Shown here in pieces: positions 1 through 64,000 of a stretch of DNA of 64,000 nucleotides; the first letter of the stretch is position 1; each line of letters opens with the position of its first letter. Source of the DNA: Nitrospirota bacterium (GTDB taxonomy: Bacteria; Nitrospirota; Nitrospiria; Nitrospirales; Nitrospiraceae). Under the pieces are notes generated by a model. That model saw only the letters and a list, made by a program, of their open reading frames with translations, searched no databases and was not told the origin of the DNA. The stretch covers positions 1 to 64,000 of the forward strand of contig JACRLR010000007.1 in assembly GCA_016219645.1 (NCBI GenBank), read 5' to 3'. The position numbers were made by a program, and so were the translations under genes.

Positions 1-618
1 GTATTCACCGGAGTTGACTTTGAAGCCCGTGTAATAGGTGAAGGCCGAATACAGGAGGCCAATCGAGTGAGGAAATGGAATGTCCCACAGCGGGGTCAGT
101 GTATGTCCTTCCCCCAGCCACGCCGAGGTGGTCGCCCACTCGCCAACTCCGTCCATGCACAGGACCCCTGCCCGTTCATACGGGGAAGGATAGAAGGCTG
201 AGGCCGCGTGGGACTCGTGATGTTCACCGAAGAGAAACTCCGGCAGTGCTGACTTTTCCAAGCCGTTCGAACAGGCCAGCACTTCCTTTTTCAGCAAGTT
301 ACGCAGAAAGAGCTTTTCCTTTAACCATACCGGCATCGCGGCCAGGAACGACTGAACCCCTTTGGGCGCGAACCCGACATAGGTTTCCAGCAATCGTTCA
401 AATTTGATGAGCGGCTTGTCATAGAACACGACGTATTTCAGGTCTTTGATGCCGATGCCGGCCTGGCCCAAACAATACTCAACGGCTCGACGTGGAAACC
501 CCGGGTCGTGCTTCTTTCTCGTAAATCTCTCTTCTTGGGCTGCGGCAACGATCTCGCCGTCCCGCACCAAGCACGCAGCGCTATCATGGTAGAAAGCAGA
601 AATGCCAAGTATATACAT
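1..618 (-). CDS. Carbamoyltransferase (NodU/CmcH family), 3' end outside window
   Basis: Open frame running off the left edge; 206 codons are visible. The N-terminus is typical of the NodU/TobZ carbamoyltransferase family (MYILGISAFYHDSAAC), and HHESHAASAFYPS at residues 133-145 matches the conserved metal-binding His cluster of the TsaD-like domain. The family transfers a carbamoyl group from carbamoyl phosphate to a sugar or antibiotic hydroxyl. A Shine-Dalgarno-like GAGG lies about 8 bp upstream of the ATG. It is the last visible gene of the minus-strand exopolysaccharide operon, about 180 bp after the NusG-like gene, so polymer decoration is likely (inference). The C-terminal domain is not visible. 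Confidence 0.9.
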   Translation of the reverse strand, partial: MYILGISAFYHDSAACLVRDGEIVAAAQEERFTRKKHDPGFPRRAVEYCLGQAGIGIKDLKYVVFYDKPLIKFERLLETYVGFAPKGVQSFLAAMPVWLKEKLFLRNLLKKEVLACSNGLEKSALPEFLFGEHHESHAASAFYPSPYERAGVLCMDGVGEWATTSAWLGEGHTLTPLWDIPFPHSIGLLYSAFTYYTGFKVNSGEY

Positions 619-801
619 CGGGGTTACCTCTTTCCTTACAAGCTGCCGCCATCCCGGCGTCAAACGCGGAAACTCAACTCATATTCCGAGGCACATTTCC
701 GAACGGGTACCACTATCATTGGGCACTACGACACCCGGGATCGAAACTCCGCTTATCCAGAAATGCCCTCTAACAAACCGACGCACACATCGCCAAAACC
801 T

Positions 802-1296
802 TTACATGTTTGCGACGCACTGAGATTCAAGAATCACCCGGGCCTGGAAGGAAATGGCCTTCAGAAGCAAGACCGCCCTGCTGGTCCCGTCCAATTTCTT
901 TTCAAAGACGGCTTCCAAGCCACACAATGGCCCATTGAGTATTCGCACTACCTGCCCAGGCGAAAATCTATCGTGAGGGAGTTCAGCGACCCCATCTGTG
1001 AGCTGATTCCGAATAGCATCAATGATCGACTCATCAACCATCGAAGGTCCCCCGCCGAATGTGACGATATTTCTTACCCCTCGAGCATAGGTGACCGCCC
1101 GCAATTGGTTCGACGCGTCGAACTTCGCAAAGAGATATCTTGGAAACAACGGCGATGTCGTGAGACGGTACTTGCCGTTAAGCAACTTCCGCTCCCTTAG
1201 CATTGGAAGAAATACCTCCACTCCATGGCTATCTAGGCTTGCGCGCGCAAAGGCTTCACATTGCGTTTTTGTGTGCACGGCGTACCAGGACTTCAT
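802..1296 (-). CDS. NusG/RfaH-like specialised transcription antiterminator
   Basis: 164 residues from the preferred start. The N-terminal NGN domain begins SWYAVHTKTQCEAFAR and contains PLFPRYLFAKFD. The C-terminal KOW-like part starts near FSPGQVVRILNGPLCG. Family knowledge: NusG paralogues such as RfaH, LoaP and UpxY load on RNA polymerase and promote transcription through long polysaccharide operons. A longer in-frame start exists at 1335, but AAAGGAG lies just ahead of the ATG at 1296, so I use the shorter form. Its place inside the polysaccharide operon suggests it acts on this operon (inference). The housekeeping nusG would be elsewhere. Confidence 0.88.
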   Translation of the reverse strand: MKSWYAVHTKTQCEAFARASLDSHGVEVFLPMLRERKLLNGKYRLTTSPLFPRYLFAKFDASNQLRAVTYARGVRNIVTFGGGPSMVDESIIDAIRNQLTDGVAELPHDRFSPGQVVRILNGPLCGLEAVFEKKLDGTSRAVLLLKAISFQARVILESQCVANM

Positions 1297-1335
1297 AACT
1301 CTCCTTTTTTTGAAATCTTCGTTGCTTCCACACAT

Positions 1336-2271
1336 TCACACTGGCAAGAACACCGGTTCTCGTTTTGCTACAATTTCCTCCGACTGCGCTTCCGGTCTTG
1401 TACAAATATCCCGAATAGGATCAACGACGTCATGAATCGGAGCGAAGTCAAAATCATGCAGTAACAACCTCAATCGTTGTTCCGTTTTGCCAAGATTCAT
1501 GTAGTGACGAATCTTGGAGAGCACTGGTCCATCCATACGAGGCTGTTGGGGATCGAGCTCCCAAGGGTGGAGATACATGACAAGCTGAGCTCCCTGTCTC
1601 TCAAGACTCCTCAGAAACATTTTCGATGCTGCATAGGGGAAGAGGCGAAAATATCCGCCACCCGCGACAGGCAACTGAAGACCGCAGGCGTTCATGGTTG
1701 ATGGAGACACCTCCCATATCGTGCCGGCCTCAGTCTCAATCTGATATGCACCAGCGCCTGCCATGCTACGCTCCTGCGTCCCTCGGAACCGGTTGTAGAT
1801 GCTGGAATCATAACGGTACCCTTCCTCGACCAGTACGGACAGAGCCCATTTCGTTCGAGAAGTAATTGAGAAACTCGGCGCACGGTATCCCATAACCTGC
1901 CTGCCAATGAGATCTTCCAAGATCTGCTTTGACCGCCTGATATCTTCACGAAATTGAGCAGGAGCCTGTGTGTGCACAAGTTCGTGGCCATAACCATGCG
2001 ACCCAATCTCATGACCGTGCTGCGCCAAATCTTTCACCAAGCCCGGATGGCGTTCTGCAACCCACCCAAGAACAAAAAAGGTGGCCTTCGTCGAATGCTC
2101 CGACAACAGATCGGCGATTTTCCTGGTATTGCGCTCGACCCGGCTCGCCAGGTGATCCCATTCGCGCCTTCTCGCAACCGACCAGAACGCCGCAACTTGA
2201 AAATGTTCCTCGATGTCAAACGACAGAACATGCCTCGGTTTCCCCTGAGCTATCTCTCCTGAACAGATCAC
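1336..2271 (-). CDS. XrtA/PEP-CTERM-system polysaccharide deacetylase
   Basis: 311 residues with a NodB-type polysaccharide deacetylase fold. HVLSFDIEEHFQ (residues 14-25) carries the metal-binding aspartates, ATFFVLGWVAERHP is motif 1, and HEIGSHGYGHELVH holds the metal-binding histidines. YRAPSFSIT and the MYLHPWELDPQQPR segment match the DUF3473-extended deacetylases found with exosortase A loci. Expected role: removal of acetyl groups from the exopolysaccharide in the periplasm or at the envelope. The start overlaps the stop of the upstream sugar transferase by 4 bp (ATGA), indicating translational coupling. No exosortase gene is visible here. Confidence 0.93.
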   Translation of the reverse strand: MICSGEIAQGKPRHVLSFDIEEHFQVAAFWSVARRREWDHLASRVERNTRKIADLLSEHSTKATFFVLGWVAERHPGLVKDLAQHGHEIGSHGYGHELVHTQAPAQFREDIRRSKQILEDLIGRQVMGYRAPSFSITSRTKWALSVLVEEGYRYDSSIYNRFRGTQERSMAGAGAYQIETEAGTIWEVSPSTMNACGLQLPVAGGGYFRLFPYAASKMFLRSLERQGAQLVMYLHPWELDPQQPRMDGPVLSKIRHYMNLGKTEQRLRLLLHDFDFAPIHDVVDPIRDICTRPEAQSEEIVAKREPVFLPV

Positions 2272-3248
2272 CGTGCCCCCTCTCCGAGCAGGATCACCCG
2301 AATCGTGCGAATCAAGATCGTCAGATCAAAGTGGAATGACAAATTTTTTACATAAAATAGATCGTATTGCAGTTTCATATGAGAATCTTCTTGCGATGCT
2401 CCATATCGAAACTTCACCTGTGCCCACCCGGTGATGCCGGGTCGTACCGTATGTCGAATGTCGTAGTACGGGATCTGCGTGCGTAATGTCTCGACAAACA
2501 CCGGCCGTTCGGGTCTTGGCCCCACGAGACTCATCTCGCCCTTCAGCACATTGACAAGCTGAGGCAACTCGTCAATCCGCGCTTTCCTGAGCCACCGACC
2601 GACCCGGGAGATCCTGGGGTCATTCATTTCAGCGCATCGAGGTCCATGCTTTTCCGCGTCCAGATGCATCGACCGAAACTTCCAGATCAGGTACGGTTGC
2701 CCGCGGAGCCCCACTCGCGTTTGGCGATAAAATATAGGACCCGGTGTGTCGACTCGAATGAGCGCGGCGACGAGGATGAAAAGAGGGATCAACACCACTA
2801 ACCCCACGGCTGATATCACCAGATCAAGGAACCTCTTGCTTATCCGTGATATGAGGCGGCGGCGAAATCCCTCCGAGAAAATGAGTGCGCTCGGATGAAG
2901 CGAGTCGACCGAGATACGCCCGGCTGCCTCTTCGAAAAGGTGATGGCCGTCGAGAACGTCCAATCCCATGACCTTACAATCGAGAAGCGCCTGGACCGGC
3001 AGTACAGAACGGCGATCCTCCATGCAAACCACGATGGTATCCACGTGATGCTTTTCGACTAATTGAGCCAATTGATCATATGTCCCGATAATGCCGGGAT
3101 TCACAAGCCGTTCCCCTATTCGCTCTGATTTCCCGTCCAGAAATCCGACGACCTTAACCAGCCGCAGGTCCGACATAATGATGCGGCATAGTCCGACAGC
3201 CGACGGCCCTGTCCCAAGGATAAGGAGCTGCTTCGTTAAACCGTACAT
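2268..3248 (-). CDS. Undecaprenyl-phosphate sugar phosphotransferase, EpsB-like, lacking the N-terminal membrane domain
   Basis: 326 residues. A Rossmann-like CoA-binding segment (LLILGTGPSAVGLCR) starts almost at residue 7. Then comes one membrane hairpin near 140-165 and the bacterial sugar transferase domain with KFRSMHLDAEK, RKARIDELPQLVNVLKGEMS, LVGPRPERP and GITGWAQVKFRYG. This matches the PEP-CTERM-associated EpsB_2 type that starts polymer assembly by moving a sugar phosphate to undecaprenyl phosphate. Family members are usually about 460 residues, with four or five N-terminal membrane helices that are missing here. I see no remnant in the 136 bp upstream. Core catalytic motifs are intact. 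Confidence 0.9.
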   Translation of the reverse strand: MYGLTKQLLILGTGPSAVGLCRIIMSDLRLVKVVGFLDGKSERIGERLVNPGIIGTYDQLAQLVEKHHVDTIVVCMEDRRSVLPVQALLDCKVMGLDVLDGHHLFEEAAGRISVDSLHPSALIFSEGFRRRLISRISKRFLDLVISAVGLVVLIPLFILVAALIRVDTPGPIFYRQTRVGLRGQPYLIWKFRSMHLDAEKHGPRCAEMNDPRISRVGRWLRKARIDELPQLVNVLKGEMSLVGPRPERPVFVETLRTQIPYYDIRHTVRPGITGWAQVKFRYGASQEDSHMKLQYDLFYVKNLSFHFDLTILIRTIRVILLGEGAR

Positions 3249-3384
3249 AACAGTCGATCACTTTCTCCGTTCATATTGCGATGAGTCACCTGCTTGTGAC
3301 TCCCGTAGCCCTGTGCCGACGTACGTCAACTGATCCAGCCGATCACCGAAGCCTGGCCGGATCAGACGTCGCTGCGCTCGTCCC

Positions 3385-5775
3385 TTATGCGATGCCCCCG
3401 GCATGGGTATTCGACGACGATTGCTGCGGACGCATTTGACTGCCTTCACTTATGTAAGCTGCTGCGTAGGTGAAATACGGCGCATACTCCATTTCCACCT
3501 GCGTCAAGATGATGGCTGCGGCACCAGGAATCTCACCAATCGTCCCCAATGCCTTCTTGGCAACATCCTGACTTGTTCCGCTGGCGCGAACTACGAATGT
3601 CATCATGTCCGCCATGCCGCTGAGGATGTTCACGTCCGCCAATGGCATCACCGGAGGCCCGTCCAAAATCACATAGTCGTAGCGTGTCTTGAGCTCCGGC
3701 AATATTTTCTTCACGTACTGAATGCCCGATAGGCCTACGGGCCGGACCGTGGGAGATCCCGATGACAAGACCCAGAGCGGCACACCGTCACACTGACGGA
3801 TACAGTTCTCAAGAATCTCACTCCCATGAAGCACATCGCCCAAGCCAGGCCCTGCAGAAAACTCCATATACTCGTGCACCATCGGGCGTTTAAAATCGCA
3901 ATCGATCAGCAACGTGGACTTGCCGAGATCATGGGCAAGAATATAGGCGAGATTGACTGCCGTCGTGGTCTTGCCTTCGCCCATCACACTGCTGGTGACA
4001 AGCGTCACCACATTTTTGGTTTCAGTGGTCATGAGAATTAATCGTGTGGCCGCCACTCGGTACTGCTCAACCATCAACGAGGCGGGCCCCCACTTCGCGA
4101 TCAAATGGAATTTCGGCGGTAGGCCACCGCCGGAATTCAGAGACCCCCTCTTGCTGTAGGTGAATCTGGCGCCACGCTTTGGAAGCCCAAGGTAGGATGG
4201 GGCATCGCCGACGGCACCTATGGGCATGACGGGACCGGCCAGCAATGCACGTGACTGCACCATGCCGATTCCACTCATCGCACTCGAAAAGGAAGGAATA
4301 GAGGCGATCACGGGAAGGCCGAGGTAATCTTCAGCTTCCTCAGGTCGGCGGAACCCGATTTTCATCATTTCCATTCCAGTGGCCGAGCCGAACCCGAGAA
4401 GACAGCCCACCGCAAGGCCACCAAGTAGAAAATGCAATAGCGTCGGCGGTTCTTGCACCTCTGGGTAGTTGGCAGGCTCGATGATCCGATACTGTTCACC
4501 GAACTGCCGATTCTCATAGTTCTCTAAAATTCTGGCATTCGTGCGCTTATCCAGAAGAGATTGATAGCCTTTTTGCATATTCTCATAGTCTCTGAGCAGC
4601 ACGGCTAACCCCTGTTCCGTAATGGGCATGCGCTGGATACGCGCCTCAAGCTCGTTGATCTGCCGACTAACATGGGCATGCTTTTCCTTCAGAAAACTTA
4701 TTTCGCTTTTCACTTCGCTACGCTCTTTCATCAGCTCTCGCACATACGGATCGGTTGGCCTGTGGGCGACCCCGCCATTGCCCCCGACTTTCCCTGCGGC
4801 CGGCTCAGCCACAGTAGGCTGACTCACATCACCATGTGGCGCTGACTCCAACCTACGGATCTCTTCCTTCAGATACACCGCGTCCGGATAGTTGTCCTTG
4901 TATGTGCCAAGAAGTTCGTTCAACTTTTGTTTCAGTTCCCGAAGTCGTATGGCCTGTAAATCAATCGGCCTGGCATCTCCCCCCCGTCCTTCCCGAGCAA
5001 ATGGAACGATTACAGCCGGGCCAAGATCAGATGCTTCCTTGATCGACTTTTCTAGCCCGGCAAGCTGCTCTTCCTTCTTATTTAATGCTTCAGATGAATT
5101 TGTGAGGTCAGTCTGTAATCGGTCGATGGTGCGCAGATTGGCCTCCATCTGCTGCGGCAGTTCTCCCATATGAATTCTTTTGAAATCCGAGATCGCACGT
5201 TCTTTGGCGTCAAGCTCTCCTTTTACCCGTTCAAGCTCAATGGAGAGAAATTGCGTGGTGGTTTCCACGATGCCCTCACGGCGCTTCAGGCTGTCCTCAT
5301 GCAGCTTGGTAGCCAATAGAGCCGCCACCGCTTGAGCCATGAAGGGGTCTGGATTGACGTACGATACCGCCACCCCCACACCGTCTTTCGGCTTGCCAAA
5401 TGTCACAGCCTTGCGAAGTCTTTTCATCAGCTGGTCAGGAGATACTGTCTCTGCATCGGGGTACGGCTTCAGCGTCTCAAGAACCGGCACGAGAATGGAC
5501 TTGTTCGTAAGTCCCATTGCGATCTGCTGCATAACCACACCCGTTGGGTCCTCGTTGTACCGTCCCTCTGGTCCTTGCGATAACCCCTTGACGTACTCTT
5601 TCGCAATCCTCGGGTTATCAATCGTCATGACGACAGTCGACTTGAAAGTCTTCGGAAAGAATTTCCACGCCACATATCCCAACGCCACGCACAAAACCAT
5701 GCTGGCGAGGATCCACCACTTTCGCTTGAATGACACTCTAAGGAGATCTTCTGGAGTGATCGTTTGAATCGTCAT
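3385..5775 (-). CDS. Polysaccharide chain-length determinant fused to BY-kinase (Wzc/GumC-like)
   Basis: 796 residues. It has an N-terminal Wzz domain with a membrane segment near residues 18-40, a long coiled-coil periplasmic part (about 170-400), a second membrane segment near 440-465, then a cytoplasmic ATPase. Walker A is SVMGEGKTTTAVNLA near residues 592-606, followed by Walker A' LLIDCDFKRP and Walker B YDYVILDGPPVMPLADVN. The tail has a small Tyr cluster (YAPYFTYAAAY) that may be autophosphorylated. Role: controls export and length of the polymer together with the outer-membrane export proteins encoded just upstream. Many PEP-CTERM loci split these two halves into separate genes; here they are fused. 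Confidence 0.95.
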   Translation of the reverse strand: MTIQTITPEDLLRVSFKRKWWILASMVLCVALGYVAWKFFPKTFKSTVVMTIDNPRIAKEYVKGLSQGPEGRYNEDPTGVVMQQIAMGLTNKSILVPVLETLKPYPDAETVSPDQLMKRLRKAVTFGKPKDGVGVAVSYVNPDPFMAQAVAALLATKLHEDSLKRREGIVETTTQFLSIELERVKGELDAKERAISDFKRIHMGELPQQMEANLRTIDRLQTDLTNSSEALNKKEEQLAGLEKSIKEASDLGPAVIVPFAREGRGGDARPIDLQAIRLRELKQKLNELLGTYKDNYPDAVYLKEEIRRLESAPHGDVSQPTVAEPAAGKVGGNGGVAHRPTDPYVRELMKERSEVKSEISFLKEKHAHVSRQINELEARIQRMPITEQGLAVLLRDYENMQKGYQSLLDKRTNARILENYENRQFGEQYRIIEPANYPEVQEPPTLLHFLLGGLAVGCLLGFGSATGMEMMKIGFRRPEEAEDYLGLPVIASIPSFSSAMSGIGMVQSRALLAGPVMPIGAVGDAPSYLGLPKRGARFTYSKRGSLNSGGGLPPKFHLIAKWGPASLMVEQYRVAATRLILMTTETKNVVTLVTSSVMGEGKTTTAVNLAYILAHDLGKSTLLIDCDFKRPMVHEYMEFSAGPGLGDVLHGSEILENCIRQCDGVPLWVLSSGSPTVRPVGLSGIQYVKKILPELKTRYDYVILDGPPVMPLADVNILSGMADMMTFVVRASGTSQDVAKKALGTIGEIPGAAAIILTQVEMEYAPYFTYAAAYISEGSQMRPQQSSSNTHAGGIA

Positions 5776-5851
5776 GGGTAATCCCTATGCTGGTGAACTA
5801 AGAGGCCTGGGCCAGGCTCAGCTGGACCAGATGGCGTTCGATCAGGAACTC

Positions 5852-6013
5852 CTACCCCCCGAACGACTGATTAGTATGCGAATAACTACAGGTCGGGCCT
5901 CCCATGCCGCCCCCCGCGCCCCCGATCCTCTGCGCCTCGCTGACGGCCACCACCCCGAGCGAACTTGCCAGGACTATCCCTGCCAGAAGGAGATGTCCCG
6001 CCCTGTCGGCCAC
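5852..6013 (-). CDS. Small secreted Gly-rich protein in the exopolysaccharide operon
   Basis: 53 codons from GTG to TAG. The translation starts with a basic residue and a hydrophobic stretch (GHLLLAGIVLASSLGVVAVS) with a plausible signal-peptidase site after SEA. A Gly-rich mature part follows (GGAGGGMGGPTC), ending in HTNQSFGG. The GTG directly follows the TAG stop of the export lipoprotein and is in the same frame, so either coupled re-initiation or read-through would make it. The next gene starts 76 bp downstream. I do not recognise a family. The signal-peptide pattern and operon position are the support; without homologues it remains a prediction. Confidence 0.55.
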   Translation of the reverse strand: MADRAGHLLLAGIVLASSLGVVAVSEAQRIGGAGGGMGGPTCSYSHTNQSFGG

Positions 6014-6613
6014 CTACGGCACCACGATGACATCGCCTGACCTGAGATAAAAATTGCCGACAGCGGCATGACCCTTCACGATATCGTCATAGTGAACCGG
6101 AATCTCGATCTGATGTTTCACGCTGGCCCCCTCTGACGTCGCACGCAGGACCTTAATCTGGTTTTTCTTGGCAAAGGGCGTAAACCCGCCGCCCAGCGAA
6201 ATACCTTGCATGACGTTGGCATATGACTTCAGAGAATACTTGCCAGGCTTCGGCACCTCCCCCAATACATAGATGAAATAGCTATTCACTTCTTTCAGCT
6301 GGACGGACACAATGGGAGATGCCATGTACTCTGTTAATCGATCGGCAATGCGCTTCGCGAGGCTATTAGCCGTCAGATTCGCAGCGGGCACATCGCCGAT
6401 CAACGGCATCGAGATCATGCCATCTGGACGAATCGCCACTTCTCGAGAAAGATCCTGGTTTTTCCAGACCGTCACGACCAGCACGTCTTCCGGGCCCAAG
6501 AGAAACTCACTGGGCGCAACCATATCGACTTTGTAATTCACCTGCTCTTCTACGCAGCCGGCCGCGCCGCAGGCTAGTAGCACAACGAGGAAGCAACTTG
6601 TAACGAAACGCAT
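6014..6613 (-). CDS. Outer-membrane polysaccharide export lipoprotein (Wza/KpsD-like)
   Basis: 199 residues. It begins with a lipoprotein signal (MRFVTSCFLVVLLACGAAGC; the lipidated Cys is either in LLAC or AAGC). The Poly_export domain contains YKVDMVAPSEFLLGPEDVL, VRPDGMISMPLIGDV-type motifs, and a SLBB segment around GEVPKPGKYSL. Role: forms the outer-membrane exit channel for the polymer. The frame can be extended to a TTG at 6631, but AAGGAGG sits 6 bp before the ATG at 6613, so that is the start. It is a paralogue of the gene immediately upstream, sharing PEDVLxxTVWKN, LIGDV and YDDIV motifs. Confidence 0.92.
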   Translation of the reverse strand: MRFVTSCFLVVLLACGAAGCVEEQVNYKVDMVAPSEFLLGPEDVLVVTVWKNQDLSREVAIRPDGMISMPLIGDVPAANLTANSLAKRIADRLTEYMASPIVSVQLKEVNSYFIYVLGEVPKPGKYSLKSYANVMQGISLGGGFTPFAKKNQIKVLRATSEGASVKHQIEIPVHYDDIVKGHAAVGNFYLRSGDVIVVP

Positions 6614-6692
6614 CAGATTCCTCCTTCTCAAGAGACCCTGTCAGCTATTTCCTATCCCCGACTGGTTCAGCTGAACATGTACTAGAGCGCCA

Positions 6693-7349
6693 CTACTGGC
6701 CTGGGATAACCACCATCGATTCAGACGGCACGACGATCGTATCGCCAGGCTTCAGTTCAATGTTCTGACCAGTTCCATCCCGCAAGACAATGTCGTCATA
6801 ACTTGCCTTGATTTTCATCAACGGTTCCCCATCCTTGGCAAAACGGAAAATGACGATCTTGTTCCTGGACGCCACAGGGGTAAGCCCGCTCGCCAGCGTG
6901 ATGGCCTGAAGCAAGGTCGTCTTACTCTTCAACGGATAGCGACCAGGCTTAGCCACTTCACCCAACACAAAAATGGCATAGCTATTCACCTCTTTCACTA
7001 CAATAGATACCGTAGGATTTTCCATGTATGACTTCAACCGAGTAGAAATTTCCTCGGTCAATTGCGCGCTGGTTCGGCTGACCGCGGCCACGTCCCCGAT
7101 CAATGGCAAAGAAATTTTTCCATCGGGGCGCACTTGCACCGTCTTAGAAAGATCCAAGTTTTTCCACACGGTGATGTCCAGCACGTCTTCCGGTCCAATG
7201 ATGTAGTCTGTCGTCACGATCAGCGACGACTTCTCGTGTGAGGAATCACGGGTCGGATTTACGACAGGTGCTGTCGATTGCCCCAACGCCGGCGTAGCCA
7301 GCACGGCTGCCAGACCCATTATTGAAAGAGCACGCATCCCGATAATCAT
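6693..7349 (-). CDS. Periplasmic polysaccharide export protein, paralogue of the next gene
   Basis: 218 residues from the preferred start. An N-terminal signal peptide ends near LATPALGQ. A Poly_export domain follows (YIIGPEDVLDITVWKN, VRPDGKISLPLIGDVA), then an SLBB-like segment (LGEVAKPGRYPL) and a C-terminal GDTIVVPSE. Unlike the next gene it lacks a convincing lipobox. Longer in-frame starts reach 7409, but they place polar residues ahead of the signal peptide; the chosen ATG has AAGGCGG upstream. This is the first gene of the minus-strand exopolysaccharide operon. Two adjacent export paralogues suggest duplication, perhaps with one lipidated and one soluble partner (inference). Confidence 0.9.
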   Translation of the reverse strand: MIIGMRALSIMGLAAVLATPALGQSTAPVVNPTRDSSHEKSSLIVTTDYIIGPEDVLDITVWKNLDLSKTVQVRPDGKISLPLIGDVAAVSRTSAQLTEEISTRLKSYMENPTVSIVVKEVNSYAIFVLGEVAKPGRYPLKSKTTLLQAITLASGLTPVASRNKIVIFRFAKDGEPLMKIKASYDDIVLRDGTGQNIELKPGDTIVVPSESMVVIPGQ

Positions 7350-7463
7350 GAGCACCGCCTTGTGATTCAGTTCACATCTTCCGTTTTGCCAAGATACCTG
7401 CATCGCCATTCCGTTCCGCAGTCCATATATAGCGTGGGGCGGTCATGAAGAATATTCCCTCTC

Positions 7464-7482
7464 CGAGGGGTATCCCCCTCAG
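7464..7482. promoter_or_regulatory. GC-rich dyad (copy 1) in the exopolysaccharide leader
   Basis: GAGGGGTATCCCCCTC forms a compact stem with a three-base loop and is followed by AGAAG. A second, inverted copy lies about 200 bp away. It could be an operator or an RNA hairpin in the operon leader; no known binding motif is recognised. Confidence 0.35.
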
Positions 7483-7661
7483 AAGTTGCCGGGAGTCTCC
7501 TTCATCCGACTCGGTGCCATCACATCCGCTAGAGTCCGTCATCTAGAGCAAGCGCGCCCCCCATCGCGGCTAACATTTTCAGAGTCACCTCAAATCCAGG
7601 CCGGATAGGTGCCCGCAAGTTCTGCGCGTGCGTCTTGAGCGTATGAACACTCTATGGCTTC

Positions 7662-7690
7662 CCCTTCTGGGGGGGCTACCCCCTACAAAG
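7662..7690. promoter_or_regulatory. GC-rich dyad (copy 2, inverted)
   Basis: The core GGGGGGGCTACCCCCT is, on the minus strand, close to copy 1 at 7464-7482, including the flanking CAGAAG. The two copies face each other. The function is unknown. Confidence 0.35.
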
Positions 7691-8186
7691 TAGGACTCTC
7701 CACTAGGCGCCGGACATCTCCTTTCATTTTAAGAACAGCGCGTCTTGATGCTCATTAGACGTCGCGATCTTTAAAATGAATCAGGAGACCCGAAGTCCGT
7801 TGAACTCTGAACAATGAATTACGCGCAGAGGCTTCCGCGTTTCCCGTAACCAAAGACGCCTCTGTGCAGAGTGGCCTGCAGCAGGGGACAGGCTAAGGCA
7901 GGATGGAAGGCACTCTTTGGCAAGCCGGCTCACAGGCAGCATCGCTGGAGGGGTAATGTCTGCCCTAACTATTATTGAGGGACCTTGCGCTGCAGAAGGA
8001 AGCGCGCATGAGGAGGTATTGCACTCAAACCTTAGCCGGGTATGGTGTCACGTGCTGAGAGGGGTTGAGCCGGTATGTCGCGTATTCTGGGGTCAATCAC
8101 AACCGAACAAGACGAGCCGCTCAAATCCTCCACAACCTTGCTGACTACGTTGGTTGCAGTGCCCTCGCGGGCTTATCCACGAATCA

Positions 8187-8273
8187 CTACGATGCAACCA
8201 TCCCTATGCTCATCGCCCAGAGCCCGATGAACAACACCATCGAGACTCCTACGTACAACATGGCATCGATCAT
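8187..8273 (-). CDS. Predicted 28-residue single-pass membrane peptide
   Basis: ATG to TAG, 28 codons. After MIDAM nearly all residues are hydrophobic (LYVGVSMVLFIGLWAMSIGM), giving one membrane helix. A good ribosome-binding sequence, GAAGGGG, lies 6 bp before the ATG. It sits between the PilZ-like gene and the exopolysaccharide leader on the same strand as both. No family is recognised. At this length chance is a real alternative; the ribosome-binding site plus the clean helix are the only support. Confidence 0.35.
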   Translation of the reverse strand: MIDAMLYVGVSMVLFIGLWAMSIGMVAS

Positions 8274-8373
8274 GGTGTTCCCCTTCCAACTTTGCGAGCG
8301 TGGCGCCTTGACCTTCAAGAAATGGCCGGGATTTTCACGAGCATGACAAATAGCCTTGTTGTCGGCTCCTGCC

Positions 8374-8742
8374 TTAAAACATGAACCTCAATCCAACAAA
8401 GTGCATCCCAACCCCACCGGGCTTGCCCAACGGCAACCTTTTCGTCCAGCGCACTTCAGCGAGGGTCGGCGTACCAGCCAGCAAAATTGGGGTAGGCACA
8501 TAAACCTTTAATACCTGCGTAACCTCCGGGGACTGGTCCATCAAGAGCAACATCCCTCCGCTGCTGATGTTCAGTGAGAGTGCCTGCCCACTTTGGGTCG
8601 ACATGGGCAAGGCTCTGGGTGGCCCTGTCATCTCGTACCGTATCTCTCTGATGAGAGCCGCCCGCTCGCTGTGACTTTTCTGAGAATCTACAATCGGCCA
8701 CTCCCACTCTGTCTGTCCCACGTCGCGCCTCCTCTGTTCCAT
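8374..8742 (-). CDS. PilZ-like domain protein (possible c-di-GMP receptor)
   Basis: 122 residues from the preferred ATG, which has GGAG 8 bp upstream; a longer TTG start at 8778 is possible. RAALIREIRYEM followed by LSLNISSGGMLLLMD resembles the PilZ pattern (an Arg-rich motif, then D/N-x-S-x-x-G). The C-terminal end VGMHFVGLRF matches the last strand of PilZ barrels. Role if correct: binds cyclic di-GMP and relays it to envelope or polysaccharide functions, which suits its position beside the exopolysaccharide operon and a LuxR-type regulator. The Arg motif is not canonical, so ligand binding is uncertain. Confidence 0.65.
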   Translation of the reverse strand: MEQRRRDVGQTEWEWPIVDSQKSHSERAALIREIRYEMTGPPRALPMSTQSGQALSLNISSGGMLLLMDQSPEVTQVLKVYVPTPILLAGTPTLAEVRWTKRLPLGKPGGVGMHFVGLRFMF

Positions 8743-9076
8743 AAAAATATCTCCGCTCACTTTGTTAGGTCGGCTCAAGATTTTCTATCTGAGTACCATG
8801 CCATGGCATGGAAGACTGAACCAAAATAGTCAGCGCCTTCCCCTGATTGTGTTTCACACTATAGGTTGGGTGAGAAGTAGAGACAATACCGAGGACGTAG
8901 GCTTTGCTCCTCCTAAGTGTGGGTGTTGATTCTCCCTAAAATGGTTGACTCCCCTAAAAGGGTTAGATAGTATTTCCACTCTGAAGTTTCATTTCTTCTT
9001 TGAGCGTGATGCATTCAGAACACGGCGGATCATTTAGCATTGTTCCATTAACGACTGCGAAAGTATTCCTCCAACC
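8743..9076. other. Divergent intergenic region between PilZ-like and LuxR-type genes
   Basis: 334 bp with divergent genes on either side, so promoters in both directions are expected. The only clear structure is a pair of direct repeats at 8934-8967. Nothing else is supported. Confidence 0.4.
8934..8967. promoter_or_regulatory. Direct repeat CCCTAAAAKGGTT x2, candidate operator
   Basis: CCCTAAAATGGTTGA at 8934 and CCCTAAAAGGGTTAGA at 8952 are spaced 18 bp start to start, upstream of the LuxR-type gene at 9077. Same-face direct repeats of this kind often bind a regulator dimer. Autoregulation by the LuxR-type protein is one possibility (inference). Confidence 0.35.
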
Positions 9077-9685
9077 ATGAATGATTCGTCGCCCCTTGTA
9101 GATCCAACAGACAATCTCGCCGATCAGCGCGTGGGTTCAGGTATTATTGTCCTTTCAGCTTCCATGCAACTCCTCCATATGAACCGTCAGGCTTCAGAAT
9201 TGTCAAAACTCATCAACGCGGCTGAACAAACTCAATCGAACCGGAAGTCCGGACATGGAGTCCTGCCGACCGCATTGACAGAACTCTGCGGAGAAATCAT
9301 CAAAGCCCTCCATGTGCGCACCGAAGCAAAAGACTGGGAACAATTCGAGATCAAGCGTGTGGCTGGAAATCCTGAAAAACCAATCCTGCTGCGGGGGTTT
9401 GGCTTACCGGATCGAGGCGGGGTTCAGCATGCAAGACTCGTCGTCACATTGGAAGAGTTAGCCAGACGACAACAACTGAATACCGACCAAGCCAGGGAAA
9501 AGTTTCAGTTAACGAATCGCGAACAATCCGTTATTGAACATCTGGCCAAGGGATGGACGAACAAAGAGATCGCAAACGCTCTTGAGATTACTGAACAGAC
9601 TGTCAAAGAACACATTAAACACATCATGCGGAAAACCAACTCTACGACCAGGACAGGAATCCTCGTTCACGTCTTCAATTCGTAA
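9077..9685 (+). CDS. LuxR-family transcriptional regulator with PAS-like N-terminus
   Basis: 202 residues. The C-terminal LuxR helix-turn-helix runs from about residue 143 to 198 (LTNREQSVIEHLAKGW, NKEIANALEITEQTVKEHIK, HIMRKTNSTTR). The N-terminal half (GSGIIVLSASMQLLHMNRQA) looks like a PAS-type sensor strand pattern. There is no receiver domain with a phospho-Asp. Role: DNA-binding regulator, perhaps of the adjacent exopolysaccharide operon, which starts divergently beyond the PilZ-like gene (inference). I see no good Shine-Dalgarno sequence before the ATG. Confidence 0.88.
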   Translation: MNDSSPLVDPTDNLADQRVGSGIIVLSASMQLLHMNRQASELSKLINAAEQTQSNRKSGHGVLPTALTELCGEIIKALHVRTEAKDWEQFEIKRVAGNPEKPILLRGFGLPDRGGVQHARLVVTLEELARRQQLNTDQAREKFQLTNREQSVIEHLAKGWTNKEIANALEITEQTVKEHIKHIMRKTNSTTRTGILVHVFNS

Positions 9686-9751
9686 TCTGCATCAATACCT
9701 GTGTCGCAAATACCATAGTGCGCGAAATACAACACAGCGGCTCATTCCGAG

Positions 9752-9792
9752 TCGCTATATAACTCATTGCAAATCAATGACTTATATAGCGA
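9752..9792. repeat. Near-perfect 41-bp inverted repeat after the LuxR-type gene
   Basis: TCGCTATATAA on the left pairs with TTATATAGCGA on the right. Inner CTCATTG/CAATGAC adds seven pairs with one mismatch around a five-base loop. There is no following T-run, so it is not a standard intrinsic terminator. It could be an operator for the exported-protein gene at 9888 or an mRNA end structure. Confidence 0.7.
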
Positions 9793-9887
9793 TGCTCTGG
9801 CCTGTCGATTGCACTGTTGGTTCAGTACAGATGCATTGATGGTTGTGATTCTGAACTGATGTAAGACAAATTGAGGACAGAGGCCAT

Positions 9888-10376
9888 ATGAAGACCCTGC
9901 GCGTAGTTGTGGTAAGTGTTCTGGTTTCCCTGGCTGGGTTTCAGCTAGAACAACCGGTACAGGCAGCCTCAATTGACAACGGAAGCTTCATGAGCCTGTG
10001 GAATATCTATTCTCATTGCCAAGCCACCAGCGATTTCGCCCAACTAAGAGAGAATGCGTTGACCCTGACTAAGGCGGCTAACCATTCGCTCACCGAGGAA
10101 GGCTTTATTCTCCCCCTGCCAAACAAGCTTGAAGAGCTTGTATCCACTCCAGCTGCCAGATTCGCAGTTGATGTGAAAGCCATGGCTGCTGCCTGTTCCC
10201 TACGGGCAGGCTTCGCTGCCGTAGAAGCAGGGAAACTCGACGTTGCCAAAGACCTTCTCCGGCCAATCCTCAGCTATCAACCTCAATCTGAGTATTCCTA
10301 CTACAGCCTCCAGGCAAAATCCTTACTTTCCGAACTCGAGCCAAGCGCTATAGAGGTTACACTCAATCTCCGTTAG
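9888..10376 (+). CDS. Exported protein of unknown function
   Basis: 162 residues with a clear signal peptide (MKTLRVVVVSVLVSLAGFQL, cleavage near VQAAS). The mature part has two Cys (SHCQATS, AAACSLRAGF), and a C-terminal alpha-helical segment resembling a tetratricopeptide-like repeat (AGKLDVAKDLLRPILSYQPQ). A GAGG-containing sequence precedes the ATG. No family is recognised. It lies alone between the LuxR-type gene and the convergent glgA. Confidence 0.75.
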   Translation: MKTLRVVVVSVLVSLAGFQLEQPVQAASIDNGSFMSLWNIYSHCQATSDFAQLRENALTLTKAANHSLTEEGFILPLPNKLEELVSTPAARFAVDVKAMAAACSLRAGFAAVEAGKLDVAKDLLRPILSYQPQSEYSYYSLQAKSLLSELEPSAIEVTLNLR

Positions 10377-10466
10377 CTCTGACTAGTCCCACATAAGTCC
10401 CTCACCGCGTCAGGATCAAGCTTCGCCGATGGGGCCGTTCGTAAGCCGTGACAAGCGCTGTGGCTG

Positions 10467-11966
10467 TCATCCCCTCACTAATGACAAGAATAGTCTGTCA
10501 TAATCTTTCGCCGAACGAGCCCACGATACATCCTCAGCCATCCCTGCTTCGATCAATTGATCCCACATCGATCGATCTCGATATATCAACACAGCACTGC
10601 GCAAGACGGCCAGCAAAGCGTCGGCCCCGTCTTCTTCAATATGAAACCCCGTCGCCCGTCCTACCTGCTGAGCGTCTCTAGTCAGCGGCACAACTGTGTC
10701 AGCCAATCCACCGATTTTTCTCACAACGGGAACGGTGCCATAGCGGAGGCTGTAGAGCTGGCTAAGACCACAGGGCTCATACCGAGACGGCATGACAAAG
10801 ATATCTGCTCCGCCTTCAATACGATGCGCGAGCCCTTCATCGAAGCCGATTCGAAGTCCCATGCGATGGGGATAGCGAGCCTGAAGTTCCTTAAACCTGG
10901 CTTCGAGGTCCGGCTCGCCAGTTCCCAAGATCACCAACTGCAGATCCATTGCCATGAGTTGTGGAATAATAGTTGCCACAAGATCTAAACCCTTTTGCGA
11001 CGTCAACCGTGCAATCATGCCAAGAACCGGAGCCGTTGTCTCTGGCAGCTGAAACTCCTGCTGAAGCGATCGTTTGCACAGCAGTTTCCCAGAACGATCC
11101 ATTACCGAATATTTGGCCGGCAGATAGGAATCGGTCTCCGGATTCCATCGATCGGCATCAATACCATTGAGAATTCCCAGGAGTTGATCCTCACGATTGC
11201 GCAGCACACCCTCCAGTCCAAAACCGAATTCTGGCGTCAGAATTTCTCGCGCATAGGTGGGGCTGACCGTCGTGATATAATCAGCAAACACAATTCCACC
11301 CTTAAGTAAATTCACCATCCCATAGTACTCAATGGCTCCAGGATTAAAAAGCGAGGGGGGCAGACCAGTGCGTTCGAACTGCTCTCCAGGGAAAAGGCCT
11401 TGATACCCCACATTATGCAATGTCAGCACGGAGCGCACCTCAGGAGCAGCGACATCCTGCCGGTCCCGCACGATTGTATTGAGATAGACCGCGCAGAGAG
11501 CTGTTTGCCAATCATGCAGATGGAGGAGATGGGTCTTCCACCTGCAAGCGGTATGGAGATATGCCATCACCTCAATCGTCGCCCGGCAGAAGAATGAAAA
11601 CCGGTTCAGATTGTCAGGATAGTCCAGACCCTGATGTTGATACAGCCCCGGGCGGTCGAAAAAGCCTTCGTTCCGAATCGTCCACACTCTCAACTGACGA
11701 TCACCTTCGCCGGCTGGAAGGATATCTTCTTCAACCAACGTATCGACAGGCCCTTGAGGTGTCGGGACCCGCAACCAACAGATGGGACGAAAAGATCTTC
11801 CAGATTCGTTCAGACAACGATAGTGCGGCAGGAGGAGAATGACATCATGGCCAAGCTTCGCCAACTCAAGAGGCAAGGCGCCGGCGACATCGGCAAGCCC
11901 GCCCGTCTTCGCATAGGGCACCGCTTCTGAGGCAACCATGAGTAGATTCAGGGGCTGCTGTGTCAA
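10467..11966 (-). CDS. glgA: Glycogen synthase (ADP-glucose)
   Basis: 499 residues from the chosen TTG start. The GT5 N-terminus LLMVASEAVPYAKTGGLADV contains the KTGG nucleotide-sugar motif. GT-B C-terminal motifs include GMIARLTSQKGLDL and PSRYEPCGLSQLYSLRYGTVPVV. It extends alpha-1,4-glucan chains from ADP-glucose. The frame stays open 52 codons further upstream, but that extension is basic and unlike GlgA. The family normally starts 4-8 residues before the VASE motif, which fits TTG at 11966. It is a single gene, convergent with the exported-protein gene at 9888. Confidence 0.95.
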   Translation of the reverse strand: MTQQPLNLLMVASEAVPYAKTGGLADVAGALPLELAKLGHDVILLLPHYRCLNESGRSFRPICWLRVPTPQGPVDTLVEEDILPAGEGDRQLRVWTIRNEGFFDRPGLYQHQGLDYPDNLNRFSFFCRATIEVMAYLHTACRWKTHLLHLHDWQTALCAVYLNTIVRDRQDVAAPEVRSVLTLHNVGYQGLFPGEQFERTGLPPSLFNPGAIEYYGMVNLLKGGIVFADYITTVSPTYAREILTPEFGFGLEGVLRNREDQLLGILNGIDADRWNPETDSYLPAKYSVMDRSGKLLCKRSLQQEFQLPETTAPVLGMIARLTSQKGLDLVATIIPQLMAMDLQLVILGTGEPDLEARFKELQARYPHRMGLRIGFDEGLAHRIEGGADIFVMPSRYEPCGLSQLYSLRYGTVPVVRKIGGLADTVVPLTRDAQQVGRATGFHIEEDGADALLAVLRSAVLIYRDRSMWDQLIEAGMAEDVSWARSAKDYDRLFLSLVRG

Positions 11967-12243
11967 GGAAGACCTAAAAGTCTGTCCACATTGTCGGCCG
12001 GAACGAGACGCTCTGGTTCGTTGTTTGTATCTCGTCGGTCGTGAATTGTGAGCGAAGCAAGCTAGACACGCGGGAAAAGCGCGACTCAAAAATATAGACT
12101 TCTGACCGGTCCCGCTTTTCACGCAAGTCGTACGCGAGTAACGAAATACGCTTCACGGGGGGCAGAACGCTATGCGGATAACCGAGGATCGTTCGCTGCA
12201 GTAGAGAAATCAATATCGGCAAACTCCTAGAAAACGCATCCCA

Positions 12244-12768
12244 TCATTGAGCAGCAGGGGCTTCGAACCTGGTGCGAAATTTCTCTTCGTGCTTCCAACT
12301 TCGTCCTAACGCATGGAGTTCGGCCGAGGTTAGCGCCTCGCTATAAACAAGCCGCTCCTCAAAAAATACCACCAGCCACCCATGGTCCGGATAAGCCAGA
12401 AACAACGCATCGCCGGCCTCGATACGAACCTCCCACCCTCGAGGCGGTTCTCCGCTTGCCAATCTTGATCGTGGAATCAGCGAGTCGTCTTTCATGCCGA
12501 AGAACTGCATAAATTCGGTATGTTGATATGTCGGCTCCCCCCAAGCCCCCACAAATGCGCGGGGAGTCAACTGATGGAGCAGCAACTGGTTGTTTCGCAC
12601 ATGCTCCTCTTGTACTTCCAATGCTGGCATCCCGCTGCAATTGAGAACCGACCCAAGCGCCATTACGATGAACACCCAGGCCCATCCAGAGCGCCACACA
12701 AAACCAAAACGCCCGGGCCACTGTCCACCATAACAGGTCGGCCCAACGATGCCGGGGAAGTTCATCAC
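12244..12768 (-). CDS. Putative membrane-anchored protein or lipoprotein of unknown function
   Basis: 174 residues. A hydrophobic stretch near residues 28-45 (GWAWVFIVMALGSVLNC) ends in Cys, a weak lipobox. The soluble part has LLLHQLTPRAFVGAWGEPTY, typical of small exported proteins that track a paired residue change (an SmpA/outer-membrane-assembly-like pattern), but I cannot assign a family. The start overlaps the DUF971 stop by 4 bp, so the two are translationally coupled. Confidence 0.7.
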   Translation of the reverse strand: MMNFPGIVGPTCYGGQWPGRFGFVWRSGWAWVFIVMALGSVLNCSGMPALEVQEEHVRNNQLLLHQLTPRAFVGAWGEPTYQHTEFMQFFGMKDDSLIPRSRLASGEPPRGWEVRIEAGDALFLAYPDHGWLVVFFEERLVYSEALTSAELHALGRSWKHEEKFRTRFEAPAAQ

Positions 12769-13127
12769 AATAGACGCCGACTCCTTGGTTCAACAGGCTT
12801 CACAGGCTGACAGCTATCACACTGACAAAGCCGCCGAAGAAGGGCATAGGAGTATATCCCTGTGTCGTGACCATCGCTCCAGGTAAATTGCAATGCATAC
12901 CGCCCGACCGGCTGCACATCCTGCAGCATGATTAAGAGCGGCACATCATTCGGTTGCAATCGTCGAGCGCCAGACCACTCATCTACGCAAGCTGCGCAGG
13001 GACATTGCTGACGGAGATACCGGACAGGATAGACGGCCTTGTGCCCATCATTCCATTCGATACCCAACACCCCCTTCTCAATCCAGGTCATGTCTCTCGG
13101 CTCACACACCGTCTCGGCCATGTTCAC
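12765..13127 (-). CDS. DUF971 (GBBH-like N-terminal) domain protein
   Basis: 120 residues matching DUF971: LGIEWNDGHKAVYPVRYLRQQCPCAACVDEWSG, then VGRYALQFTWSDGHDTGIYSYALLRRLC. Two Cys groups (CPCAAC, and CQCDSC near the C-terminus) could bind a metal. In other bacteria this domain occurs fused to Mrp/ApbC Fe-S carriers and at the N-terminus of gamma-butyrobetaine hydroxylase. As a stand-alone protein its function is not established. It is co-transcribed with the following exported-protein gene (4-bp overlap). A heptamer-repeat hairpin lies directly upstream. Confidence 0.85.
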   Translation of the reverse strand: MNMAETVCEPRDMTWIEKGVLGIEWNDGHKAVYPVRYLRQQCPCAACVDEWSGARRLQPNDVPLLIMLQDVQPVGRYALQFTWSDGHDTGIYSYALLRRLCQCDSCQPVKPVEPRSRRLL

Positions 13128-13160
13128 GCATTCCTTCTTACGACGTCACTGATCAGGGAT

Positions 13161-13276
13161 TCAGGCTGAAGGCTTTTAGGCCAAAGGCAGAAGACTTAAG
13201 ATCGGATTTCCGAACACTTCAGCCTGAACCCCTTCGGCCTGTGCCCCTAGCCTTCAGCCTAAACAGCCTTCAGTCT
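13161..13276. repeat. Heptamer-repeat hairpin, core AGGCNNA
   Basis: The left arm is about five units such as AGGCTGA and AGGCTTT. The right arm carries the complement (TTCAGCC, TTCGGCC). A few units are 8-9 bp long. It fills the gap between recO and the DUF971 gene. Confidence 0.8.
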
Positions 13277-13313
13277 ATCTACCTGCGTAGTGACTTTCCT
13301 ACTGACAAACGCC

Positions 13314-14072
13314 TCATCCGCGTGACGGAATCGAGAGAAAATTCACAGGAGGGAGTTGTCTGCCTGCCACTACCGTCACATACCCTTCAATCGCATTCTC
13401 CACCTCGTGCCGAACCTGCCCGGCGGCTTTCAGACGATCGATCACAGCAGGCGAAAGCCGCAACGCCTGCTGAAGAAATGCCAAGCTCCCTCGCGAGAGC
13501 GGCACACAGCGGAACGCCTGGCGCGCGGCGCAGGCGACACAGACCAGGCCTCCTGACAGAGGTGAGAACTGCGGCTCTCCCACCAACCGACTCTGACCAC
13601 AGGCGGTGCAGTGATCGGTCTGAGGGCGAAACCCGATAAGGCCCAGCAGTCGAATCTGAAACAAGAGGGCCGTCAATGCCGGGTCCTGGCTCATGACTAA
13701 TGCGTGCAATCCCTGTTCAAGCGTCTCGAAGAGCTGCTGGTCTGGATCCCCGTCTGGCGTCACCGCGCCCACCACATTGACCATCCGTGCGGCAGCGGTC
13801 ATCCGCGTCAAGTCTTCGCGGAAACTCATGAACGGTTCCACGAGATCGACTTGAGAAATTCTATAGAGTGAATCCCCAGATTTTTCGAACAGGTTCAGAT
13901 GGCAGACGGTAAGGGGTTCGAGTGATGCGCCGAGACGGCTCTTCATCCGACGAGCTCCACGCGCCACACCCCGAACCTTTCCCCGCTCCTTGGTATAGAA
14001 GGTCACGATACGATCGGCATCGCCCCACTTCCGACTTTTCAGCGTGATGGCCGCAGTCTTGATCAGCGGCAT
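13314..14072 (-). CDS. recO: DNA repair protein RecO
   Basis: 252 residues. The N-terminal OB-fold has IKTAAITLKSRKWGDADRIVTFYTKERGKV and GVARGARRMKSRLGASLEPL. The C-terminal half carries a zinc site, HCTACGQ with a later GLVCVACAARQAF. Role: loads RecA on single-stranded DNA coated with SSB, with RecR, in gap repair. AGGGG lies upstream of the ATG. Length is normal. It stands alone between two repeat elements. Confidence 0.95.
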   Translation of the reverse strand: MPLIKTAAITLKSRKWGDADRIVTFYTKERGKVRGVARGARRMKSRLGASLEPLTVCHLNLFEKSGDSLYRISQVDLVEPFMSFREDLTRMTAAARMVNVVGAVTPDGDPDQQLFETLEQGLHALVMSQDPALTALLFQIRLLGLIGFRPQTDHCTACGQSRLVGEPQFSPLSGGLVCVACAARQAFRCVPLSRGSLAFLQQALRLSPAVIDRLKAAGQVRHEVENAIEGYVTVVAGRQLPPVNFLSIPSRG

Positions 14073-14212
14073 GGGAAATACCCCTGTCGAGACAGAAGAT
14101 AGGCATGGCCGCCAGGTTGCGCAGTCTTTCCCATTATCAGTTTCCTGAACAACTCAGTTTTTGTGTGACACACAGCTGTGATAATACGTATGGTGATAGC
14201 GCTTGACGGTCA

Positions 14213-14366
14213 GCAGGATGCTCAAAAAGTTCGTCCAGCAAGGCCGCGCGAATAGAGAAGGTTTAGGTCGAGGTTAAGGTCAAGTGTCGAGCAGGTTCTT
14301 GTTTGCTCAACCTTAGTCTCAGCCTTAACCTTCCCATAACGCTGGCGGACTTTTTCAGCATCCTGC
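14213..14366. repeat. Palindromic element, copy A, with hexamer hairpin core
   Basis: The outer arms GCAGGATGCTCAAAAAG and CTTTTTCAGCATCCTGC match the other copies. The usual GTAC-centred core is replaced by a period-6 array (GGTTTA, GGTCGA, GGTTAA, GGTCAA) and its complement. The right end shares one base with the mgtE stop codon. Confidence 0.85.
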
Positions 14367-15865
14367 TAGCGAAGGTATCCCATGAATACTGTGGCCAGAG
14401 AGAGATAGATGGTAATACCCGTAATGTCATTCGCCGTTGTCACAAAGGGGCCGGCCGCTACGGCAGGATCCACCCCCATGCGCTTCAGAAAGATAGGCAT
14501 GAATGTCGCCATACTGGTCGAAACCATGAATGCCAAAATCAGCGATACCCCAACGACCATGCCAAGGAACTCTTGATGCCATATCCAACCGACGACAGTG
14601 AGAATCACACCGCAGGCAAGCCCCATCAGTAGCCCTATCTTGATTTCCCTCAAAAAGACAGCGCGCACATCCGTCAGTTCAATCAGCCCTGTCGCCAATC
14701 CTCGGATGATAAGGGTCGAGGACTGGAGGCCCACGTTTCCCCCCATGGCGGCGATGACCGGAATAAAAGTCACGATGGCCACGACTTCCTGAATCGTATA
14801 CCGAAACTCCCACAGGATTGCACCAGAGAGCAGACTGCCGACCAGATTCGTAAAGAGCCACGGAAGCCGGTGCTTCGCCGACGCCACACTGGAAGATTTT
14901 GAGGCCGTCCCCTCCTCAATCGCACCGGCCATCTTGAGCATGTCTTCGGTCGCTTCTTCCCGGATCACGTCTACAACATCGTCAACCGTAATAATACCGA
15001 CCAATCTGTTGTCGTTGTCGAGGACCGGAATCGCGAGCAAGTTGTAACTCGCTACCTGACGGGCGACTTCTTCTTGGTCCATGTCGACAGTCACACTGAT
15101 AATATCGCGCGTCACGAAGTTTTTCAGCGGCGTCGAAGGAGGGACCGTCAGTAACCGCCGCAGTGAGAGCACCCCGACCAAGCGCTCATCCTTGTCGATC
15201 ACATAAATATAGAACACCATTTCCGTATCGGTCGCCAGCTGGAGACGTTGGATGGCATCCTGCGCCGTTGCATCTTCCGAAAGCGCAAAGAACTCTGTCG
15301 TCATGATGCCGCCTGCCGTACCCTTCGGATACTTCAGCAGGTCGGCAACTTCCGTGGAGTCCTCCTTCCGCATCAGCGAGAGGATTTCTTTGGCCCGTTC
15401 TTCCGGCAACACCCCGAGGAGATAGGCCACATCGTCAGGGCCGAGGTCTTTGATCAGCCAGGCGATATCCGAATGCAGTAGATCCGCCAGCACTTGATTG
15501 ATACTGTCGCTGTCAAGCTCGCTCAGCACTTGGCCGCGCTTCGATTCACCTCGCACCAGTTCGAAGACTTCCCTCTTTTCTTTGGGGGAAGAGAGATGCG
15601 TAATGACTTGCGCAATATCGGCCTGATGCATTCGGCCCAGCATCTTCGCGAGATTGGTGATTGCACCCCGGTGCAACAGCCGTTGCACCGACAACAGCAC
15701 GATGTCGGACTTGGTCCTGCCCCGATCAGCCTGATCACGTAGCGTGTCGCGGAGGAGATCTTTATCCCCAGGGCGAGGACCAGGTTCCGCCGGATTGGAT
15801 TCTGTTACGCGTTCGGTCGGTTGCATCGTCACATCCGGTCTAAAAGTCTGAATGCCAAATGTCAT
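14366..15865 (-). CDS. mgtE: Magnesium transporter MgtE
   Basis: About 499 residues. The N-terminal superhelical domain runs to about 190 with LPEERAKEILSLMRKEDSTEVADLLKYP. The tandem CBS domains follow (TAGGIMTTEFFALSEDATAQDAI; VTRDIISVTVDMDQEEVARQVASYNLLAIPVLD). The membrane domain of five helices begins after LPWLFTNLVGSLLSG and contains VAAGPFVTTANDITGITIY with the ion-pathway aspartate. Role: Mg2+ channel gated by Mg2+ at the cytosolic domains. TTG at 15868 is one codon upstream and cannot be excluded. The TAG stop sits exactly at the edge of repeat element A. Confidence 0.95.
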   Translation of the reverse strand: MTFGIQTFRPDVTMQPTERVTESNPAEPGPRPGDKDLLRDTLRDQADRGRTKSDIVLLSVQRLLHRGAITNLAKMLGRMHQADIAQVITHLSSPKEKREVFELVRGESKRGQVLSELDSDSINQVLADLLHSDIAWLIKDLGPDDVAYLLGVLPEERAKEILSLMRKEDSTEVADLLKYPKGTAGGIMTTEFFALSEDATAQDAIQRLQLATDTEMVFYIYVIDKDERLVGVLSLRRLLTVPPSTPLKNFVTRDIISVTVDMDQEEVARQVASYNLLAIPVLDNDNRLVGIITVDDVVDVIREEATEDMLKMAGAIEEGTASKSSSVASAKHRLPWLFTNLVGSLLSGAILWEFRYTIQEVVAIVTFIPVIAAMGGNVGLQSSTLIIRGLATGLIELTDVRAVFLREIKIGLLMGLACGVILTVVGWIWHQEFLGMVVGVSLILAFMVSTSMATFMPIFLKRMGVDPAVAAGPFVTTANDITGITIYLSLATVFMGYLR

Positions 15866-15911
15866 CAAGTCTTGGATCTGGACACGATGACGTTATCACC
15901 TTCACGACTAT

Positions 15912-16799
15912 CTAATATCCCAGCTCCGTGAGGGCATGTTCATCTTCTCGCCACGCTTCTCTCACTTTCACCCACAACTGGAGAAACACCTTCATGTCAA
16001 AGATCTGCTCCATGTCGCGTCGTGCATCGGTCCCGACCGCCTTAAGCCTCTCTCCGTGCTTCCCGATCAGGATCGCTTTTTGAGATTCCCGCTCGACCAG
16101 TACCGTCGCACCGATGCGAGCAAGCTTCCCCTCCTCGACAAATTCGTCAATCTCTACGGCAACCGAATAGGGCACTTCCTCATAGGTCTGGCGTAAAATC
16201 TTCTCTCGAATCATCTCCGCCGCCAAGGTCCGCATGGATTGATCTGTGACTGTGTCCGTATCATAGGCCGCATCTCCTTCCAAAAGATGGGCCACCGTGA
16301 CCGACATCAAACGATCGACATTATCGCCCGTTTCAGCCGATACCGGCACCACGTCTGTCCACTCGAATAATCTGGCATAGGCTTCCATCACCGGAAGCAA
16401 CTTGAGCTTATTAACCAGATCCACCTTGTTTAGCACCAGAATCACGGGGCGAGGACGCTTCCTTACTGCCCCCTTCAGATGGTCGACGACCAATAGATCA
16501 CCAGGACCGGGGGAACTCGTCGAGTCCATCAACACGAACAGGATGTCTGCCTCCTCCAGCACATCGACCGTGGTGCGGACCATGCGACGATTGAGCAGGT
16601 GTTGGGGCTTATGCAATCCCGGGGTATCAAGCAAGGCGATCTGTGCGCCAGGCGCATGCATGATCCCGAGAATTCTCGTCCTTGTCGTTTGCGGCTTGTC
16701 TGAAACGATCGCAATTTTTTGATCGAGCAACTGATTGAGCAATGTCGACTTGCCGACGTTGGGCCGCCCGATAATCGCTACTGTCCCGAACTTCATCAT
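15912..16799 (-). CDS. era: GTPase Era
   Basis: 295 residues. G1 is GRPNVGKST (11-19), G3 is DTPGLHKP (58-65), G4 is NKVD (124-127). A C-terminal KH domain includes AILIGKHGERLKAVG. Role: binds the 3' end of 16S rRNA and helps mature the small ribosomal subunit. Two ATG codons stand in tandem at the start. It is the last gene of the gatC-to-era run; ftsB lies 22 bp upstream. Confidence 0.97.
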   Translation of the reverse strand: MMKFGTVAIIGRPNVGKSTLLNQLLDQKIAIVSDKPQTTRTRILGIMHAPGAQIALLDTPGLHKPQHLLNRRMVRTTVDVLEEADILFVLMDSTSSPGPGDLLVVDHLKGAVRKRPRPVILVLNKVDLVNKLKLLPVMEAYARLFEWTDVVPVSAETGDNVDRLMSVTVAHLLEGDAAYDTDTVTDQSMRTLAAEMIREKILRQTYEEVPYSVAVEIDEFVEEGKLARIGATVLVERESQKAILIGKHGERLKAVGTDARRDMEQIFDMKVFLQLWVKVREAWREDEHALTELGY

Positions 16800-16821
16800 G
16801 CTACCGGCTGCGCCGCTCCTG

Positions 16822-17151
16822 TCATGGCGATGGGATCAATTGATACACAGTTTCACCTTTACGCACGTACCCGAGCTGTTCACGCGCCAACTGCTCGATT
16901 TTCGAGGGGTCATGTTCCAGACGATCAATGTCCCCTCGAAGTGTACGGGTCGCCCGCTGCAACTCCTGAATATCTGCGTCCAACCGTTGTGCGTGCTCAC
17001 GCATGGAGAGGTAGCCCGGTAGACCCATGTCGCCAAAGATCAACACCACGAGCAACAGCAGACACATGGCAACCCCGACATAATGGGCGCCCGTCACCAT
17101 GCGACGCCGCCAGTCCAGCCACTGCCGTCCACGATTCCGCTTGATGATCAT
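16822..17151 (-). CDS. ftsB: FtsB/DivIC-like septum formation initiator
   Basis: 109 residues: a short basic N-terminus, one membrane helix (VGVAMCLLLLVVLIFGD, about 25-41), then a coiled coil (REHAQRLDADIQELQRATRTL) and the closing motif EQLAREQLGYVRKGETVY that defines this family. Role: structural partner of FtsL and FtsQ in the division complex. It follows eno closely, the same arrangement seen in many bacteria (eno-ftsB). Confidence 0.9.
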   Translation of the reverse strand: MIIKRNRGRQWLDWRRRMVTGAHYVGVAMCLLLLVVLIFGDMGLPGYLSMREHAQRLDADIQELQRATRTLRGDIDRLEHDPSKIEQLAREQLGYVRKGETVYQLIPSP

Positions 17152-17167
17152 TGCCGCTCACTCACCA

Positions 17168-18463
<1,296 letters not shown>

Positions 18464-18464
18464 T

Positions 18465-18589
18465 CAGGCTGCTGAAAAAGGCTCCCAACTTCGTTCTCGG
18501 GTCGACAAAATCCTCACCGTACCCCAGAGGGTACGCCTCCGGTTTTCTCTCCCCTGCGGCCTCGTTGGCTGCCTTTTTGAGCAGCCTGC
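18465..18589. repeat. Palindromic element, copy B
   Basis: The outer arms GGCTGCTGAAAAAGGC and GCCTTTTTGAGCAGCC are perfect complements. The centre has GTACCCCAGAGGGTAC. Other shared words are CGTTCTCG and GCGGCC. It fills the gatB-eno gap. Confidence 0.85.
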
Positions 18590-18622
18590 AAGATTACAGT
18601 CAACTCCTTACTCCACCCATCC

Positions 18623-20110
18623 TCATCCCAGTCTCTTCTTCAATAAATCATTCACTTTCCCAGGATTTGCTTTACCTCCAGAAGCCTTCATGACCTGCCC
18701 GACGAGGAATCCCAGCACCTGCTGTTTCCCTTCTTTAAACTGCGCCACTTGCATCGGATTCTTTGCCAACATCTCGTCGATCATCTCCACCAACACCACT
18801 TCATCGGACACCTGCATGAGCCCCTTTGCTTTAACGATTTCAGTGGGTCGCTGACCCGAGTGGAACATCTCCTCAAGTACTGATTTTGCGATTGGTCCAC
18901 TGATCTCCCCGTTTCGTTTCATAAGCAAGAGCTCGGCTAACTTATCTGGAGATAGCGGACTTCCCGCAATGGCTAAAGGGGTCTTTCCCTCCGACTGATA
19001 CTCATCTGCTTCGGTCTTCTTTAGCAATGCCAAGACTTCCACCATAATCCAATTTCCTGTTTCCTTGCCTAAGACTTCCCCAGATACACCGACCGACTCT
19101 GCCTGTTTAGCAACTGTCTGTTCAAACAAATCGGCAACGTCTTTATCAGCAGTCATCACGCCAGCATCATACTCTGTGAGTCCATACTGATTTACAAGCC
19201 GAGTGCGGCGTACAGCCGGCAGCTCCGGTATGAAAGTACGAATTCTTTCGATCCACTCTTTCTCCAACTGAAGCGGCACCAGATCAGGATCGGGGAAGTA
19301 GCGATAGTCATGCGCCTCTTCCTTGGACCGCATCACTGCTGTCTCGCCGCGATCGAAATTCCAGAGCCGGGTCTCCTGACTGATTTTACCTCCCTCGCTC
19401 AATACCTTCGTCTGGCGCTTGATCTCGTACTCGACGGCATCCTTCACGAACTTGAATGAATTGATGTTCTTGAGCTCGACCTTTGTCCCAAACTCCTTCT
19501 GGCCCAACGGACGGAGCGAAAGATTCGGTTCACAGCGGAAACTCCCTTCCTCCATGTTGCCGTCGCATACCTCGAGATACATGAGCACATCACGGAGGCC
19601 CTTCAAATAGGCCACGACTTCATCAGCCGAACGCAAATCCGGCTCAGTTACAATTTCCAGCAACGGTGTTCCGGCGCGATTCAAATCGACACGGCTTCCG
19701 TTCGCACCTGCTACGTGGACATTCTTTCCCGCATCTTCTTCCAAATGGGCACGACGGATACGGACGCGTTTTTTACCTTCACTTCCCGCAATTTCGATCC
19801 AGCCATGCTCGCAGATCGGCGCCTCGTACTGCGAAATCTGATAGCCTTTGGGAAGATCTGGATAGAAGTAGTTCTTGCGTGCAAAGAGATTGTTCGTCGC
19901 GATCGTGCAATTCAATGCCAAGCCGGCTCGCACCGCCATCTCGACCGCAGCCCGGTTGATCACAGGCAACGAGCCGGGAAGCCCCAAACACAAGGGGCAG
20001 GTCTGGCTATTGGCCGAAAGTCCGAACATTGTCCCGCAGCCGCAGAACAGCTTGGATTTCGTCCGCAGCTGCGCATGCACCTCCACGCCGATGACGACTT
20101 CGTATATCAT
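18623..20110 (-). CDS. gatB: Aspartyl/glutamyl-tRNA amidotransferase subunit B
   Basis: 495 residues. It opens [23 protein letters not shown], with [16 protein letters not shown], the PS01234-like segment [12 protein letters not shown], and [11 protein letters not shown]-type motifs ([19 protein letters not shown]). The C-terminal YqeY-like domain includes [21 protein letters not shown]. Role: kinase/scaffold subunit of GatCAB, converting misacylated Asp-tRNA(Asn) and Glu-tRNA(Gln). It sits 3 bp after the YtxH gene. Confidence 0.97.
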
Positions 20111-20113
20111 CGG

Positions 20114-20437
20114 TCAGCCGTGTTCTTCTTCTCCACGCAACCGATCACGCTCATGCCGCATCGCCTCACGACCGACGTCGAACGCTTCACGCAGGACCGA
20201 TTTTTTCGAGTCCACATATTCTTTTCCTTCCCCCACAACCTCTTCGAACGTTTCACCTGCCCGAACGGCCAAGTCGCGAAGATTACCCTCTGCGCGACGG
20301 GCATAGCCACGCAACTGCTCGCGTGACTCACGCCCGGCCTGTGGAGCCAGCAGCAATGCCGCCACCGCACCGAGTGCGGCACCACTCAAGAATGCCAACA
20401 AAACTCCTGCCGATGAGGAACCTCGATCATCCGCCAT
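20114..20437 (-). CDS. YtxH-domain protein
   Basis: 107 residues from the ATG at 20437, which has AAGGAGGG 8 bp upstream; a GTG at 20458 gives seven more residues. GVLLAFLSGAALGAVAALLLAPQ is the YtxH Gly/Ala-rich membrane segment, followed by SGRE-type (AGRESREQL) and a long charged helix. YtxH proteins are small envelope or stress-related proteins of unclear function. It overlaps the DUF948 gene by 11 bp; this DUF948-YtxH pairing is common. Confidence 0.85.
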   Translation of the reverse strand: MADDRGSSSAGVLLAFLSGAALGAVAALLLAPQAGRESREQLRGYARRAEGNLRDLAVRAGETFEEVVGEGKEYVDSKKSVLREAFDVGREAMRHERDRLRGEEEHG

Positions 20438-20834
20438 TGTGATGCCCTCCTTCTTCACGAAATCGTTCCTTCATAACGTGGGTTGCCGCTTTAACTCCTG
20501 CTACGACACTCGCCATATTGGTCAACATCGATCCACTCGAGCCCTTCACGACATTATGAACTTGTTGCACCGATTCCCCAACCTCTCCGACTGCATGTAA
20601 GAGAACAGCAGCATGCTCGACCCCCATACGGGCTTGCTCCGTCAGATCGTTCACACGGTGACTCATCGCCCGGAGCTCACCGATCAGCGGCGGCAGGTCG
20701 GTGTTCATTTTGGCGAGAAGCTGTTCGGACTCTGCGACAGTCTTACGGACTTGAATCAACATGGGCACGAAATAGCCCACCAATACCGCAAACGCAACAG
20801 CCACAAGAATCACAGCCATTTCAATGATTGTCAT
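20427..20834 (-). CDS. DUF948 membrane-anchored coiled-coil protein
   Basis: 135 residues. An N-terminal membrane helix (MAVILVAVAFAVLVGYFVPML) is followed by an amphipathic region with VRKTVAESEQLLAKMNTDLPPLIGELRAMSHRVNDLTEQ, characteristic of DUF948. The function is not established. It is encoded between gatA and the YtxH gene. Confidence 0.85.
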   Translation of the reverse strand: MTIIEMAVILVAVAFAVLVGYFVPMLIQVRKTVAESEQLLAKMNTDLPPLIGELRAMSHRVNDLTEQARMGVEHAAVLLHAVGEVGESVQQVHNVVKGSSGSMLTNMASVVAGVKAATHVMKERFREEGGHHNGG

Positions 20835-20856
20835 ACTTCCTCCGTTATGCGATAGA

Positions 20857-20897
20857 CGTCAGGCGTGAGGGGATATCTAACGCTTCACGCCTCACGT
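20857..20897. repeat. Small heptamer hairpin, core CGTNANN
   Basis: The left arm has CGTCAGG and CGTGAGG; the right arm has CGCTTCA and CGCCTCA, their complements. It fills the gap between gatA and the DUF948 gene. Confidence 0.7.
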
Positions 20898-20898
20898 T

Positions 20899-22365
20899 TT
20901 ACCGCACTGCTGGTTTCTTCGCTCGCCATTGCGTACTTTGTTCGTACGCATAAGCCGCTCGCAAGAGCGTCTCCTCTTCGAAGGGACGGCCGATCAGCTG
21001 AAATCCGATGGGAAGCCCTGCTCGGCTGAATCCGCAGGGCAACGAGATCGCAGGGACACCGGCAAGATTCGCCGAGATGGTGAAAATGTCAGACAGATAC
21101 ATTTGCAATGGGTCGTCGGCCTTCGCTCCAAACCTGAACGCGGGCGTGGGCGTTACAGGCGTCACAATAAGATCGACATTCTGAAACGCTTCCTCGAAAT
21201 CCTGACGAATCAATGTTCTCACCGCCTGCGCCTTGCCATAGTACGCGTCGTAGTAGCCCGCACTCAGCACGTAGGTCCCCAGCATGATCCTGCGCTTCAC
21301 TTCCGGCCCGAAGCCTTCCTGTCTTGTCTTCATATACAACTCAAGCAGATCCTTGGTCTCTTTGGCGCGAAGCCCGAACTTGACACCGTCATATCGGGCG
21401 AGATTCGAACTGGCCTCGGCCGTGGCAATCACATAGTAGGTCGCCACTGCCGCGTCCGTCCGTGGTAACTGGATCTCCTGAATCTCCCCACCAAGTTTTT
21501 TGAGCTGCTGAATCGCCGCCCGCACGACCTCTTCCACTTCCGAATCCAACCCCTCCGCAAAAAACTCGACCGGCACACCGACCTTCAGCTTCTTGAGATC
21601 TTTCCTCTTGAGCGCCTTCAGATAATCCGGCACCGGCACATCGGCCGATGTGGAATCCAAGGGGTCATGGCCGGCAATGGCCCCGAGGAGGAACGCGGCG
21701 TCCCTCACATCTTTTGTAATCGGTCCGATTTGATCGAGCGAGGAGGCAAAGGCGATCAACCCATACCGGGAAACCCGCCCATAGGTCGGCTTGAGACCCA
21801 CCACTCCACAAAACGCCGCAGGCTGACGGATCGACCCGCCGGTATCGGACCCGAGCGCCGCGGCACATTCGTCAGCCGCCACAGCCGCTGCAGATCCTCC
21901 GCTGGATCCACCGGGCACACATTGCACATTCCAGGGATTGCGGCTGGGCCCCACGGCGGAATTCTCGGTTGAGGAACCCATCGCAAATTCATCCAGGTTA
22001 GTCTTTCCGAGGAGCAGATACCCCTGCGCACGCAATTTGGCGATCACGGTCGCATCGTAGGGTGGGACAAAGTTTCCAAGGATCCGGGATGCGCAGGTCG
22101 TGAGCACCCCCTCGGTGCAGATGTTGTCTTTGATCGCCAGCGGCATACCCATCATCGGCAATGTCTTGCGCCACCCTTTTAAGGAAGCATCAAGCGCGCC
22201 TGCTTGCGCCAACGCCGCATCCTTGGCCAGGGTGATGTAGGCTTTCACTTTGGACTCCACCTGACCGATCCGCAATCCATAGTCGCGAACGATCTCCGCC
22301 GCCGTGACTGCGCCGGCGGTGAACTTTTCATGGAGATCGAAAAGTGAAAGTGTGTGAATCGACAT
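20899..22365 (-). CDS. gatA: Aspartyl/glutamyl-tRNA amidotransferase subunit A
   Basis: 488 residues. The amidase-signature catalytic triad is visible: Lys79 ([12 protein letters not shown]), cis-Ser154 ([11 protein letters not shown]) and nucleophile Ser178 ([14 protein letters not shown]). It releases ammonia from glutamine for the GatB site. The start overlaps the panD stop by one base (TGATG). The gatC-panD-gatA order places an unrelated metabolic gene between two subunits of one enzyme. Confidence 0.98.
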
Positions 22366-22730
22366 CAGTGCTTCGTCTTCCCTGCCACAATCCGGTTTTT
22401 CTCGTTGACCCGGACGATCTTGGGCGCATGCCGTTTGATTTCCTCTTCCGCGTAATACTCGTAACAGAAGATGATAATCTGATCGCGCACGGCGCCTTTC
22501 CTTGCCGTCGGCCCATTGAGGATGATCTCACCAGCGCCGCGTTTTCCCGCCACGGCATAGGTCATAAAACGCTCGCCATTATTCAGGTTTGAACAGATGA
22601 TTGCTTCATAGGGCAAAATTCCCGCTGCATCCATCAGATCCTCGTCGATCGTCAGGCTGCCTTCGTAATCGAGACAGGACTCGGTGACCGTGGCCCGATG
22701 AATTTTCGACCGCAACATTTGCCTGAACAT
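22365..22730 (-). CDS. panD: Aspartate 1-decarboxylase
   Basis: 121 residues. YEGSLTID holds the Gly24-Ser25 self-cleavage site that generates the pyruvoyl cofactor. Other family motifs are [22 protein letters not shown] and [19 protein letters not shown]. It decarboxylates aspartate to beta-alanine for pantothenate synthesis. It is located between gatC and gatA, overlapping gatA by one base. Confidence 0.97.
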
Positions 22731-22741
22731 TCAGACCTCGT

Positions 22742-23044
22742 TTAAAGGGGTTGCCGATCTTCGATAATTTTTGGCACAACAAAAAATCCGTCGACCGACT
22801 CCGGTGCATTGGCCACGGCAGACTCGACCGACAGGGATGGCCGTACATCATCCGGACGAAACACATTCGTGTGCCCCGGCATGGTCGCTGTCGGCTCTAC
22901 GCCTCTGGTATCGTACTGTTTCAAGGTTTCCACATGCGTGAGGATCTGGCTCAACTGTTTCGCAAACGCAGCCTTCTCACCATCCGTCAAGGCAAGCCTG
23001 GCCAAGTTTGCCACCTTCTCGACTTCTTGCTGCGTAATTTCCAC
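22742..23044 (-). CDS. gatC: Aspartyl/glutamyl-tRNA amidotransferase subunit C
   Basis: 100 residues. VEKVANLARLALTDGEKAAFAKQLSQILTHVETL is the GatC helical region, followed by TAT MPGHTNVFRPDDV-like segment and a C-terminal DGFFVVPKII. It stabilises GatA and bridges to GatB. It appears to be the first gene of the gatC-panD-gatA-DUF948-YtxH-gatB run, preceded by palindromic element C. Confidence 0.95.
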   Translation of the reverse strand: MEITQQEVEKVANLARLALTDGEKAAFAKQLSQILTHVETLKQYDTRGVEPTATMPGHTNVFRPDDVRPSLSVESAVANAPESVDGFFVVPKIIEDRQPL

Positions 23045-23068
23045 TCTGTTCTTCCCTTCCCCTCTTTA

Positions 23069-23236
23069 AGGATGTTCAAAATGGTCTTCCAGCAAGGCCG
23101 CAGGAAGTCCGGCGACTGAGTCGTATTCCTTTCCCACCCGCCCACCCCGAGCTGCCAAGACAGCTCTGTCACCGGGGGGTACGTCGCAGGGAGACGGACG
23201 ACCGAGAACGCCGCTGGAAGCCATTTTCAACATCCG
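23069..23236. repeat. Palindromic element, copy C
   Basis: The outer arms GGATGTTCAAAATGG and CCATTTTCAACATCC face each other. It contains CCAGCAAGGCCGCAGG and GAGAACGCCGCTGG. It is longer than the other non-composite copies, with GGGGGGTACGTCGCAGG near the centre. It spans the interval from glmS to gatC and begins three bases after the glmS stop. Confidence 0.85.
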
Positions 23237-23238
23237 AC

Positions 23239-25068
23239 TCATTCTACCGTGACGCTTTTTGCTAGATTCCGTGGCTGATCCACATCCGCACCACACAGCA
23301 AGGCAATATGGTAGGCCAAGAGCTGCAATGGAATCGTAAACAAAATCGGTGAGAGCAACGGATGGGTATCGGGAATCGTGAACACTGAGTCGGCGAACTT
23401 TCCTAACTCGCGCTCGCCTTCCGCCACAAGTGCAATCACCGGCGCATGTCTGGCCTTCACTTCCATTAGATTGCTCACGGTCTTTTCGTACAACCGGTCC
23501 TTCGGCGCCAACACGACTACCGGCATGTCCTTATCGATGAGCGCGATCGGACCGTGCTTCATCTCTCCCGCTGCGTAGCCTTCCGCATGGATGTAGGATA
23601 CTTCTTTCAGCTTCAACGCCCCTTCGAGCGCGATCGGAAAATTGATGCCGCGACCAAGGAACAAGAAGTTGCGTTTCTTATGATACCGTTTGGCAATCGC
23701 GACAATCTCCGCTTCGCGACCGAGCACCCGCTTGACCAACACCGGAAGTCGGACCAGCCGATCGAGCCAGGCTTTGCCGTCGGCAATGGACAGGGTTCCG
23801 CGTACACGGCCCAAATGCAAGGCCAGCATGTAGAGCGCAGTCAGTTGCGCCGTAAACGCCTTGGTCGAGGCGACACCGATTTCAGGCCCACAATGAGTGT
23901 AGAGGACACCGTCCGACTCGCGGGCCAGCGTGCTGCCCACCACGTTCACGATCGAGACGACACGGGCCCCTTTCTCCTTCGCTTCACGCGCGGCAGCCAG
24001 CGTGTCCGCCGTCTCGCCGGACTGCGAAATTGTGATGAAAAGATCGTCTTTACCGACCAGCGGATCGCGGTAGCGGAATTCGCTGCCGATGTCGACCTGC
24101 ACCGGCGTACGGACCATCTCCTCCAGCAAATACCTTCCTACCAGCCCCGCATGCCACGAGGTACCGCAAGCCACGATCCAGATGCGGCCGACTGCGGCAA
24201 ACTGCTTGGGCGTCAATCCAATATCGGGCAAATCGGCCTCGCCGGTATCGTAGGAATAGCGCCCGCGCATCGTGTCGAGGATCGTTTGTGGCTGTTCATG
24301 GATCTCCTTCAGCATGAAGTGTGGAAACCCGCTCTTTTCCGCTGCGGAGGCATCCCAGGTAATCTTCGTCAATTTCCGTTTGACAGGCTGTCCCTCGATA
24401 TCGATGAAACGGATGTCTGTCGAGGTCACAACCGCCACATCGCCCTCTTCGAGATAGGTCACGTCACGGGTATGAGCGAGCATCGCCATCACATCGGATG
24501 CAACGAAACAGGCCTTTGCGGCCGTTCCTACAACGAGCGGGCATCCTGCGCGAGTTGCGATCATCATTCCCGGCTCCCGCTCAGAAATGACGGCAAGCGC
24601 ATAACTTCCGCGCACGTCCTTGGTGGCAGCTCGTACCGCTTCGGCCAACTTCATGCCTTGCTCGAGATATCGATCGATCAGATGCGCCACGACTTCCGTG
24701 TCCGTTTCCGAATGAAACTTATACCCCTCTTTCTCCAATTGCTGTTTCAACGGCTGGTAATTTTCGATGATGCCATTGTGCACAAGCACGCAGCCTTTCG
24801 AACGGTGCGGGTGGGCATTTTGCTCCGAGGGCTTCCCGTGCGTCGCCCAGCGCGTATGACCGATTCCCACGGTGCCGTTGATCGCTTTCTCTTTGAGTGA
24901 CTTCTGAAGATTGGAGAGTTTACCGACCGCGCGCCGGACCTCTATCTTCCCGCCTTGCGACACCGCGACGCCGGAGGAGTCGTAGCCCCGATATTCCAAC
25001 TTGGCAAGACCCTCGATGAGAATCGGCACCGCCTCCTGATTACCCACATATCCGACAATCCCACACAT
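23239..25068 (-). CDS. glmS: Glutamine-fructose-6-phosphate aminotransferase (isomerizing)
   Basis: 609 residues. Cys2 (MCGIVGYVG) is the glutaminase nucleophile. GHTRWATHGKPSEQNAHPH is the class II amidotransferase signature. Two SIS domains follow (ACGTSWHAG; SQSGETADTLAA; and CGPEIGVASTKAFTAQ), ending in NLAKSVTVE. It makes glucosamine-6-phosphate for cell-wall precursors. It lies 2 bp after glmU, whose 3' end contains its GAGG ribosome-binding site. Confidence 0.98.
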   Translation of the reverse strand: MCGIVGYVGNQEAVPILIEGLAKLEYRGYDSSGVAVSQGGKIEVRRAVGKLSNLQKSLKEKAINGTVGIGHTRWATHGKPSEQNAHPHRSKGCVLVHNGIIENYQPLKQQLEKEGYKFHSETDTEVVAHLIDRYLEQGMKLAEAVRAATKDVRGSYALAVISEREPGMMIATRAGCPLVVGTAAKACFVASDVMAMLAHTRDVTYLEEGDVAVVTSTDIRFIDIEGQPVKRKLTKITWDASAAEKSGFPHFMLKEIHEQPQTILDTMRGRYSYDTGEADLPDIGLTPKQFAAVGRIWIVACGTSWHAGLVGRYLLEEMVRTPVQVDIGSEFRYRDPLVGKDDLFITISQSGETADTLAAAREAKEKGARVVSIVNVVGSTLARESDGVLYTHCGPEIGVASTKAFTAQLTALYMLALHLGRVRGTLSIADGKAWLDRLVRLPVLVKRVLGREAEIVAIAKRYHKKRNFLFLGRGINFPIALEGALKLKEVSYIHAEGYAAGEMKHGPIALIDKDMPVVVLAPKDRLYEKTVSNLMEVKARHAPVIALVAEGERELGKFADSVFTIPDTHPLLSPILFTIPLQLLAYHIALLCGADVDQPRNLAKSVTVE

Positions 25069-25070
25069 AT

Positions 25071-26696
25071 TTAACCTCTAAGCCGTTTCTTTACTTGCTT
25101 ACCACTTGGAGCCTGCGACAGTGTCCTTGTAAGGCGTGAGGCGTCAGGCGTCAGGCGAGTGGACTTCGATTCACCTTTTACGTCTAACGCTTCACGGGTT
25201 ACCCCGGTCTGTAATGCCCGCCGGCGCGCGGCCCACCCTGCACGATTGACTTGGGGCACCCGCGCAATCACTAAGGCATCCTCCGGCACGTCTTCGGTGA
25301 CCGTCGTGCCCGCTGCAATGACGGCTCCCGCTCCCACCGTCACCGGGGCAATCAACTGGGTATCACTGCCGAGAAAGACCCCGTCTCCGATCACCGTCTC
25401 AAACTTTCTCAGGCCATCGTAGTTGCACGTGATGGTGCCGGCGCCGATGTTGACTCCTTTGCCGATCTTGGCATCCCCCAGGTAACTCAGATGGTTCGCC
25501 TTCGATCCTTCGCCCAGATCAGTCTTTTTCATCTCGACAAAGTTTCCGACCTTGGCCTTCTTCCGCACAATGACACCGGGACGCAAGTGAACGAACGGGC
25601 CCAGATGCGCGTCGTCTTCGACCTGCGCATCGGTGAACAGGCAGTGATCGAGAATCTCAACACCATTGCCGACAATGCAATTCTTCAGTCTGGTAGCGGA
25701 TCGCAGCACACAATCTTCTCCGATGACCGTTGTCCCTTCAAGTGTCACATTGGGATAGAGGACCGTATCTTTGCCGATCACGACCGTGGCATCGATCCAG
25801 GTTGTGGCCGGATCAATCATCGTCACCCCGGCATCCAGCCAGCGATCCCGGATCTGCTGCTGCACCACCTGTTCAGCCTCGGCAAGCTGTCGGCGCGTAT
25901 TCACTCCCAGTCCTTCCTCGGGATTGTCGAGTGCCATGGCCGCTACACGACGTCCCTGTTCTACCGCGAGATGTATAATATCGGTCAGATAATATTCCCC
26001 TTGGGCGTTGCTGGGATCGAGCTTTTCCACTGCGCTAAAGAGAAACTCCCCGTCAACCACATAGGTGCCCACATTGATTTCACGAATCGCTTGCTCCTCT
26101 ATATTGGCATCACGATCTTCGACGATACGAGAGACCCCCTGCTCGGCAGACTGTGTGCGGACGACACGCCCGTATCCGCTTGCGTCGTCAAGCACCGCTG
26201 TGAGAACAGTCACGGTTGCGCGGCTCGCCTCGTGAAGGTGAAGGAGTTCACGCACGGTGGACTCTCGGAGCAAAGGCGTATCGCCGTTCAAAATCAGATA
26301 ACTGGACGGAGCGCCCCGTTTGCCCACCGCAAATACCGGGCGGCTCTGCAAGACCGCATGGCCTGTGCCCAACTGTTCCCGTTGTTCAACAATCGCGACG
26401 GGAGACTTGCCGCTCTTTCCAGACGTCGCACGGCTGATCACCTCGCGAACCAGATCAGCCTGATGCCCCACCACAACAGCCACACGATCTCCAGCCACAC
26501 GCAATCCGAGCCCCACCGAATAGAGCACCATGGCTTGGCCGGCCACCCGATGCAACACCTTCGCCTGTTTTGAACGCATGCGCTTCCCAAGTCCGGCAGC
26601 CATCACAACCACCGCAAGGCCGGCAATCTTCCCCTGTCGGTCGGAGCTGACCCGTGGCTTCCCTTTCACGACGTCAGTGGCTCGTGAACGAATCAT
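25071..26696 (-). CDS. glmU: Bifunctional GlcNAc-1-phosphate uridyltransferase / GlcN-1-phosphate acetyltransferase
   Basis: 541 residues. The pyrophosphorylase domain has VVVMAAGLGKRMRS and a later NGDTPLL; the left-handed beta-helix acetyltransferase has hexapeptides such as IGAGTITCNYDG. It produces UDP-GlcNAc. The start overlaps the DUF502 stop (ATGA), which supports the 25-odd extra N-terminal residues. After the normal end near WAARRR there is a tail of about 45 residues (REALDVKGESKSTRLT...), largely encoded by a heptamer-repeat hairpin at 25131-25199. Confidence 0.95.
   Translation of the reverse strand: MIRSRATDVVKGKPRVSSDRQGKIAGLAVVVMAAGLGKRMRSKQAKVLHRVAGQAMVLYSVGLGLRVAGDRVAVVVGHQADLVREVISRATSGKSGKSPVAIVEQREQLGTGHAVLQSRPVFAVGKRGAPSSYLILNGDTPLLRESTVRELLHLHEASRATVTVLTAVLDDASGYGRVVRTQSAEQGVSRIVEDRDANIEEQAIREINVGTYVVDGEFLFSAVEKLDPSNAQGEYYLTDIIHLAVEQGRRVAAMALDNPEEGLGVNTRRQLAEAEQVVQQQIRDRWLDAGVTMIDPATTWIDATVVIGKDTVLYPNVTLEGTTVIGEDCVLRSATRLKNCIVGNGVEILDHCLFTDAQVEDDAHLGPFVHLRPGVIVRKKAKVGNFVEMKKTDLGEGSKANHLSYLGDAKIGKGVNIGAGTITCNYDGLRKFETVIGDGVFLGSDTQLIAPVTVGAGAVIAAGTTVTEDVPEDALVIARVPQVNRAGWAARRRALQTGVTREALDVKGESKSTRLTPDASRLTRTLSQAPSGKQVKKRLRG
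25131..25199. repeat. Heptamer hairpin inside the 3' end of glmU, core CGTNANN
   Basis: GGCGTGA, GGCGTCA and GGCGTCA on the left face TTACGTC, TAACGCT, TCACGGG on the right. It is translated as part of the GlmU C-terminal tail. Confidence 0.75.
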
Positions 26697-27361
26697 CCGA
26701 TCGGCACTCCCGATTCAGGTTGTTTCACATCACTCCACTTCGTCGTGGCCGCTACGGCCGATGACAGGGACGTGGAGGGTCCGCTGAGCCCGCCCGAGAC
26801 GATCAGCTTCATCGCCTCTTCCACGCTCATGTCGACAGATGTCACCTCATGTTCCGGCACCAACAGGAAATAGCCAGACGTCGGATTCGGTGACGTCGGC
26901 ACATAGACATGGATGAGCGGCTCCTGCGCAAGATCTTGCATCTCCCCTTTGGTCACACCGGTCACAAAGGCGATGCAATAGTGGCCATTCTTGGGAAACT
27001 GAATCAGCACGACGCGATTATAGGACGCATGATCCGAGAACGACAAAATATCCATCACGGATTTCAACGTCGAGTAGATCCCCCGCACGAGTGGGACACG
27101 ATTCAGCAGATCCTCCCACCACTTCACGATTCGCCTGCCCATAAAATTCGTGGCAAACAGGCCGGCCGCAAAGACCAAAACAATCAACGCCAGAATCCCC
27201 AGACCCGGCACATAGTGGCTGGGCACCAATCGGGCCAGGAGATCTCCGAGAATACCGTCGACGGCCACGAACAGGGCCTTCAGGATCAGGATCGTTCCCC
27301 AGATCGGGATAATCACGAGCAAGCCGGTCAGAAAGTAGCGTTTTAGCAAGGTTTTCAGCAT
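26693..27361 (-). CDS. DUF502 membrane protein
   Basis: About 222 residues from the family-typical start MLKTLLKRYFLTGLLVIIPIW; an upstream start at 27394 would add 11 residues. Two membrane helices (about 10-32 and 55-75) are followed by NFMGRRIVKWWEDLLNRVPLVRGIYSTLKSV, the DUF502 signature, and PTSPNPTSGYFLLVP. The function is unknown. The stop overlaps the glmU start, and the gene is divergent from tmk. Confidence 0.88.
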   Translation of the reverse strand: MLKTLLKRYFLTGLLVIIPIWGTILILKALFVAVDGILGDLLARLVPSHYVPGLGILALIVLVFAAGLFATNFMGRRIVKWWEDLLNRVPLVRGIYSTLKSVMDILSFSDHASYNRVVLIQFPKNGHYCIAFVTGVTKGEMQDLAQEPLIHVYVPTSPNPTSGYFLLVPEHEVTSVDMSVEEAMKLIVSGGLSGPSTSLSSAVAATTKWSDVKQPESGVPIG

Positions 27362-27493
27362 AAATACGTGCCCACAGAAGTAGAGGGTCATCATACAGAG
27401 ATTTACGAGGGCCTCGCAAGCCTTTTCTTGCTATTTTCAACCACTTGGAATACCATCCCGCCCGTTTTCCTCACCGCCGATGGTGGCAAAGTA

Positions 27494-28183
27494 ATGAGAG
27501 CAAAAAGACAGCGGACTCGTGGCCTGTTTATTACCCTGGAGGGAGTCGAAGGCAGTGGGAAAAGCACCCAGATTCGCCACCTCGCGGACGTGCTGAGTCA
27601 GGCAGGGTATCGAGTACTCCAAACGAGAGAGCCGGGTGGCACGCCTTCAGCTGAAGCAATCCGGCATATTTTACTCGCGGCGCCTTCTCAGGAACCGATC
27701 ACGCCTCGAGCTGAAGCCCTGCTGATCTTCGCTGCGAGATGCCAGCATGTCACGCATCTCATCACACCTGCACTCCGACGAGCCACCGTGGTGTTATGCG
27801 ACCGGTTTTCCGATTCCACCCTTGCCTATCAAGGGTTCGCGCGGGGCCTCGATCTGGAATGGCTCGTGGCAGCCAACAGGGTTGCCACGAATGGATTGAC
27901 ACCGGACCTCACGCTTGTACTCGACGTCCCGGTTTCAGTGGGCTTAGCCAGGCGGCGAGCCGATCGGGGACAGCAGAATCGGCTGGACCGTGAGACAGCA
28001 CGATTTCATCGAAAGGTGCGACGGGGATTTCTGACGCTCGCGGCTGAAGCGCCTGGCCGCATGAAGATCGTCAATGCGAACCGGCCCTCGCAACTGGTCC
28101 AAGACGAGATCACTCAAATCGTGCTAGGGTGGCTCGCACGACCGCGTCGTTCCCCACGCCGGAGTTCACATGCCCTTTCATGA
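27494..28183 (+). CDS. tmk: Thymidylate kinase
   Basis: 229 residues from the ATG at 27494; the open frame extends to 27368 but that part does not resemble Tmk. The P-loop GVEGSGKST is at 17-25, TREPGGTP follows, and CDRFSDSTLAYQGFARGL is the DR[YH]-type nucleotide motif. It phosphorylates dTMP to dTDP. The holB start lies 14 bp inside its 3' end, so the two are coupled. Confidence 0.95.
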   Translation: MRAKRQRTRGLFITLEGVEGSGKSTQIRHLADVLSQAGYRVLQTREPGGTPSAEAIRHILLAAPSQEPITPRAEALLIFAARCQHVTHLITPALRRATVVLCDRFSDSTLAYQGFARGLDLEWLVAANRVATNGLTPDLTLVLDVPVSVGLARRRADRGQQNRLDRETARFHRKVRRGFLTLAAEAPGRMKIVNANRPSQLVQDEITQIVLGWLARPRRSPRRSSHALS

Positions 28184-29198
28184 CTGTATCGGCCATCACA
28201 CATCTATCGCTCTTTTACAGGCCGCCGTAAGACATAAGCGCCTCGCCCACGCCTATCTGTTCCATGGCGAGGAGGCGATCGGAAAACGATTGGTGGCCAC
28301 TCGACTCACGCAAGCACTCAGCTGCGAATACCCTCCCGATGCGGACGGCTTCGATAGTTGTGGCACCTGCCGCTCCTGCCGGCAGATCGAATCCCATACT
28401 CATCCGGACTTCGTCATCATCGAGCCGGATCCGGAACAGGCCAGCAGGCAAATCAAGATCGAGCAAGTCCGCGAGATCGAGCATCAGATCATGTACCGCC
28501 CGCTCATGGCCGAGCGAAAGATCTGCCTGATCGACGACGCCGATCGCATGACGATCGGGGCGGCAAACGCTCTACTGAAAACCTTGGAAGAGCCGCCCGA
28601 CCATAGTCTCTTTCTCGTCATCTCGAGTCGGCCCGCCGCCCTCCCGTCCACCATTCGGTCACGTTGTCAAAGTCTGCGCTTTACGGCACCGGCTCGCACA
28701 CAGGTCGAAGCCGCACTGATCTTGAAGCGCGAAATGTCTCCCGATGACGCACGATTCCTTGCCATCATCAGCGAAGGCCGACTTGGGGAAGCCCTTACAA
28801 TCGATATGAAAGATACTCGTGCACGTCAGCAGGAACTCATAAATTTGGTCCGCCCTCAATCCTTACAATCGATCGAGTCGATTCTCTCATCGGCAGAAGC
28901 AATTGCAAAGGCCGCCCGTGCAGAGGACATCCTCGCCTGGCTCGCTCGTTGGATCCGCGACCTCATTTTGATTCAGGTCGGAGGAGACCGCGACCAGTTA
29001 CTCTATCTTGATGATCTGAGGGGGCTAGAGTCATACGCGCAGGATGCCAATACCGATCAGCTGTTGGACCTGCTCCGTGAAATTGAGACGACCGAGCAGC
29101 GCGCCACGCGGAACCTCAATCTTCATATGGCGCTGGAAACGATTTTACTGAGGCTGCGCGATGCACTCGCACTCACGCCAACAGGAGCCACAGCCTAG
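28170..29198 (+). CDS. holB: DNA polymerase III delta' subunit
   Basis: 342 residues. HAYLFHGEEAIGKRLVATRL is a P-loop-like motif in which the final Ser/Thr is replaced by Arg, as expected for a non-hydrolysing delta'. A zinc module CGTCRSCRQIESHTHPDF, the sensor-1/SRC region RPAALPSTIRSRCQSLRF, and DDADRMTIGAANALLKTLEEPP are all present. Role: clamp-loader subunit. It overlaps tmk by 14 bp and has GGAG upstream of the ATG. Confidence 0.93.
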   Translation: MPFHDCIGHHTSIALLQAAVRHKRLAHAYLFHGEEAIGKRLVATRLTQALSCEYPPDADGFDSCGTCRSCRQIESHTHPDFVIIEPDPEQASRQIKIEQVREIEHQIMYRPLMAERKICLIDDADRMTIGAANALLKTLEEPPDHSLFLVISSRPAALPSTIRSRCQSLRFTAPARTQVEAALILKREMSPDDARFLAIISEGRLGEALTIDMKDTRARQQELINLVRPQSLQSIESILSSAEAIAKAARAEDILAWLARWIRDLILIQVGGDRDQLLYLDDLRGLESYAQDANTDQLLDLLREIETTEQRATRNLNLHMALETILLRLRDALALTPTGATA

Positions 29199-29235
29199 CA
29201 TCCTCGCCGCCAACCTGGTATCTTTCGACACAGTC

Positions 29236-31233
29236 ATGGGCAGCAAGAATACGTTCTACATCACCACGCCGATTTACTATGTGAACGACGTTCCGCATAT
29301 CGGGCACGCCTATACCACCGTGGCTGCCGACGTCCTCGCCCGTTATTGGCGTCTCCGGGGACGAGAGGTTTTTTTCCTCACCGGGCTTGACGAGCACGGC
29401 CAAAAGGTTCAGCAGGCTGCGGCCAAAGCCGGCATCGACCCACAAGCCCATTGTGATAAACTGGCGCCTCAATTCCAGACCCTCTGGAAACGGCTGAACA
29501 TTTCCAATGATGCGTTCATCAGGACAACCGATCTACTGCACAAGAATGCTGTTCAACGATACCTTCAGAAACTTTATGACAACCAGCTGATTTACAAGGC
29601 AGAATATACTGGATGGTACTGCACATTCGACGAGCGATTCTGGACCGAAAAAGATGTAGAGAACGGCCTCTGCCCGGACTGCAAACGGCCGGTTGAACGA
29701 ATCAGTGAGCATAACTACTTTTTTAGGATGGGGCAGTATCAAGAACGCCTGATCCAATACATCACACAGCATCCCGGCTTCATTCGTCCCGAATCACGCC
29801 GTAATGAGGCCTTGGGTTTCTTGACCACACAGAAACTCGGCGATCTGTCCATTTCGCGTCCAACATCCCGTCTCTCCTGGGGCATCGAACTGCCCTTCGA
29901 TAAGGACTGCGTCACCTATGTCTGGTTCGACGCGCTGGTGAATTATATTTCGGCCCTCGAATACAAGCCGGGTCTTGACCGCTTCTGGCCCACAAATGTG
30001 CATCTGGTCGGCAAGGATATTCTCACCACCCATGCGGTCTATTGGTCTACGATGCTCATGGCGCTGAACCTCCCGCTGCCTGAAACTATCTTCGCGCACG
30101 GGTGGTGGACCGTGGATGGGGAGAAGATGTCGAAGAGCCGCGGCAATGTCGTCGATCCCAACAAAATGATCGAGACCTTCGGCGTCGATGCCTTCCGCTA
30201 TTTCCTCTTACGTGAAGTGCCCTTCGGACAGGACGGAGATTTTTCAGAACACGCGATGGCTAGACGGGCAAACAGTGACTTGGCCAACGGTATCGGCAAC
30301 CTACTTAGCCGTACGTTGACCATGATCGATCGCAATTGTGAAGGCACTATCCCTGATGTACCCGAGGACTACCTTGAGAGAGAAAACCCCAAATACCGCC
30401 TCCTCCTTCACGCAAAGGAACAGCTTCTTATTTTGGGAAAGTCTCTTGATGGGTTCTTCGAGAATCTTGAATTCAATAATCTACTCCTTCACATCACAAG
30501 CCGAGCTACAGACGTAGATATATTTATTGATGAGCATGAACCCTGGAAACTCGCAAAGGATCCGGGCAAACGCGAAGAACTTAATGCTGTCCTGTATACG
30601 GCAGCAGAATGCCTGCGCATTTTGAGCCTTTACATCTACCCTTTCATGCCGAGAACTGCGGAAAACATCGCTGAGCAATTAGGAGTTGTTGTCAATTTTA
30701 GTTCTCCGCTCTTAAGCCAAGAGATCAAGTGGGGCGAACTACAAGGCGGAACAAAGATCCGAAAGGGCAGTGGCCTTTTCCCCCGCATCGAATCAAAACC
30801 ACCAGGAGCAAAGATCGTGAATGAATCATCAGTGCCCCCTCAGCCGACCTCCGCCGCACAGACTCCACTCCCTAGTGCCCCTAGCCCCGCACCCCTAGCC
30901 CCTTCTCCAGCGCAGATCACCATCGACGAGTTCATGAAGATTCAGCTCAAGACCGCGAAGGTCTTGAGCGCAGAGCGGGTCCCGAAGTCGGAAAAGTTGC
31001 TCAAGTTGCAAGTCTCTATCGGCAGGGAGCAGCGGCAGATCGTTGCCGGCATCGGCAAGAAATACGAGCCAGAGGCGCTGGTCGGCAAAACAATCATTGT
31101 GGTCGCTAACCTCAAACCAGCCAAACTGATGGGCATCGAATCGCAAGGGATGGTCCTGGCTGCAGGCGATAGCGAAGTTCACGGCCTCGCGACAATCCTG
31201 GAAGAAGTCGATCCCGGCACCAAAGTGAAATGA
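29236..31233 (+). CDS. metG: Methionyl-tRNA synthetase with C-terminal tRNA-binding domain
   Basis: 665 residues from ATG 29236; the frame opens at 29161 inside holB. HIGH is at 21-24, KMSKS near 297-301. A C-x2-C zinc knuckle (CPDC) is seen near 145. The C-terminal EMAPII-like domain (TIDEFMKIQLKTAKVLSAER to LEEVDPGTKVK) dimerises and grips tRNA. The linker between them (about 520-560) is rich in Pro/Ala/Ser, and part of it (APSPAPLAPSPAQ) is encoded by a heptamer array. Confidence 0.96.
   Translation: MGSKNTFYITTPIYYVNDVPHIGHAYTTVAADVLARYWRLRGREVFFLTGLDEHGQKVQQAAAKAGIDPQAHCDKLAPQFQTLWKRLNISNDAFIRTTDLLHKNAVQRYLQKLYDNQLIYKAEYTGWYCTFDERFWTEKDVENGLCPDCKRPVERISEHNYFFRMGQYQERLIQYITQHPGFIRPESRRNEALGFLTTQKLGDLSISRPTSRLSWGIELPFDKDCVTYVWFDALVNYISALEYKPGLDRFWPTNVHLVGKDILTTHAVYWSTMLMALNLPLPETIFAHGWWTVDGEKMSKSRGNVVDPNKMIETFGVDAFRYFLLREVPFGQDGDFSEHAMARRANSDLANGIGNLLSRTLTMIDRNCEGTIPDVPEDYLERENPKYRLLLHAKEQLLILGKSLDGFFENLEFNNLLLHITSRATDVDIFIDEHEPWKLAKDPGKREELNAVLYTAAECLRILSLYIYPFMPRTAENIAEQLGVVVNFSSPLLSQEIKWGELQGGTKIRKGSGLFPRIESKPPGAKIVNESSVPPQPTSAAQTPLPSAPSPAPLAPSPAQITIDEFMKIQLKTAKVLSAERVPKSEKLLKLQVSIGREQRQIVAGIGKKYEPEALVGKTIIVVANLKPAKLMGIESQGMVLAAGDSEVHGLATILEEVDPGTKVK
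30864..30908. repeat. Heptamer array inside the metG linker, core CCTAGCC
   Basis: About six units such as CCTAGCC and CCGCACC, single arm, translated as a Pro/Ser/Ala-rich linker between the catalytic and tRNA-binding parts of MetG. Confidence 0.75.
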
Positions 31234-32096
31234 ACCACGCGAGTATCGGGCTCCGTCGTATTCTTCCTCTATGGATTCTTCTGATTTTCCTGCCCTGTCT
31301 CGCCACCTCGGCTGAACAATCCCCACTCTCCGACCAACACCTGAATGAGCCAAAGGTGACGACGATTATTGTTCGAGTCGTATCCCATGGATCGATGGTA
31401 CTGGGAAAGGACGTGGGCGGAGCTCGAGTCACCATTACGGACGTCACTAGCGGGCGGATTCTCGTCTCCGGCCTGCAACAGGGTGAAGCGGGAGATCAGA
31501 ATCAGATCATGCGCACACCCCGTATGATGGGGGAGCCTCTCTATAGTTCGCGCGCCTCTGCTTCCTTCACCACTACACTGGACTTGACCCACCCGATTCT
31601 CGTGGACATTATGGCAGAAGGCCCACTGTCCTACCCGGCGTCAGCCCAGCGTGTGACCAAACGTACCTGGCTCATTCCAGGCGAAGACATGACCCAGGAC
31701 GGCATTGTGCTCACCCTGTATGGATACATCGTACGCATCGAGCACCCCACGCCAGGCGATCAGCTGATCGCTAAAGACGATGTGATGCTCCGCGCCTCGA
31801 TCAGAACCCTGTCCGGCGCACGAGTCAGGCCCCATGGGGATTGGGACTCCAGGAAAGTCCACATCTATGGCGAGGTACTGATCGGCGACCGCATCGTCGA
31901 GCGGTTGCAAATGTTCTACACCGGCGACGACGCTGGCTTTGAAGCGCCCTTCTTTGTGCCGCCGTCCAAAGACGCCCCGGACGGCATCACCCTGCGGGTT
32001 GTGGCAGCGGATCCGGCGAGCGGAAACATCGGCGTCAGCCAAGGAAAATTTCCCGTGCTCAGCGAGCGACTACCGCGGCAAAAGCGAACACCGTGA
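31230..32096 (+). CDS. Exported protein of unknown function
   Basis: 288 residues with a signal peptide (LPLWILLIFLPCLATSAEQ). The mature chain has beta-rich segments (KVTTIIVRVVSHGSMVLGKD, GARVTITDV) like an Ig-type or carboxypeptidase-regulatory fold, but I do not recognise a family. The start overlaps the metG stop by 4 bp, and its stop overlaps the next GTG start, so metG and the two exported proteins form one translational chain. Confidence 0.75.
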   Translation: MNHASIGLRRILPLWILLIFLPCLATSAEQSPLSDQHLNEPKVTTIIVRVVSHGSMVLGKDVGGARVTITDVTSGRILVSGLQQGEAGDQNQIMRTPRMMGEPLYSSRASASFTTTLDLTHPILVDIMAEGPLSYPASAQRVTKRTWLIPGEDMTQDGIVLTLYGYIVRIEHPTPGDQLIAKDDVMLRASIRTLSGARVRPHGDWDSRKVHIYGEVLIGDRIVERLQMFYTGDDAGFEAPFFVPPSKDAPDGITLRVVAADPASGNIGVSQGKFPVLSERLPRQKRTP

Positions 32097-32758
32097 AAAT
32101 ACTTCGACTGTTAATCCTCCTCTGCTTTTTCATCGCTGAACCCCTGATCGCCCAAGATCAGCATCAACATCGTCGCCCGGACGATATCACACAGTATCTG
32201 GAACAGCTCGACAGTACAGAACGGGACCGTTACCAGAAACCCTCCCAGGTGATTGAGGCGCTCAAAGTAAAACCTGGAATGGCGGTCGCCGACCTTGGCT
32301 CCGGTTCCGGATACTTCACACGCCGTTTCATCGAAGCCATCACCGAGACAGGGATCATCTATGCCATCGACGTCGAACCGGAGATGCTGGCCTATACGAA
32401 AGAGAGCGTCATCCACATGCATACGGCTTTTACGGCCGAGTTCATCCTGGCTCGACCTGATAGTCCAAAGCTGCCATTCGAATCAATCGATCTCCTCTTC
32501 GTCTGCAACACCGTCCATCATCTTGAGAAACGATCGACCTACTTCCGCGACCTCCGGTCGTCTCTCAAGCAGGGAGCTCGCATCGCCATCATCGACTTCT
32601 ACCCTGACGAACGATCCGGAGAGCTTGGATTCCCCAAACACCATCTCGTCTCGCGGGACCGCGTTATCCAGGAAATGGCCGACGCAGGCTACAGGCTTGA
32701 GCATGAGCACAGCTTCCTGCCGAGACAATATTTTCTGGAATTCGTACCGAAAGAATAA
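32093..32758 (+). CDS. Class I SAM-dependent methyltransferase fold with signal peptide
   Basis: 221 residues. The N-terminus MKILRLLILLCFFIAEPLIAQ looks like a cleavable signal. A Rossmann methyltransferase core follows: motif I VADLGSGSGYFTRR, motif II YAIDVEPEML, motif IV-like LLFVCNTVHHLEKR, and IAIIDFYPD. SAM is normally cytosolic, so an exported methyltransferase is odd; the segment may instead be a membrane anchor with the domain inside. Start is GTG, overlapping the previous stop (GTGA). Substrate unknown. Confidence 0.85.
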   Translation: MKILRLLILLCFFIAEPLIAQDQHQHRRPDDITQYLEQLDSTERDRYQKPSQVIEALKVKPGMAVADLGSGSGYFTRRFIEAITETGIIYAIDVEPEMLAYTKESVIHMHTAFTAEFILARPDSPKLPFESIDLLFVCNTVHHLEKRSTYFRDLRSSLKQGARIAIIDFYPDERSGELGFPKHHLVSRDRVIQEMADAGYRLEHEHSFLPRQYFLEFVPKE

Positions 32759-32763
32759 AGAAC

Positions 32764-32784
32764 CACGGCCTGATGGCCGTGGTC
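32764..32784. terminator. Stem-loop after the methyltransferase gene
   Basis: ACCACGGCC and GGCCGTGGT pair perfectly around TGAT, six bases after the stop codon. There is no U-run directly after the stem, so termination activity is uncertain. Confidence 0.5.
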
Positions 32785-32943
32785 TCCGCTGTTTCATGCT
32801 TCGCATGAGCCACGAAACGGCTCCTTACTCTCACCTCCATCCTTCCAGATGAGGAACTCCCACTGGATGAGAAGTTTTGCCAGGATAACCACACATTGTT
32901 CCAACACTTGCCGTGATACGAACCCCGTGCGACACTATAGAAT

Positions 32944-33888
32944 ATGACTACCTATGCCTCGTATGAACATCTCCGCTCCCGACTGTCTCTTGCCTTGGCG
33001 CTGAACGCGGTCATCATCGTCGCGGAGTTCATTGGTGGTTGGCTGCTCGATAGCATGGGACTCATGAGCGATGCCGGCCATAACCTTGTCGACCAGGGAG
33101 CGTTATTCCTCGCACTCTACGCGCACGTCCTGACTGCAAGACCTGCGAGTGAAACCCGTACATTCGGTTACCATCGAGCCGGTATTGTCGCGGCGTTTCT
33201 CAACTCCTTCATTCTGCTCTTGATGGCTTTTGGCATTACCATCGTCGGGATCAAACGTTTCCTGCAACCCGTTCCGGTAGACGGGAGTTGGATTATGGCG
33301 ATCGCGGCCCTGAGTTTCGCCGCCAATTTAGGGATTGCACTCCTCTTGAAGCAGGGGGCTAAAGACGACCTTAACATCCGCAGCGCCTTTTGGCACATGT
33401 TGGGCGACGCCTGGGTCTCGCTGGGTGTCGTGATCAGCGGCGGAGCCATTGTATTCACCGGCTGGACCCTGCTCGATCCGCTGATCAGCATGCTGGTCGT
33501 CATCGCCATTGCCAGAGGGGCCTGGCCCCTGTTCAAGGAATCGCTGGACGTCTTGTTGGAATCAACCCCCTCGAAGATCAGCGCCTCACACGTAGCTGCA
33601 ACCATCGAGGCAATCCCCGGCGTGAGAAATGTCCATGACCTCCATATCTGGGCAGTCGAACCTCGCTTGATTATGATGACCTGTCATATACTGGTCGAGG
33701 GAGACGATTCGGCGATCACCAATGATTTGCTCCATGCTATCCGCGCCCGAGTCATCACAGAATTCGGAATCAGACATATGACCATTCAGATGGGGACCCA
33801 CTGTTGTCACCAAGAGGAGATCCACTGCGATCTCACGACGTTGGCCAAGCAGCACAAGGATGAGGCGCTTGTTCATGCGCACCACTGA
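32944..33888 (+). CDS. Cation diffusion facilitator (zinc-type metal exporter)
   Basis: 314 residues with six membrane helices. Metal site A is seen as SDAGHNLVD (Asp43, His46, Asp50) plus HMLGDAWVS (His151, Asp155). The cytosolic C-terminal domain has VRNVHDLHIWAVEPRLIMMTCHI, and ends in a His/Cys-rich tail (HCCHQEEIHCD, HAHH). It exchanges Zn2+ (or Co2+/Cd2+) for protons across the inner membrane. It is followed, after a nonamer hairpin, by a CobW-type GTPase, which supports a metal-homeostasis role. Confidence 0.93.
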   Translation: MTTYASYEHLRSRLSLALALNAVIIVAEFIGGWLLDSMGLMSDAGHNLVDQGALFLALYAHVLTARPASETRTFGYHRAGIVAAFLNSFILLLMAFGITIVGIKRFLQPVPVDGSWIMAIAALSFAANLGIALLLKQGAKDDLNIRSAFWHMLGDAWVSLGVVISGGAIVFTGWTLLDPLISMLVVIAIARGAWPLFKESLDVLLESTPSKISASHVAATIEAIPGVRNVHDLHIWAVEPRLIMMTCHILVEGDDSAITNDLLHAIRARVITEFGIRHMTIQMGTHCCHQEEIHCDLTTLAKQHKDEALVHAHH

Positions 33889-33907
33889 AAACGTGGGACA
33901 GGGGGAG

Positions 33908-33987
33908 GTTGATCTGGTTTGTTTTGTTCATTTGGTTGGTCTAGTTCAACGAAACAAACCAAACAGACCAATAAACAAGAGAAACCA
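33908..33987. repeat. Nonamer hairpin, core TTTGGTTYN
   Basis: The left arm has units such as TCTGGTTTG and TTTGGTTGG; the right arm has the complement (AAACAAACC, AAACAGACC). It lies between the codirectional CDF and CobW genes, so it is not simply a terminator between convergent genes. Confidence 0.85.
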
Positions 33988-34039
33988 CCCGGGTCTCGCC
34001 CGTCTCGCTTGAGTAGGATCGACGATTCAGGATAAGACG

Positions 34040-35014
34040 ATGACCACGACTTCGATCCCTTTTTATGTTCTCTGCGGTGCTCTTGGCGCGGGCAAGACCA
34101 CGCTCCTCATGCGCCTGCTCGAATATTGGAAGAGCCAGGGCAAAAAAACCGGCGTGTTGATGAACGAAGCCGGTGAGGTGAGCATCGATGGGCCCCGCGC
34201 CGGCACGATCGCCGAGCAAGTGATGAACCTCGCGGGCGGATGCGTCTGTTGCGACACGAAGGAAGACCTGTCCTGGGGGATCGCGCAACTGGTGAGAGAC
34301 TATGAGTCTGATGTCATTATACTGGAGTGCTCCGGCATGGCGAATCCGGCAGAAGTCATCGACGGCGTGACGGACCTCTACACGGCGCGGCTCACGCACC
34401 TGGAAAAGGTCATTGCTCTCCTCCATCCGATCCCGACAGACCGGGAGAGCATGGGGGGGGTCGTGACCAACCAAGCGATTCGATGCGCAGACGAACTCAT
34501 TCTGAATAAGCGAGACCTCTATGTTCCTGGACATTGGGAGGGATTCAAGAACTCGATCATCTCACAGAACCCCTACGCAAGGGTCTGGGAGACGAGCCAC
34601 GCCAGGGTCGATCCCCCCGATCTACTCAAACCAATCACCCGCATATCGACGGCACCTCCGGTGAATGTGGAGTTCGGAGTACCGAAATCATCCGCTACGA
34701 ACGCACGGGCATCGTACCATCCCATCGCCACGACCATTCGCCTTCCAGGCCCGTTGAATTTCGAACGATTCCTCGGCTGGTTGAAGACACTGCCCCCAGA
34801 ACTTGAACGGGCGAAAGGCTTTTTCCGCTTCGCCAAAGGACCAGAGCTCCAAGAATTTCAATACGCGCCGCCAGGCGATGCCACCATCACGCCCATCACG
34901 TTGCTCGACGAACCAAGCCACGCGATCGTGTTGATCGGACGAGGCTACGACCAGGAGCGCTGCCAAGCAGAACTTATAGCCTGTCTTGAAAACCCTACGT
35001 GTACGGCTAAATAG
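34040..35014 (+). CDS. CobW/COG0523 family G3E GTPase (metal chaperone type)
   Basis: 324 residues. P-loop GALGAGKT at 13-20, the metal-binding GGCVCC motif near 66-71, Walker B-like IILECSGMANP, and the NKRD guanine motif. The C-terminal CobW_C domain includes the region around RAKGFFRFAKG. COG0523 proteins deliver Zn, Co or Ni to client enzymes. Neighbours (CDF exporter, TonB-dependent receptor) point to metal handling; the metal cannot be read from the sequence. Its 3' end overlaps the convergent PAP2 gene by 8 bp. Confidence 0.92.
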   Translation: MTTTSIPFYVLCGALGAGKTTLLMRLLEYWKSQGKKTGVLMNEAGEVSIDGPRAGTIAEQVMNLAGGCVCCDTKEDLSWGIAQLVRDYESDVIILECSGMANPAEVIDGVTDLYTARLTHLEKVIALLHPIPTDRESMGGVVTNQAIRCADELILNKRDLYVPGHWEGFKNSIISQNPYARVWETSHARVDPPDLLKPITRISTAPPVNVEFGVPKSSATNARASYHPIATTIRLPGPLNFERFLGWLKTLPPELERAKGFFRFAKGPELQEFQYAPPGDATITPITLLDEPSHAIVLIGRGYDQERCQAELIACLENPTCTAK

Positions 35015-35558
35015 CAGGATTCTCGCGTGACCTGCGCACGCGAAAATAACGCAGAAGGAACCACGCAACACCGGCTCCGAACAATCCGCCGAGCACCCAG
35101 CCTCCCAGCACGTCCGTCACATAGTGGGCGCCTATGTAGACGCGCGCGAGACCGATCAGCCCGACCAGCGGCCAACTTATCCAACCTGAACGCGGGTACA
35201 GAACGTGGAAAAAGGCTGCTGCCGTCGCGGTGTTAATCGCGTGATTCGATGGAAATCCGAAGGTCTTACCGCAGGCCTCGATCTGATGGATGTCCGGAAA
35301 TGCCATACAAGGACGTGGCCGAGCAACGAGATCTTTGACCCGAGCCCCCAGGAAATCGAGCAATCCGATAGAAGCAGCAAGAAGAGGCGCCCCAAGCAGG
35401 GCCTCCCGCCAGGAGAGCCATAACCAATATCCAGTGAGCAGAATTCCCGGTGCCCAGAGAAGACTTGAGTTGGAGAGGGTGAGTGCAAGCCAATCGAGCG
35501 TATCGAACTGTCCGGTAAGGCTGTTGATAGCACGGAAAAGAGATTCGTCCACACTCAT
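35007..35558 (-). CDS. PAP2 family membrane phosphatase
   Basis: 183 residues with several membrane helices. All three active-site motifs are visible: KDLVARPRP, PSNHA and RVYIGAHYVTDVLGG. It resembles undecaprenyl-pyrophosphate or phosphatidic acid phosphatases acting on the periplasmic face. The C-terminal end is basic (RYFRVRRSREN). It is convergent with the CobW-type gene. Confidence 0.93.
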   Translation of the reverse strand: MSVDESLFRAINSLTGQFDTLDWLALTLSNSSLLWAPGILLTGYWLWLSWREALLGAPLLAASIGLLDFLGARVKDLVARPRPCMAFPDIHQIEACGKTFGFPSNHAINTATAAAFFHVLYPRSGWISWPLVGLIGLARVYIGAHYVTDVLGGWVLGGLFGAGVAWFLLRYFRVRRSRENPAI

Positions 35559-35602
35559 ACGGCTGACGATAAAGCCTCACCCGTCAACCGTCAAGCTTGA
35601 AA

Positions 35603-35657
35603 CGGTCTATCTGGTCTGTCTGGTCTATCTGGTTTGATTAGTATATTTGGTCGTCTG
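35603..35657. repeat. Single-arm nonamer array, core CTGGTCTRT
   Basis: About six units such as GGTCTATCT and GGTCTGTCT. No complementary arm is obvious. It lies between the TonB-like gene and the PAP2 gene. Confidence 0.75.
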
Positions 35658-35691
35658 TGCCATCAGCCATACGCCATTGGCTCTTATGCGA

Positions 35692-36120
35692 TCAATGCGT
35701 GCGGTAGTGAATGCGCACCGTGAGTTCCCCATCCACCGGCTCGTCGCCTTTCATTTGGGGATCGAAAGTCCAACGATTCAAGGCGGCCATCCCGGCAATG
35801 GTGAGCTCCCGATGCTTGGCTGGCTCCAACACCACCACGGTCACTGTCGCGTGCTTGGAAACCAACATGCGCACTTTCATCCAATCGTCGAGTTCTTTGC
35901 CGTCCAATCCTGGAGGAATGGCCGGCCAGGGCGTGGCTTTGGGAACGGGTCCTAGCTGTTGATCCTTGTTGAGCGGCAGGCCATGGACATGGACCTCAGG
36001 CAACTCCAGCACATCTTCCTGATGGTCATCCTCATGCGTGGCCTCATCGCCGACCACCGCATACACGACGGCCGGCCAAGACAAAACTACCGTAAGAAAT
36101 ATCGTGAAAAATGATCTCAT
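35692..36120 (-). CDS. TonB C-terminal-like exported protein
   Basis: 142 residues with a signal peptide (FFTIFLTVVLSWPAVVYAV). A His/Asp/Glu-rich stretch (THEDDHQEDVLELPEVHVHG) may bind metal. The C-terminal part (VLEPAKHRELTIAGMAALNRWTFDP ... GELTVRIHYRTH) has the TonB C-terminal pattern. With a cleavable signal it would be a soluble TonB-like domain rather than a membrane-anchored energiser. It is downstream of the TonB-dependent receptor, separated by two palindromic elements. Confidence 0.72.
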   Translation of the reverse strand: MRSFFTIFLTVVLSWPAVVYAVVGDEATHEDDHQEDVLELPEVHVHGLPLNKDQQLGPVPKATPWPAIPPGLDGKELDDWMKVRMLVSKHATVTVVVLEPAKHRELTIAGMAALNRWTFDPQMKGDEPVDGELTVRIHYRTH

Positions 36121-36147
36121 GGCTTGTGCATCCTATCCTATCAATCA

Positions 36148-36252
36148 CCGGATGCTCAAACGGGCCAGTCAACAAGGCCGCAGGCGTACCCTTGGGGTAC
36201 GTTGAGGATTTGTGCGAGCCGAGAACGCAGTTGATGGCCCGTTTCAGCATCA
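36148..36252. repeat. Palindromic element, copy D
   Basis: GGATGCTCAAACGGG on the left pairs with CCCGTTTCAGCATC on the right. It contains CAACAAGGCCGCAGG, a GTACCCTTGGGGTAC core, and GAGAACGCAG. Confidence 0.85.
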
Positions 36253-36332
36253 GGCTAGCAGGCTGCGGAAAAACTCGGTTATACATAAAGCGTAAATGGA
36301 ATCGTATGTATAGCGCTGGTAGCAAAATAATC

Positions 36333-36455
36333 GCAGGATGCTCAAAATGGCCGTCCAGCAAGGCCGCAGCGAGCGAAGAGGCGAGGCGTACGCTTCGGTA
36401 CGTTGAGCCTCTGAGCGAAGCGAGAACGACGCTGGCGGACTTTTTCAGCATCCTG
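36333..36455. repeat. Palindromic element, copy E
   Basis: GCAGGATGCTCAAAATGG pairs with the right end CTTTTTCAGCATCCTGC. The core is GTACGCTTCGGTACG, flanked by GCGAGCGAAG-type words. Its end abuts the TAG stop of the TonB-dependent receptor, as copy A does with mgtE. Confidence 0.88.
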
Positions 36456-38870
36456 CTAGAAGAACCACTGAGCACGGAAAAAATACGACCTCGGCGCCCC
36501 CGCATGCGCAATCCCCAGACCGATGCTTCCTTCACTGCTGTTATAGAAGTACTGCTGGTCTAGCAGATTGATGATGTCGAAGCCCAGCAGCAGCTTTTGA
36601 TCGTGCCAGGGTAACGGGATCACATGCGTAAGCGATGCATTGTAAACGGTATAGGAAGGCATATGAGTAGAATTCGTTTTTGCATCGTCGTCGACTGACG
36701 TGCGCAAGCCATATCCATACAACATCTGACCTGTGACATGCGTTCGTTCCAGAAGCCGATACGTCACCACAGCCGAACTCGTCACGAGCTGCGAGTGGTC
36801 GCAAAAGACCCCGCCCTTTGAATTGATGTCGGAGATTTCCTTGTTGTCGAGGAGATATTGCCCCGACTGCAGCCCGTACCCCTTGCATTGCCCCCAGCCG
36901 ACATTGCCGCGCCCTATCAATTTATCGTTGAATTGCACCTTCAATGCTGCGTCGATACCCCGTTTCCACCCGTTTTGGAACGCAAAGTAATTCAGCATGG
37001 GGGTGCTGCCGAACTGGCCGGCGTCCGACATATAGTGATCGAGCTTGTAGTAGCCCGTCAGCTGCAACGTGGCGTACCGGCTGACTGCGTGGTAGCTCCC
37101 TACCTCAAAGTAGTGCGAACGCTCCGCCCGAGGTCTGAAGCCGGTCGGGTCGTCCGGCGCAGCCGTGGTGTTTCGGGTATTGAGATTTGTAAATGCTATC
37201 TGCTCGACATTCGGGGGAGTGAACAGCCGGCCATAGTAGGCATGGAACACGTTGGATTGATTGTGCTTGTACGTGGCTCCGACACGGGGACTCACTTGCC
37301 CTTCATTGTAGAACCCTTGAATGATATCGCCTCGCACACCCAGGTTGAACGTCCACTGATCGTGAGGGGTCCACTGATCCTGTATCCAGAACTCCTCTCG
37401 CCATTGGATATTCCGGTTAGAGCTCTGCAGCGAGAGAACCGGCCCGGCCGGGGCCCCGCCGCTGGTGTCAAACGCGAAGACCTGCGCCTGGTTGCTCGCG
37501 CTCGTGTAGTCGATCTGGAATCCGGTTTTCACGAGATGCTGGTTGTTGAGGACCCAGGTATGGTCGAATCGGCCTCCTCCCGAATATGCCGTTCGCCGCT
37601 GGTTGGCCGTTTGAGCGCTGTTGACATCGTCGCTATAGGCCAACGCGTCGAAGCTCGGAGTATGAAAATTCGCTTCGCCTCTCCGGAAATAGAGTCCCAG
37701 GCTCGAGAAATTCTCGGCATTGTGATCATGCCGCCACACCAATTGAGAGTATTGATTACTCTCCCTTTGAAATTGGTCGACGTTCTGGGAGGCTCCCGGA
37801 GTAAAGCCGGAGGTCTGCCCCTGAAGCAGCGTCAGGACGTCTGCATTCGCACTGAGATTGGGGATAGTCGGGATTTGATACTTCGCTACGGCATTGAGAA
37901 AAACCCAGCTGAAGTTATTGCGATTGTCGTGCTGGTAATCACCGCGCAGATAGGTATTATTCTTCTCACTCTGATTATGATTGTTCGTGTAGCCCGACGT
38001 CGGCGGCTCCAGACCACGGCTCGTTGTGATGAAGCTATTCAACCCATAGTAGCGTACCTTTTCGCCAACGGTGCCTCCATACTCAAACGACGGATTCACT
38101 GTTTGAAATGATCCGCCAAAGAGTTGTGCGGACCCGAATCCCGGTTTCGTCCCGCTCTTGCTCGTGATGTCCAAGATCATCGTCGCCTTATTGCCATACT
38201 GCGCTTCCATTCCACCCAGAATGATGTCCGCTCGTTCCCAGGCCCGCGGGGGAACAATATCAGCAAACGCGCCGCTGACCGTGTCGGGAATGGGAATGCC
38301 GTCGATTCGATACTGCTGACCAGCATGATCTTGCCGGATGTGCGTCTGCTTGAGGGCTCCATAGGCCACGCTTGGCACCGTCAGCAGGACGTCGGACACT
38401 TCGACGTTATTGCCCCTGGGAAGCGCTTCAATATCCTTTCGACTCACCGAATAGGTCTCGCTCGATGCCTTATATTGAATCGGCGCAAGAGGCGAACGCA
38501 CTTCAAGCGCAATTTCTTTGGTGTTGGATAGGGTCAAGGTGATGGGGTGGGGCGCTTCGCCTTCGATTTTCAGCACAATATATTCGCTCCGATACGCATC
38601 TTGCACCGCGCTGACAGAATAGGTGCCATCGGCGGGAACAGGGATTCTGAATTCGCCGGCATCGTTCGAAACTCCGGTCGCCACCAGCGTTCCTTCTTGA
38701 TCCTTTACCTCGATGACAACTTGCCCCACTCGACGCAGATCCTGACTCTGAACCAATCCGGTAATGAGGTTTGGTTCAGCCGCAACAGCACGGCCTCGAC
38801 TAACAAGACAGAGACAGGTACAGAGACACATCATACAAACGATGCACCGGTACCGTGTAATAGTTTGCAT
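36456..38870 (-). CDS. TonB-dependent outer-membrane receptor with carboxypeptidase-regulatory-like domain
   Basis: 804 residues: signal peptide (to about 30), a carboxypeptidase-regulatory-like domain (ITGLVQSQDLRRVGQVVIEVKD ... FRIPVPADGTYSV, about 35-115), plug (about 135-270, with NNVEVSDVLLTVPSV and YRIDGIPIPDTVSG), then a 22-strand-type barrel ending in RAQWFF, with the C-terminal aromatic needed by the BAM machinery. It takes up a ligand with TonB energy. Ligand unknown; neighbours suggest a metal chelate (inference). GGGGG precedes the ATG. The TAG stop coincides with palindromic element E. Confidence 0.93.
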   Translation of the reverse strand: MQTITRYRCIVCMMCLCTCLCLVSRGRAVAAEPNLITGLVQSQDLRRVGQVVIEVKDQEGTLVATGVSNDAGEFRIPVPADGTYSVSAVQDAYRSEYIVLKIEGEAPHPITLTLSNTKEIALEVRSPLAPIQYKASSETYSVSRKDIEALPRGNNVEVSDVLLTVPSVAYGALKQTHIRQDHAGQQYRIDGIPIPDTVSGAFADIVPPRAWERADIILGGMEAQYGNKATMILDITSKSGTKPGFGSAQLFGGSFQTVNPSFEYGGTVGEKVRYYGLNSFITTSRGLEPPTSGYTNNHNQSEKNNTYLRGDYQHDNRNNFSWVFLNAVAKYQIPTIPNLSANADVLTLLQGQTSGFTPGASQNVDQFQRESNQYSQLVWRHDHNAENFSSLGLYFRRGEANFHTPSFDALAYSDDVNSAQTANQRRTAYSGGGRFDHTWVLNNQHLVKTGFQIDYTSASNQAQVFAFDTSGGAPAGPVLSLQSSNRNIQWREEFWIQDQWTPHDQWTFNLGVRGDIIQGFYNEGQVSPRVGATYKHNQSNVFHAYYGRLFTPPNVEQIAFTNLNTRNTTAAPDDPTGFRPRAERSHYFEVGSYHAVSRYATLQLTGYYKLDHYMSDAGQFGSTPMLNYFAFQNGWKRGIDAALKVQFNDKLIGRGNVGWGQCKGYGLQSGQYLLDNKEISDINSKGGVFCDHSQLVTSSAVVTYRLLERTHVTGQMLYGYGLRTSVDDDAKTNSTHMPSYTVYNASLTHVIPLPWHDQKLLLGFDIINLLDQQYFYNSSEGSIGLGIAHAGAPRSYFFRAQWFF

Positions 38871-38966
38871 ATAATCCCCCAGCTATCATGTGGAAGGTCA
38901 AAGACGACGCCCCCCGAGCAACAGCCAGTCGACAACTGCGGGGTAGCGTGAATCGGAATGACGTGT

Positions 38967-39326
38967 TTAGCTGAGCGGAGGGGCGCGGGAAGGACCAGGT
39001 GTGGAGAGTTCGACAGATAGGAGAACGGAGTCCGCTGGAAGTCCCAGTACGGTAACGAGGTCTTGTGCCGTGAAGAGAGGAGCGCCATCATCCAGAGCCC
39101 CGGCCGTGTGATGCTGCACCCACTGGCAGAGGTCGGTATCGGAATGTTCGTGCCCGTCGTGGTCAGCCGCCGCCAGCTCGTGATGAACATCCTGCGCCAC
39201 GGCGAATGGGGCAATCGCGAGCAAGAGGAGGACCAGGCCGATCGCCATGGTACCACGCAGAAAGCCGGGCAGACGTCGTATGGAAGCACGTAGGGTCATT
39301 GTGGGCGAGCTAAATAACATAGGCAT
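38967..39326 (-). CDS. Small exported His-rich protein
   Basis: 119 residues. A hydrophobic signal-like stretch (MAIGLVLLLLAIAPFAVAQ) ends near residue 45. It is followed by HHELAAADHDGHEHSDTDLCQWVQHH, which has nine His and one Cys and resembles metal-binding regions in DUF2946-type proteins near metal uptake receptors. The start is uncertain (ATG at 39326, 39320 or 39299). It is probably the first gene of an operon with the TonB-dependent receptor downstream. Confidence 0.65.
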   Translation of the reverse strand: MPMLFSSPTMTLRASIRRLPGFLRGTMAIGLVLLLLAIAPFAVAQDVHHELAAADHDGHEHSDTDLCQWVQHHTAGALDDGAPLFTAQDLVTVLGLPADSVLLSVELSTPGPSRAPPLS

Positions 39327-39498
39327 TCTCGGCTGTCAAACAGAGGAATCAACCTGCTAATCTGAGCAGCTCCAGGCATTAGGTATCCCCACCAGTGGAT
39401 ATTTCCTGTCATATAGGCTATATTTTTATCGCTTTACCCATCGCCCCCGTTCATTTCAGAGAATAATACAGGCGACTCCCGGGTGAGAAGACTTAACC

Positions 39499-40557
39499 AT
39501 GCCAAGACCACTCGATAACCAGCATGTCCTTGAAATCAAACCGCTGCCATCGCCGCGGACAATCAAGTCCAAATTGCCGATTACAGACCAGGCGGCAGGA
39601 CTAGTCGTTGAAACCAGGGAGGCTGTTCGCCGGATTCTGCACGGCCAAGACCGTGAACGCCTGCTCGTAATCGTCGGTCCCTGTTCGATCCACGATCCTG
39701 AAGCCGCCTACGAATATGCCGACCAATTGAAACCGCTCGCCGATGCCTTATCCGATCGGTTACTGATCGTCATGCGGACCTACTTTGAAAAGCCCCGTAC
39801 CACAGTCGGGTGGAAGGGGCTCATCAACGACCCGCATTTAGACGGCACCTGCGACATCGCCACCGGCATGGAACTGGCCAGAACAATCCTCCTCAACATC
39901 AACAAACGCGGACTTCCCTGTGCAGCTGAAGCCTTGGACCCTGTGTCACCCCAATACATCGCCGATCTCTGGAGTTGGGTAGCCATCGGCGCCCGCACCA
40001 CCGAAAGCCAGCCGCACCGTGAAATGGCCAGCGGGCTGTCGATGCCTGTCGGCTTCAAGAACGGCACGGAGGGTAATCTTGAAGTGGCCTGGAATGCGAT
40101 GGTCGCCGCAAAACAGCCCCATCATTTTCTGGGCATCAACGCCGACGGACTCACCTCCATCATCAAGACCACCGGCAACCCTGATCGACACATCGTTCTG
40201 CGCGGCGGCGGCGGCAAAACCAACTACGAAGCCGAACACGTAGCCCGCGCAGAGTCCGTTGTCTCAAGCGAAGGCATTGCTCGCCCCATCATGATCGACT
40301 GTTCGCACGACAATTCCGGTAAAGACTATCGGCGACAGACGATGGTCGCGCACGACGTTCTCCGCCAATTCCGAGAGGGCCGCCGATCCATCATGGGGCT
40401 TATGCTCGAAAGCAATCTAAATCCCGGCAAGCAGACCTGGAAACAGGGCCTGCCTCTCGCCCATGGGGTTTCCATCACTGATGCCTGCCTTGGCTGGAAA
40501 GAAACCGAATCTCTGCTTTCCGAACTTGCCGAAATGATTGTGGCCAAACCCGCCTAA
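39499..40557 (+). CDS. aroG: 3-deoxy-7-phosphoheptulonate synthase (class I, AroG-type)
   Basis: 352 residues. Motifs of the AroF/G/H class: LLVIVGPCSIHDPEAA, MRTYFEKPRTTVGWKG, GARTTESQPHREMASGLSMPVGFKNGT and a C-terminal GVSITDACLGW. It condenses phosphoenolpyruvate and erythrose-4-phosphate, the first step of the shikimate pathway. The stop is followed immediately by a nonamer hairpin that fills the whole gap to tatD. Confidence 0.97.
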   Translation: MPRPLDNQHVLEIKPLPSPRTIKSKLPITDQAAGLVVETREAVRRILHGQDRERLLVIVGPCSIHDPEAAYEYADQLKPLADALSDRLLIVMRTYFEKPRTTVGWKGLINDPHLDGTCDIATGMELARTILLNINKRGLPCAAEALDPVSPQYIADLWSWVAIGARTTESQPHREMASGLSMPVGFKNGTEGNLEVAWNAMVAAKQPHHFLGINADGLTSIIKTTGNPDRHIVLRGGGGKTNYEAEHVARAESVVSSEGIARPIMIDCSHDNSGKDYRRQTMVAHDVLRQFREGRRSIMGLMLESNLNPGKQTWKQGLPLAHGVSITDACLGWKETESLLSELAEMIVAKPA

Positions 40558-40649
40558 CTGGTTGTATGGTTTCTCTAGTTTGTTTCGTTTATTTGGTTGA
40601 ATCAGACTAACCAGATAAACCAAACAGACCAAACAAACTAAATAACCAG
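40558..40649. repeat. Nonamer hairpin filling the aroG-tatD gap, core TGGTTTNTT
   Basis: Left units CTGGTTGTA and TGGTTTCTC; right units AAACAGACC and AAACAAACT. It starts right after the aroG stop codon and ends at the tatD start codon. Confidence 0.88.
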
Positions 40650-40650
40650 C

Positions 40651-41430
40651 ATGCTTTTCGACACCCACACCCATCTGGACGATGCCCGCTACAATGATGA
40701 TCGCGAGGCGATGATTGCCCGTGCCCGCGAAGCCGGTGTGGACACCTTCGTCACCATCGGCTGCGATCTGGCGACCAGTCAGGCGGCAGTCGCACTGGCG
40801 GAACAACATCCGCCGATCTATGCCTCCATCGGCGTCCATCCACATGAAGTGAAACATATCGCCGACGGCTGGTACGACGAATTCCGCTTGTTGGCCAAGA
40901 ACAAGAAGGTCGTCGCGTACGGCGAGATCGGCCTTGACTACCATTACAACCATTCGTCACCGAAAGAACAGCGCGAGCGATTCCGCGAACAAGTCCAGCT
41001 CGCACGCGAGCTGACGCTTCCGGTGATCATTCACACGCGGGAAGCTCAAGAGGATACGATAGCGATCTTGAAAGAGGAGAATGCGTCAGAAATCGGCGGG
41101 GTGTTCCACTGCTTTTCCGGGGATGCCTGGCTGGCGAAGGATGCGCTGGATCTGGGGTTCTATCTCTCGTTTTCGGGGATAGTCACCTTTCAAAATGCGA
41201 CGATGCTGCGCGACATTGCGAAGACTGTTCCACTGGATCGATTACTGATCGAAACCGACTGCCCCTATCTGACGCCGGCCCCCCATCGCGGGAAACGGAA
41301 CGAGCCGGCCTTCGTATCTTTCGTTGCACAAAAGCTCGCCGAGCTTCACACCGATACACCAGGCATGTCGGTCGACCGGATTGAGTTCATCACGACCCAG
41401 AACGCGAAACGCCTGTTCAAAATCGCTTAA
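40651..41430 (+). CDS. tatD: TatD-family metal-dependent hydrolase (DNase)
   Basis: 259 residues. Metal ligands are visible: FDTHTHLD at 3-10, GEIGLDYHY, HTREAQED, GVFHCFSG, and ETDCPYLTPAPHRGKRNEP. It is a divalent-metal hydrolase acting on DNA 3' ends in quality control or repair. There is no Shine-Dalgarno sequence: the ATG follows directly on the last unit of a nonamer array. It overlaps the convergent NYN gene by 14 bp. Confidence 0.95.
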   Translation: MLFDTHTHLDDARYNDDREAMIARAREAGVDTFVTIGCDLATSQAAVALAEQHPPIYASIGVHPHEVKHIADGWYDEFRLLAKNKKVVAYGEIGLDYHYNHSSPKEQRERFREQVQLARELTLPVIIHTREAQEDTIAILKEENASEIGGVFHCFSGDAWLAKDALDLGFYLSFSGIVTFQNATMLRDIAKTVPLDRLLIETDCPYLTPAPHRGKRNEPAFVSFVAQKLAELHTDTPGMSVDRIEFITTQNAKRLFKIA

Positions 41431-41950
41431 GCTGACGGCTCCGCTGCCGCATGGCTTTGGGCAATTTCCGTGGATTCCCGCGTTTTTCAGTGCCTCGCTT
41501 CGGGCGGAGATCTTCCCCCCTGTCCAGTTCTTTGTGCAGCGCCAGACCGGCTGGCACCGGCATCTCGCGAAGCTTCCCTGCAAACTCTTGAGCCTTCATG
41601 ACAAAGGCCCCTCGCGCGTTCGCACAATCGATGATCTCATGGTCTGAGCTCACCACGGCGCAGGCGGATCCGAATTCGGCAACCATACGTTGTATCACTT
41701 GATCGGCCTTTTCTCCCCGTCGAGAGAAGATGATCTGAAGACCGAGCCGATGCTCCCGCTGTTCCGTACCCCACCCCTGTTGCCACCCGTCAAAGACCAC
41801 CGTAATCGGATGGGATTTACGTTGACGATAGCTGGCCAGATCTCGCAACAACGATTCGCGCGCCATTTCGGAATGCCGGCTCGGTCCTCCACCTATCCGG
41901 CTTGTCTGAGCCAAGAGATTGTAGCCATCAACGATCAGATGAAGTGCCAT
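41417..41950 (-). CDS. NYN/YacP-like PIN-fold ribonuclease
   Basis: 177 residues from ATG 41950; the frame extends to 41986. HLIVDGYNLLAQT holds the first catalytic Asp, ITVVFDGWQQG the second, and VVSSDHEIIDCANARGAFVM the third acidic cluster. This matches the YacP/Rae1-like NYN family (DUF901), ribosome-associated or mRNA-cleaving nucleases in other bacteria. The C-terminus is highly basic (RGNPRKLPKAMRQRSRQLKRF). It is convergent with tatD. Confidence 0.85.
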   Translation of the reverse strand: MALHLIVDGYNLLAQTSRIGGGPSRHSEMARESLLRDLASYRQRKSHPITVVFDGWQQGWGTEQREHRLGLQIIFSRRGEKADQVIQRMVAEFGSACAVVSSDHEIIDCANARGAFVMKAQEFAGKLREMPVPAGLALHKELDRGEDLRPKRGTEKRGNPRKLPKAMRQRSRQLKRF

Positions 41951-41990
41951 GCTAGATAAACTACCGCTCACACCGTTCACTGTCAATCGG

Positions 41991-42024
41991 CGCGCGACAA
42001 GCGAGCGGGGCGAGACTCGCGAAA
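41991..42024. repeat. Nonamer array, core GCGAGNNNN
   Basis: Units GCGCGACAA, GCGAGCGGG, GCGAGACTC. It runs directly into the TTTGGTTYN-type hairpin that follows. The core is the one used at 45543-45633. Confidence 0.65.
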
Positions 42025-42106
42025 CTGGTTGCTCTGGTTTGTTGGGTTCATTTGGTTAGTTTCGTTCGACCAAATAAACAAAACAAACCAAACAAACCAG
42101 AGCACC
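42025..42106. repeat. Nonamer hairpin, core TTTGGTTYN
   Basis: Left units CTGGTTGCT, CTGGTTTGT, TTGGTTAGT; right arm with AAACAAACC and AAACAAACC. It lies upstream of the amidase gene. Confidence 0.85.
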
Positions 42107-42192
42107 TACGCCAACCAGTATGGCCAATCCTCTTGACAACGGCACTGGCATTTGAGAAAAACTCCATATCCCATCACAGTCGGTACTGACCC

Positions 42193-43476
42193 ATGCGATC
42201 AGCCCTGTGGCACATCCTTACCCTCGCCCTCTTGGTCGGACTGTTCGACCTCCATGGGCATGCCCTCGACCCATTTCACAGCGGCAAGGCCTATGCAGCA
42301 ACGAGTACAGCACCTCAAGAGCCTCTTACAAAACCTAAGCGGTCCCATACCTCTCCTGTGCGCCTGTCTCCCACCGGGCTTGGCCTGACCACAATCCAGA
42401 ATGTCCGGACGGCCAGTGCACCGGGGTGGTCAAGGCTCGTACTCGATCTTGACTCAAAAGCCCGTCCCAACAGACAGCCCCAACTCCAGGCCGAAGGAAT
42501 AACCATCGAAATTCCCAATACCACCTTGAGCCAATCCGTCAGGGCAAAACTTGCCGCCGGTAAAGTTTCTAGCCACTTCATCATCACGCAGAACTCTGAA
42601 CGATCGGTTGAGGTGTCTCTCCCGACCGGATCTTTTCAAAGCTATAAGTTACTCTCTCTTGCAAATCCGCATCGGCTGGTCATCGATGTGGTACCGGCCA
42701 GTGAGCCTCTGACAGCTCCACTGGGTGAAGCACCAACCGACCGAGGAATTCCACTCCCGACTCCCCCACAACCAACTCAGCCGCGAGCCAAACTGATTAA
42801 GACCATCGTGATCGATCCTGGACATGGCGGGCGCGATCCCGGAGCACGTGGGCAGCGCGGGACGGAGGAAAAAGATATTACCCTGAAGGTCGCATTGAAA
42901 CTGCGCAGCCTTTTGAGCAAACAGCCTGGAGTCCGTGTTCTCATGACACGCGAAGAAGATCAGTTCGTAGAGCTGGAAGACCGGACAAAGTTTGCCAATG
43001 GGCAGGAAGCAGATCTCTTTGTCTCGATCCATGTGAATTCCCACCCGCAGCGCTCCATAAAGGGAATCGAAATCTACCACTTTGGGCAGGCAAAGGATCA
43101 ACGGGCGCTGGAAGTAGCAGCTCGTGAAAACGGGACCCCGCTCAACAGCACCGGTGTGGGATGGGAATATCTCGTTGCCGATCTTTTGACGGCGAAGAAG
43201 ATCGAGGAATCCCTAGAACTGGCCTGGACCGCCAAAGAAGCCATCGTCAGTAATCTGAACGGCCATTACGCCCTGGTGGATCATGGGGTGAAAACCGCGC
43301 CCTTCTATGTGCTCCGCTTCACCAGTATGCCCAGCATCCTGGCTGAGATCGCGTATATCTCGAACTCTGCTGAAGAAGACCTGCTACGAACAGGCCTCTT
43401 CACGACGCACGTGGCAGAAGGGCTTATGGAAGGGATCAACACCTTCCTCGCCTCTTCGAAATTTGTTACGCGATGA
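42193..43476 (+). CDS. amiC: N-acetylmuramoyl-L-alanine amidase with AMIN domain (AmiC-like)
   Basis: 427 residues. Signal peptide at the N-terminus (LTLALLVGLFDLHGHALD region); AMIN domain about 60-165 (GWSRLVLDLDSKARP ... HRLVIDVVPA) for septal targeting; Amidase_3 domain from about 205 with VIDPGHGGRDPGARG, RGTEEKDITL, SIHVNSHP and AEIAYISNSAEE as zinc and catalytic residues. It cleaves peptides from glycan strands in the periplasm during cell separation. truA starts 28 bp after its stop. Confidence 0.94.
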   Translation: MRSALWHILTLALLVGLFDLHGHALDPFHSGKAYAATSTAPQEPLTKPKRSHTSPVRLSPTGLGLTTIQNVRTASAPGWSRLVLDLDSKARPNRQPQLQAEGITIEIPNTTLSQSVRAKLAAGKVSSHFIITQNSERSVEVSLPTGSFQSYKLLSLANPHRLVIDVVPASEPLTAPLGEAPTDRGIPLPTPPQPTQPRAKLIKTIVIDPGHGGRDPGARGQRGTEEKDITLKVALKLRSLLSKQPGVRVLMTREEDQFVELEDRTKFANGQEADLFVSIHVNSHPQRSIKGIEIYHFGQAKDQRALEVAARENGTPLNSTGVGWEYLVADLLTAKKIEESLELAWTAKEAIVSNLNGHYALVDHGVKTAPFYVLRFTSMPSILAEIAYISNSAEEDLLRTGLFTTHVAEGLMEGINTFLASSKFVTR

Positions 43477-43504
43477 CGTCCCGACTGTTTTATTCCCCCC
43501 TTCG

Positions 43505-44242
43505 ATGCCTACAGTCAAACTAGTCTTGGAATACGACGGGACCCGTTACTCAGGCTGGCAGCGCCAACCCGATCATCCTACGATCCAAGAGGCCATTGAA
43601 CAGGCCATACAACAGGTCAGCCAGAGTGTGACGTCCGTTATCGGCGCAGGCCGCACGGATGCAGGTGTGCATGCACTCGGGCAGGTGGCGAGCTTTCGCA
43701 CTGAGCGTGATTGGCCCGCGTCCAGTTGGATGCGGGCGCTCAACGCAGTGCTGCCGAAAGACATTGCCGTTTGTTCCACGACCCTCGTCGACCCAGGCTT
43801 TCATGCCCAGCATGATGCACGCGGCAAACTCTACCGCTATCGAATCCTTCATCGTCCAACCCGCCCTACTGTCGATCGCGCATTCGTATGGCATATCTAT
43901 AGGCCGCTGGACGAGGCTGCCATGCAAGAAGCGGCAACGTCGCTGATTGGATCGCAGGACTTTTCATCCTTCGAAGGAGCCCTCACAGACAACAACAATC
44001 CCATCTGCCATCTGCAACGACTGACCGTCATCCGCCATGACGACCAGATCCTCATTGAGGCCTACGCCGACCGGTTTCTGAAACATATGGTCCGTGCAAT
44101 CGTTGGGACGGTGGTCGAAGTCGGGCTAGGCAGGCGAACTCCCGCCAGCCTTACAGAGGTCCTTCGAGCCAGGGATCGGTCTGCAGCGGGCCTGACCGCT
44201 CCTGCTCATGGTCTTTTCCTGATGCGCGTAGACTACGAGTAG
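43505..44242 (+). CDS. truA: tRNA pseudouridine synthase A
   Basis: 245 residues from ATG 43505; the upstream open frame lies inside the amidase gene. LVLEYDGTRYSGWQRQ is the family start. Catalytic Asp52 sits in GAGRTDAGVHALGQ. FLKHMVRAIVGTVVEVGLGR is the closing motif. It makes pseudouridine at positions 38-40 of tRNA anticodon arms. It is followed by a nonamer hairpin. Confidence 0.97.
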   Translation: MPTVKLVLEYDGTRYSGWQRQPDHPTIQEAIEQAIQQVSQSVTSVIGAGRTDAGVHALGQVASFRTERDWPASSWMRALNAVLPKDIAVCSTTLVDPGFHAQHDARGKLYRYRILHRPTRPTVDRAFVWHIYRPLDEAAMQEAATSLIGSQDFSSFEGALTDNNNPICHLQRLTVIRHDDQILIEAYADRFLKHMVRAIVGTVVEVGLGRRTPASLTEVLRARDRSAAGLTAPAHGLFLMRVDYE

Positions 44243-44249
44243 AAGTCCG

Positions 44250-44371
44250 CTGGTCTGTCTGGTCTATTCGGTCTGTCTGATGAATCTTGTCGTGGTCGGT
44301 TGACCAGAAAGACAGAATAGACATCTTCGACTAGATAGACCGGAGAGACCAGATAGACCAGATCTACCCGC
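44250..44371. repeat. Nonamer hairpin, core CTGGTCTRT
   Basis: Left units CTGGTCTGT and CTGGTCTAT; right units AGATAGACC and GGAGAGACC. It has the same core as the single arm at 35603-35657. It follows truA. Confidence 0.85.
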
Positions 44372-44544
44372 CCTGCCATTCTCGCTTGGCTCTGCCGGGC
44401 ATAGCGTATCTCGATTCCAGGAATCTCCCCAATAGTATTGCAACCATTTAATGGAGGATACCAAAATAGTTAGAGACAGCTATGCATAGGCATGCTATCT
44501 TGTGTGCGCCCCCTCCACTCTCACATTCACGAAAGGAGACCCAT

Positions 44545-44865
44545 ATGACACAGACAACCGGCATCGTGGTGGTATCCCTCTTTGTGTCCGGGCTATGCGT
44601 TGCGCCGTTTGCCATCGCGGAACCAGGTCAGCAAAACAAAATTGCTGCCTGCAACGCCCATGCGAACGAGAAAGGATTGAGTGAAGGAAAAGGAGAAGAG
44701 CGAAAGGCATTCATGCACGAATGCATGTCCGCAAAGCAGGCGAAGGCGGTGAAGGCGGGTGGGACTCAGCAGAACAAGATGAAAACCTGCAATAAAGAAG
44801 CAGGCGCAAAGGGCCTCAAGGGCGACGAACGCAGGGCGTTTATGAGCACCTGCCTGTCAAGCTAA
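44545..44865 (+). CDS. PsiF-repeat exported protein
   Basis: 106 residues from ATG 44545, which is preceded by AAAGGAG with a 6-bp spacer; an upstream start at 44482 is unlikely. Signal peptide MTQTTGIVVVSLFVSGLCV to about IAE. Two PsiF-type repeats follow: QQNKIAACNAHANEKGL...RKAFMHECMS and QQNKMKTCNKEAGAKGL...RRAFMSTCLS, each with two Cys. In E. coli psiF is phosphate-starvation induced; the function is not known. Confidence 0.88.
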   Translation: MTQTTGIVVVSLFVSGLCVAPFAIAEPGQQNKIAACNAHANEKGLSEGKGEERKAFMHECMSAKQAKAVKAGGTQQNKMKTCNKEAGAKGLKGDERRAFMSTCLSS

Positions 44866-44882
44866 TGCGAGCGAGGTAAGTT

Positions 44883-44956
44883 CATCTGGTTTGTTTGGTT
44901 CATTTGGTTTGTTTTGTTTGAAGTACCAAAGAAACCAAACAAACTAAAGAAACAAG
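44883..44956. repeat. Nonamer hairpin, core TTTGGTTYN
   Basis: Left arm CTGGTTTGT, TTGGTTCAT, TTGGTTTGT; right arm with the complement (GAAACCAAA, CAAACTAAA); six-base loop AAGTAC. It follows the PsiF-like gene. Confidence 0.87.
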
Positions 44957-44969
44957 CAGCACGGGAGCT

Positions 44970-45007
44970 GGGGACAGGCGCCACCGCGGACGGTGGAGCC
45001 TGTCCCC
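44970..45007. repeat. REP-like GGGGACAGGC stem-loop
   Basis: GGGGACAGGC and GCCTGTCCCC pair perfectly; inside, CCACCG pairs with CGGTGG around a CGGA loop. GGGGACAGG-type palindromes are common as REP sequences moved by RAYT (Y1) transposases, but no such gene is in this window. It also sits at the convergent end of the PsiF-like gene and ispF, and could act as a terminator. Confidence 0.8.
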
Positions 45008-45027
45008 GGGGTAGAAACGGAACATGA

Positions 45028-45507
45028 TCAGCTTGTGCATCGTTCGATCAAACAAACTGCCTGTGCGGCAATCCCTTCTTCACGACCGATCATGCCGATC
45101 CCCTCCCCGCTCTTCACCTTCACATTAACAAGATCGGCATCGACCCCGAGCACCTGCGCCATTTGTTTCTGCATGGCTGCCAAGTAAGAACTGAGCCGTG
45201 GGGCCTGAGCGATAACGACTGTGTCGACGTTCACGATGCGATAACCCTTCCCTCGCATCTTCCCGACCACATCCTCTAACAGCTTCAAACTCGAAATATC
45301 TTTAAACCGCTGATCCGAACTGGGATAGTGCCGGCCCAGATCTCCTTCACCCATTGCGCCAAGCAGGGCGTCACAAAGGGCATGCACCAAGGCATCGGAA
45401 TCGGAATGCCCCAACAAGCCTTTGCTGTGCGGCACCTCGACCCCGCCAAGAATCAGCTTTCGCCCCTGTCCCAAAGGATGAAGGTCATAGCCGCAACCGA
45501 TGCGCAT
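45028..45507 (-). CDS. ispF: 2-C-methyl-D-erythritol 2,4-cyclodiphosphate synthase
   Basis: 159 residues. Metal ligands Asp8 and His10 (GYDLH) and His42 (LVHAL) are at the positions known from E. coli IspF; SDSDALVHALCDALLGAMGEGDLG is the signature and KVKSGEGIGMIGREEGIAAQ the closing motif. It forms the cyclic diphosphate of the MEP isoprenoid pathway. It is directly downstream of ispD, and the junction contains part of a GC-rich nonamer array. Confidence 0.97.
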   Translation of the reverse strand: MRIGCGYDLHPLGQGRKLILGGVEVPHSKGLLGHSDSDALVHALCDALLGAMGEGDLGRHYPSSDQRFKDISSLKLLEDVVGKMRGKGYRIVNVDTVVIAQAPRLSSYLAAMQKQMAQVLGVDADLVNVKVKSGEGIGMIGREEGIAAQAVCLIERCTS

Positions 45508-45539
45508 GCATTTTCCTTTCGTGAATCGTCACGTGTCCG

Positions 45540-46370
45540 TCAGCGAGACGGGCGGGACTGGCGCGACAAGCGAGACTTGCTCGTCCTGCTTCTCGCACGT
45601 TTCTCGCCAGTCTCGCTCATCTCGCGTCTCTTCAATCGTTCTGCCAGAATCGCTTCCCCGATTACCATGTCTTCCGGCCTCGTCACTTTGATATTCTCTC
45701 CGCTTCCCTCGACCACCGAGACCGAATGCCCCAGCCATTCCACTAGGAACGCGTCGTCGGTCGCGCGCACCCCTTCTGAGTGCCCTTTGCTGTGAGCAGA
45801 CTCGATCCAGTCCCGTCGAAAGGCCTGCGGAGTCTGGGCAAGCCACAAGGGCGTGCGATCGACCGTCCGTTCGATCATCCCGTCGATCCGCACATGCTTC
45901 ACGGTATCACGCATCGGAAGTGCGACAATCGCCGCTCCCTCTTTCCTTGCCCGAGCCACAACCTCATCGATCATCCGTTGGGTCAGAAATGGACGTACCG
46001 CGTCGTGAATAAGCACGATATCCGTGTCAGAGGGAACCTGTGCGAGCGCGTTCCGCACGGAATCCTGTCTCTCCACACCACCCGCGACTACCTTCGTCAC
46101 TTTGGTGAATCGATGCAGCGCCACGATCTCATTCTCGCAATATGCGATGTCGGCAGATGGCACAGCCAGAATGATCTGGTCGATCACGGAAGCCGCCTGC
46201 AACACCCGCAAGGATTGCACGATGAGCGGCTGACCACCGATCGAAAGGAATTGTTTCGGAACAGGGCCTCCCATTCGAAGCCCTCGGCCTGCGGCTGGCA
46301 CAAGCGCGACTACCAGAGAACCCCGACGGTTTGTCTGGTTTGTTTTGTCTGTTTGGTTGATTTGGTTCAT
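45540..46370 (-). CDS. ispD: 2-C-methyl-D-erythritol 4-phosphate cytidylyltransferase
   Basis: The enzyme core runs from VVALVPAAGRGLRMGGPVPKQFLSIGGQPL through HDAVRPFLT and ATDDAFLVEWLGHSV. It activates methylerythritol phosphate with CTP. Both ends are unusual. No good start exists near the core, so translation seems to begin in a nonamer array (ATG 46370 or 46427; I use 46370). The last 25 or so residues (SRTSKSRLSRQSRPSR) come from another array at 45543-45633. The core is complete, so the enzyme should work. Confidence 0.93.
   Translation of the reverse strand: MNQINQTDKTNQTNRRGSLVVALVPAAGRGLRMGGPVPKQFLSIGGQPLIVQSLRVLQAASVIDQIILAVPSADIAYCENEIVALHRFTKVTKVVAGGVERQDSVRNALAQVPSDTDIVLIHDAVRPFLTQRMIDEVVARARKEGAAIVALPMRDTVKHVRIDGMIERTVDRTPLWLAQTPQAFRRDWIESAHSKGHSEGVRATDDAFLVEWLGHSVSVVEGSGENIKVTRPEDMVIGEAILAERLKRREMSETGEKRARSRTSKSRLSRQSRPSR
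45543..45633. repeat. GC-rich nonamer hairpin, core CGAGANNNG, overlapping the ispD 3' end
   Basis: Left units CGAGACGGG, CGGGACTGG, CGCGACAAG; right units with the complement (CCAGTCTCG, CTCATCTCG). It is translated as the basic Ser/Arg tail of IspD. Confidence 0.82.
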
Positions 46371-46480
46371 CTCGTCGTTTCGGTGGGCTCGTTCATTTGG
46401 TTTGTCTTGTTTATTTGGTCGAACCAAGACTAACCCGGATAAACCCGATGAACCAAATCAACCAAACAACAAAACAAACA
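46328..46480. repeat. Long nonamer hairpin, core TTTGGTTYN, overlapping the ispD 5' end
   Basis: Units such as TTTGGTTGA and TTTGGTTCA on the left; AACCAAATC and AACCAAACA on the right. It covers both candidate ispD start codons. Confidence 0.85.
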
Positions 46481-46498
46481 CGAGAGACAATCAGTTTC

Positions 46499-46530
46499 TT
46501 GCGCTTCATGCTTCACGAACAACGAGCGAC
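46499..46530. repeat. Short heptamer array at the htrA stop codon
   Basis: GCTTCAT, GCTTCAC, GAACAAC, GAGCGAC: period 7, single arm, ending at the TAG stop of htrA. It shares the CGTGAAG-type core of the 49 and 52 kb arrays. Confidence 0.6.
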
Positions 46531-48047
46531 TAGGGCCGCAGCGTGAGATAGATCGTTTGGCCTTTCCGCTTGAGCAGCAGGAGGACCGGATGGTCCTTGG
46601 CTAAGACAGAAGCTGCTTGTTCATAGGACTTGAGTGACGTGACTGCTTTGCGATTGACTTCGAGAATAATGTCGCCTTCACGTACACCCATCTCCTCCGC
46701 ATTGCTTCCCGGCTTGATCTTGACCACCACCACGCCACGTTCGATGCCCTTCAACCCATATCGGGCAGCCAGTTCTTCGTTTATCTCCCGCACATCGAGA
46801 TCCGAGAGCACCCCTGTCGGCACCGCTGATTCCCTGCTCTCCTCTGCGCCTGGCTGGCCCAAGGACTTCGGCTGCTCCACAATTGCAACCTCAATCGTTT
46901 TGGGCTTCTTGTCCCGGATCAGCTTGACCGACACCTTCTTCCCGATCGGAGTCTGCGCAACGGCATTTCTCAGATGCGTCGGCGAATCCATGATCTTGCC
47001 GTCATATTCAACGATGACATCAGCCCGCTCAAACCCTGCCTTCTTCGCAGGACTATCCGCCAGGACATCGCTGACAAGTACACCCTTCGTGTCAGTAATC
47101 CCGAACTGGCTGGCCAACTCGGGAGTCAAATCTTGGATCGAGACGCCGAGCCAGCCACGAACAACCTTGCCTGTCCTGACCAACTGGTCCATGACGGCGC
47201 GAGAGAGATTGCTCGGCACTGCAAACCCGATTCCCATACTGCCGCCGCTCTGGCTGAAAATCGCCGTATTGATCCCGACTAATTCGCCCCGCACATTCAC
47301 GAGCGCGCCCCCGGAATTCCCCGGATTGATCGCCGCATCAGTTTGAATGAAGTCTTCGTATTCGGCAATTCCCATACTGGCTCGTCCAACTGCACTGACG
47401 ATCCCCATCGTCACGGTCTGGGTGAGCCCGAACGGGCTTCCTACGGCCAACACATATTCCCCGACCTCCAGTTGGTCTGAATCAGCCCAGGGAATAGTCG
47501 AGAGCCCCGTCGCCTCGATTTTCACGATCGCGATATCGGTTTTCGCATCGGTGCCGATCAACTTGCCTTTAAACTCCCGTTTGTCCGACAAAAAGACCCT
47601 GATCTCATCAGCCTTGTTCACGACGTGATTATTGGTGATGATCAAACCATTGGCTTCCACAATGACCCCGGAGCCTTGGCCCCGCTCTTTCGGCTCTCGA
47701 TGAGGGGCATCGCGCTTCAAAAATTCATCGCCGAAAAACTTGCGAAAAAACGGGTCATCAAACGGTGAGCCATGAGGACTGTCTCCGGATTTTCCCGTTC
47801 GCGTCGCCGCAATGTTGACGACGGCCGGCTTCACCATTTTTGCAATCTCAACGAAATTTTTCCCGTCCCCCCCTCCCATCGGTGGTTGTGGGGCGGTCGC
47901 CACTGGCCGAATGATCGGGTTTGGAATCGGCTCAGGCCCGGCGCTGCCGGTCGGCAACCAACCCATGTTGGATGCGATCACAACCCCGATGACGATTCCC
48001 CCAGTGACTAACGTAAATGGCACCAGCCATGTTCGCACGAGTTTCAT
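46530..48047 (-). CDS. degP: DegP/HtrA-type periplasmic serine protease
   Basis: 505 residues from ATG 48047 (AGGA 8 bp upstream; an ATG at 48083 is less likely). A membrane anchor or signal (VPFTLVTGGIVIGVVIASN) is followed by a trypsin-like domain with His (ITNNHVVN), Asp (KTDIAIVKI) and Ser (NPGNSGGALVN), then two PDZ domains (GWLGVSIQDLTPELA...; VREINEELAARYGLKGIERGVVVVKI...). It is a protease/chaperone for misfolded envelope proteins. A Pro-rich linker lies after the anchor. Confidence 0.96.
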   Translation of the reverse strand: MKLVRTWLVPFTLVTGGIVIGVVIASNMGWLPTGSAGPEPIPNPIIRPVATAPQPPMGGGDGKNFVEIAKMVKPAVVNIAATRTGKSGDSPHGSPFDDPFFRKFFGDEFLKRDAPHREPKERGQGSGVIVEANGLIITNNHVVNKADEIRVFLSDKREFKGKLIGTDAKTDIAIVKIEATGLSTIPWADSDQLEVGEYVLAVGSPFGLTQTVTMGIVSAVGRASMGIAEYEDFIQTDAAINPGNSGGALVNVRGELVGINTAIFSQSGGSMGIGFAVPSNLSRAVMDQLVRTGKVVRGWLGVSIQDLTPELASQFGITDTKGVLVSDVLADSPAKKAGFERADVIVEYDGKIMDSPTHLRNAVAQTPIGKKVSVKLIRDKKPKTIEVAIVEQPKSLGQPGAEESRESAVPTGVLSDLDVREINEELAARYGLKGIERGVVVVKIKPGSNAEEMGVREGDIILEVNRKAVTSLKSYEQAASVLAKDHPVLLLLKRKGQTIYLTLRP

Positions 48048-48123
48048 AGGTGATTCCTGCGGTTCATCTCTTGTCGCCCACACGATTTATGCACATCATA
48101 CACAAATGGCCTGTCCCAACGCA

Positions 48124-49047
48124 TTAGAGGATCTCGCCAGAGTAAATCCCCATGATTGTATTGAGGAATTTCAACGCCTCTGCTTTGGGCCGCTGGAACG
48201 AGTTTCGCCCAATGATGGAGCCGAATCCCCCTCCGTCACGAATGGCACGGGCCTCCTCGAAGACATGCGCGTCCTCGCTCTTGGCCCCTCCGGAGAAGAT
48301 GACAATCCGGCGCCCATCGAACGAACTCTGCACCACATGCCTCACCCGCTCCGCCAATGTGGCAATCGGAATCTTTGTCGATTCGTACACCTTCTTCGCC
48401 GCAGCCTGCTCAAGATGCGCGGTAGGGAGTTTGACTTTAATAATATGGGCGCCGAGCTGGGCTGCAATCTGTGACGCATAGGCCACGACATCAATGGCCG
48501 TCTCCCCTTCCTTACTGAGCCCCGATCCGCGTGGATACGACCACACGACAACTGCCAACCCGCGGTCCTTGGCCTCTTCTGCAATCTCTCTCAATTGCTC
48601 GTACATGGTGTTGCAGTGCGACGAACCGGGATAGATTGTAAACCCCACTGCAGCACAGCCTAATCGCAGCGCATCGTTCACGCTGCCTGTCACGGAAGGC
48701 AACGGATCCTTTTCGTCGTGCAACGTATCATGGCTGTTGAGTTTCAGAATGAGCGGGATTTGCCCGGCATAGTGACTCGCCCCTGCCTCCAGAAATCCCA
48801 GTGGCGCAGCGTAGGCGTTGCAGCCGGCATCGATCCCCAACTGAAAATGATAGAGGGGATTGTAGCCCCCGGGATTGGGGGCGAAGCTCCGCGCCGGGCC
48901 ATGCTCAAACCCCTGGTCCACAGGCAGGATCACCAGCTTGCCCATCCCCGCCAGCTTTCCATGGCGCAACAAACGGGCGATGTTCGTCTGTGTTCCCGCA
49001 TTGTCGCTGCTGTACCAACTCAGGATCTCTTGTACTCGATCAGCCAT
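48124..49047 (-). CDS. fbaB: Class I fructose-bisphosphate aldolase (FbaB/DhnA type)
   Basis: 307 residues. VILPVDQGFEHGPARSF and GITxYPG-type FTIYPGSSHCNTMYEQL are FbaB motifs; the Schiff-base lysine is likely in IIKVKLPT; FSGGAKSEDAH and GSIIGRNSFQRP close the barrel. It cleaves or forms fructose-1,6-bisphosphate. It sits next to fbp, which suggests gluconeogenesis or carbon storage. GAGGAGGGGAGG precedes the ATG. Confidence 0.95.
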   Translation of the reverse strand: MADRVQEILSWYSSDNAGTQTNIARLLRHGKLAGMGKLVILPVDQGFEHGPARSFAPNPGGYNPLYHFQLGIDAGCNAYAAPLGFLEAGASHYAGQIPLILKLNSHDTLHDEKDPLPSVTGSVNDALRLGCAAVGFTIYPGSSHCNTMYEQLREIAEEAKDRGLAVVVWSYPRGSGLSKEGETAIDVVAYASQIAAQLGAHIIKVKLPTAHLEQAAAKKVYESTKIPIATLAERVRHVVQSSFDGRRIVIFSGGAKSEDAHVFEEARAIRDGGGFGSIIGRNSFQRPKAEALKFLNTIMGIYSGEIL

Positions 49048-49062
49048 GCCTCCCCTCCTCTG

Positions 49063-49164
49063 GATTCGTGATTCGTGAACCGTTATTCGTTAAACGTGAA
49101 GCGTCAATCGTCAAGAACCCGGCCACACTTCCCTCGTTTCACGATTCACGGTTCACGATTAACG
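49063..49164. repeat. Heptamer hairpin, core CGTNANN
   Basis: Left arm about seven units (GATTCGT, GAACCGT, TATTCGT, TAAACGT); right arm from about 49134 with CGATTCA and CGGTTCA. It lies between fbp and fbaB, ending next to the fbp stop codon. Confidence 0.87.
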
Positions 49165-49165
49165 G

Positions 49166-50170
49166 CTACCGTCTCCCTTGGATAAATTCCTCTGCGTCGC
49201 TGACGTCACCCGCGCTGCCGATCAGCAATGGCACACGCTGGTGCAGCGTCTTTGGTTCGACATCCATAATTCTCAGGGTCCCGGTGCTGGCTCTTCCTCC
49301 TGCCTGCTCCACGACCCACGCCAATGGATTAGCTTCGTAGAGTAGCCGAAGCTTGCCCTCCGGCTTGTTCAACTCGCCGGGATAGAGATAGATGCCTCCA
49401 TCGAGGAGAATCCGGTGTACGTCGGCCACCAGACAGCCCGAATAGCGTCCACCATAGGGCCGCCCTGTGGCTTTATCTTGGACTTTCAGGTAATCCACAT
49501 ATTGTTTTGTGCCAGCTACCCATTTATGAGAGTTGCCTTCGTTCACGCTGTAAACCTTGCCGCGCGCGGGAATATGGACCTGCTCATGAGACAGGAGATA
49601 CTCACCGATGTCGGGATCCAGTGTAAAGCCATGGACTCCCTGTCCAACCGTATAGACCAGCATGGTACTTGACCCGAAAAGGAGGTAGCCGGCTGCCACC
49701 TGCTCCGTTCCTTTGCGGATAAGGTCATCTTCAGCGGGCATCCGCTCTTCGGATGCAGACATCACGACGGAAAAGATCGCGCCGAGCGGCATATTGCAAT
49801 CCGTGTTCGATGAGCCATCCAGAGGATCGAAGAGCAGCAGGTACTTGGCCTCCGGCCAATTCTCCGAAAACAGAACCGGCTTTTCCATCTCTTCAGAAGC
49901 CAGTGCGCAGACAAGCCCGCTCTGGTCAAAGACCTTCAAGAAGGTCTGGTTCGCAATCTCATCGAGTTTCTTGATTGTTTCCCCCTGCACATTTGTCTCA
50001 CCGGTCGTCCCCAGAATATTGGTGAGCCCGGCGCGTCTGAGATCCTGCGCAAGAAGTTTTCCAACCAGACCGATCTGGGAAAGAAGAGCTGAAAATTCCC
50101 CGGTGGCTCCCGGATGATCCGCCTGCTCCAGAGCGATAAATCTGCCTAAAGTAAGAGGAAACTGTCCCAT
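49166..50170 (-). CDS. fbp: Class I fructose-1,6-bisphosphatase
   Basis: 334 residues from ATG 50170; a TTG at 50209 would extend it. LGRFIALEQADHPGATGEFSALLSQIG aligns with the FBPase start; LLFDPLDGSSNTDCN is the metal site; GGIYLYPGELNKPEGKLRLLYEANPLAW is the closing signature. It removes the 1-phosphate of fructose-1,6-bisphosphate. No Shine-Dalgarno is seen. It is followed by fbaB. Confidence 0.96.
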   Translation of the reverse strand: MGQFPLTLGRFIALEQADHPGATGEFSALLSQIGLVGKLLAQDLRRAGLTNILGTTGETNVQGETIKKLDEIANQTFLKVFDQSGLVCALASEEMEKPVLFSENWPEAKYLLLFDPLDGSSNTDCNMPLGAIFSVVMSASEERMPAEDDLIRKGTEQVAAGYLLFGSSTMLVYTVGQGVHGFTLDPDIGEYLLSHEQVHIPARGKVYSVNEGNSHKWVAGTKQYVDYLKVQDKATGRPYGGRYSGCLVADVHRILLDGGIYLYPGELNKPEGKLRLLYEANPLAWVVEQAGGRASTGTLRIMDVEPKTLHQRVPLLIGSAGDVSDAEEFIQGRR

Positions 50171-50225
50171 GATAGAGAGGAGTATAGCTGTTTTGACCAG
50201 GGCGGGCAACGAAAGGTCTTTTCCT

Positions 50226-51005
50226 TTATTGGGCTGGTGAAGCGGCCTGCCACCCGCTGACGAGGTCGGCTACAATCGACCCGATGATGATCTTGGCCTT
50301 CATGCGAACCGGAATGCGCCGATCGTCAGTGGTAAACCACACCCGGATGTTGCCCTGGTTGAGAAAAAGTCCTTGGAACGGCATGATAACCAACACACGA
50401 GCCGTTTCAACTTCCCCCCAGGGGCCGCCGAGAGTCTCAATTTCCTCTACGCGCACCTCTACCTTCCGGTTCTTTTTATCGTGAAATACGTTCATCGTCA
50501 GAGATGACCCTGGCTGCAGCGATAACTCGCTGCGCGCATAATAGAGGCAGGAGATGACATCCTGGGTGCCGGGCGGGATCTCCAAGGTTTCGGGCGCTCC
50601 GCCTTTGACAGCAGTGACTGTCCCTTTTTTCTGATGAAAAGTGTACTCGATATCCTCTTTCTTCTTCCCTTCCCGCCGCCGAAAGACCAACTGCACAGGA
50701 AGCAGCGTGGCAGGATCCATGATCGACTCGACACGGTTATCAACGGGAAAGAATTTGGTGATCGCGGGCCGCGATTGTGCCGTGGTGAGCAATTTCACCA
50801 GGGGCCGATCCCCGTCCGTACCGGTATCACTGATAGCCATGACAGCCGTGCCGGCTGTGATATAGAGCCAGGAAATATCGTAGGTCAGCTGCTCACCGGG
50901 CTGAATGGCCTGCTTGGAAGCGGTCTCTGCCGCAAGCGCCGTGGAGTCCTGCACCCCCCCAAGGGCAACGCTCAACAACAGGAGAGAGAGGAGGATCAGA
51001 TTCAT
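50226..51005 (-). CDS. DUF3108 exported protein
   Basis: 259 residues from ATG 51005: signal peptide MNLILLSLLLLSVALGG, then DUF3108 pattern (PGEQLTYDISWLYITAGTAVM, FFPVDNRVESIMDPATLLPVQLVFRRREGKK, VWFTTDDRRIPVRMKAKIIIGSIVADL). Function is unknown; a beta-barrel-like periplasmic protein is expected. A longer frame to 51074 reads into a nonamer array (KPKKQDEPNKPDQ) and may or may not be used. Confidence 0.87.
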   Translation of the reverse strand: MNLILLSLLLLSVALGGVQDSTALAAETASKQAIQPGEQLTYDISWLYITAGTAVMAISDTGTDGDRPLVKLLTTAQSRPAITKFFPVDNRVESIMDPATLLPVQLVFRRREGKKKEDIEYTFHQKKGTVTAVKGGAPETLEIPPGTQDVISCLYYARSELSLQPGSSLTMNVFHDKKNRKVEVRVEEIETLGGPWGEVETARVLVIMPFQGLFLNQGNIRVWFTTDDRRIPVRMKAKIIIGSIVADLVSGWQAASPAQ

Positions 51006-51028
51006 GAAAGGCGAGGCAGGCGGGGCGG

Positions 51029-51128
51029 GTTGATCAGGTTTGTTTGGTTCATCTTGTTTCTTTGGTTTTTCCACTTAGTCTGGTTCAACCAAACAAACGA
51101 GACAAACCAAATGAACCAAAGAAACAAT
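51029..51128. repeat. Nonamer hairpin, core TTTGGTTYN
   Basis: Left arm with TCAGGTTTG, TTTGGTTCA; right arm with AACCAAACA, AACGAGACA, AACCAAATG. It lies between the phosphomannomutase and DUF3108 genes. Confidence 0.86.
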
Positions 51129-51131
51129 CCG

Positions 51132-52535
51132 TTACTCGTAACCAAGAGCCTGTTGGGCCGCAGTCAGCTCGGCTTCTATAACCCCGCGGATGGCGGCCAA
51201 CCGCTCCGGCGAGGAGGCTTCAAACCGCAATACGAGAGCCGGCTGGGTATTCGAAGCTCTGATCAATCCCCATCCGTCGTTGAAGGTGGCACGGACTCCG
51301 TCGATGGTGACGAGATCGCGGATCACCAGCTTGGCCAGGCCAAGCTCCTGTCGGGTCTTCGCACAGTCTGCCAACCGGTCCTGCACATGCCTGACCAACT
51401 CGAATTTGATGGAATCTGACACGTCAACCCGAATCTCCGGAGTGACGGTCGTCTTCGGAAGATCCGCCACCAACGAAGAGAGAGGACGAGTGGTTTTGGC
51501 CAGAATCTCTACGAGCCGGCACGAGGCATAGATCGCATCATCGTACCCGAAGTAGCGGTCGGCAAAAAACATGTGCCCTGACATTTCCCCCGCCAAGACC
51601 GCCTGTTCACTTTTCATCTTGGTCTTGATCAAGGAGTGGCCGGTCTTCCACATGATCGGTCGCCCCCCCCGTTTCGCAATATCGTCGTAGAGGCTCTGCG
51701 ACGATTTGACCTCTGAGATGATGGTGCCCCCTGGCTTTGCCACCAGGATATCACGCGCGTAGATCACCAAGAGACGATCGCCCCACAAGACATTCCCCTG
51801 TTCATCCACAGTCCCGATGCGATCGGCATCTCCATCATAGCCGATCCCGACATCGGCCTTGTGCTCTCTGACTGCGGCAGTCAGATCGTCAAGATTTTCT
51901 AAGACCGTGGGATCGGGATGATGGTTGGGAAATCTTCCGTCGAGATCGCAATAGAGCCCTGTGACCGTGCAACCCAAGAGCTCCAGGGCCTGTTTGGCAA
52001 CCAAAGCCGCCACACCATTTCCACAGTCGATGACAATGTGCAAGCGCTTGGCGTCAACGTGGGCGAAGCTCTCCTTGATATAGGCCAGATAGTCGGGAAT
52101 GATAGGATGCTCCAACAGTCTTCCAGTTCCAGAGACAAAAGACCCTTCTTCCATCACAGCCCGAAGCGCCTGAATCTCTTCTCCATGAATCGCCTCTTTC
52201 CCAATGCAGATTTTAAATCCATTATATTCAGCCGCATTGTGGCTCCCGGTGATCATGATGCCGCCGTCAATCGGCAGCTGAAACAGCGAAAAATACACGA
52301 GTGGGGAGGGACAAATACCGATATCCACGACATCCAATCCACCGGCGAGGAGCCCTCGTACGAGAGCCTTATGGAGTCCAGGTGAACTCAATCGGCCATC
52401 TCGCCCGACCGAGATCCTCTTGACCCCACGATTTTTCACATAGGTGCAATAGGCCCGACCAAATTGCTCGGCAATCGACTCGGTCAGCTCTTGTCCGACA
52501 ATGCCGCGCAGGTCATATTCGCGAAAAAGGCCCAT
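51132..52535 (-). CDS. manB: Phosphomannomutase/phosphoglucomutase
   Basis: 467 residues. FREYDLRG start, phosphoserine loop TGSHN at 96-100, metal loop DGDADR at 234-239, sugar-binding GEMSGHMFF, and phosphate-binding RASNTQPALVLRFEA. It interconverts mannose or glucose 6- and 1-phosphates, feeding GDP-mannose with manC upstream and dTDP-rhamnose with rfbA. GGAG lies 4 bp before the ATG, just clear of a heptamer hairpin. Confidence 0.94.
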   Translation of the reverse strand: MGLFREYDLRGIVGQELTESIAEQFGRAYCTYVKNRGVKRISVGRDGRLSSPGLHKALVRGLLAGGLDVVDIGICPSPLVYFSLFQLPIDGGIMITGSHNAAEYNGFKICIGKEAIHGEEIQALRAVMEEGSFVSGTGRLLEHPIIPDYLAYIKESFAHVDAKRLHIVIDCGNGVAALVAKQALELLGCTVTGLYCDLDGRFPNHHPDPTVLENLDDLTAAVREHKADVGIGYDGDADRIGTVDEQGNVLWGDRLLVIYARDILVAKPGGTIISEVKSSQSLYDDIAKRGGRPIMWKTGHSLIKTKMKSEQAVLAGEMSGHMFFADRYFGYDDAIYASCRLVEILAKTTRPLSSLVADLPKTTVTPEIRVDVSDSIKFELVRHVQDRLADCAKTRQELGLAKLVIRDLVTIDGVRATFNDGWGLIRASNTQPALVLRFEASSPERLAAIRGVIEAELTAAQQALGYE

Positions 52536-52547
52536 GGGTCTCCGTTA

Positions 52548-52649
52548 GTCGTGAAGCGTATCTCGTGAAGCGTGAAGCGCTAGAATCAGGCGCGAAACAT
52601 AACGCGTCCGTCTCCGGAACGAAATACGCTTCACGCTTCACGCTTCACA
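52548..52649. repeat. Heptamer hairpin overlapping the manC 3' end, core CGTGAAG
   Basis: Left units GTGAAGC; right arm CGCTTCA x3. It encodes the last residues and the TGA stop of manC. Confidence 0.88.
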
Positions 52650-54118
52650 CCCCTTCCATAATCGTCCTGAAACCGCACGATATCGTCCTCGCCAAGATAA
52701 GGCCCGTGTTGCACTTCAATAATGTGCAGAACCTCCTGGCCGGGATTTTCCAACCTGTGAGGAGTTTCAACCGGAATCTCTGTGCTATGCCCAACTTTCA
52801 GATCGAACAGCTCGTCCCCTCTGGTCACACGGGCTGTTCCCGCAATCACGACCCAGTGTTCGCTGCGCTTGTGGTGCATCTGCAAAGACAGCCGTCCCCC
52901 TGGATTCACCGTCACCCGCTTCACCTTGTAGCCGGGACCTTCCTCGAGGACGGTGTAGGAACCCCAGGGCCGATGGACGGTGACATGCTCTAAATGTTCC
53001 GGCGCACCTTGATGCTTGAGCACCTCCACCATTTTCTTCACATCCTGGGCTCGGGATTTGGGACAGATGAGCGTGGCATCGGGCGTATCCACGACCACCA
53101 TGTCCGTCAAACCGATCGTGGCCACAACTCGCCGATCACCATAGAAGATCGATCGCCGGCTGTCGATATCGACCACGCGACCGACCATGACATTGCCGGC
53201 CTTATCCTTCGATGCCACCTCATCCAAGCTGCCCCAACTCCCGACATCCGACCATCGAAAGGCGACCGGCACGACCGCAGATTTTGTAGACTTCTCCATG
53301 ACTCCCGTATCGATCGACACAGAGGGCAATGTTCGATATTCCTCATCGATCGTGGATCGTGATGCATGTTGCTCAATCAAACGGCCGATTTTTTCGATAC
53401 CTCGAAAAAGAACCGATTGGTGACGACGGATCTCGTCAAGAATTGTTGCGGCACGCCACACAAACATCCCGCTGTTCCAATAGTAATCACCGGCCTTGAG
53501 ATATTGCGCCGCCTTGGCGGCATCAGGCTTCTCGACGAATCGAGCCACTGGATGCCCTTTGAGCTTGCCCTGTTTCGCCAGGACAGTCCTCCGGTTCGGC
53601 TTAATGTAGCCGTAACCTGTTTCAGGTCGGATCGGTTGAATCCCAAAGGTGACCAAAAGTCCCTCTGCTGCAAGATTTGATGCGAGAGACACAGCTGCAT
53701 CGAAATCGCGCTGGCCTTTCACAATATGATCAGCAGGCACAACCACCATAATGGCATCCGGATCCCGACGGACCAATTCCAACGCCACCAGCGCAATGGC
53801 AGGAGCAGTATTGCGCCCTTCCGGTTCAAGTACGAAGTTGTTCCTGAGCGCGTCTTTCCATTCACTCAACTGGACCCGAATGGACTCGGCCTGGGCTGGA
53901 TTCGTAGAGATCATGACCCGGTCAGGCGCCGAAGCACAGACCACCCTGCGCATGGTCTGCTGAATCAACGTTTCATCTCCCATAATCCGCAACAGCTGTT
54001 TGGGAAACAATTGCCGGCTCAGTGGCCAAAACCTCGTCCCGCTCCCGCCTGCCATGATCACGGGATAGAGATGCGAACTCTGTTTGAGGTTCGAGGTTTG
54101 AGGTTTGAGGGAGGGCAT
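52631..54118 (-). CDS. manC: Mannose-1-phosphate guanylyltransferase / mannose-6-phosphate isomerase
   Basis: 495 residues. Nucleotidyltransferase domain: YPVIMAGGSGTRFWPLSRQLFPKQLL, then VVPADHIVKG and FVEKPDAAKAAQYL. C-terminal cupin isomerase domain: VHRPWGSYTVLEEGPGYKVKRV, PGGRLSLQMHHKRSEHWVV. It supplies GDP-mannose. The start is supported by AGGAG 8 bp upstream, which means the first 15 residues (LKPQTSNLK...) are translated from a heptamer array; the last few residues and stop come from another. Confidence 0.96.
   Translation of the reverse strand: MPSLKPQTSNLKQSSHLYPVIMAGGSGTRFWPLSRQLFPKQLLRIMGDETLIQQTMRRVVCASAPDRVMISTNPAQAESIRVQLSEWKDALRNNFVLEPEGRNTAPAIALVALELVRRDPDAIMVVVPADHIVKGQRDFDAAVSLASNLAAEGLLVTFGIQPIRPETGYGYIKPNRRTVLAKQGKLKGHPVARFVEKPDAAKAAQYLKAGDYYWNSGMFVWRAATILDEIRRHQSVLFRGIEKIGRLIEQHASRSTIDEEYRTLPSVSIDTGVMEKSTKSAVVPVAFRWSDVGSWGSLDEVASKDKAGNVMVGRVVDIDSRRSIFYGDRRVVATIGLTDMVVVDTPDATLICPKSRAQDVKKMVEVLKHQGAPEHLEHVTVHRPWGSYTVLEEGPGYKVKRVTVNPGGRLSLQMHHKRSEHWVVIAGTARVTRGDELFDLKVGHSTEIPVETPHRLENPGQEVLHIIEVQHGPYLGEDDIVRFQDDYGRGVKREA
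54083..54112. repeat. Heptamer array, core GAGGTTY, in the manC 5' end
   Basis: TTTGAGG, TTCGAGG, TTTGAGG, TTTGAGG on the plus strand: a single arm, translated as ManC residues 2-12. Confidence 0.8.
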
Positions 54119-54134
54119 AAACCGATCTCCTACC

Positions 54135-54722
54135 CTACGAGCGATTCCCTGAATGCGGAACAGTGACCTTAGACTTTCGACTTTCGACTTTCGATCTTTG
54201 CGCTTCCAGAATCATTTCGACAATCTCCCGGACTGCCCCTTCCCCGCCCTTCTTCTGGCAGACATAGTCGACCGCCGCCGCAATCTGTGTCATCCCGTCT
54301 GCCGGGCTGGCTGAAAATCCTACTGCCTTCAGCGCCTCAAGGTCGTTGATATCGTCACCGATATAGGCGACCTGGCTCAACGTCAACCCATGGCGCGCCG
54401 CCATCTCGCAGATACAAGACAACTTGTCCATCACCCCTTGGTGCAACTCGGGAATCGCGAGTTTTTCAGCCCGCCGCGCCACCAATTTCGTCCGTTCCTG
54501 TGTGACAATGGCGGTGATGATTCCAGCCCGCTGCAACAGCTTGATGCCCATCCCATCGCGCGTGTTGAACTTCTTCCACTCATCGCCGGACTCACCATAG
54601 TACATGCCTGCGTCCGTCAAGACCCCATCCACGTCGGTCGCAAACAGGCGGATCTGACTGAGCAGCTTGGGTGACACATTCCGGGGACGAGCTGTTTTCT
54701 TGGTTGCTGATCGTGGGGCCAT
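54135..54722 (-). CDS. kdsC: KdsC-type HAD phosphatase (KDO-8-phosphate phosphatase-like)
   Basis: 195 residues. HAD motif I LFATDVDGVLTDAGMYY, motif II-like VTQERTKLVARRAEKLAI, motif III/IV YIGDDINDLEALKAVGFS. The small size without a cap domain and the DGVLTDG-like motif fit the KdsC family, which dephosphorylates KDO-8-phosphate for lipopolysaccharide. The neighbours manC and rfbA support a surface glycan role. The C-terminus (AQRSKVESRKSKVT) is written by a heptamer array. Confidence 0.9.
   Translation of the reverse strand: MAPRSATKKTARPRNVSPKLLSQIRLFATDVDGVLTDAGMYYGESGDEWKKFNTRDGMGIKLLQRAGIITAIVTQERTKLVARRAEKLAIPELHQGVMDKLSCICEMAARHGLTLSQVAYIGDDINDLEALKAVGFSASPADGMTQIAAAVDYVCQKKGGEGAVREIVEMILEAQRSKVESRKSKVTVPHSGNRS
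54165..54199. repeat. Heptamer array, core AGTCGAA, in the kdsC 3' end
   Basis: CGAAAGT on the coding strand repeated about four times, translated as SKVESRKSKV. It is not complementary to the nearby manC array. Confidence 0.78.
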
Positions 54723-54726
54723 GAAG

Positions 54727-54826
54727 AGGTTTATTTGGTTTCTTTGGTTTCTTTGGTTTTCTCGTTGGTTAGTTGAACAAGGTCAACCAGATGAACAAAA
54801 CAAACGAAATACACCAGACAAACCAT
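54727..54826. repeat. Nonamer hairpin upstream of kdsC, core TTTGGTTYN
   Basis: Left units TTTGGTTTC x2; right arm with TGAACAAAA, CAAACGAAA, CAAACCATC. It lies immediately upstream of the kdsC ATG. Confidence 0.86.
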
Positions 54827-54898
54827 CTCTCTACGTTTCGCTGGCTATCCTAACTGACCGTGCCTAGCGCGGCAAAGTAAAAACCGAAGCTGCCATCC

Positions 54899-54951
54899 CT
54901 TCCCACTTCCCACTTGCTACTTGCTACTTCCTACTCACCACTCACTACCCC
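54899..54951. repeat. Heptamer array after rfbA, core AGTRGNN (minus strand)
   Basis: CTTCCCA, CTTGCTA, CTTCCTA, CTCACCA on the plus strand, about seven units. It follows the rfbA stop codon by about 10 bp. Confidence 0.85.
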
Positions 54952-54961
54952 GCTCCATACC

Positions 54962-55894
54962 TCAGAATACTTTCTCCTTGAGCACCCGCAGCAGGTATTG
55001 CCCATAGCCATTTTTAGTCAAGGACTGTGCGAGCTTCTCCAGTTGGGCCGCGTCGATCCACCCTTGCCTGTAGGCGATTTCTTCCGGACATGCCACCTTC
55101 AAGCCCTGCCGGTTTTCCAATGTGGCGATAAACTGGCTGGCGTCGAGCAACGATTCGTGGGTGCCGGTGTCCAGCCAGGCGTAACCACGGCCCATGATTT
55201 CAACGTGGAGCTTGCCTTGCTCCAGATACAAACGGTTGAGGTCGGTAATTTCCAGTTCACCGCGGGGGGAGGGCTTGAGACTTTTGGTCAGATCAACTAC
55301 TTGCCGATCGTAGAAATACAAACCGGTCACGGCATAGCTGGACTTCGGCTGTTTGGGCTTTTCCTCCAATGAGAGCACTCTACCGCTTGAGTCAAATTCG
55401 GCCACGCCGTAACGCTCAGGGTCCTGCACGTGGTACGCGAACACGGTCGCCCCTTCTGAACGGACCATGGCGTTGCCGAGCAGACGGTAGAAGTTATGGC
55501 CATAAAAGATGTTGTCGCCCAGCACCAGGGCACAGAGATCATTTCCAATGAACGATTCACCGATGAGGAACGCCTGTGCGAGACCATCGGGTGAAGGCTG
55601 CACGGCGTACACGAGATTGAGACCCCACTGCTCACCCCTCCCGAGCAACTGCTCAAACCGCGGGGTGTCCTGTGGCGTGGAAATGATAAGGACATCCCTG
55701 ATCCCCGCTAGCATCAGAGTGCTGAGCGGGTAATAAATCATCGGCTTGTCGAACACCGGCAACAGCTGTTTGCTGATTGCTAGTGTAGCCGGATGCAATC
55801 TGGTACCCGCGCCGCCGGCGAGGATGATGCCTTTCCTGGTAAGTAGTGAGTGGCCAGTAGTAAGTAGGGAGAGGGAAGTTGTGAGTTGCGTCAT
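54962..55894 (-). CDS. rfbA: Glucose-1-phosphate thymidylyltransferase
   Basis: 310 residues. [53 protein letters not shown], and [20 protein letters not shown] are RmlA motifs. It makes dTDP-glucose, the first step of dTDP-rhamnose synthesis. The ATG overlaps the stop of the four-helix-bundle gene (ATGA). The first 18 or so residues ([15 protein letters not shown]) are encoded by the right arm of a heptamer hairpin and precede the normal family start. Confidence 0.96.
55837..55890. repeat. Right arm of heptamer hairpin, in the rfbA 5' end
   Basis: On the plus strand GTAAGTA, GTGAGTG, GCCAGTA and so on (AGTRGNN). It faces the arm at 56236-56283, with the four-helix-bundle gene between them. 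Confidence 0.87.
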
Positions 55895-56244
55895 GTGGTG
55901 CTCAATTTCTTGTGCAAACCAGTTAATAATTTTCCGGTGCTATTGGCCAATTCAAACACTTGGTGATCCGGTACGGCGAAGCCAAGCATAACCGCTAGTT
56001 GCAATTGGGTTTCCAGTTCAGCCAACGAACCTCGCGATATCCCAATGAAGTTCAAGAACTCCTTTGGACTGTTTCGGCCGGCGCCTTCGGCAATATTGCT
56101 CGGTATAGACACAGCTGCTCGCCTCATCTGCTGAGCTAAGCCATAACGCTCTTCTGATGGAAACTCAGATGTCATTTGATAGACAGCCACTACCAACTGC
56201 ATCGCGTATTTCCAAGCTTCCAGCTGTTCATGTGGTTTCCCCAC
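55891..56244 (-). CDS. Four-helix-bundle protein (23S rRNA intervening-sequence family)
   Basis: 117 residues, GTG start. [32 protein letters not shown], then [46 protein letters not shown], is the signature of the S23/IVP four-helix-bundle family (TIGR02436). Relatives are encoded in 23S rRNA intervening sequences and, as Avd, in diversity-generating retroelements; they are basic nucleic-acid binders. The start and a GGGGAG ribosome-binding sequence lie inside a heptamer array, and the stop overlaps rfbA. Facing arms flank the gene on both sides. Confidence 0.93.
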
Positions 56245-56283
56245 TCCCTACTCCCCACTTACCACTTGCTACTTACTACTCTC
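56236..56283. repeat. Left arm of heptamer hairpin, rfbD 3' end to four-helix-bundle start
   Basis: Coding-strand units AGTAGTA, AGTAGCA, AGTGGTA, AGTGGGG. It supplies the rfbD stop codon (AAGTAG) and the GTG start of the next gene. Confidence 0.88.
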
Positions 56284-57168
56284 AAATATCTCTTGAAGAA
56301 TATGCCGGACACCACTTTGCCAGGTGGGCAATTCCACATCAAACGTACTGCGCAGTTTGCTCGTATCCAGCCGTGAGTTGGCCGGACGCGTGGCGGGCGT
56401 GGGATATTCGGAAGTGGTGATCGCGCGAATGGAATCCGGTGAGAGATTGAGTGACTTACCTGCAGCGAGGGCTTCCGACACAACAAACCTCGCATAGTCA
56501 CACCAGCTGGTCTCACCTCCAGCTACCAGATGATACAAACCAAAGCGGAAGTGTCCGCCCCTCTCACGCCATTGCTGCCGAACCAGCTGCGCCGTTACAT
56601 CAGCCAGCAAGGCAGCAGAAGTTGGCGCGCCATATTGATCCGCTACCACGTTCAAACTATCGCGCTCGACAGCCAGTCGCAGGATGGTTTTTGCAAAATT
56701 CCTCCCATGCGCTCCAACCACCCAACTCGTACGAAAGATCAAGTGTCGCGCCCCGCTTTGCTGGATCGCGATCTCACCGGCCCTCTTGGTGCGGCCATAG
56801 ACACTTTGCGGGTCCGTGAGGTCATCTTCAGTATAAGCGCCAGGCTTGAGGCCATCGAATACATAGTCGGTCGAGTAATGCACGACCCATGCGCCCTGTT
56901 TCGCCGCTTCTTCTCCGAGCACTCCGGGAGCGACGGTATTGATGGCGTGAGCCAGCTCCGGCTCAGATTCTGCCTTGTCCACTGCGGTATAGGCTGCGGG
57001 ATTGACGATCACATCTGGCTTCAACGACCGGACCAGGTCACGGATTGCAAGTCCATCGGCCAAATCACATTCAGGCTGATCTACGGCACAGATTTCCCCC
57101 AAGGGGGCCAGTGCACGCTGTAGCTCAAAACCGACCTGGCCCTGTTTGCCGGTCAATAGTATCTTCAT
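56269..57168 (-). CDS. rfbD: dTDP-4-dehydrorhamnose reductase
   Basis: 299 residues from ATG 57168 (MKILLTGKQGQVGFELQRAL); a TTG at 57201 would add repeat-encoded residues. GxxGQxG nucleotide motif, STDYVFDG, YGRTKRAGE (Tyr/Lys catalytic pair) and RTSWVVGAHGRNFAKTIL are RmlD signatures. It performs the last step of dTDP-L-rhamnose synthesis. Its stop codon TAG is part of the following heptamer array. rfbC is not seen in this window. Confidence 0.96.
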   Translation of the reverse strand: MKILLTGKQGQVGFELQRALAPLGEICAVDQPECDLADGLAIRDLVRSLKPDVIVNPAAYTAVDKAESEPELAHAINTVAPGVLGEEAAKQGAWVVHYSTDYVFDGLKPGAYTEDDLTDPQSVYGRTKRAGEIAIQQSGARHLIFRTSWVVGAHGRNFAKTILRLAVERDSLNVVADQYGAPTSAALLADVTAQLVRQQWRERGGHFRFGLYHLVAGGETSWCDYARFVVSEALAAGKSLNLSPDSIRAITTSEYPTPATRPANSRLDTSKLRSTFDVELPTWQSGVRHILQEIFESSK

Positions 57169-57171
57169 GCT

Positions 57172-57208
57172 CGGTGGTGAGTAGTGAGTAGCCAGTGGCA
57201 AGTGGAAA
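57172..57208. repeat. Right arm of heptamer hairpin upstream of rfbD
   Basis: Plus-strand units GGTGGTG, AGTAGTG, AGTAGCC, AGTGGCA. It faces the larger arm at 57266-57349 across about 57 bp. Confidence 0.85.
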
Positions 57209-57265
57209 ATGCCCCAAGCGTTGTGTGGAGTGATCGTCTAAGATTGGCCATTCCCGATTTCATAC

Positions 57266-57349
57266 CCCCCTACTCTCTACTTCCCACTCACTACTTACTA
57301 CTCGCCGTTCCCAACTTCCTACTTACCACTCGCTACCCACTACTTACCA
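57266..57349. repeat. Left arm of heptamer hairpin downstream of rfbB
   Basis: About twelve units on the plus strand such as CTACTTC, CCACTCA, CTACTTA. On the coding strand the first unit gives GGTAAGTAG, which contains the rfbB stop codon. Confidence 0.88.
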
Positions 57350-58452
57350 TATTGCCTTTCGACCCAGTTGCGGTAGGCACCGCTGGTTACGTTGGCAACC
57401 CAGCTTTGGTTATCCAGGTACCACTGCACGGTTTTGCGTATGCCGGTTTCGAAAGTTTCAGCAGGTTTCCAGCCCAATTCGCGCTCGATCTTGCCGGCGT
57501 TAATAGCATAACGGCCATCATGACCCGGGCGATCCTTCACAAAGGTAATCAGAGAGCGGTAAGTGGGGAGTGGGGGGGTCCCACTTCCTACTTCCCACTT
57601 CCTACTTCCCACTTGCCACTCACCACTCACCGGCTTTAGCTCATCCAGGATATCGCAGAGGGTATGGACAACGTCGAGATTGGTCTTTTCGCTCCCACCG
57701 CCAATATTGTAGACCTCGCCTACCCGACCGGCTTCGAGCACCCGCCGGATGGCACTGCAATGGTCGTTGACGTACAGCCAATCGCGGATCTGTTGGCCAT
57801 CACCATAGATCGGCAAGGGCTTGCCGCACAGTGCATTGTGGATCACCAGCGGAATGAGCTTTTCCGGGAACTGATAAGGACCGTAGTTGTTGGAGCAATT
57901 TGTCGTGAGAACCGGCAGACCGTAGGTGTGGTGGTAGGCACGCACCAGGTGGTCGCTGGCAGCTTTGCTGGCTGAATAGGGGCTATTGGGCTCGTAACGA
58001 TTTGTTTCACTGAAAGCCGGGTCATCTTTCTTTAATGAACCGTAGACCTCGTCGGTAGACACGTGGAGAAAACGGAATTGGCCTTTGGCCTCACCCTCCA
58101 GCTTGTTCCAGTAGGCACACACCGATTCCAGCAGATGAAAGGTACCGACAATGTTGGTCTGGATGAATTCGCCTGGGCCGTGGATGGAGCGGTCGACATG
58201 GCTCTCAGCGGCAAAGTTGATGACGGCGCGGGGACGGTGCTCGGCCAACAGTCGATCGACCAGCGCAGTCTCGCCGATGTCGCCGCGCACGAAGACATGC
58301 CGTTCATCGCCTTGCACACCGGCGAGATTTTCGAGATTGCCCGCATAGGTGAGCTTGTCGAGATTGACGATAGGCTCGTCGTGGTGCGCCAGCCAGTCGA
58401 CAACGAAGTTGGCGCCGATAAACCCGGCTCCGCCGGTAACTACGATACTCAT
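57340..58452 (-). CDS. rfbB: dTDP-glucose 4,6-dehydratase with an in-frame repeat insertion
   Basis: 370 residues against about 350 in most relatives. NAD motif [14 protein letters not shown] at the N-terminus; [24 protein letters not shown] with the catalytic Tyr/Lys; [17 protein letters not shown]; late motif [14 protein letters not shown]. Between LDELKP and YRSLITFV about 25 residues ([17 protein letters not shown]...) replace the short loop of other RmlB proteins. They are encoded by a heptamer hairpin. The loop lies away from the catalytic residues in sequence, so activity may be kept (inference). Confidence 0.96.
57557..57633. repeat. Heptamer hairpin inserted inside rfbB
   Basis: Plus strand GTAAGTGGGGAGTGGG, then TCCCACTTCC followed by CTACTTC/CCACTTC-type units to CACTCACCGG. 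It is self-complementary and in frame with rfbB (residues about 274-298). Confidence 0.92.
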
Positions 58453-58687
58453 CTAGCTGTTGGAGTCCCTGTGTGTTGCTTCTGATCGAGACACACTTAA
58501 TAGGCGTGTTTGCGGAGGCTCATTCGATAATCAGAATATCGAGATCCTTCACCATAGGGCTTGACCAGCGCACTCATGTCCAAATAGAGCATCATCGTCG
58601 ATCGGCCAGTACCATCTCAGATAAGGAAGAACGTCCCAACCCTACCAAAGAATCCATCCCAACCCCGTTGGTTTCACACGTGTTTTC

Positions 58688-59119
58688 TCATTTCAGCTTT
58701 TCTACGAGACTAAGGAACTCACGAGCTGTGACAATTCTCACACCTTTATATTCATGAAGTTCAAGAAGATCAGAATCTCCACTGACGAGATACTCTGCAC
58801 GCCCTTCAAGCGCAGCAACCAGATACTTATCATCATCAGGATCGTTCTCAACCGCCTTGAGCTTCAAGCGGCTTTCAGTGGGTTCGGCAATCAGTGCGAG
58901 CGCAATAACCCAACGATCAATTTCTTCACGAGAGAGGGAAAGATACCGGCGCACTCGCGGATATGTGAGGCTGCGTCGAACCTCATCAAAGATTGCACCA
59001 GACCCGACAAGCTGGAACGACTGATCGTCTACCAAACGGCGAAGAATGCGCCCCGGTGGTCCTTGGGGCCGAATGCAGGCACTCACATAAATATTGGCAT
59101 CTAAGACAGCCCGAATCAC
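58688..59119 (-). CDS. PIN-domain toxin (putative RNase)
   Basis: 143 residues. The COG1569-type PIN fold has VLDANIYVSACI (Asp7), FDEVRRSL (Glu), AVENDPDDDKYLVAAL and LVSGDSDLLEL (acidic cluster). It would cleave RNA when released from its antitoxin. It sits 3 bp after the antitoxin gene. The pair lies between rfbB and a sugar transferase gene, a common spot for small mobile toxin-antitoxin cassettes. Confidence 0.9.
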   Translation of the reverse strand: MIRAVLDANIYVSACIRPQGPPGRILRRLVDDQSFQLVGSGAIFDEVRRSLTYPRVRRYLSLSREEIDRWVIALALIAEPTESRLKLKAVENDPDDDKYLVAALEGRAEYLVSGDSDLLELHEYKGVRIVTAREFLSLVEKLK

Positions 59120-59122
59120 CTG

Positions 59123-59395
59123 TTATTTCCGACGTGGTCGACGAGTACGATGCTTGGCTTCGTTGGCAACTTGGTCGGCCTCGCTCTGAGATATCCCTTC
59201 TGCTCTCTGGTCGAGGATAGACATCAAGTGTAATCGCGCCGCTTGCTGCATCTGTTCAAGCCGCTCCACCGGCACCATCGCAGCCAACTGTTTGCCTTTC
59301 CGCTCGATGACAAAGTGATCATGACGAAGCGCCACTCGATTCAACAGGTCTCCGAGCCGTTGGCGAATCTCAAGCGTGGACACTGTCTCCATCAT
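59123..59395 (-). CDS. Phd/YefM-type antitoxin
   Basis: 90 residues. TVSTLEIRQRLGDLLNRVALRHDHFVIERKGKQLAAMVPVERLEQM is the Phd/YefM DNA-binding and dimerisation part; the basic C-terminus (KHRTRRPRRK) would bind the PIN toxin. GGAGGTG lies just before the tandem ATG codons. An imperfect palindrome upstream is a likely operator. Confidence 0.88.
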   Translation of the reverse strand: MMETVSTLEIRQRLGDLLNRVALRHDHFVIERKGKQLAAMVPVERLEQMQQAARLHLMSILDQRAEGISQSEADQVANEAKHRTRRPRRK

Positions 59396-59412
59396 GCATC
59401 ACCTCCATTGCT

Positions 59413-59429
59413 ACAACTAGTATACTTGT
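59413..59429. promoter_or_regulatory. Candidate operator of the toxin-antitoxin pair
   Basis: ACAACTAGTATACTTGT is an imperfect 17-bp palindrome 18 bp upstream of the antitoxin start, a usual position for Phd-type autoregulation. Confidence 0.4.
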
Positions 59430-59485
59430 AATAGATCATACGGTCAATCACGCTTACGATCCTATGACTTCTGATCAGTACGCGT

Positions 59486-60880
59486 TCAATAGGCATTCCT
59501 GTGAACAAATCCCTGCCAGATCGTCAGCCACATGATCTTCAAATCGAGCCAGATGGACCAATGCTCGATGTAATAGAGATCGCACTCCACTCGTTTTTCA
59601 AGCGAAGTATCGCCACGCCAGCCACTGACTTGCGCCCATCCTGTAATCCCGGCCTTCATCTTATGCTTGAGCATATAGAGGGGAATCTGTTTTCGAACCT
59701 CCTCGACCACCCAGGACCGTTCCGGCCGTGGCCCCACGACACTCATTTCGCCTTTCAATACATTCCAAAATTGAGGCAGTTCATCGAGACTCATTCGACG
59801 CAGGAATTTTCCGATTGGAGTCACACGGGGGTCGCCTTTTGGGGTCAACAAGACCGTATCTCCCGGCTGATCAACCTGCATCGTACGAAACTTGAGCATC
59901 ATGAACGGCTTGCCATCCAACCCCATGCGTTCCTGCTTGAAGAGGATCGGCCCGGGCGAAGTCAGCTTAATCAGCAACGCGATCAATCCCTGCACAGGCA
60001 GCGTCAGGAGAAGAGCGATTACACTACCAATTACATCACTGCCACGCTTGAGGATAATGTTCCATCCATACAGGGGAGAACCCTGCAACGTGATAACCGG
60101 CAACCCTTCAAACATCTCTGCTTCGGCACGAAGGGTAATAAACTCATAGATTGACGGGATGACTTTCACTTCAACGGTCGTGGTTGCCAGATACGCCAAC
60201 ATTTTTTCCGCTTGAGGCTCAGCCTCCGGAGGGAGACAGATAAAGACAATGTCCAAAGCCGACGCATACTTCTCCACATCGCCGTACAACCCGATGACCG
60301 AAACCCCCTCAAAGGTTTCGCCCAGCTTTTGTGGCCGGCGAGTCAAGTAACCCTGGACTTTGACACCGAATTCCGGATGAAGCGACAGTGAATGGGCAAT
60401 TCTCTGTCCGAGTTTGCCTGCCCCGATGATCAGGCAGTGCCGCTGGTTGTAACCCTGCCTTCGGAAGAACCTCAGGCCTTCGCGAAAGACCATTCGCGAG
60501 AAGCCAAGCGCGATAAGGTTCAGAATCCAGAAATACAGAAAGACAAGACGTGAATATTCGAACTGCCGTACGAAGAAGGTCAACCCGATGAGAATGAGCA
60601 CCGACAGGGAGTTGGCTACGGCAATGTCGAAAACTTCGGCCAGGTGGGAACCCATCCGGCGAGGCCGATACAAATTAAATGCCCTAAAAGAGATTCCCCA
60701 AACGATCAGGATAGGCACAAGCAAATAGATGTAAATTTCCAGAGGTGGGACACCCTTCTCAACCGGCCCCCATCCAGCCTTGAATCGAATATAGTAAGCC
60801 GCCATCCAGCAGGCACAGATCAGCGTCAGATCAAACAGAAAGAGGAGACTCTGAAGAAATTGGGAGTGGCGTTTCAGCAT
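59486..60880 (-). CDS. Undecaprenyl-phosphate glucose phosphotransferase, full length (WcaJ-like)
   Basis: 464 residues. Four N-terminal membrane helices (about 10-125), a CoA-binding-like domain (HCLIIGAGKLGQRIAHSL), a fifth helix near 280-305, and the catalytic domain with KFRTMQVDQPGD, RRMSLDELPQFWNVLKGEMS, VVGPRPERS and GITGWAQVSGWRGDTS. It loads the first sugar phosphate on the lipid carrier. It is the complete counterpart of the truncated enzyme at 2268-3248 and starts the second polysaccharide locus. Confidence 0.95.
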   Translation of the reverse strand: MLKRHSQFLQSLLFLFDLTLICACWMAAYYIRFKAGWGPVEKGVPPLEIYIYLLVPILIVWGISFRAFNLYRPRRMGSHLAEVFDIAVANSLSVLILIGLTFFVRQFEYSRLVFLYFWILNLIALGFSRMVFREGLRFFRRQGYNQRHCLIIGAGKLGQRIAHSLSLHPEFGVKVQGYLTRRPQKLGETFEGVSVIGLYGDVEKYASALDIVFICLPPEAEPQAEKMLAYLATTTVEVKVIPSIYEFITLRAEAEMFEGLPVITLQGSPLYGWNIILKRGSDVIGSVIALLLTLPVQGLIALLIKLTSPGPILFKQERMGLDGKPFMMLKFRTMQVDQPGDTVLLTPKGDPRVTPIGKFLRRMSLDELPQFWNVLKGEMSVVGPRPERSWVVEEVRKQIPLYMLKHKMKAGITGWAQVSGWRGDTSLEKRVECDLYYIEHWSIWLDLKIMWLTIWQGFVHRNAY

Positions 60881-60924
60881 GGCCGATTACCAGCCTCTTT
60901 TGGAGACAGCATCATCGTGGCAAG

Positions 60925-61827
60925 TCAGGCAGAGTGCATGCTCACACGCTTCAACACCGCTCGTGGCAAGTGTGAATAGTAGTGTCCGAGCCTATACCCA
61001 ATTAGCTTTGCCCCCGCTCTCATCAGACTGATCGGGAGCAGGTGAAGAAGTCCTTGAGACGTAAGATAGGAGAGCTCAGACCGCACAAACCTGACTCCCT
61101 CCCCTTCAGGTCTTCCGAACTCATCGAGTAGCCATCGTTGCTTCTCGAAGAATACACCCAAGTCAAAATAGCGCTTGAATTCTTCCGCCACCGTGTAGTT
61201 ATGCGAATGATACACCGATGCCTCAGCCACGTATCTCAGATTGTAGTCTTTCATGAGCATTCTGGCACATACATGCATATCTTCAGCAAGGACGAGATTC
61301 TCCGAGAACCACCCGACATCCTCAAGCGCGTCTCGCCTATATGCCGCGAATGAATTTGAGCAGAACGCTGCCCGGATACCGAGCGCTTTACGGTCTGCAT
61401 ACGTACGGAGATAGGATTGAGGCGGGTAATTAAACTGTCTCAGGTGTTGGGCAAAAGGCGTGGCGTTCTGATATGGAATCTGCCTGCCAAACACTGCTCC
61501 GCATTTCTGCTCCGCAAGAAGAGGCTGAATGAGAGTCTCAATGGCCCTGTCATCACAAGGCAAGGCATCCTGCGTCAGGTAAACAAGGATATCCCCTGCC
61601 GATCGAGTCTTCCCTGCCAGGGTCCTGGTTCCTCCATGGTCAAACATCTCCTTCGGAATAGTGACAGTTTGAATTGCATGCTGCTTAGCAATTTTCAAAG
61701 TCTCATCAGAGGAAGACGAGTCGATAACGAGAATGTCGAGGTCCCTCACAGTCTGCGCGCGTAAAGCTCTCAACTGTCCATCGAGATACCGCGAGGCGTT
61801 ATACGTTGGAATGACAACACTGACCAC
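60925..61827 (-). CDS. GT2 glycosyltransferase (rhamnosyltransferase-like)
   Basis: 300 residues from GTG 61827; TTG 61893 gives 22 more residues. VSVVIPTYNASRYLDGQLRALRAQ is the GT-A start, IDSSSSDETL binds the nucleotide, YLTQDALP is the DXD-like region, and FSENLVLAEDMHVCARMLMKDYNLRYV is the acceptor/ED motif. It resembles RfbN/WbbL-type rhamnosyltransferases, which fits the nearby dTDP-rhamnose genes. Exact sugar is not known. Confidence 0.9.
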   Translation of the reverse strand: MVSVVIPTYNASRYLDGQLRALRAQTVRDLDILVIDSSSSDETLKIAKQHAIQTVTIPKEMFDHGGTRTLAGKTRSAGDILVYLTQDALPCDDRAIETLIQPLLAEQKCGAVFGRQIPYQNATPFAQHLRQFNYPPQSYLRTYADRKALGIRAAFCSNSFAAYRRDALEDVGWFSENLVLAEDMHVCARMLMKDYNLRYVAEASVYHSHNYTVAEEFKRYFDLGVFFEKQRWLLDEFGRPEGEGVRFVRSELSYLTSQGLLHLLPISLMRAGAKLIGYRLGHYYSHLPRAVLKRVSMHSA

Positions 61828-61948
61828 ACAACCCTCACTTCCCTCACAAAGACAAAGAAAACCGGACGTTGATTTGCGTGAGGGATTTTTCAATGACTCC
61901 GCATTGTCGAGACCAGTTGTTGTCCGTCCCTGGCTGAAGCTACCAGAT

Positions 61949-62944
61949 CTAGCGCATCACTGATGCCCGCGGCGACACAAACAATCTCCAGTACAATAAA
62001 ACTTGTCTGAACAATCCCTGCCGCCGTAACCTCAGTTGAAAGACGGTCCACAATCGCCGAAATCGGCCTTCATGTGCACAAGCGGCAAACCTTTTCAGCA
62101 GCCATAACGCTTCAGCCGAGCAGGGAACGTCGAGCGAGGCGACTCGCTCGCCCAGCAAAGCCGCATGCCGAATCGAGCCAAACACGTAATACCCGCTTCG
62201 ACCCAAGCGACGCCCCGAAGCGTCAGACAGCGGATTCACCATAGTGAAAAATCCCTCCGCCCCGATCTGGTTCGCACCGTGCTGGCGATACCGGACCAAC
62301 GCGAGAGGCAGATACTCGATGCGGCCACAGGCGGCCGCGCAAAGTGCAAGCCACCAATCATGCATGATAACGTCAGCAGGCAGAGGGGTAGCCAACTCCA
62401 GCAGGGGACGATTGATTACCATGGCACAACCAGTCACAAAGTTCTGAGTCAGCAACACACGAAGTGGATCACGAGACTCATGAGTCAAACCCTGGTAGCC
62501 CATGAAAGAAGGGTGGATCCCTTCGAGTTGTTCACTCACCACCTCCAAATCTGAGTAGACGAGAATGGGAGTCTTCTGCCCATGCTGTGATTCCATCTCC
62601 TTCAGGTACGTCAACTGGTCTGCAATTTTGTTGGATACCCACACATCATCCTGATCTGAAAAGAAAATATACTCAGCCTCCTCTGCATGAGCAATACGCA
62701 TCAACTCGCCGAAGTTCCCGACGACCCCCAAATTCCCATGCCCGTCACCGACGCAACGGATACGCTCATCACGTCCGGAAACGTCTGCGATCACTTCCAG
62801 TGTCCCATCCTGAGAACCATCATCTCTTATAAGAAGCTTCCAATTTGAGACGGTCTGACCTTGAATGCTTCGAATCTGCTCTCCGACAAACTGGCCCCCG
62901 TTGTAAGTTCCTAAAAGAATGACAATGCTTTCAGCACCCAACAA
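61949..62944 (-). CDS. GT2 glycosyltransferase (RfbF-like)
   Basis: 331 residues. IVILLGTYNGGQFVGEQIRSIQGQT, RDDGSQDGT, and IFFSDQDDVWVSNKI (DXD region) are typical of the rhamnosyltransferase RfbF group; MHDWWLALCAAACGRIEYLPLALVRYRQHGANQIG is the C-terminal signature. The start is a TTG with AGGAGG 9 bp upstream. It acts on lipid-linked oligosaccharide in the cytosol. Confidence 0.92.
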   Translation of the reverse strand: MLGAESIVILLGTYNGGQFVGEQIRSIQGQTVSNWKLLIRDDGSQDGTLEVIADVSGRDERIRCVGDGHGNLGVVGNFGELMRIAHAEEAEYIFFSDQDDVWVSNKIADQLTYLKEMESQHGQKTPILVYSDLEVVSEQLEGIHPSFMGYQGLTHESRDPLRVLLTQNFVTGCAMVINRPLLELATPLPADVIMHDWWLALCAAACGRIEYLPLALVRYRQHGANQIGAEGFFTMVNPLSDASGRRLGRSGYYVFGSIRHAALLGERVASLDVPCSAEALWLLKRFAACAHEGRFRRLWTVFQLRLRRQGLFRQVLLYWRLFVSPRASVMR

Positions 62945-63119
62945 TCGTGTTAGCCTCCTATGGAATTTTTGGCAGAGAAATGACTTAGGCTACTTCAAGC
63001 TGGCCGACTTTCCTGAACAAGCCTTGGCTCAAATCTCTGAGTTATCTGCTTGTGGGGTTAAAACCCTCATCCATCGACTTGCTGTAATAATCCCCTGAAA
63101 TCACGGCACTGGATTGATT

Positions 63120-63872
63120 TCAGAGGCGCACTCCATACCTTAAATAGCGATACATTTTCGATATTGGTCGGTATAAATTTCCAAGCAGCGCATAGGGGGT
63201 GCCCAATGATAAGCGTAATAAGTCAGGCTTTATCTTCTCAAATTCAGCATCTCCACACGACGATCCGCCCTTGTCGTTGAATACCGACACCACTTCTGCC
63301 ACGTGGATGAAGGGAATCCCGAGGCCAACTAATTTGATGTTATACGCGTAATCTGCCAACCATTTATATTCCAAACTGTAGGTATATTTTTTGTACACCG
63401 ATCTGGGATAAAAGGTCGACTGGTGGCAGAAATTCATCCGTGCCAACCTGCGTTTAGAAAACTTACCGCCGTAGATCTTGCCACTGGAACGGAGGACTAC
63501 ATTTCCGTAATAGACGGAATCTGGATCGGACATTTTTTCCGCGACATTGCTGAGCGTATCCAAGAGCACATCGTCACAACCAAGAAAAATCAGCCAGTCG
63601 CCAGTCGCGAGCGAGCACACCTTGTTCATCGCGTCATAAATCCCCTTATCCGGCTCGCAGACCAGGGTAGAGATGCGTTTAGCATATTCATTCAGGACGT
63701 GTTGAGTGCCATCATCGGAAGCACCATCTACAACAACCAGCTCGATATTCTCATAGGTCTGCTTTGCAATGCTGTCCAAAGCACTTCTGATATGCTCGAT
63801 CCCGTTATAGACGACGATACCCACGGATATTTTTGGGGAAGAGCTATGCACCTCACTTAACAAGTTATGCAT
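63120..63872 (-). CDS. GT2 glycosyltransferase (WcaA/colanic-acid type)
   Basis: 250 residues from ATG 63872; the frame opens 18 codons earlier. ISVGIVVYNGIEHIRSALDSIAKQTYENIELVVVDGASDDGT, CEPDKGIYDAMNKVCSLATGDWLIFLGCDDVL and HQSTFYPRSVYKKY match glycosyltransferases that use the SPDxGIYDAMNKG motif. Third of three glycosyltransferases on the minus strand; acceptor and donor are unknown. Confidence 0.9.
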   Translation of the reverse strand: MHNLLSEVHSSSPKISVGIVVYNGIEHIRSALDSIAKQTYENIELVVVDGASDDGTQHVLNEYAKRISTLVCEPDKGIYDAMNKVCSLATGDWLIFLGCDDVLLDTLSNVAEKMSDPDSVYYGNVVLRSSGKIYGGKFSKRRLARMNFCHQSTFYPRSVYKKYTYSLEYKWLADYAYNIKLVGLGIPFIHVAEVVSVFNDKGGSSCGDAEFEKIKPDLLRLSLGTPYALLGNLYRPISKMYRYLRYGVRL

Positions 63873-64000
63873 CGCCAAAGCCTGCTTACACCCGAATATG
63901 CCAGCGACAGTCATACAACGGCTCATGCTTCATTGCGATATCAGTAGCATATAGGCCATCGCCGCCAGTCTTAATTCACTGCTCAGGGTCTCCGATAGAA
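63873..64000. other. Right edge, no gene supported
   Basis: On the minus strand a short stretch ending in TGA near 63977 could be the 3' end of an upstream gene, but too little is visible to say. Confidence 0.2.

Follow-up and report, generated by a model that had tools for sequence, protein, structure and literature searches.

Nitrospira genomes carry a family of MITE-like palindromes with separable hairpin cores, among them a hexamer array

BrickBuilt, a MITE of Porphyromonas gingivalis, is described as having a fixed-period middle with a leader and a tail, and ends that resemble the IS5 family (PMC4596501). IS5-type elements are reported to duplicate a YTAR target (PMC10359306), and GTAG/CGTC REPs to form arrays at EPS genes in Thauera (PMC3733652). 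For Nitrospira, no account of the palindrome family presented here was found in the open-licence literature, and one Nitrospira genome paper, in its accessible part, names palindromic repeats only as CRISPR. Here, we describe a composite repeat (copy A) in a 64,000-nucleotide stretch of contig JACRLR010000007.1 (the window), whose host genome (G000) is a Nitrospira, the close RecO relatives being Nitrospira MAGs. Copy A is a member of a genus-wide Nitrospira family of ~125-250 bp MITE-like palindromes, in which the palindrome arms are conserved and paired and the core is a separable module. Our reading as a whole, to which we assign a probability of roughly 70%, is of a MITE-like family with exchangeable cores, in which a hexamer composite has spread and exchange would be mediated by the arms.

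Copy A in the recO-mgtE spacer

Copy A lies in the spacer between recO (13314-14072, minus strand) and mgtE (14366-15868, minus strand), with the mgtE stop codon as its insertion point (Table 1). Its arms (14212-14233 and 14346-14367) are 22 nt each, 91% complementary and separated by 112 nt, and enclose a 5' hexamer array (GGTTTA GGTCGA GGTTAA GGTCAA, 14260-14283) and a complementary 3' array (TCAACC TTAGTC TCAGCC TTAACC, 14307-14330). The DNA fold of 14205-14375 has a free energy of -37.4 kcal/mol (z -5.6), which none of 200 dinucleotide shuffles equalled. Arm pairing, hexamer positions and fold confirm what a sequence-only reading of this DNA had proposed, namely arms kept around a period-6 centre and its complement. 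The array has only four divergent units and is absent from the Tandem Repeats Finder list at default score, and Rfam gives 0 matches in the window at gathering scores. The mobile unit is longer than the span first noted, and addition of a 75-nt tail extends it to 14138-14365. Copy B adjoins an older, degenerate GTAC element (~36150-36254), one unit having inserted at the end of another.

Table 1. Features of copies A and B in the window, and loci with other arrays or cores in relatives
Feature	Window position or loci	Strand	Remark
Probable degenerate target duplication TTAT, recO side	14134..14137	.	Relatives without insert: mgtE stop CTAA/ATAA, then TGGGA directly
Copy A tail, including degenerate outer inverted repeat 14138-14155 (consensus CAGGCTGCnGAAAAACTC)	14138..14211	+	Tail equivalent shortened in L143
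Left arm and inner-left segment, common to hexamer-core and GTAC-core elements	14213..14257	+	
Hexamer array, 5' arm of exchanged core	14258..14283	+	
Apical loop of hexamer core, conserved in type-a copies	14284..14306	+	
Complementary hexamer array, 3' arm of exchanged core	14307..14333	+	
Right arm, inverted-repeat end of unit	14340..14366	+	
CTAG target duplication	14366..14369	.	Minus strand holds mgtE stop TAG (14368-14366)
Copy B, full unit with tail and GTAC core	36259..36455	+	CTAG on both sides
Relatives with GTGAAACGT-type array at recO-mgtE	L129-L131, L134, L136, L140-L142, L144, L145		
Hexamer-core loci with GTAC core in a relative	C7_14k (copy A), C52_25k, C52_48k, C7_104k, C30_81k, C16_112k, C18_285k, C4_2k		
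Hexamer-core locus with period-9 core in a relative	C10_86k		

At the same recO-mgtE position as copy A, Nitrospira RSF11 (G061; locus L143) carries a GTAC-core element, which represents the uninterrupted copy. Among 17 relatives, 10 have a different, GTGAAACGT-type hairpin array directly after the mgtE stop and 5 have a short, element-free spacer with CTAA or ATAA as the mgtE stop, while a single arm with a period-9 hairpin stands at this site in L133. A degenerate outer end, GGAAACTG, is common to copy A and L143; it occurs in 1 of the 49 tail ends listed for the loci fetched from G000 and G061, that of copy A itself. In an mgtE-recO tree, the sister of the window is L130 and that of L143 is L144, both of them element-free. 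Copy A and the L143 element thus sit on separate branches, each beside a sister with no element, so parallel insertion or horizontal transfer of the locus may account for copy A.

Spread, ends and target duplication of the family

A search for the right-arm 20-mer with up to 3 mismatches gave 214 genome sites versus 0 for the reversed control, and the hexamer pattern gave 272 versus 1. Arms were found in all 32 genomes of the Nitrospira genus set and are rare outside it; with up to 2 mismatches, 44 of the 61 genomes searched had matches. Hexamer arrays are patchier than the arms, with at least one site in 22 of the 32 genus-set genomes, several of which have one only.

The unit consists of an outer inverted repeat, a ~75-nt tail and the long palindrome, and is bounded by terminal inverted repeats (outer repeat CAGGCTGCnGAAAAACTC, right end CAGGATGCTGAAAAAGTC). 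An outer inverted repeat is found on the far side of a tail, usually 74-76 nt long, in 48 of 151 distinct elements. Empty sites in G030 reveal a TTAG duplication at C20_77k (unit of 227 bp) and at L282 (201 bp), and a YTAG duplication at L299 (124 bp, without tail); set against empty sites, the YTAG/YTAA duplications of L299 and L275 are partly degenerate. Identical YTAR sequences flank 15 of the 48 tailed elements on both sides (background YTAR, 0.5% per position), and the duplicated TAR is the exact stop codon of an open frame of at least 80 codons at 56 of 136 right ends, versus 0.3% of random positions; part of this excess is expected because, of the 71 YTAR sites outside coding sequence in the window, ~15 coincide with stop codons. 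Among tailed copies, the stop codon is at the right end in 19 of 46 versus the tail end in 7 of 46. The family targets YTAR, duplicates 4 bp on insertion and frequently lands on stop codons, and copy A fits this plan in both its tail and the CTAG that contains the mgtE stop. The elements are probably selfish, without a host role. Inspection by eye of the 10 pairs of facing ends that lie 600-3000 bp from each other in the fetched loci revealed no transposase, and L249, considered as a transposase carrier with 1416 bp between its ends, was not recognised as such.

Small terminal hairpins and a high copy number recall REP/REPIN-type elements moved by a Y1 (RAYT) transposase, and the sole Y1_Tnp (IS200-like) gene found in the genome (L071:11099-12040, within a hexamer-rich region) has a degenerate palindromic element ~75 nt past its start and, in the region scanned, none on the other side. 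We nevertheless regard such an origin as extremely unlikely, given units of 124-227 bp and a 4-bp target duplication; Y1 elements are not known to produce target duplications. Here CTAG/TTAG is part of the target rather than of the element, and no GTAG or CGTC tag within a 20-40 bp repeat was found, the terminal YTAG being duplicated target.

Core types and core differences at fixed sites

Most elements have as their core a GTAC hairpin, of which there are several subtypes. Alternative cores are a period-9 GGTTTGTCT hairpin (L117, L294, L260) and a GTGAAGCGT hairpin (L038), and some elements hold inserted TTCTCACCCGCCC or CCTGCCTGCGCG modules. Across 73 GTAC elements, 14 pairs of the predicted 35-pair hairpin have changed on both sides, a number reached by none of 500 shuffles, and slid partners make the signal collapse. 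Among the paired-arm elements fetched from this genome, 17 of 80 distinct ones had the hexamer core, a proportion not to be read as a genome frequency since elements were picked via matches to copy A and the arms; among those from RSF11, 0 of 71 had it. Of 13 loci inspected in relatives, 8 have it at the matching internal position. Two hexamer types, as read from alignments, differ in their loops and in how they are oriented within the arms.

When hexamer-core and GTAC-core elements are aligned, the left core border follows GGCCGCAGCGAnnGAAGA and the right one precedes AACG(nn)GCTGGCGG; the distal stem is swapped as a whole and the arms are kept. The earlier proposal that a hexamer hairpin had replaced or entered the loop of a palindromic element thus holds for replacement of the inner part but is not supported, for the hexamers, as regards entry into the loop, the distal stem being swapped whole and the hexamer cores having the same borders. 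Fixed-period arrays recur at that internal position in this genome and in relatives, the borders are clean, and GTAC-core elements at orthologous sites, including recO-mgtE of RSF11, provide the uninterrupted copies that the sequence-only reading suggested seeking. Its further idea that existing hairpin loops are targeted found no support for hexamers, loop insertion being seen for other modules.

It is very improbable that the hexamer hairpin is itself mobile and inserts into hairpin loops. C10:1-30k and C20:1-62k are rich in armless hexamer arrays, the same hairpin stands without arms at C10_59k, and other modules do occupy the apical loops of GTAC hairpins (L034, L283, L339 and the G030 copy at C52_48k); however, the GTAC stem is replaced rather than split, no GTAC hairpin interrupted by a hexamer hairpin occurs among the elements examined, and the hexamer cores have shared borders and similar loops, as from one event followed by spread.

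For differences at fixed sites, 27 hexamer-core loci were queried in three draft assemblies (G061, G030 and G018). For 9 of the 27 (Table 1), one or more relatives had a different core at that site, and for one (C21_61k) the same core was present. No element was present at C20_77k, C52_58k and C10_98k in the relatives resolved, nor at C16_133k in G030, and C30_56k, C15_62k and C21_70k seem to lack one in relatives; some hexamer copies, such as C20_77k and C52_58k, are plain new insertions. G030 has another large composite at C10_133k and only a short scar at C7_104k, consistent with deletion between 7-bp repeats. C10_59k lacks arms, and the remaining hexamer-core loci were one-sided or unresolved; only the 9 loci and the one named above enter the counts. 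At C18_285k, GTAC looks ancestral because G030 and G018 both carry it (the G061 copy is truncated). Together with C18_285k, the strongest cases for exchange at hexamer-core sites are C4_2k, C52_48k and C52_25k. Arm variants are common to both cores at C4_2k (AAAAATCCCGCC, 2 of 151 in the pool), C52_48k (a right-arm variant, 1 of 151) and C52_25k (GATGTTC, 4 of 151), and the shared variant of copy A has 8 of 151, where the 151-element pool can include the copy itself. Boundaries are identical on both sides at C52_25k, C52_48k and C18_285k.

In a control set of 16 GTAC loci, L298 is identical in G030, L280, L282 and L299 are empty, and three (L291, L275 and L020) have another GTAC subtype; L293 has another subtype with shifted borders, and the rest have other repeats or are unresolved. 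At L291 the arm variant GACGTTGAAAAAGTCCCCCAGC is common to G000, G030 and G061 and the GTAC subtype differs in G000; this private arm variant in three genomes points to a change of core in place. Cores also differ between L038 and L312 and between L286 and L251, while L034 and L314 have the same core, with insertions. The subtype and core changes at GTAC loci imply that core change is common and extends beyond the hexamer core. At L278, G030 has a hexamer core in the opposite orientation, which fits re-insertion, as core and orientation both differ.

On a rival account, hexamer-core and GTAC-core elements would have hit the same YTAR sites separately, many of them stop codons, where the earlier copy had been lost or was never present, and no core exchange would take place. 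Repeat insertions are made likelier by YTAR specificity and heavy stop-codon use (56/136 right ends), C52_25k is empty in G030 and occupied in G000 and G061, and the mgtE-recO tree at the copy A site, like L278, fits separate events. Against this, private arm variants span different cores at L291, C52_48k, C4_2k and C52_25k, and the same boundaries recur on both sides at C52_25k, C52_48k and C18_285k, and we consider independent insertion unlikely. Overall arm similarity separates orthologs from random copies poorly: over 11 pairs, the median fraction of the pool that equalled or exceeded the ortholog in similarity was 0.27 (combined p 0.017). Several orthologs fall below the pool mean, and the shared-variant excess is small once the misregistered C4_2k pair is left out, so weight is placed on the named variants and their counts. 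Exchange of cores at fixed sites while the arms stayed is best shown at L291 and supported at several other loci.

Under our preferred reading of arm-mediated exchange, the hexamer composite would have arisen once in the lineage and may have spread both by transposition and by replacement of GTAC cores. The most likely route of exchange between copies would be ectopic gene conversion, or template switching during replication, by way of the arms they share, and either process would be the simplest explanation of stem replacement with kept arms. It is distinctly doubtful that the arms are instead an exchange platform whose cargo, hairpin cores including fixed-period arrays, is swapped faster than copies are lost, perhaps through cassette exchange by the mobilising transposase at the arms and not by ordinary homologous recombination.

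Several other repeats were observed. Armless hexamer arrays are concentrated in L069-L075 (C20:1-66k, C10:1-34k, C53:1-14k), a region that includes polysaccharide export genes; exact arrays there have exactly four units in 44 of 60 cases, and some lie in open frames, giving SLNLNLNLNL close to the beginning of a protein or KVEVE where one ends. The C10/C20 repeat clusters were also considered as an integron (attC); this reading was rejected, the genes there being chromosomal, among them those for polysaccharide export and malic enzyme. The apical loops of GTAC hairpins at L034, L283, L339 and L364 hold other modules, and L034 has an uninterrupted ortholog, L314. The left flank of C7_217k (G000 C7:217424-217582) belongs to another repeat family of ~153 bp, whose many copies in each of the three relatives searched reach 90% identity. 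Several short arrays (periods 7, 9, 14, 21 and 28) at 54082-57627 of the window resemble other hairpin-array families.

Comparison with known systems

Different cores in the same mobile hairpin at the same site across related genomes provide a natural series for measuring how fast, in which direction and at which borders exchange occurs. The family also offers a case of a fixed-period hairpin recruited into a MITE and then spreading genome-wide, and a source of mobile markers, associated with stop codons, for a nitrifying genus of environmental importance. Like GTAG/CGTC REPs, these elements are intergenic palindromes that form dimers with conserved or variable spacers and insert inside other palindromes, but GTAG/CGTC REPs are 20-40 bp units whose tag belongs to the repeat, and the consulted part of their description does not mention Nitrospira (PMC3733652). 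The GC clusters of yeast mitochondria are likewise mobile palindromes that merge and shuffle units, in organelle DNA, with no alternative fixed-period cores described in the portion available (PMC4478555). The 4-bp YTAR duplication is that of the IS5 subgroup (PMC10359306); no transposase or matching full-length element was identified here for the Nitrospira family. BrickBuilt differs in its 23-nt direct repeats and 19 copies per genome, and no swap of alternative hairpin cores at orthologous sites appears in the excerpted account; with the Nitrospira family, it shares the plan of a MITE that has a fixed-period array as its middle (PMC4596501).
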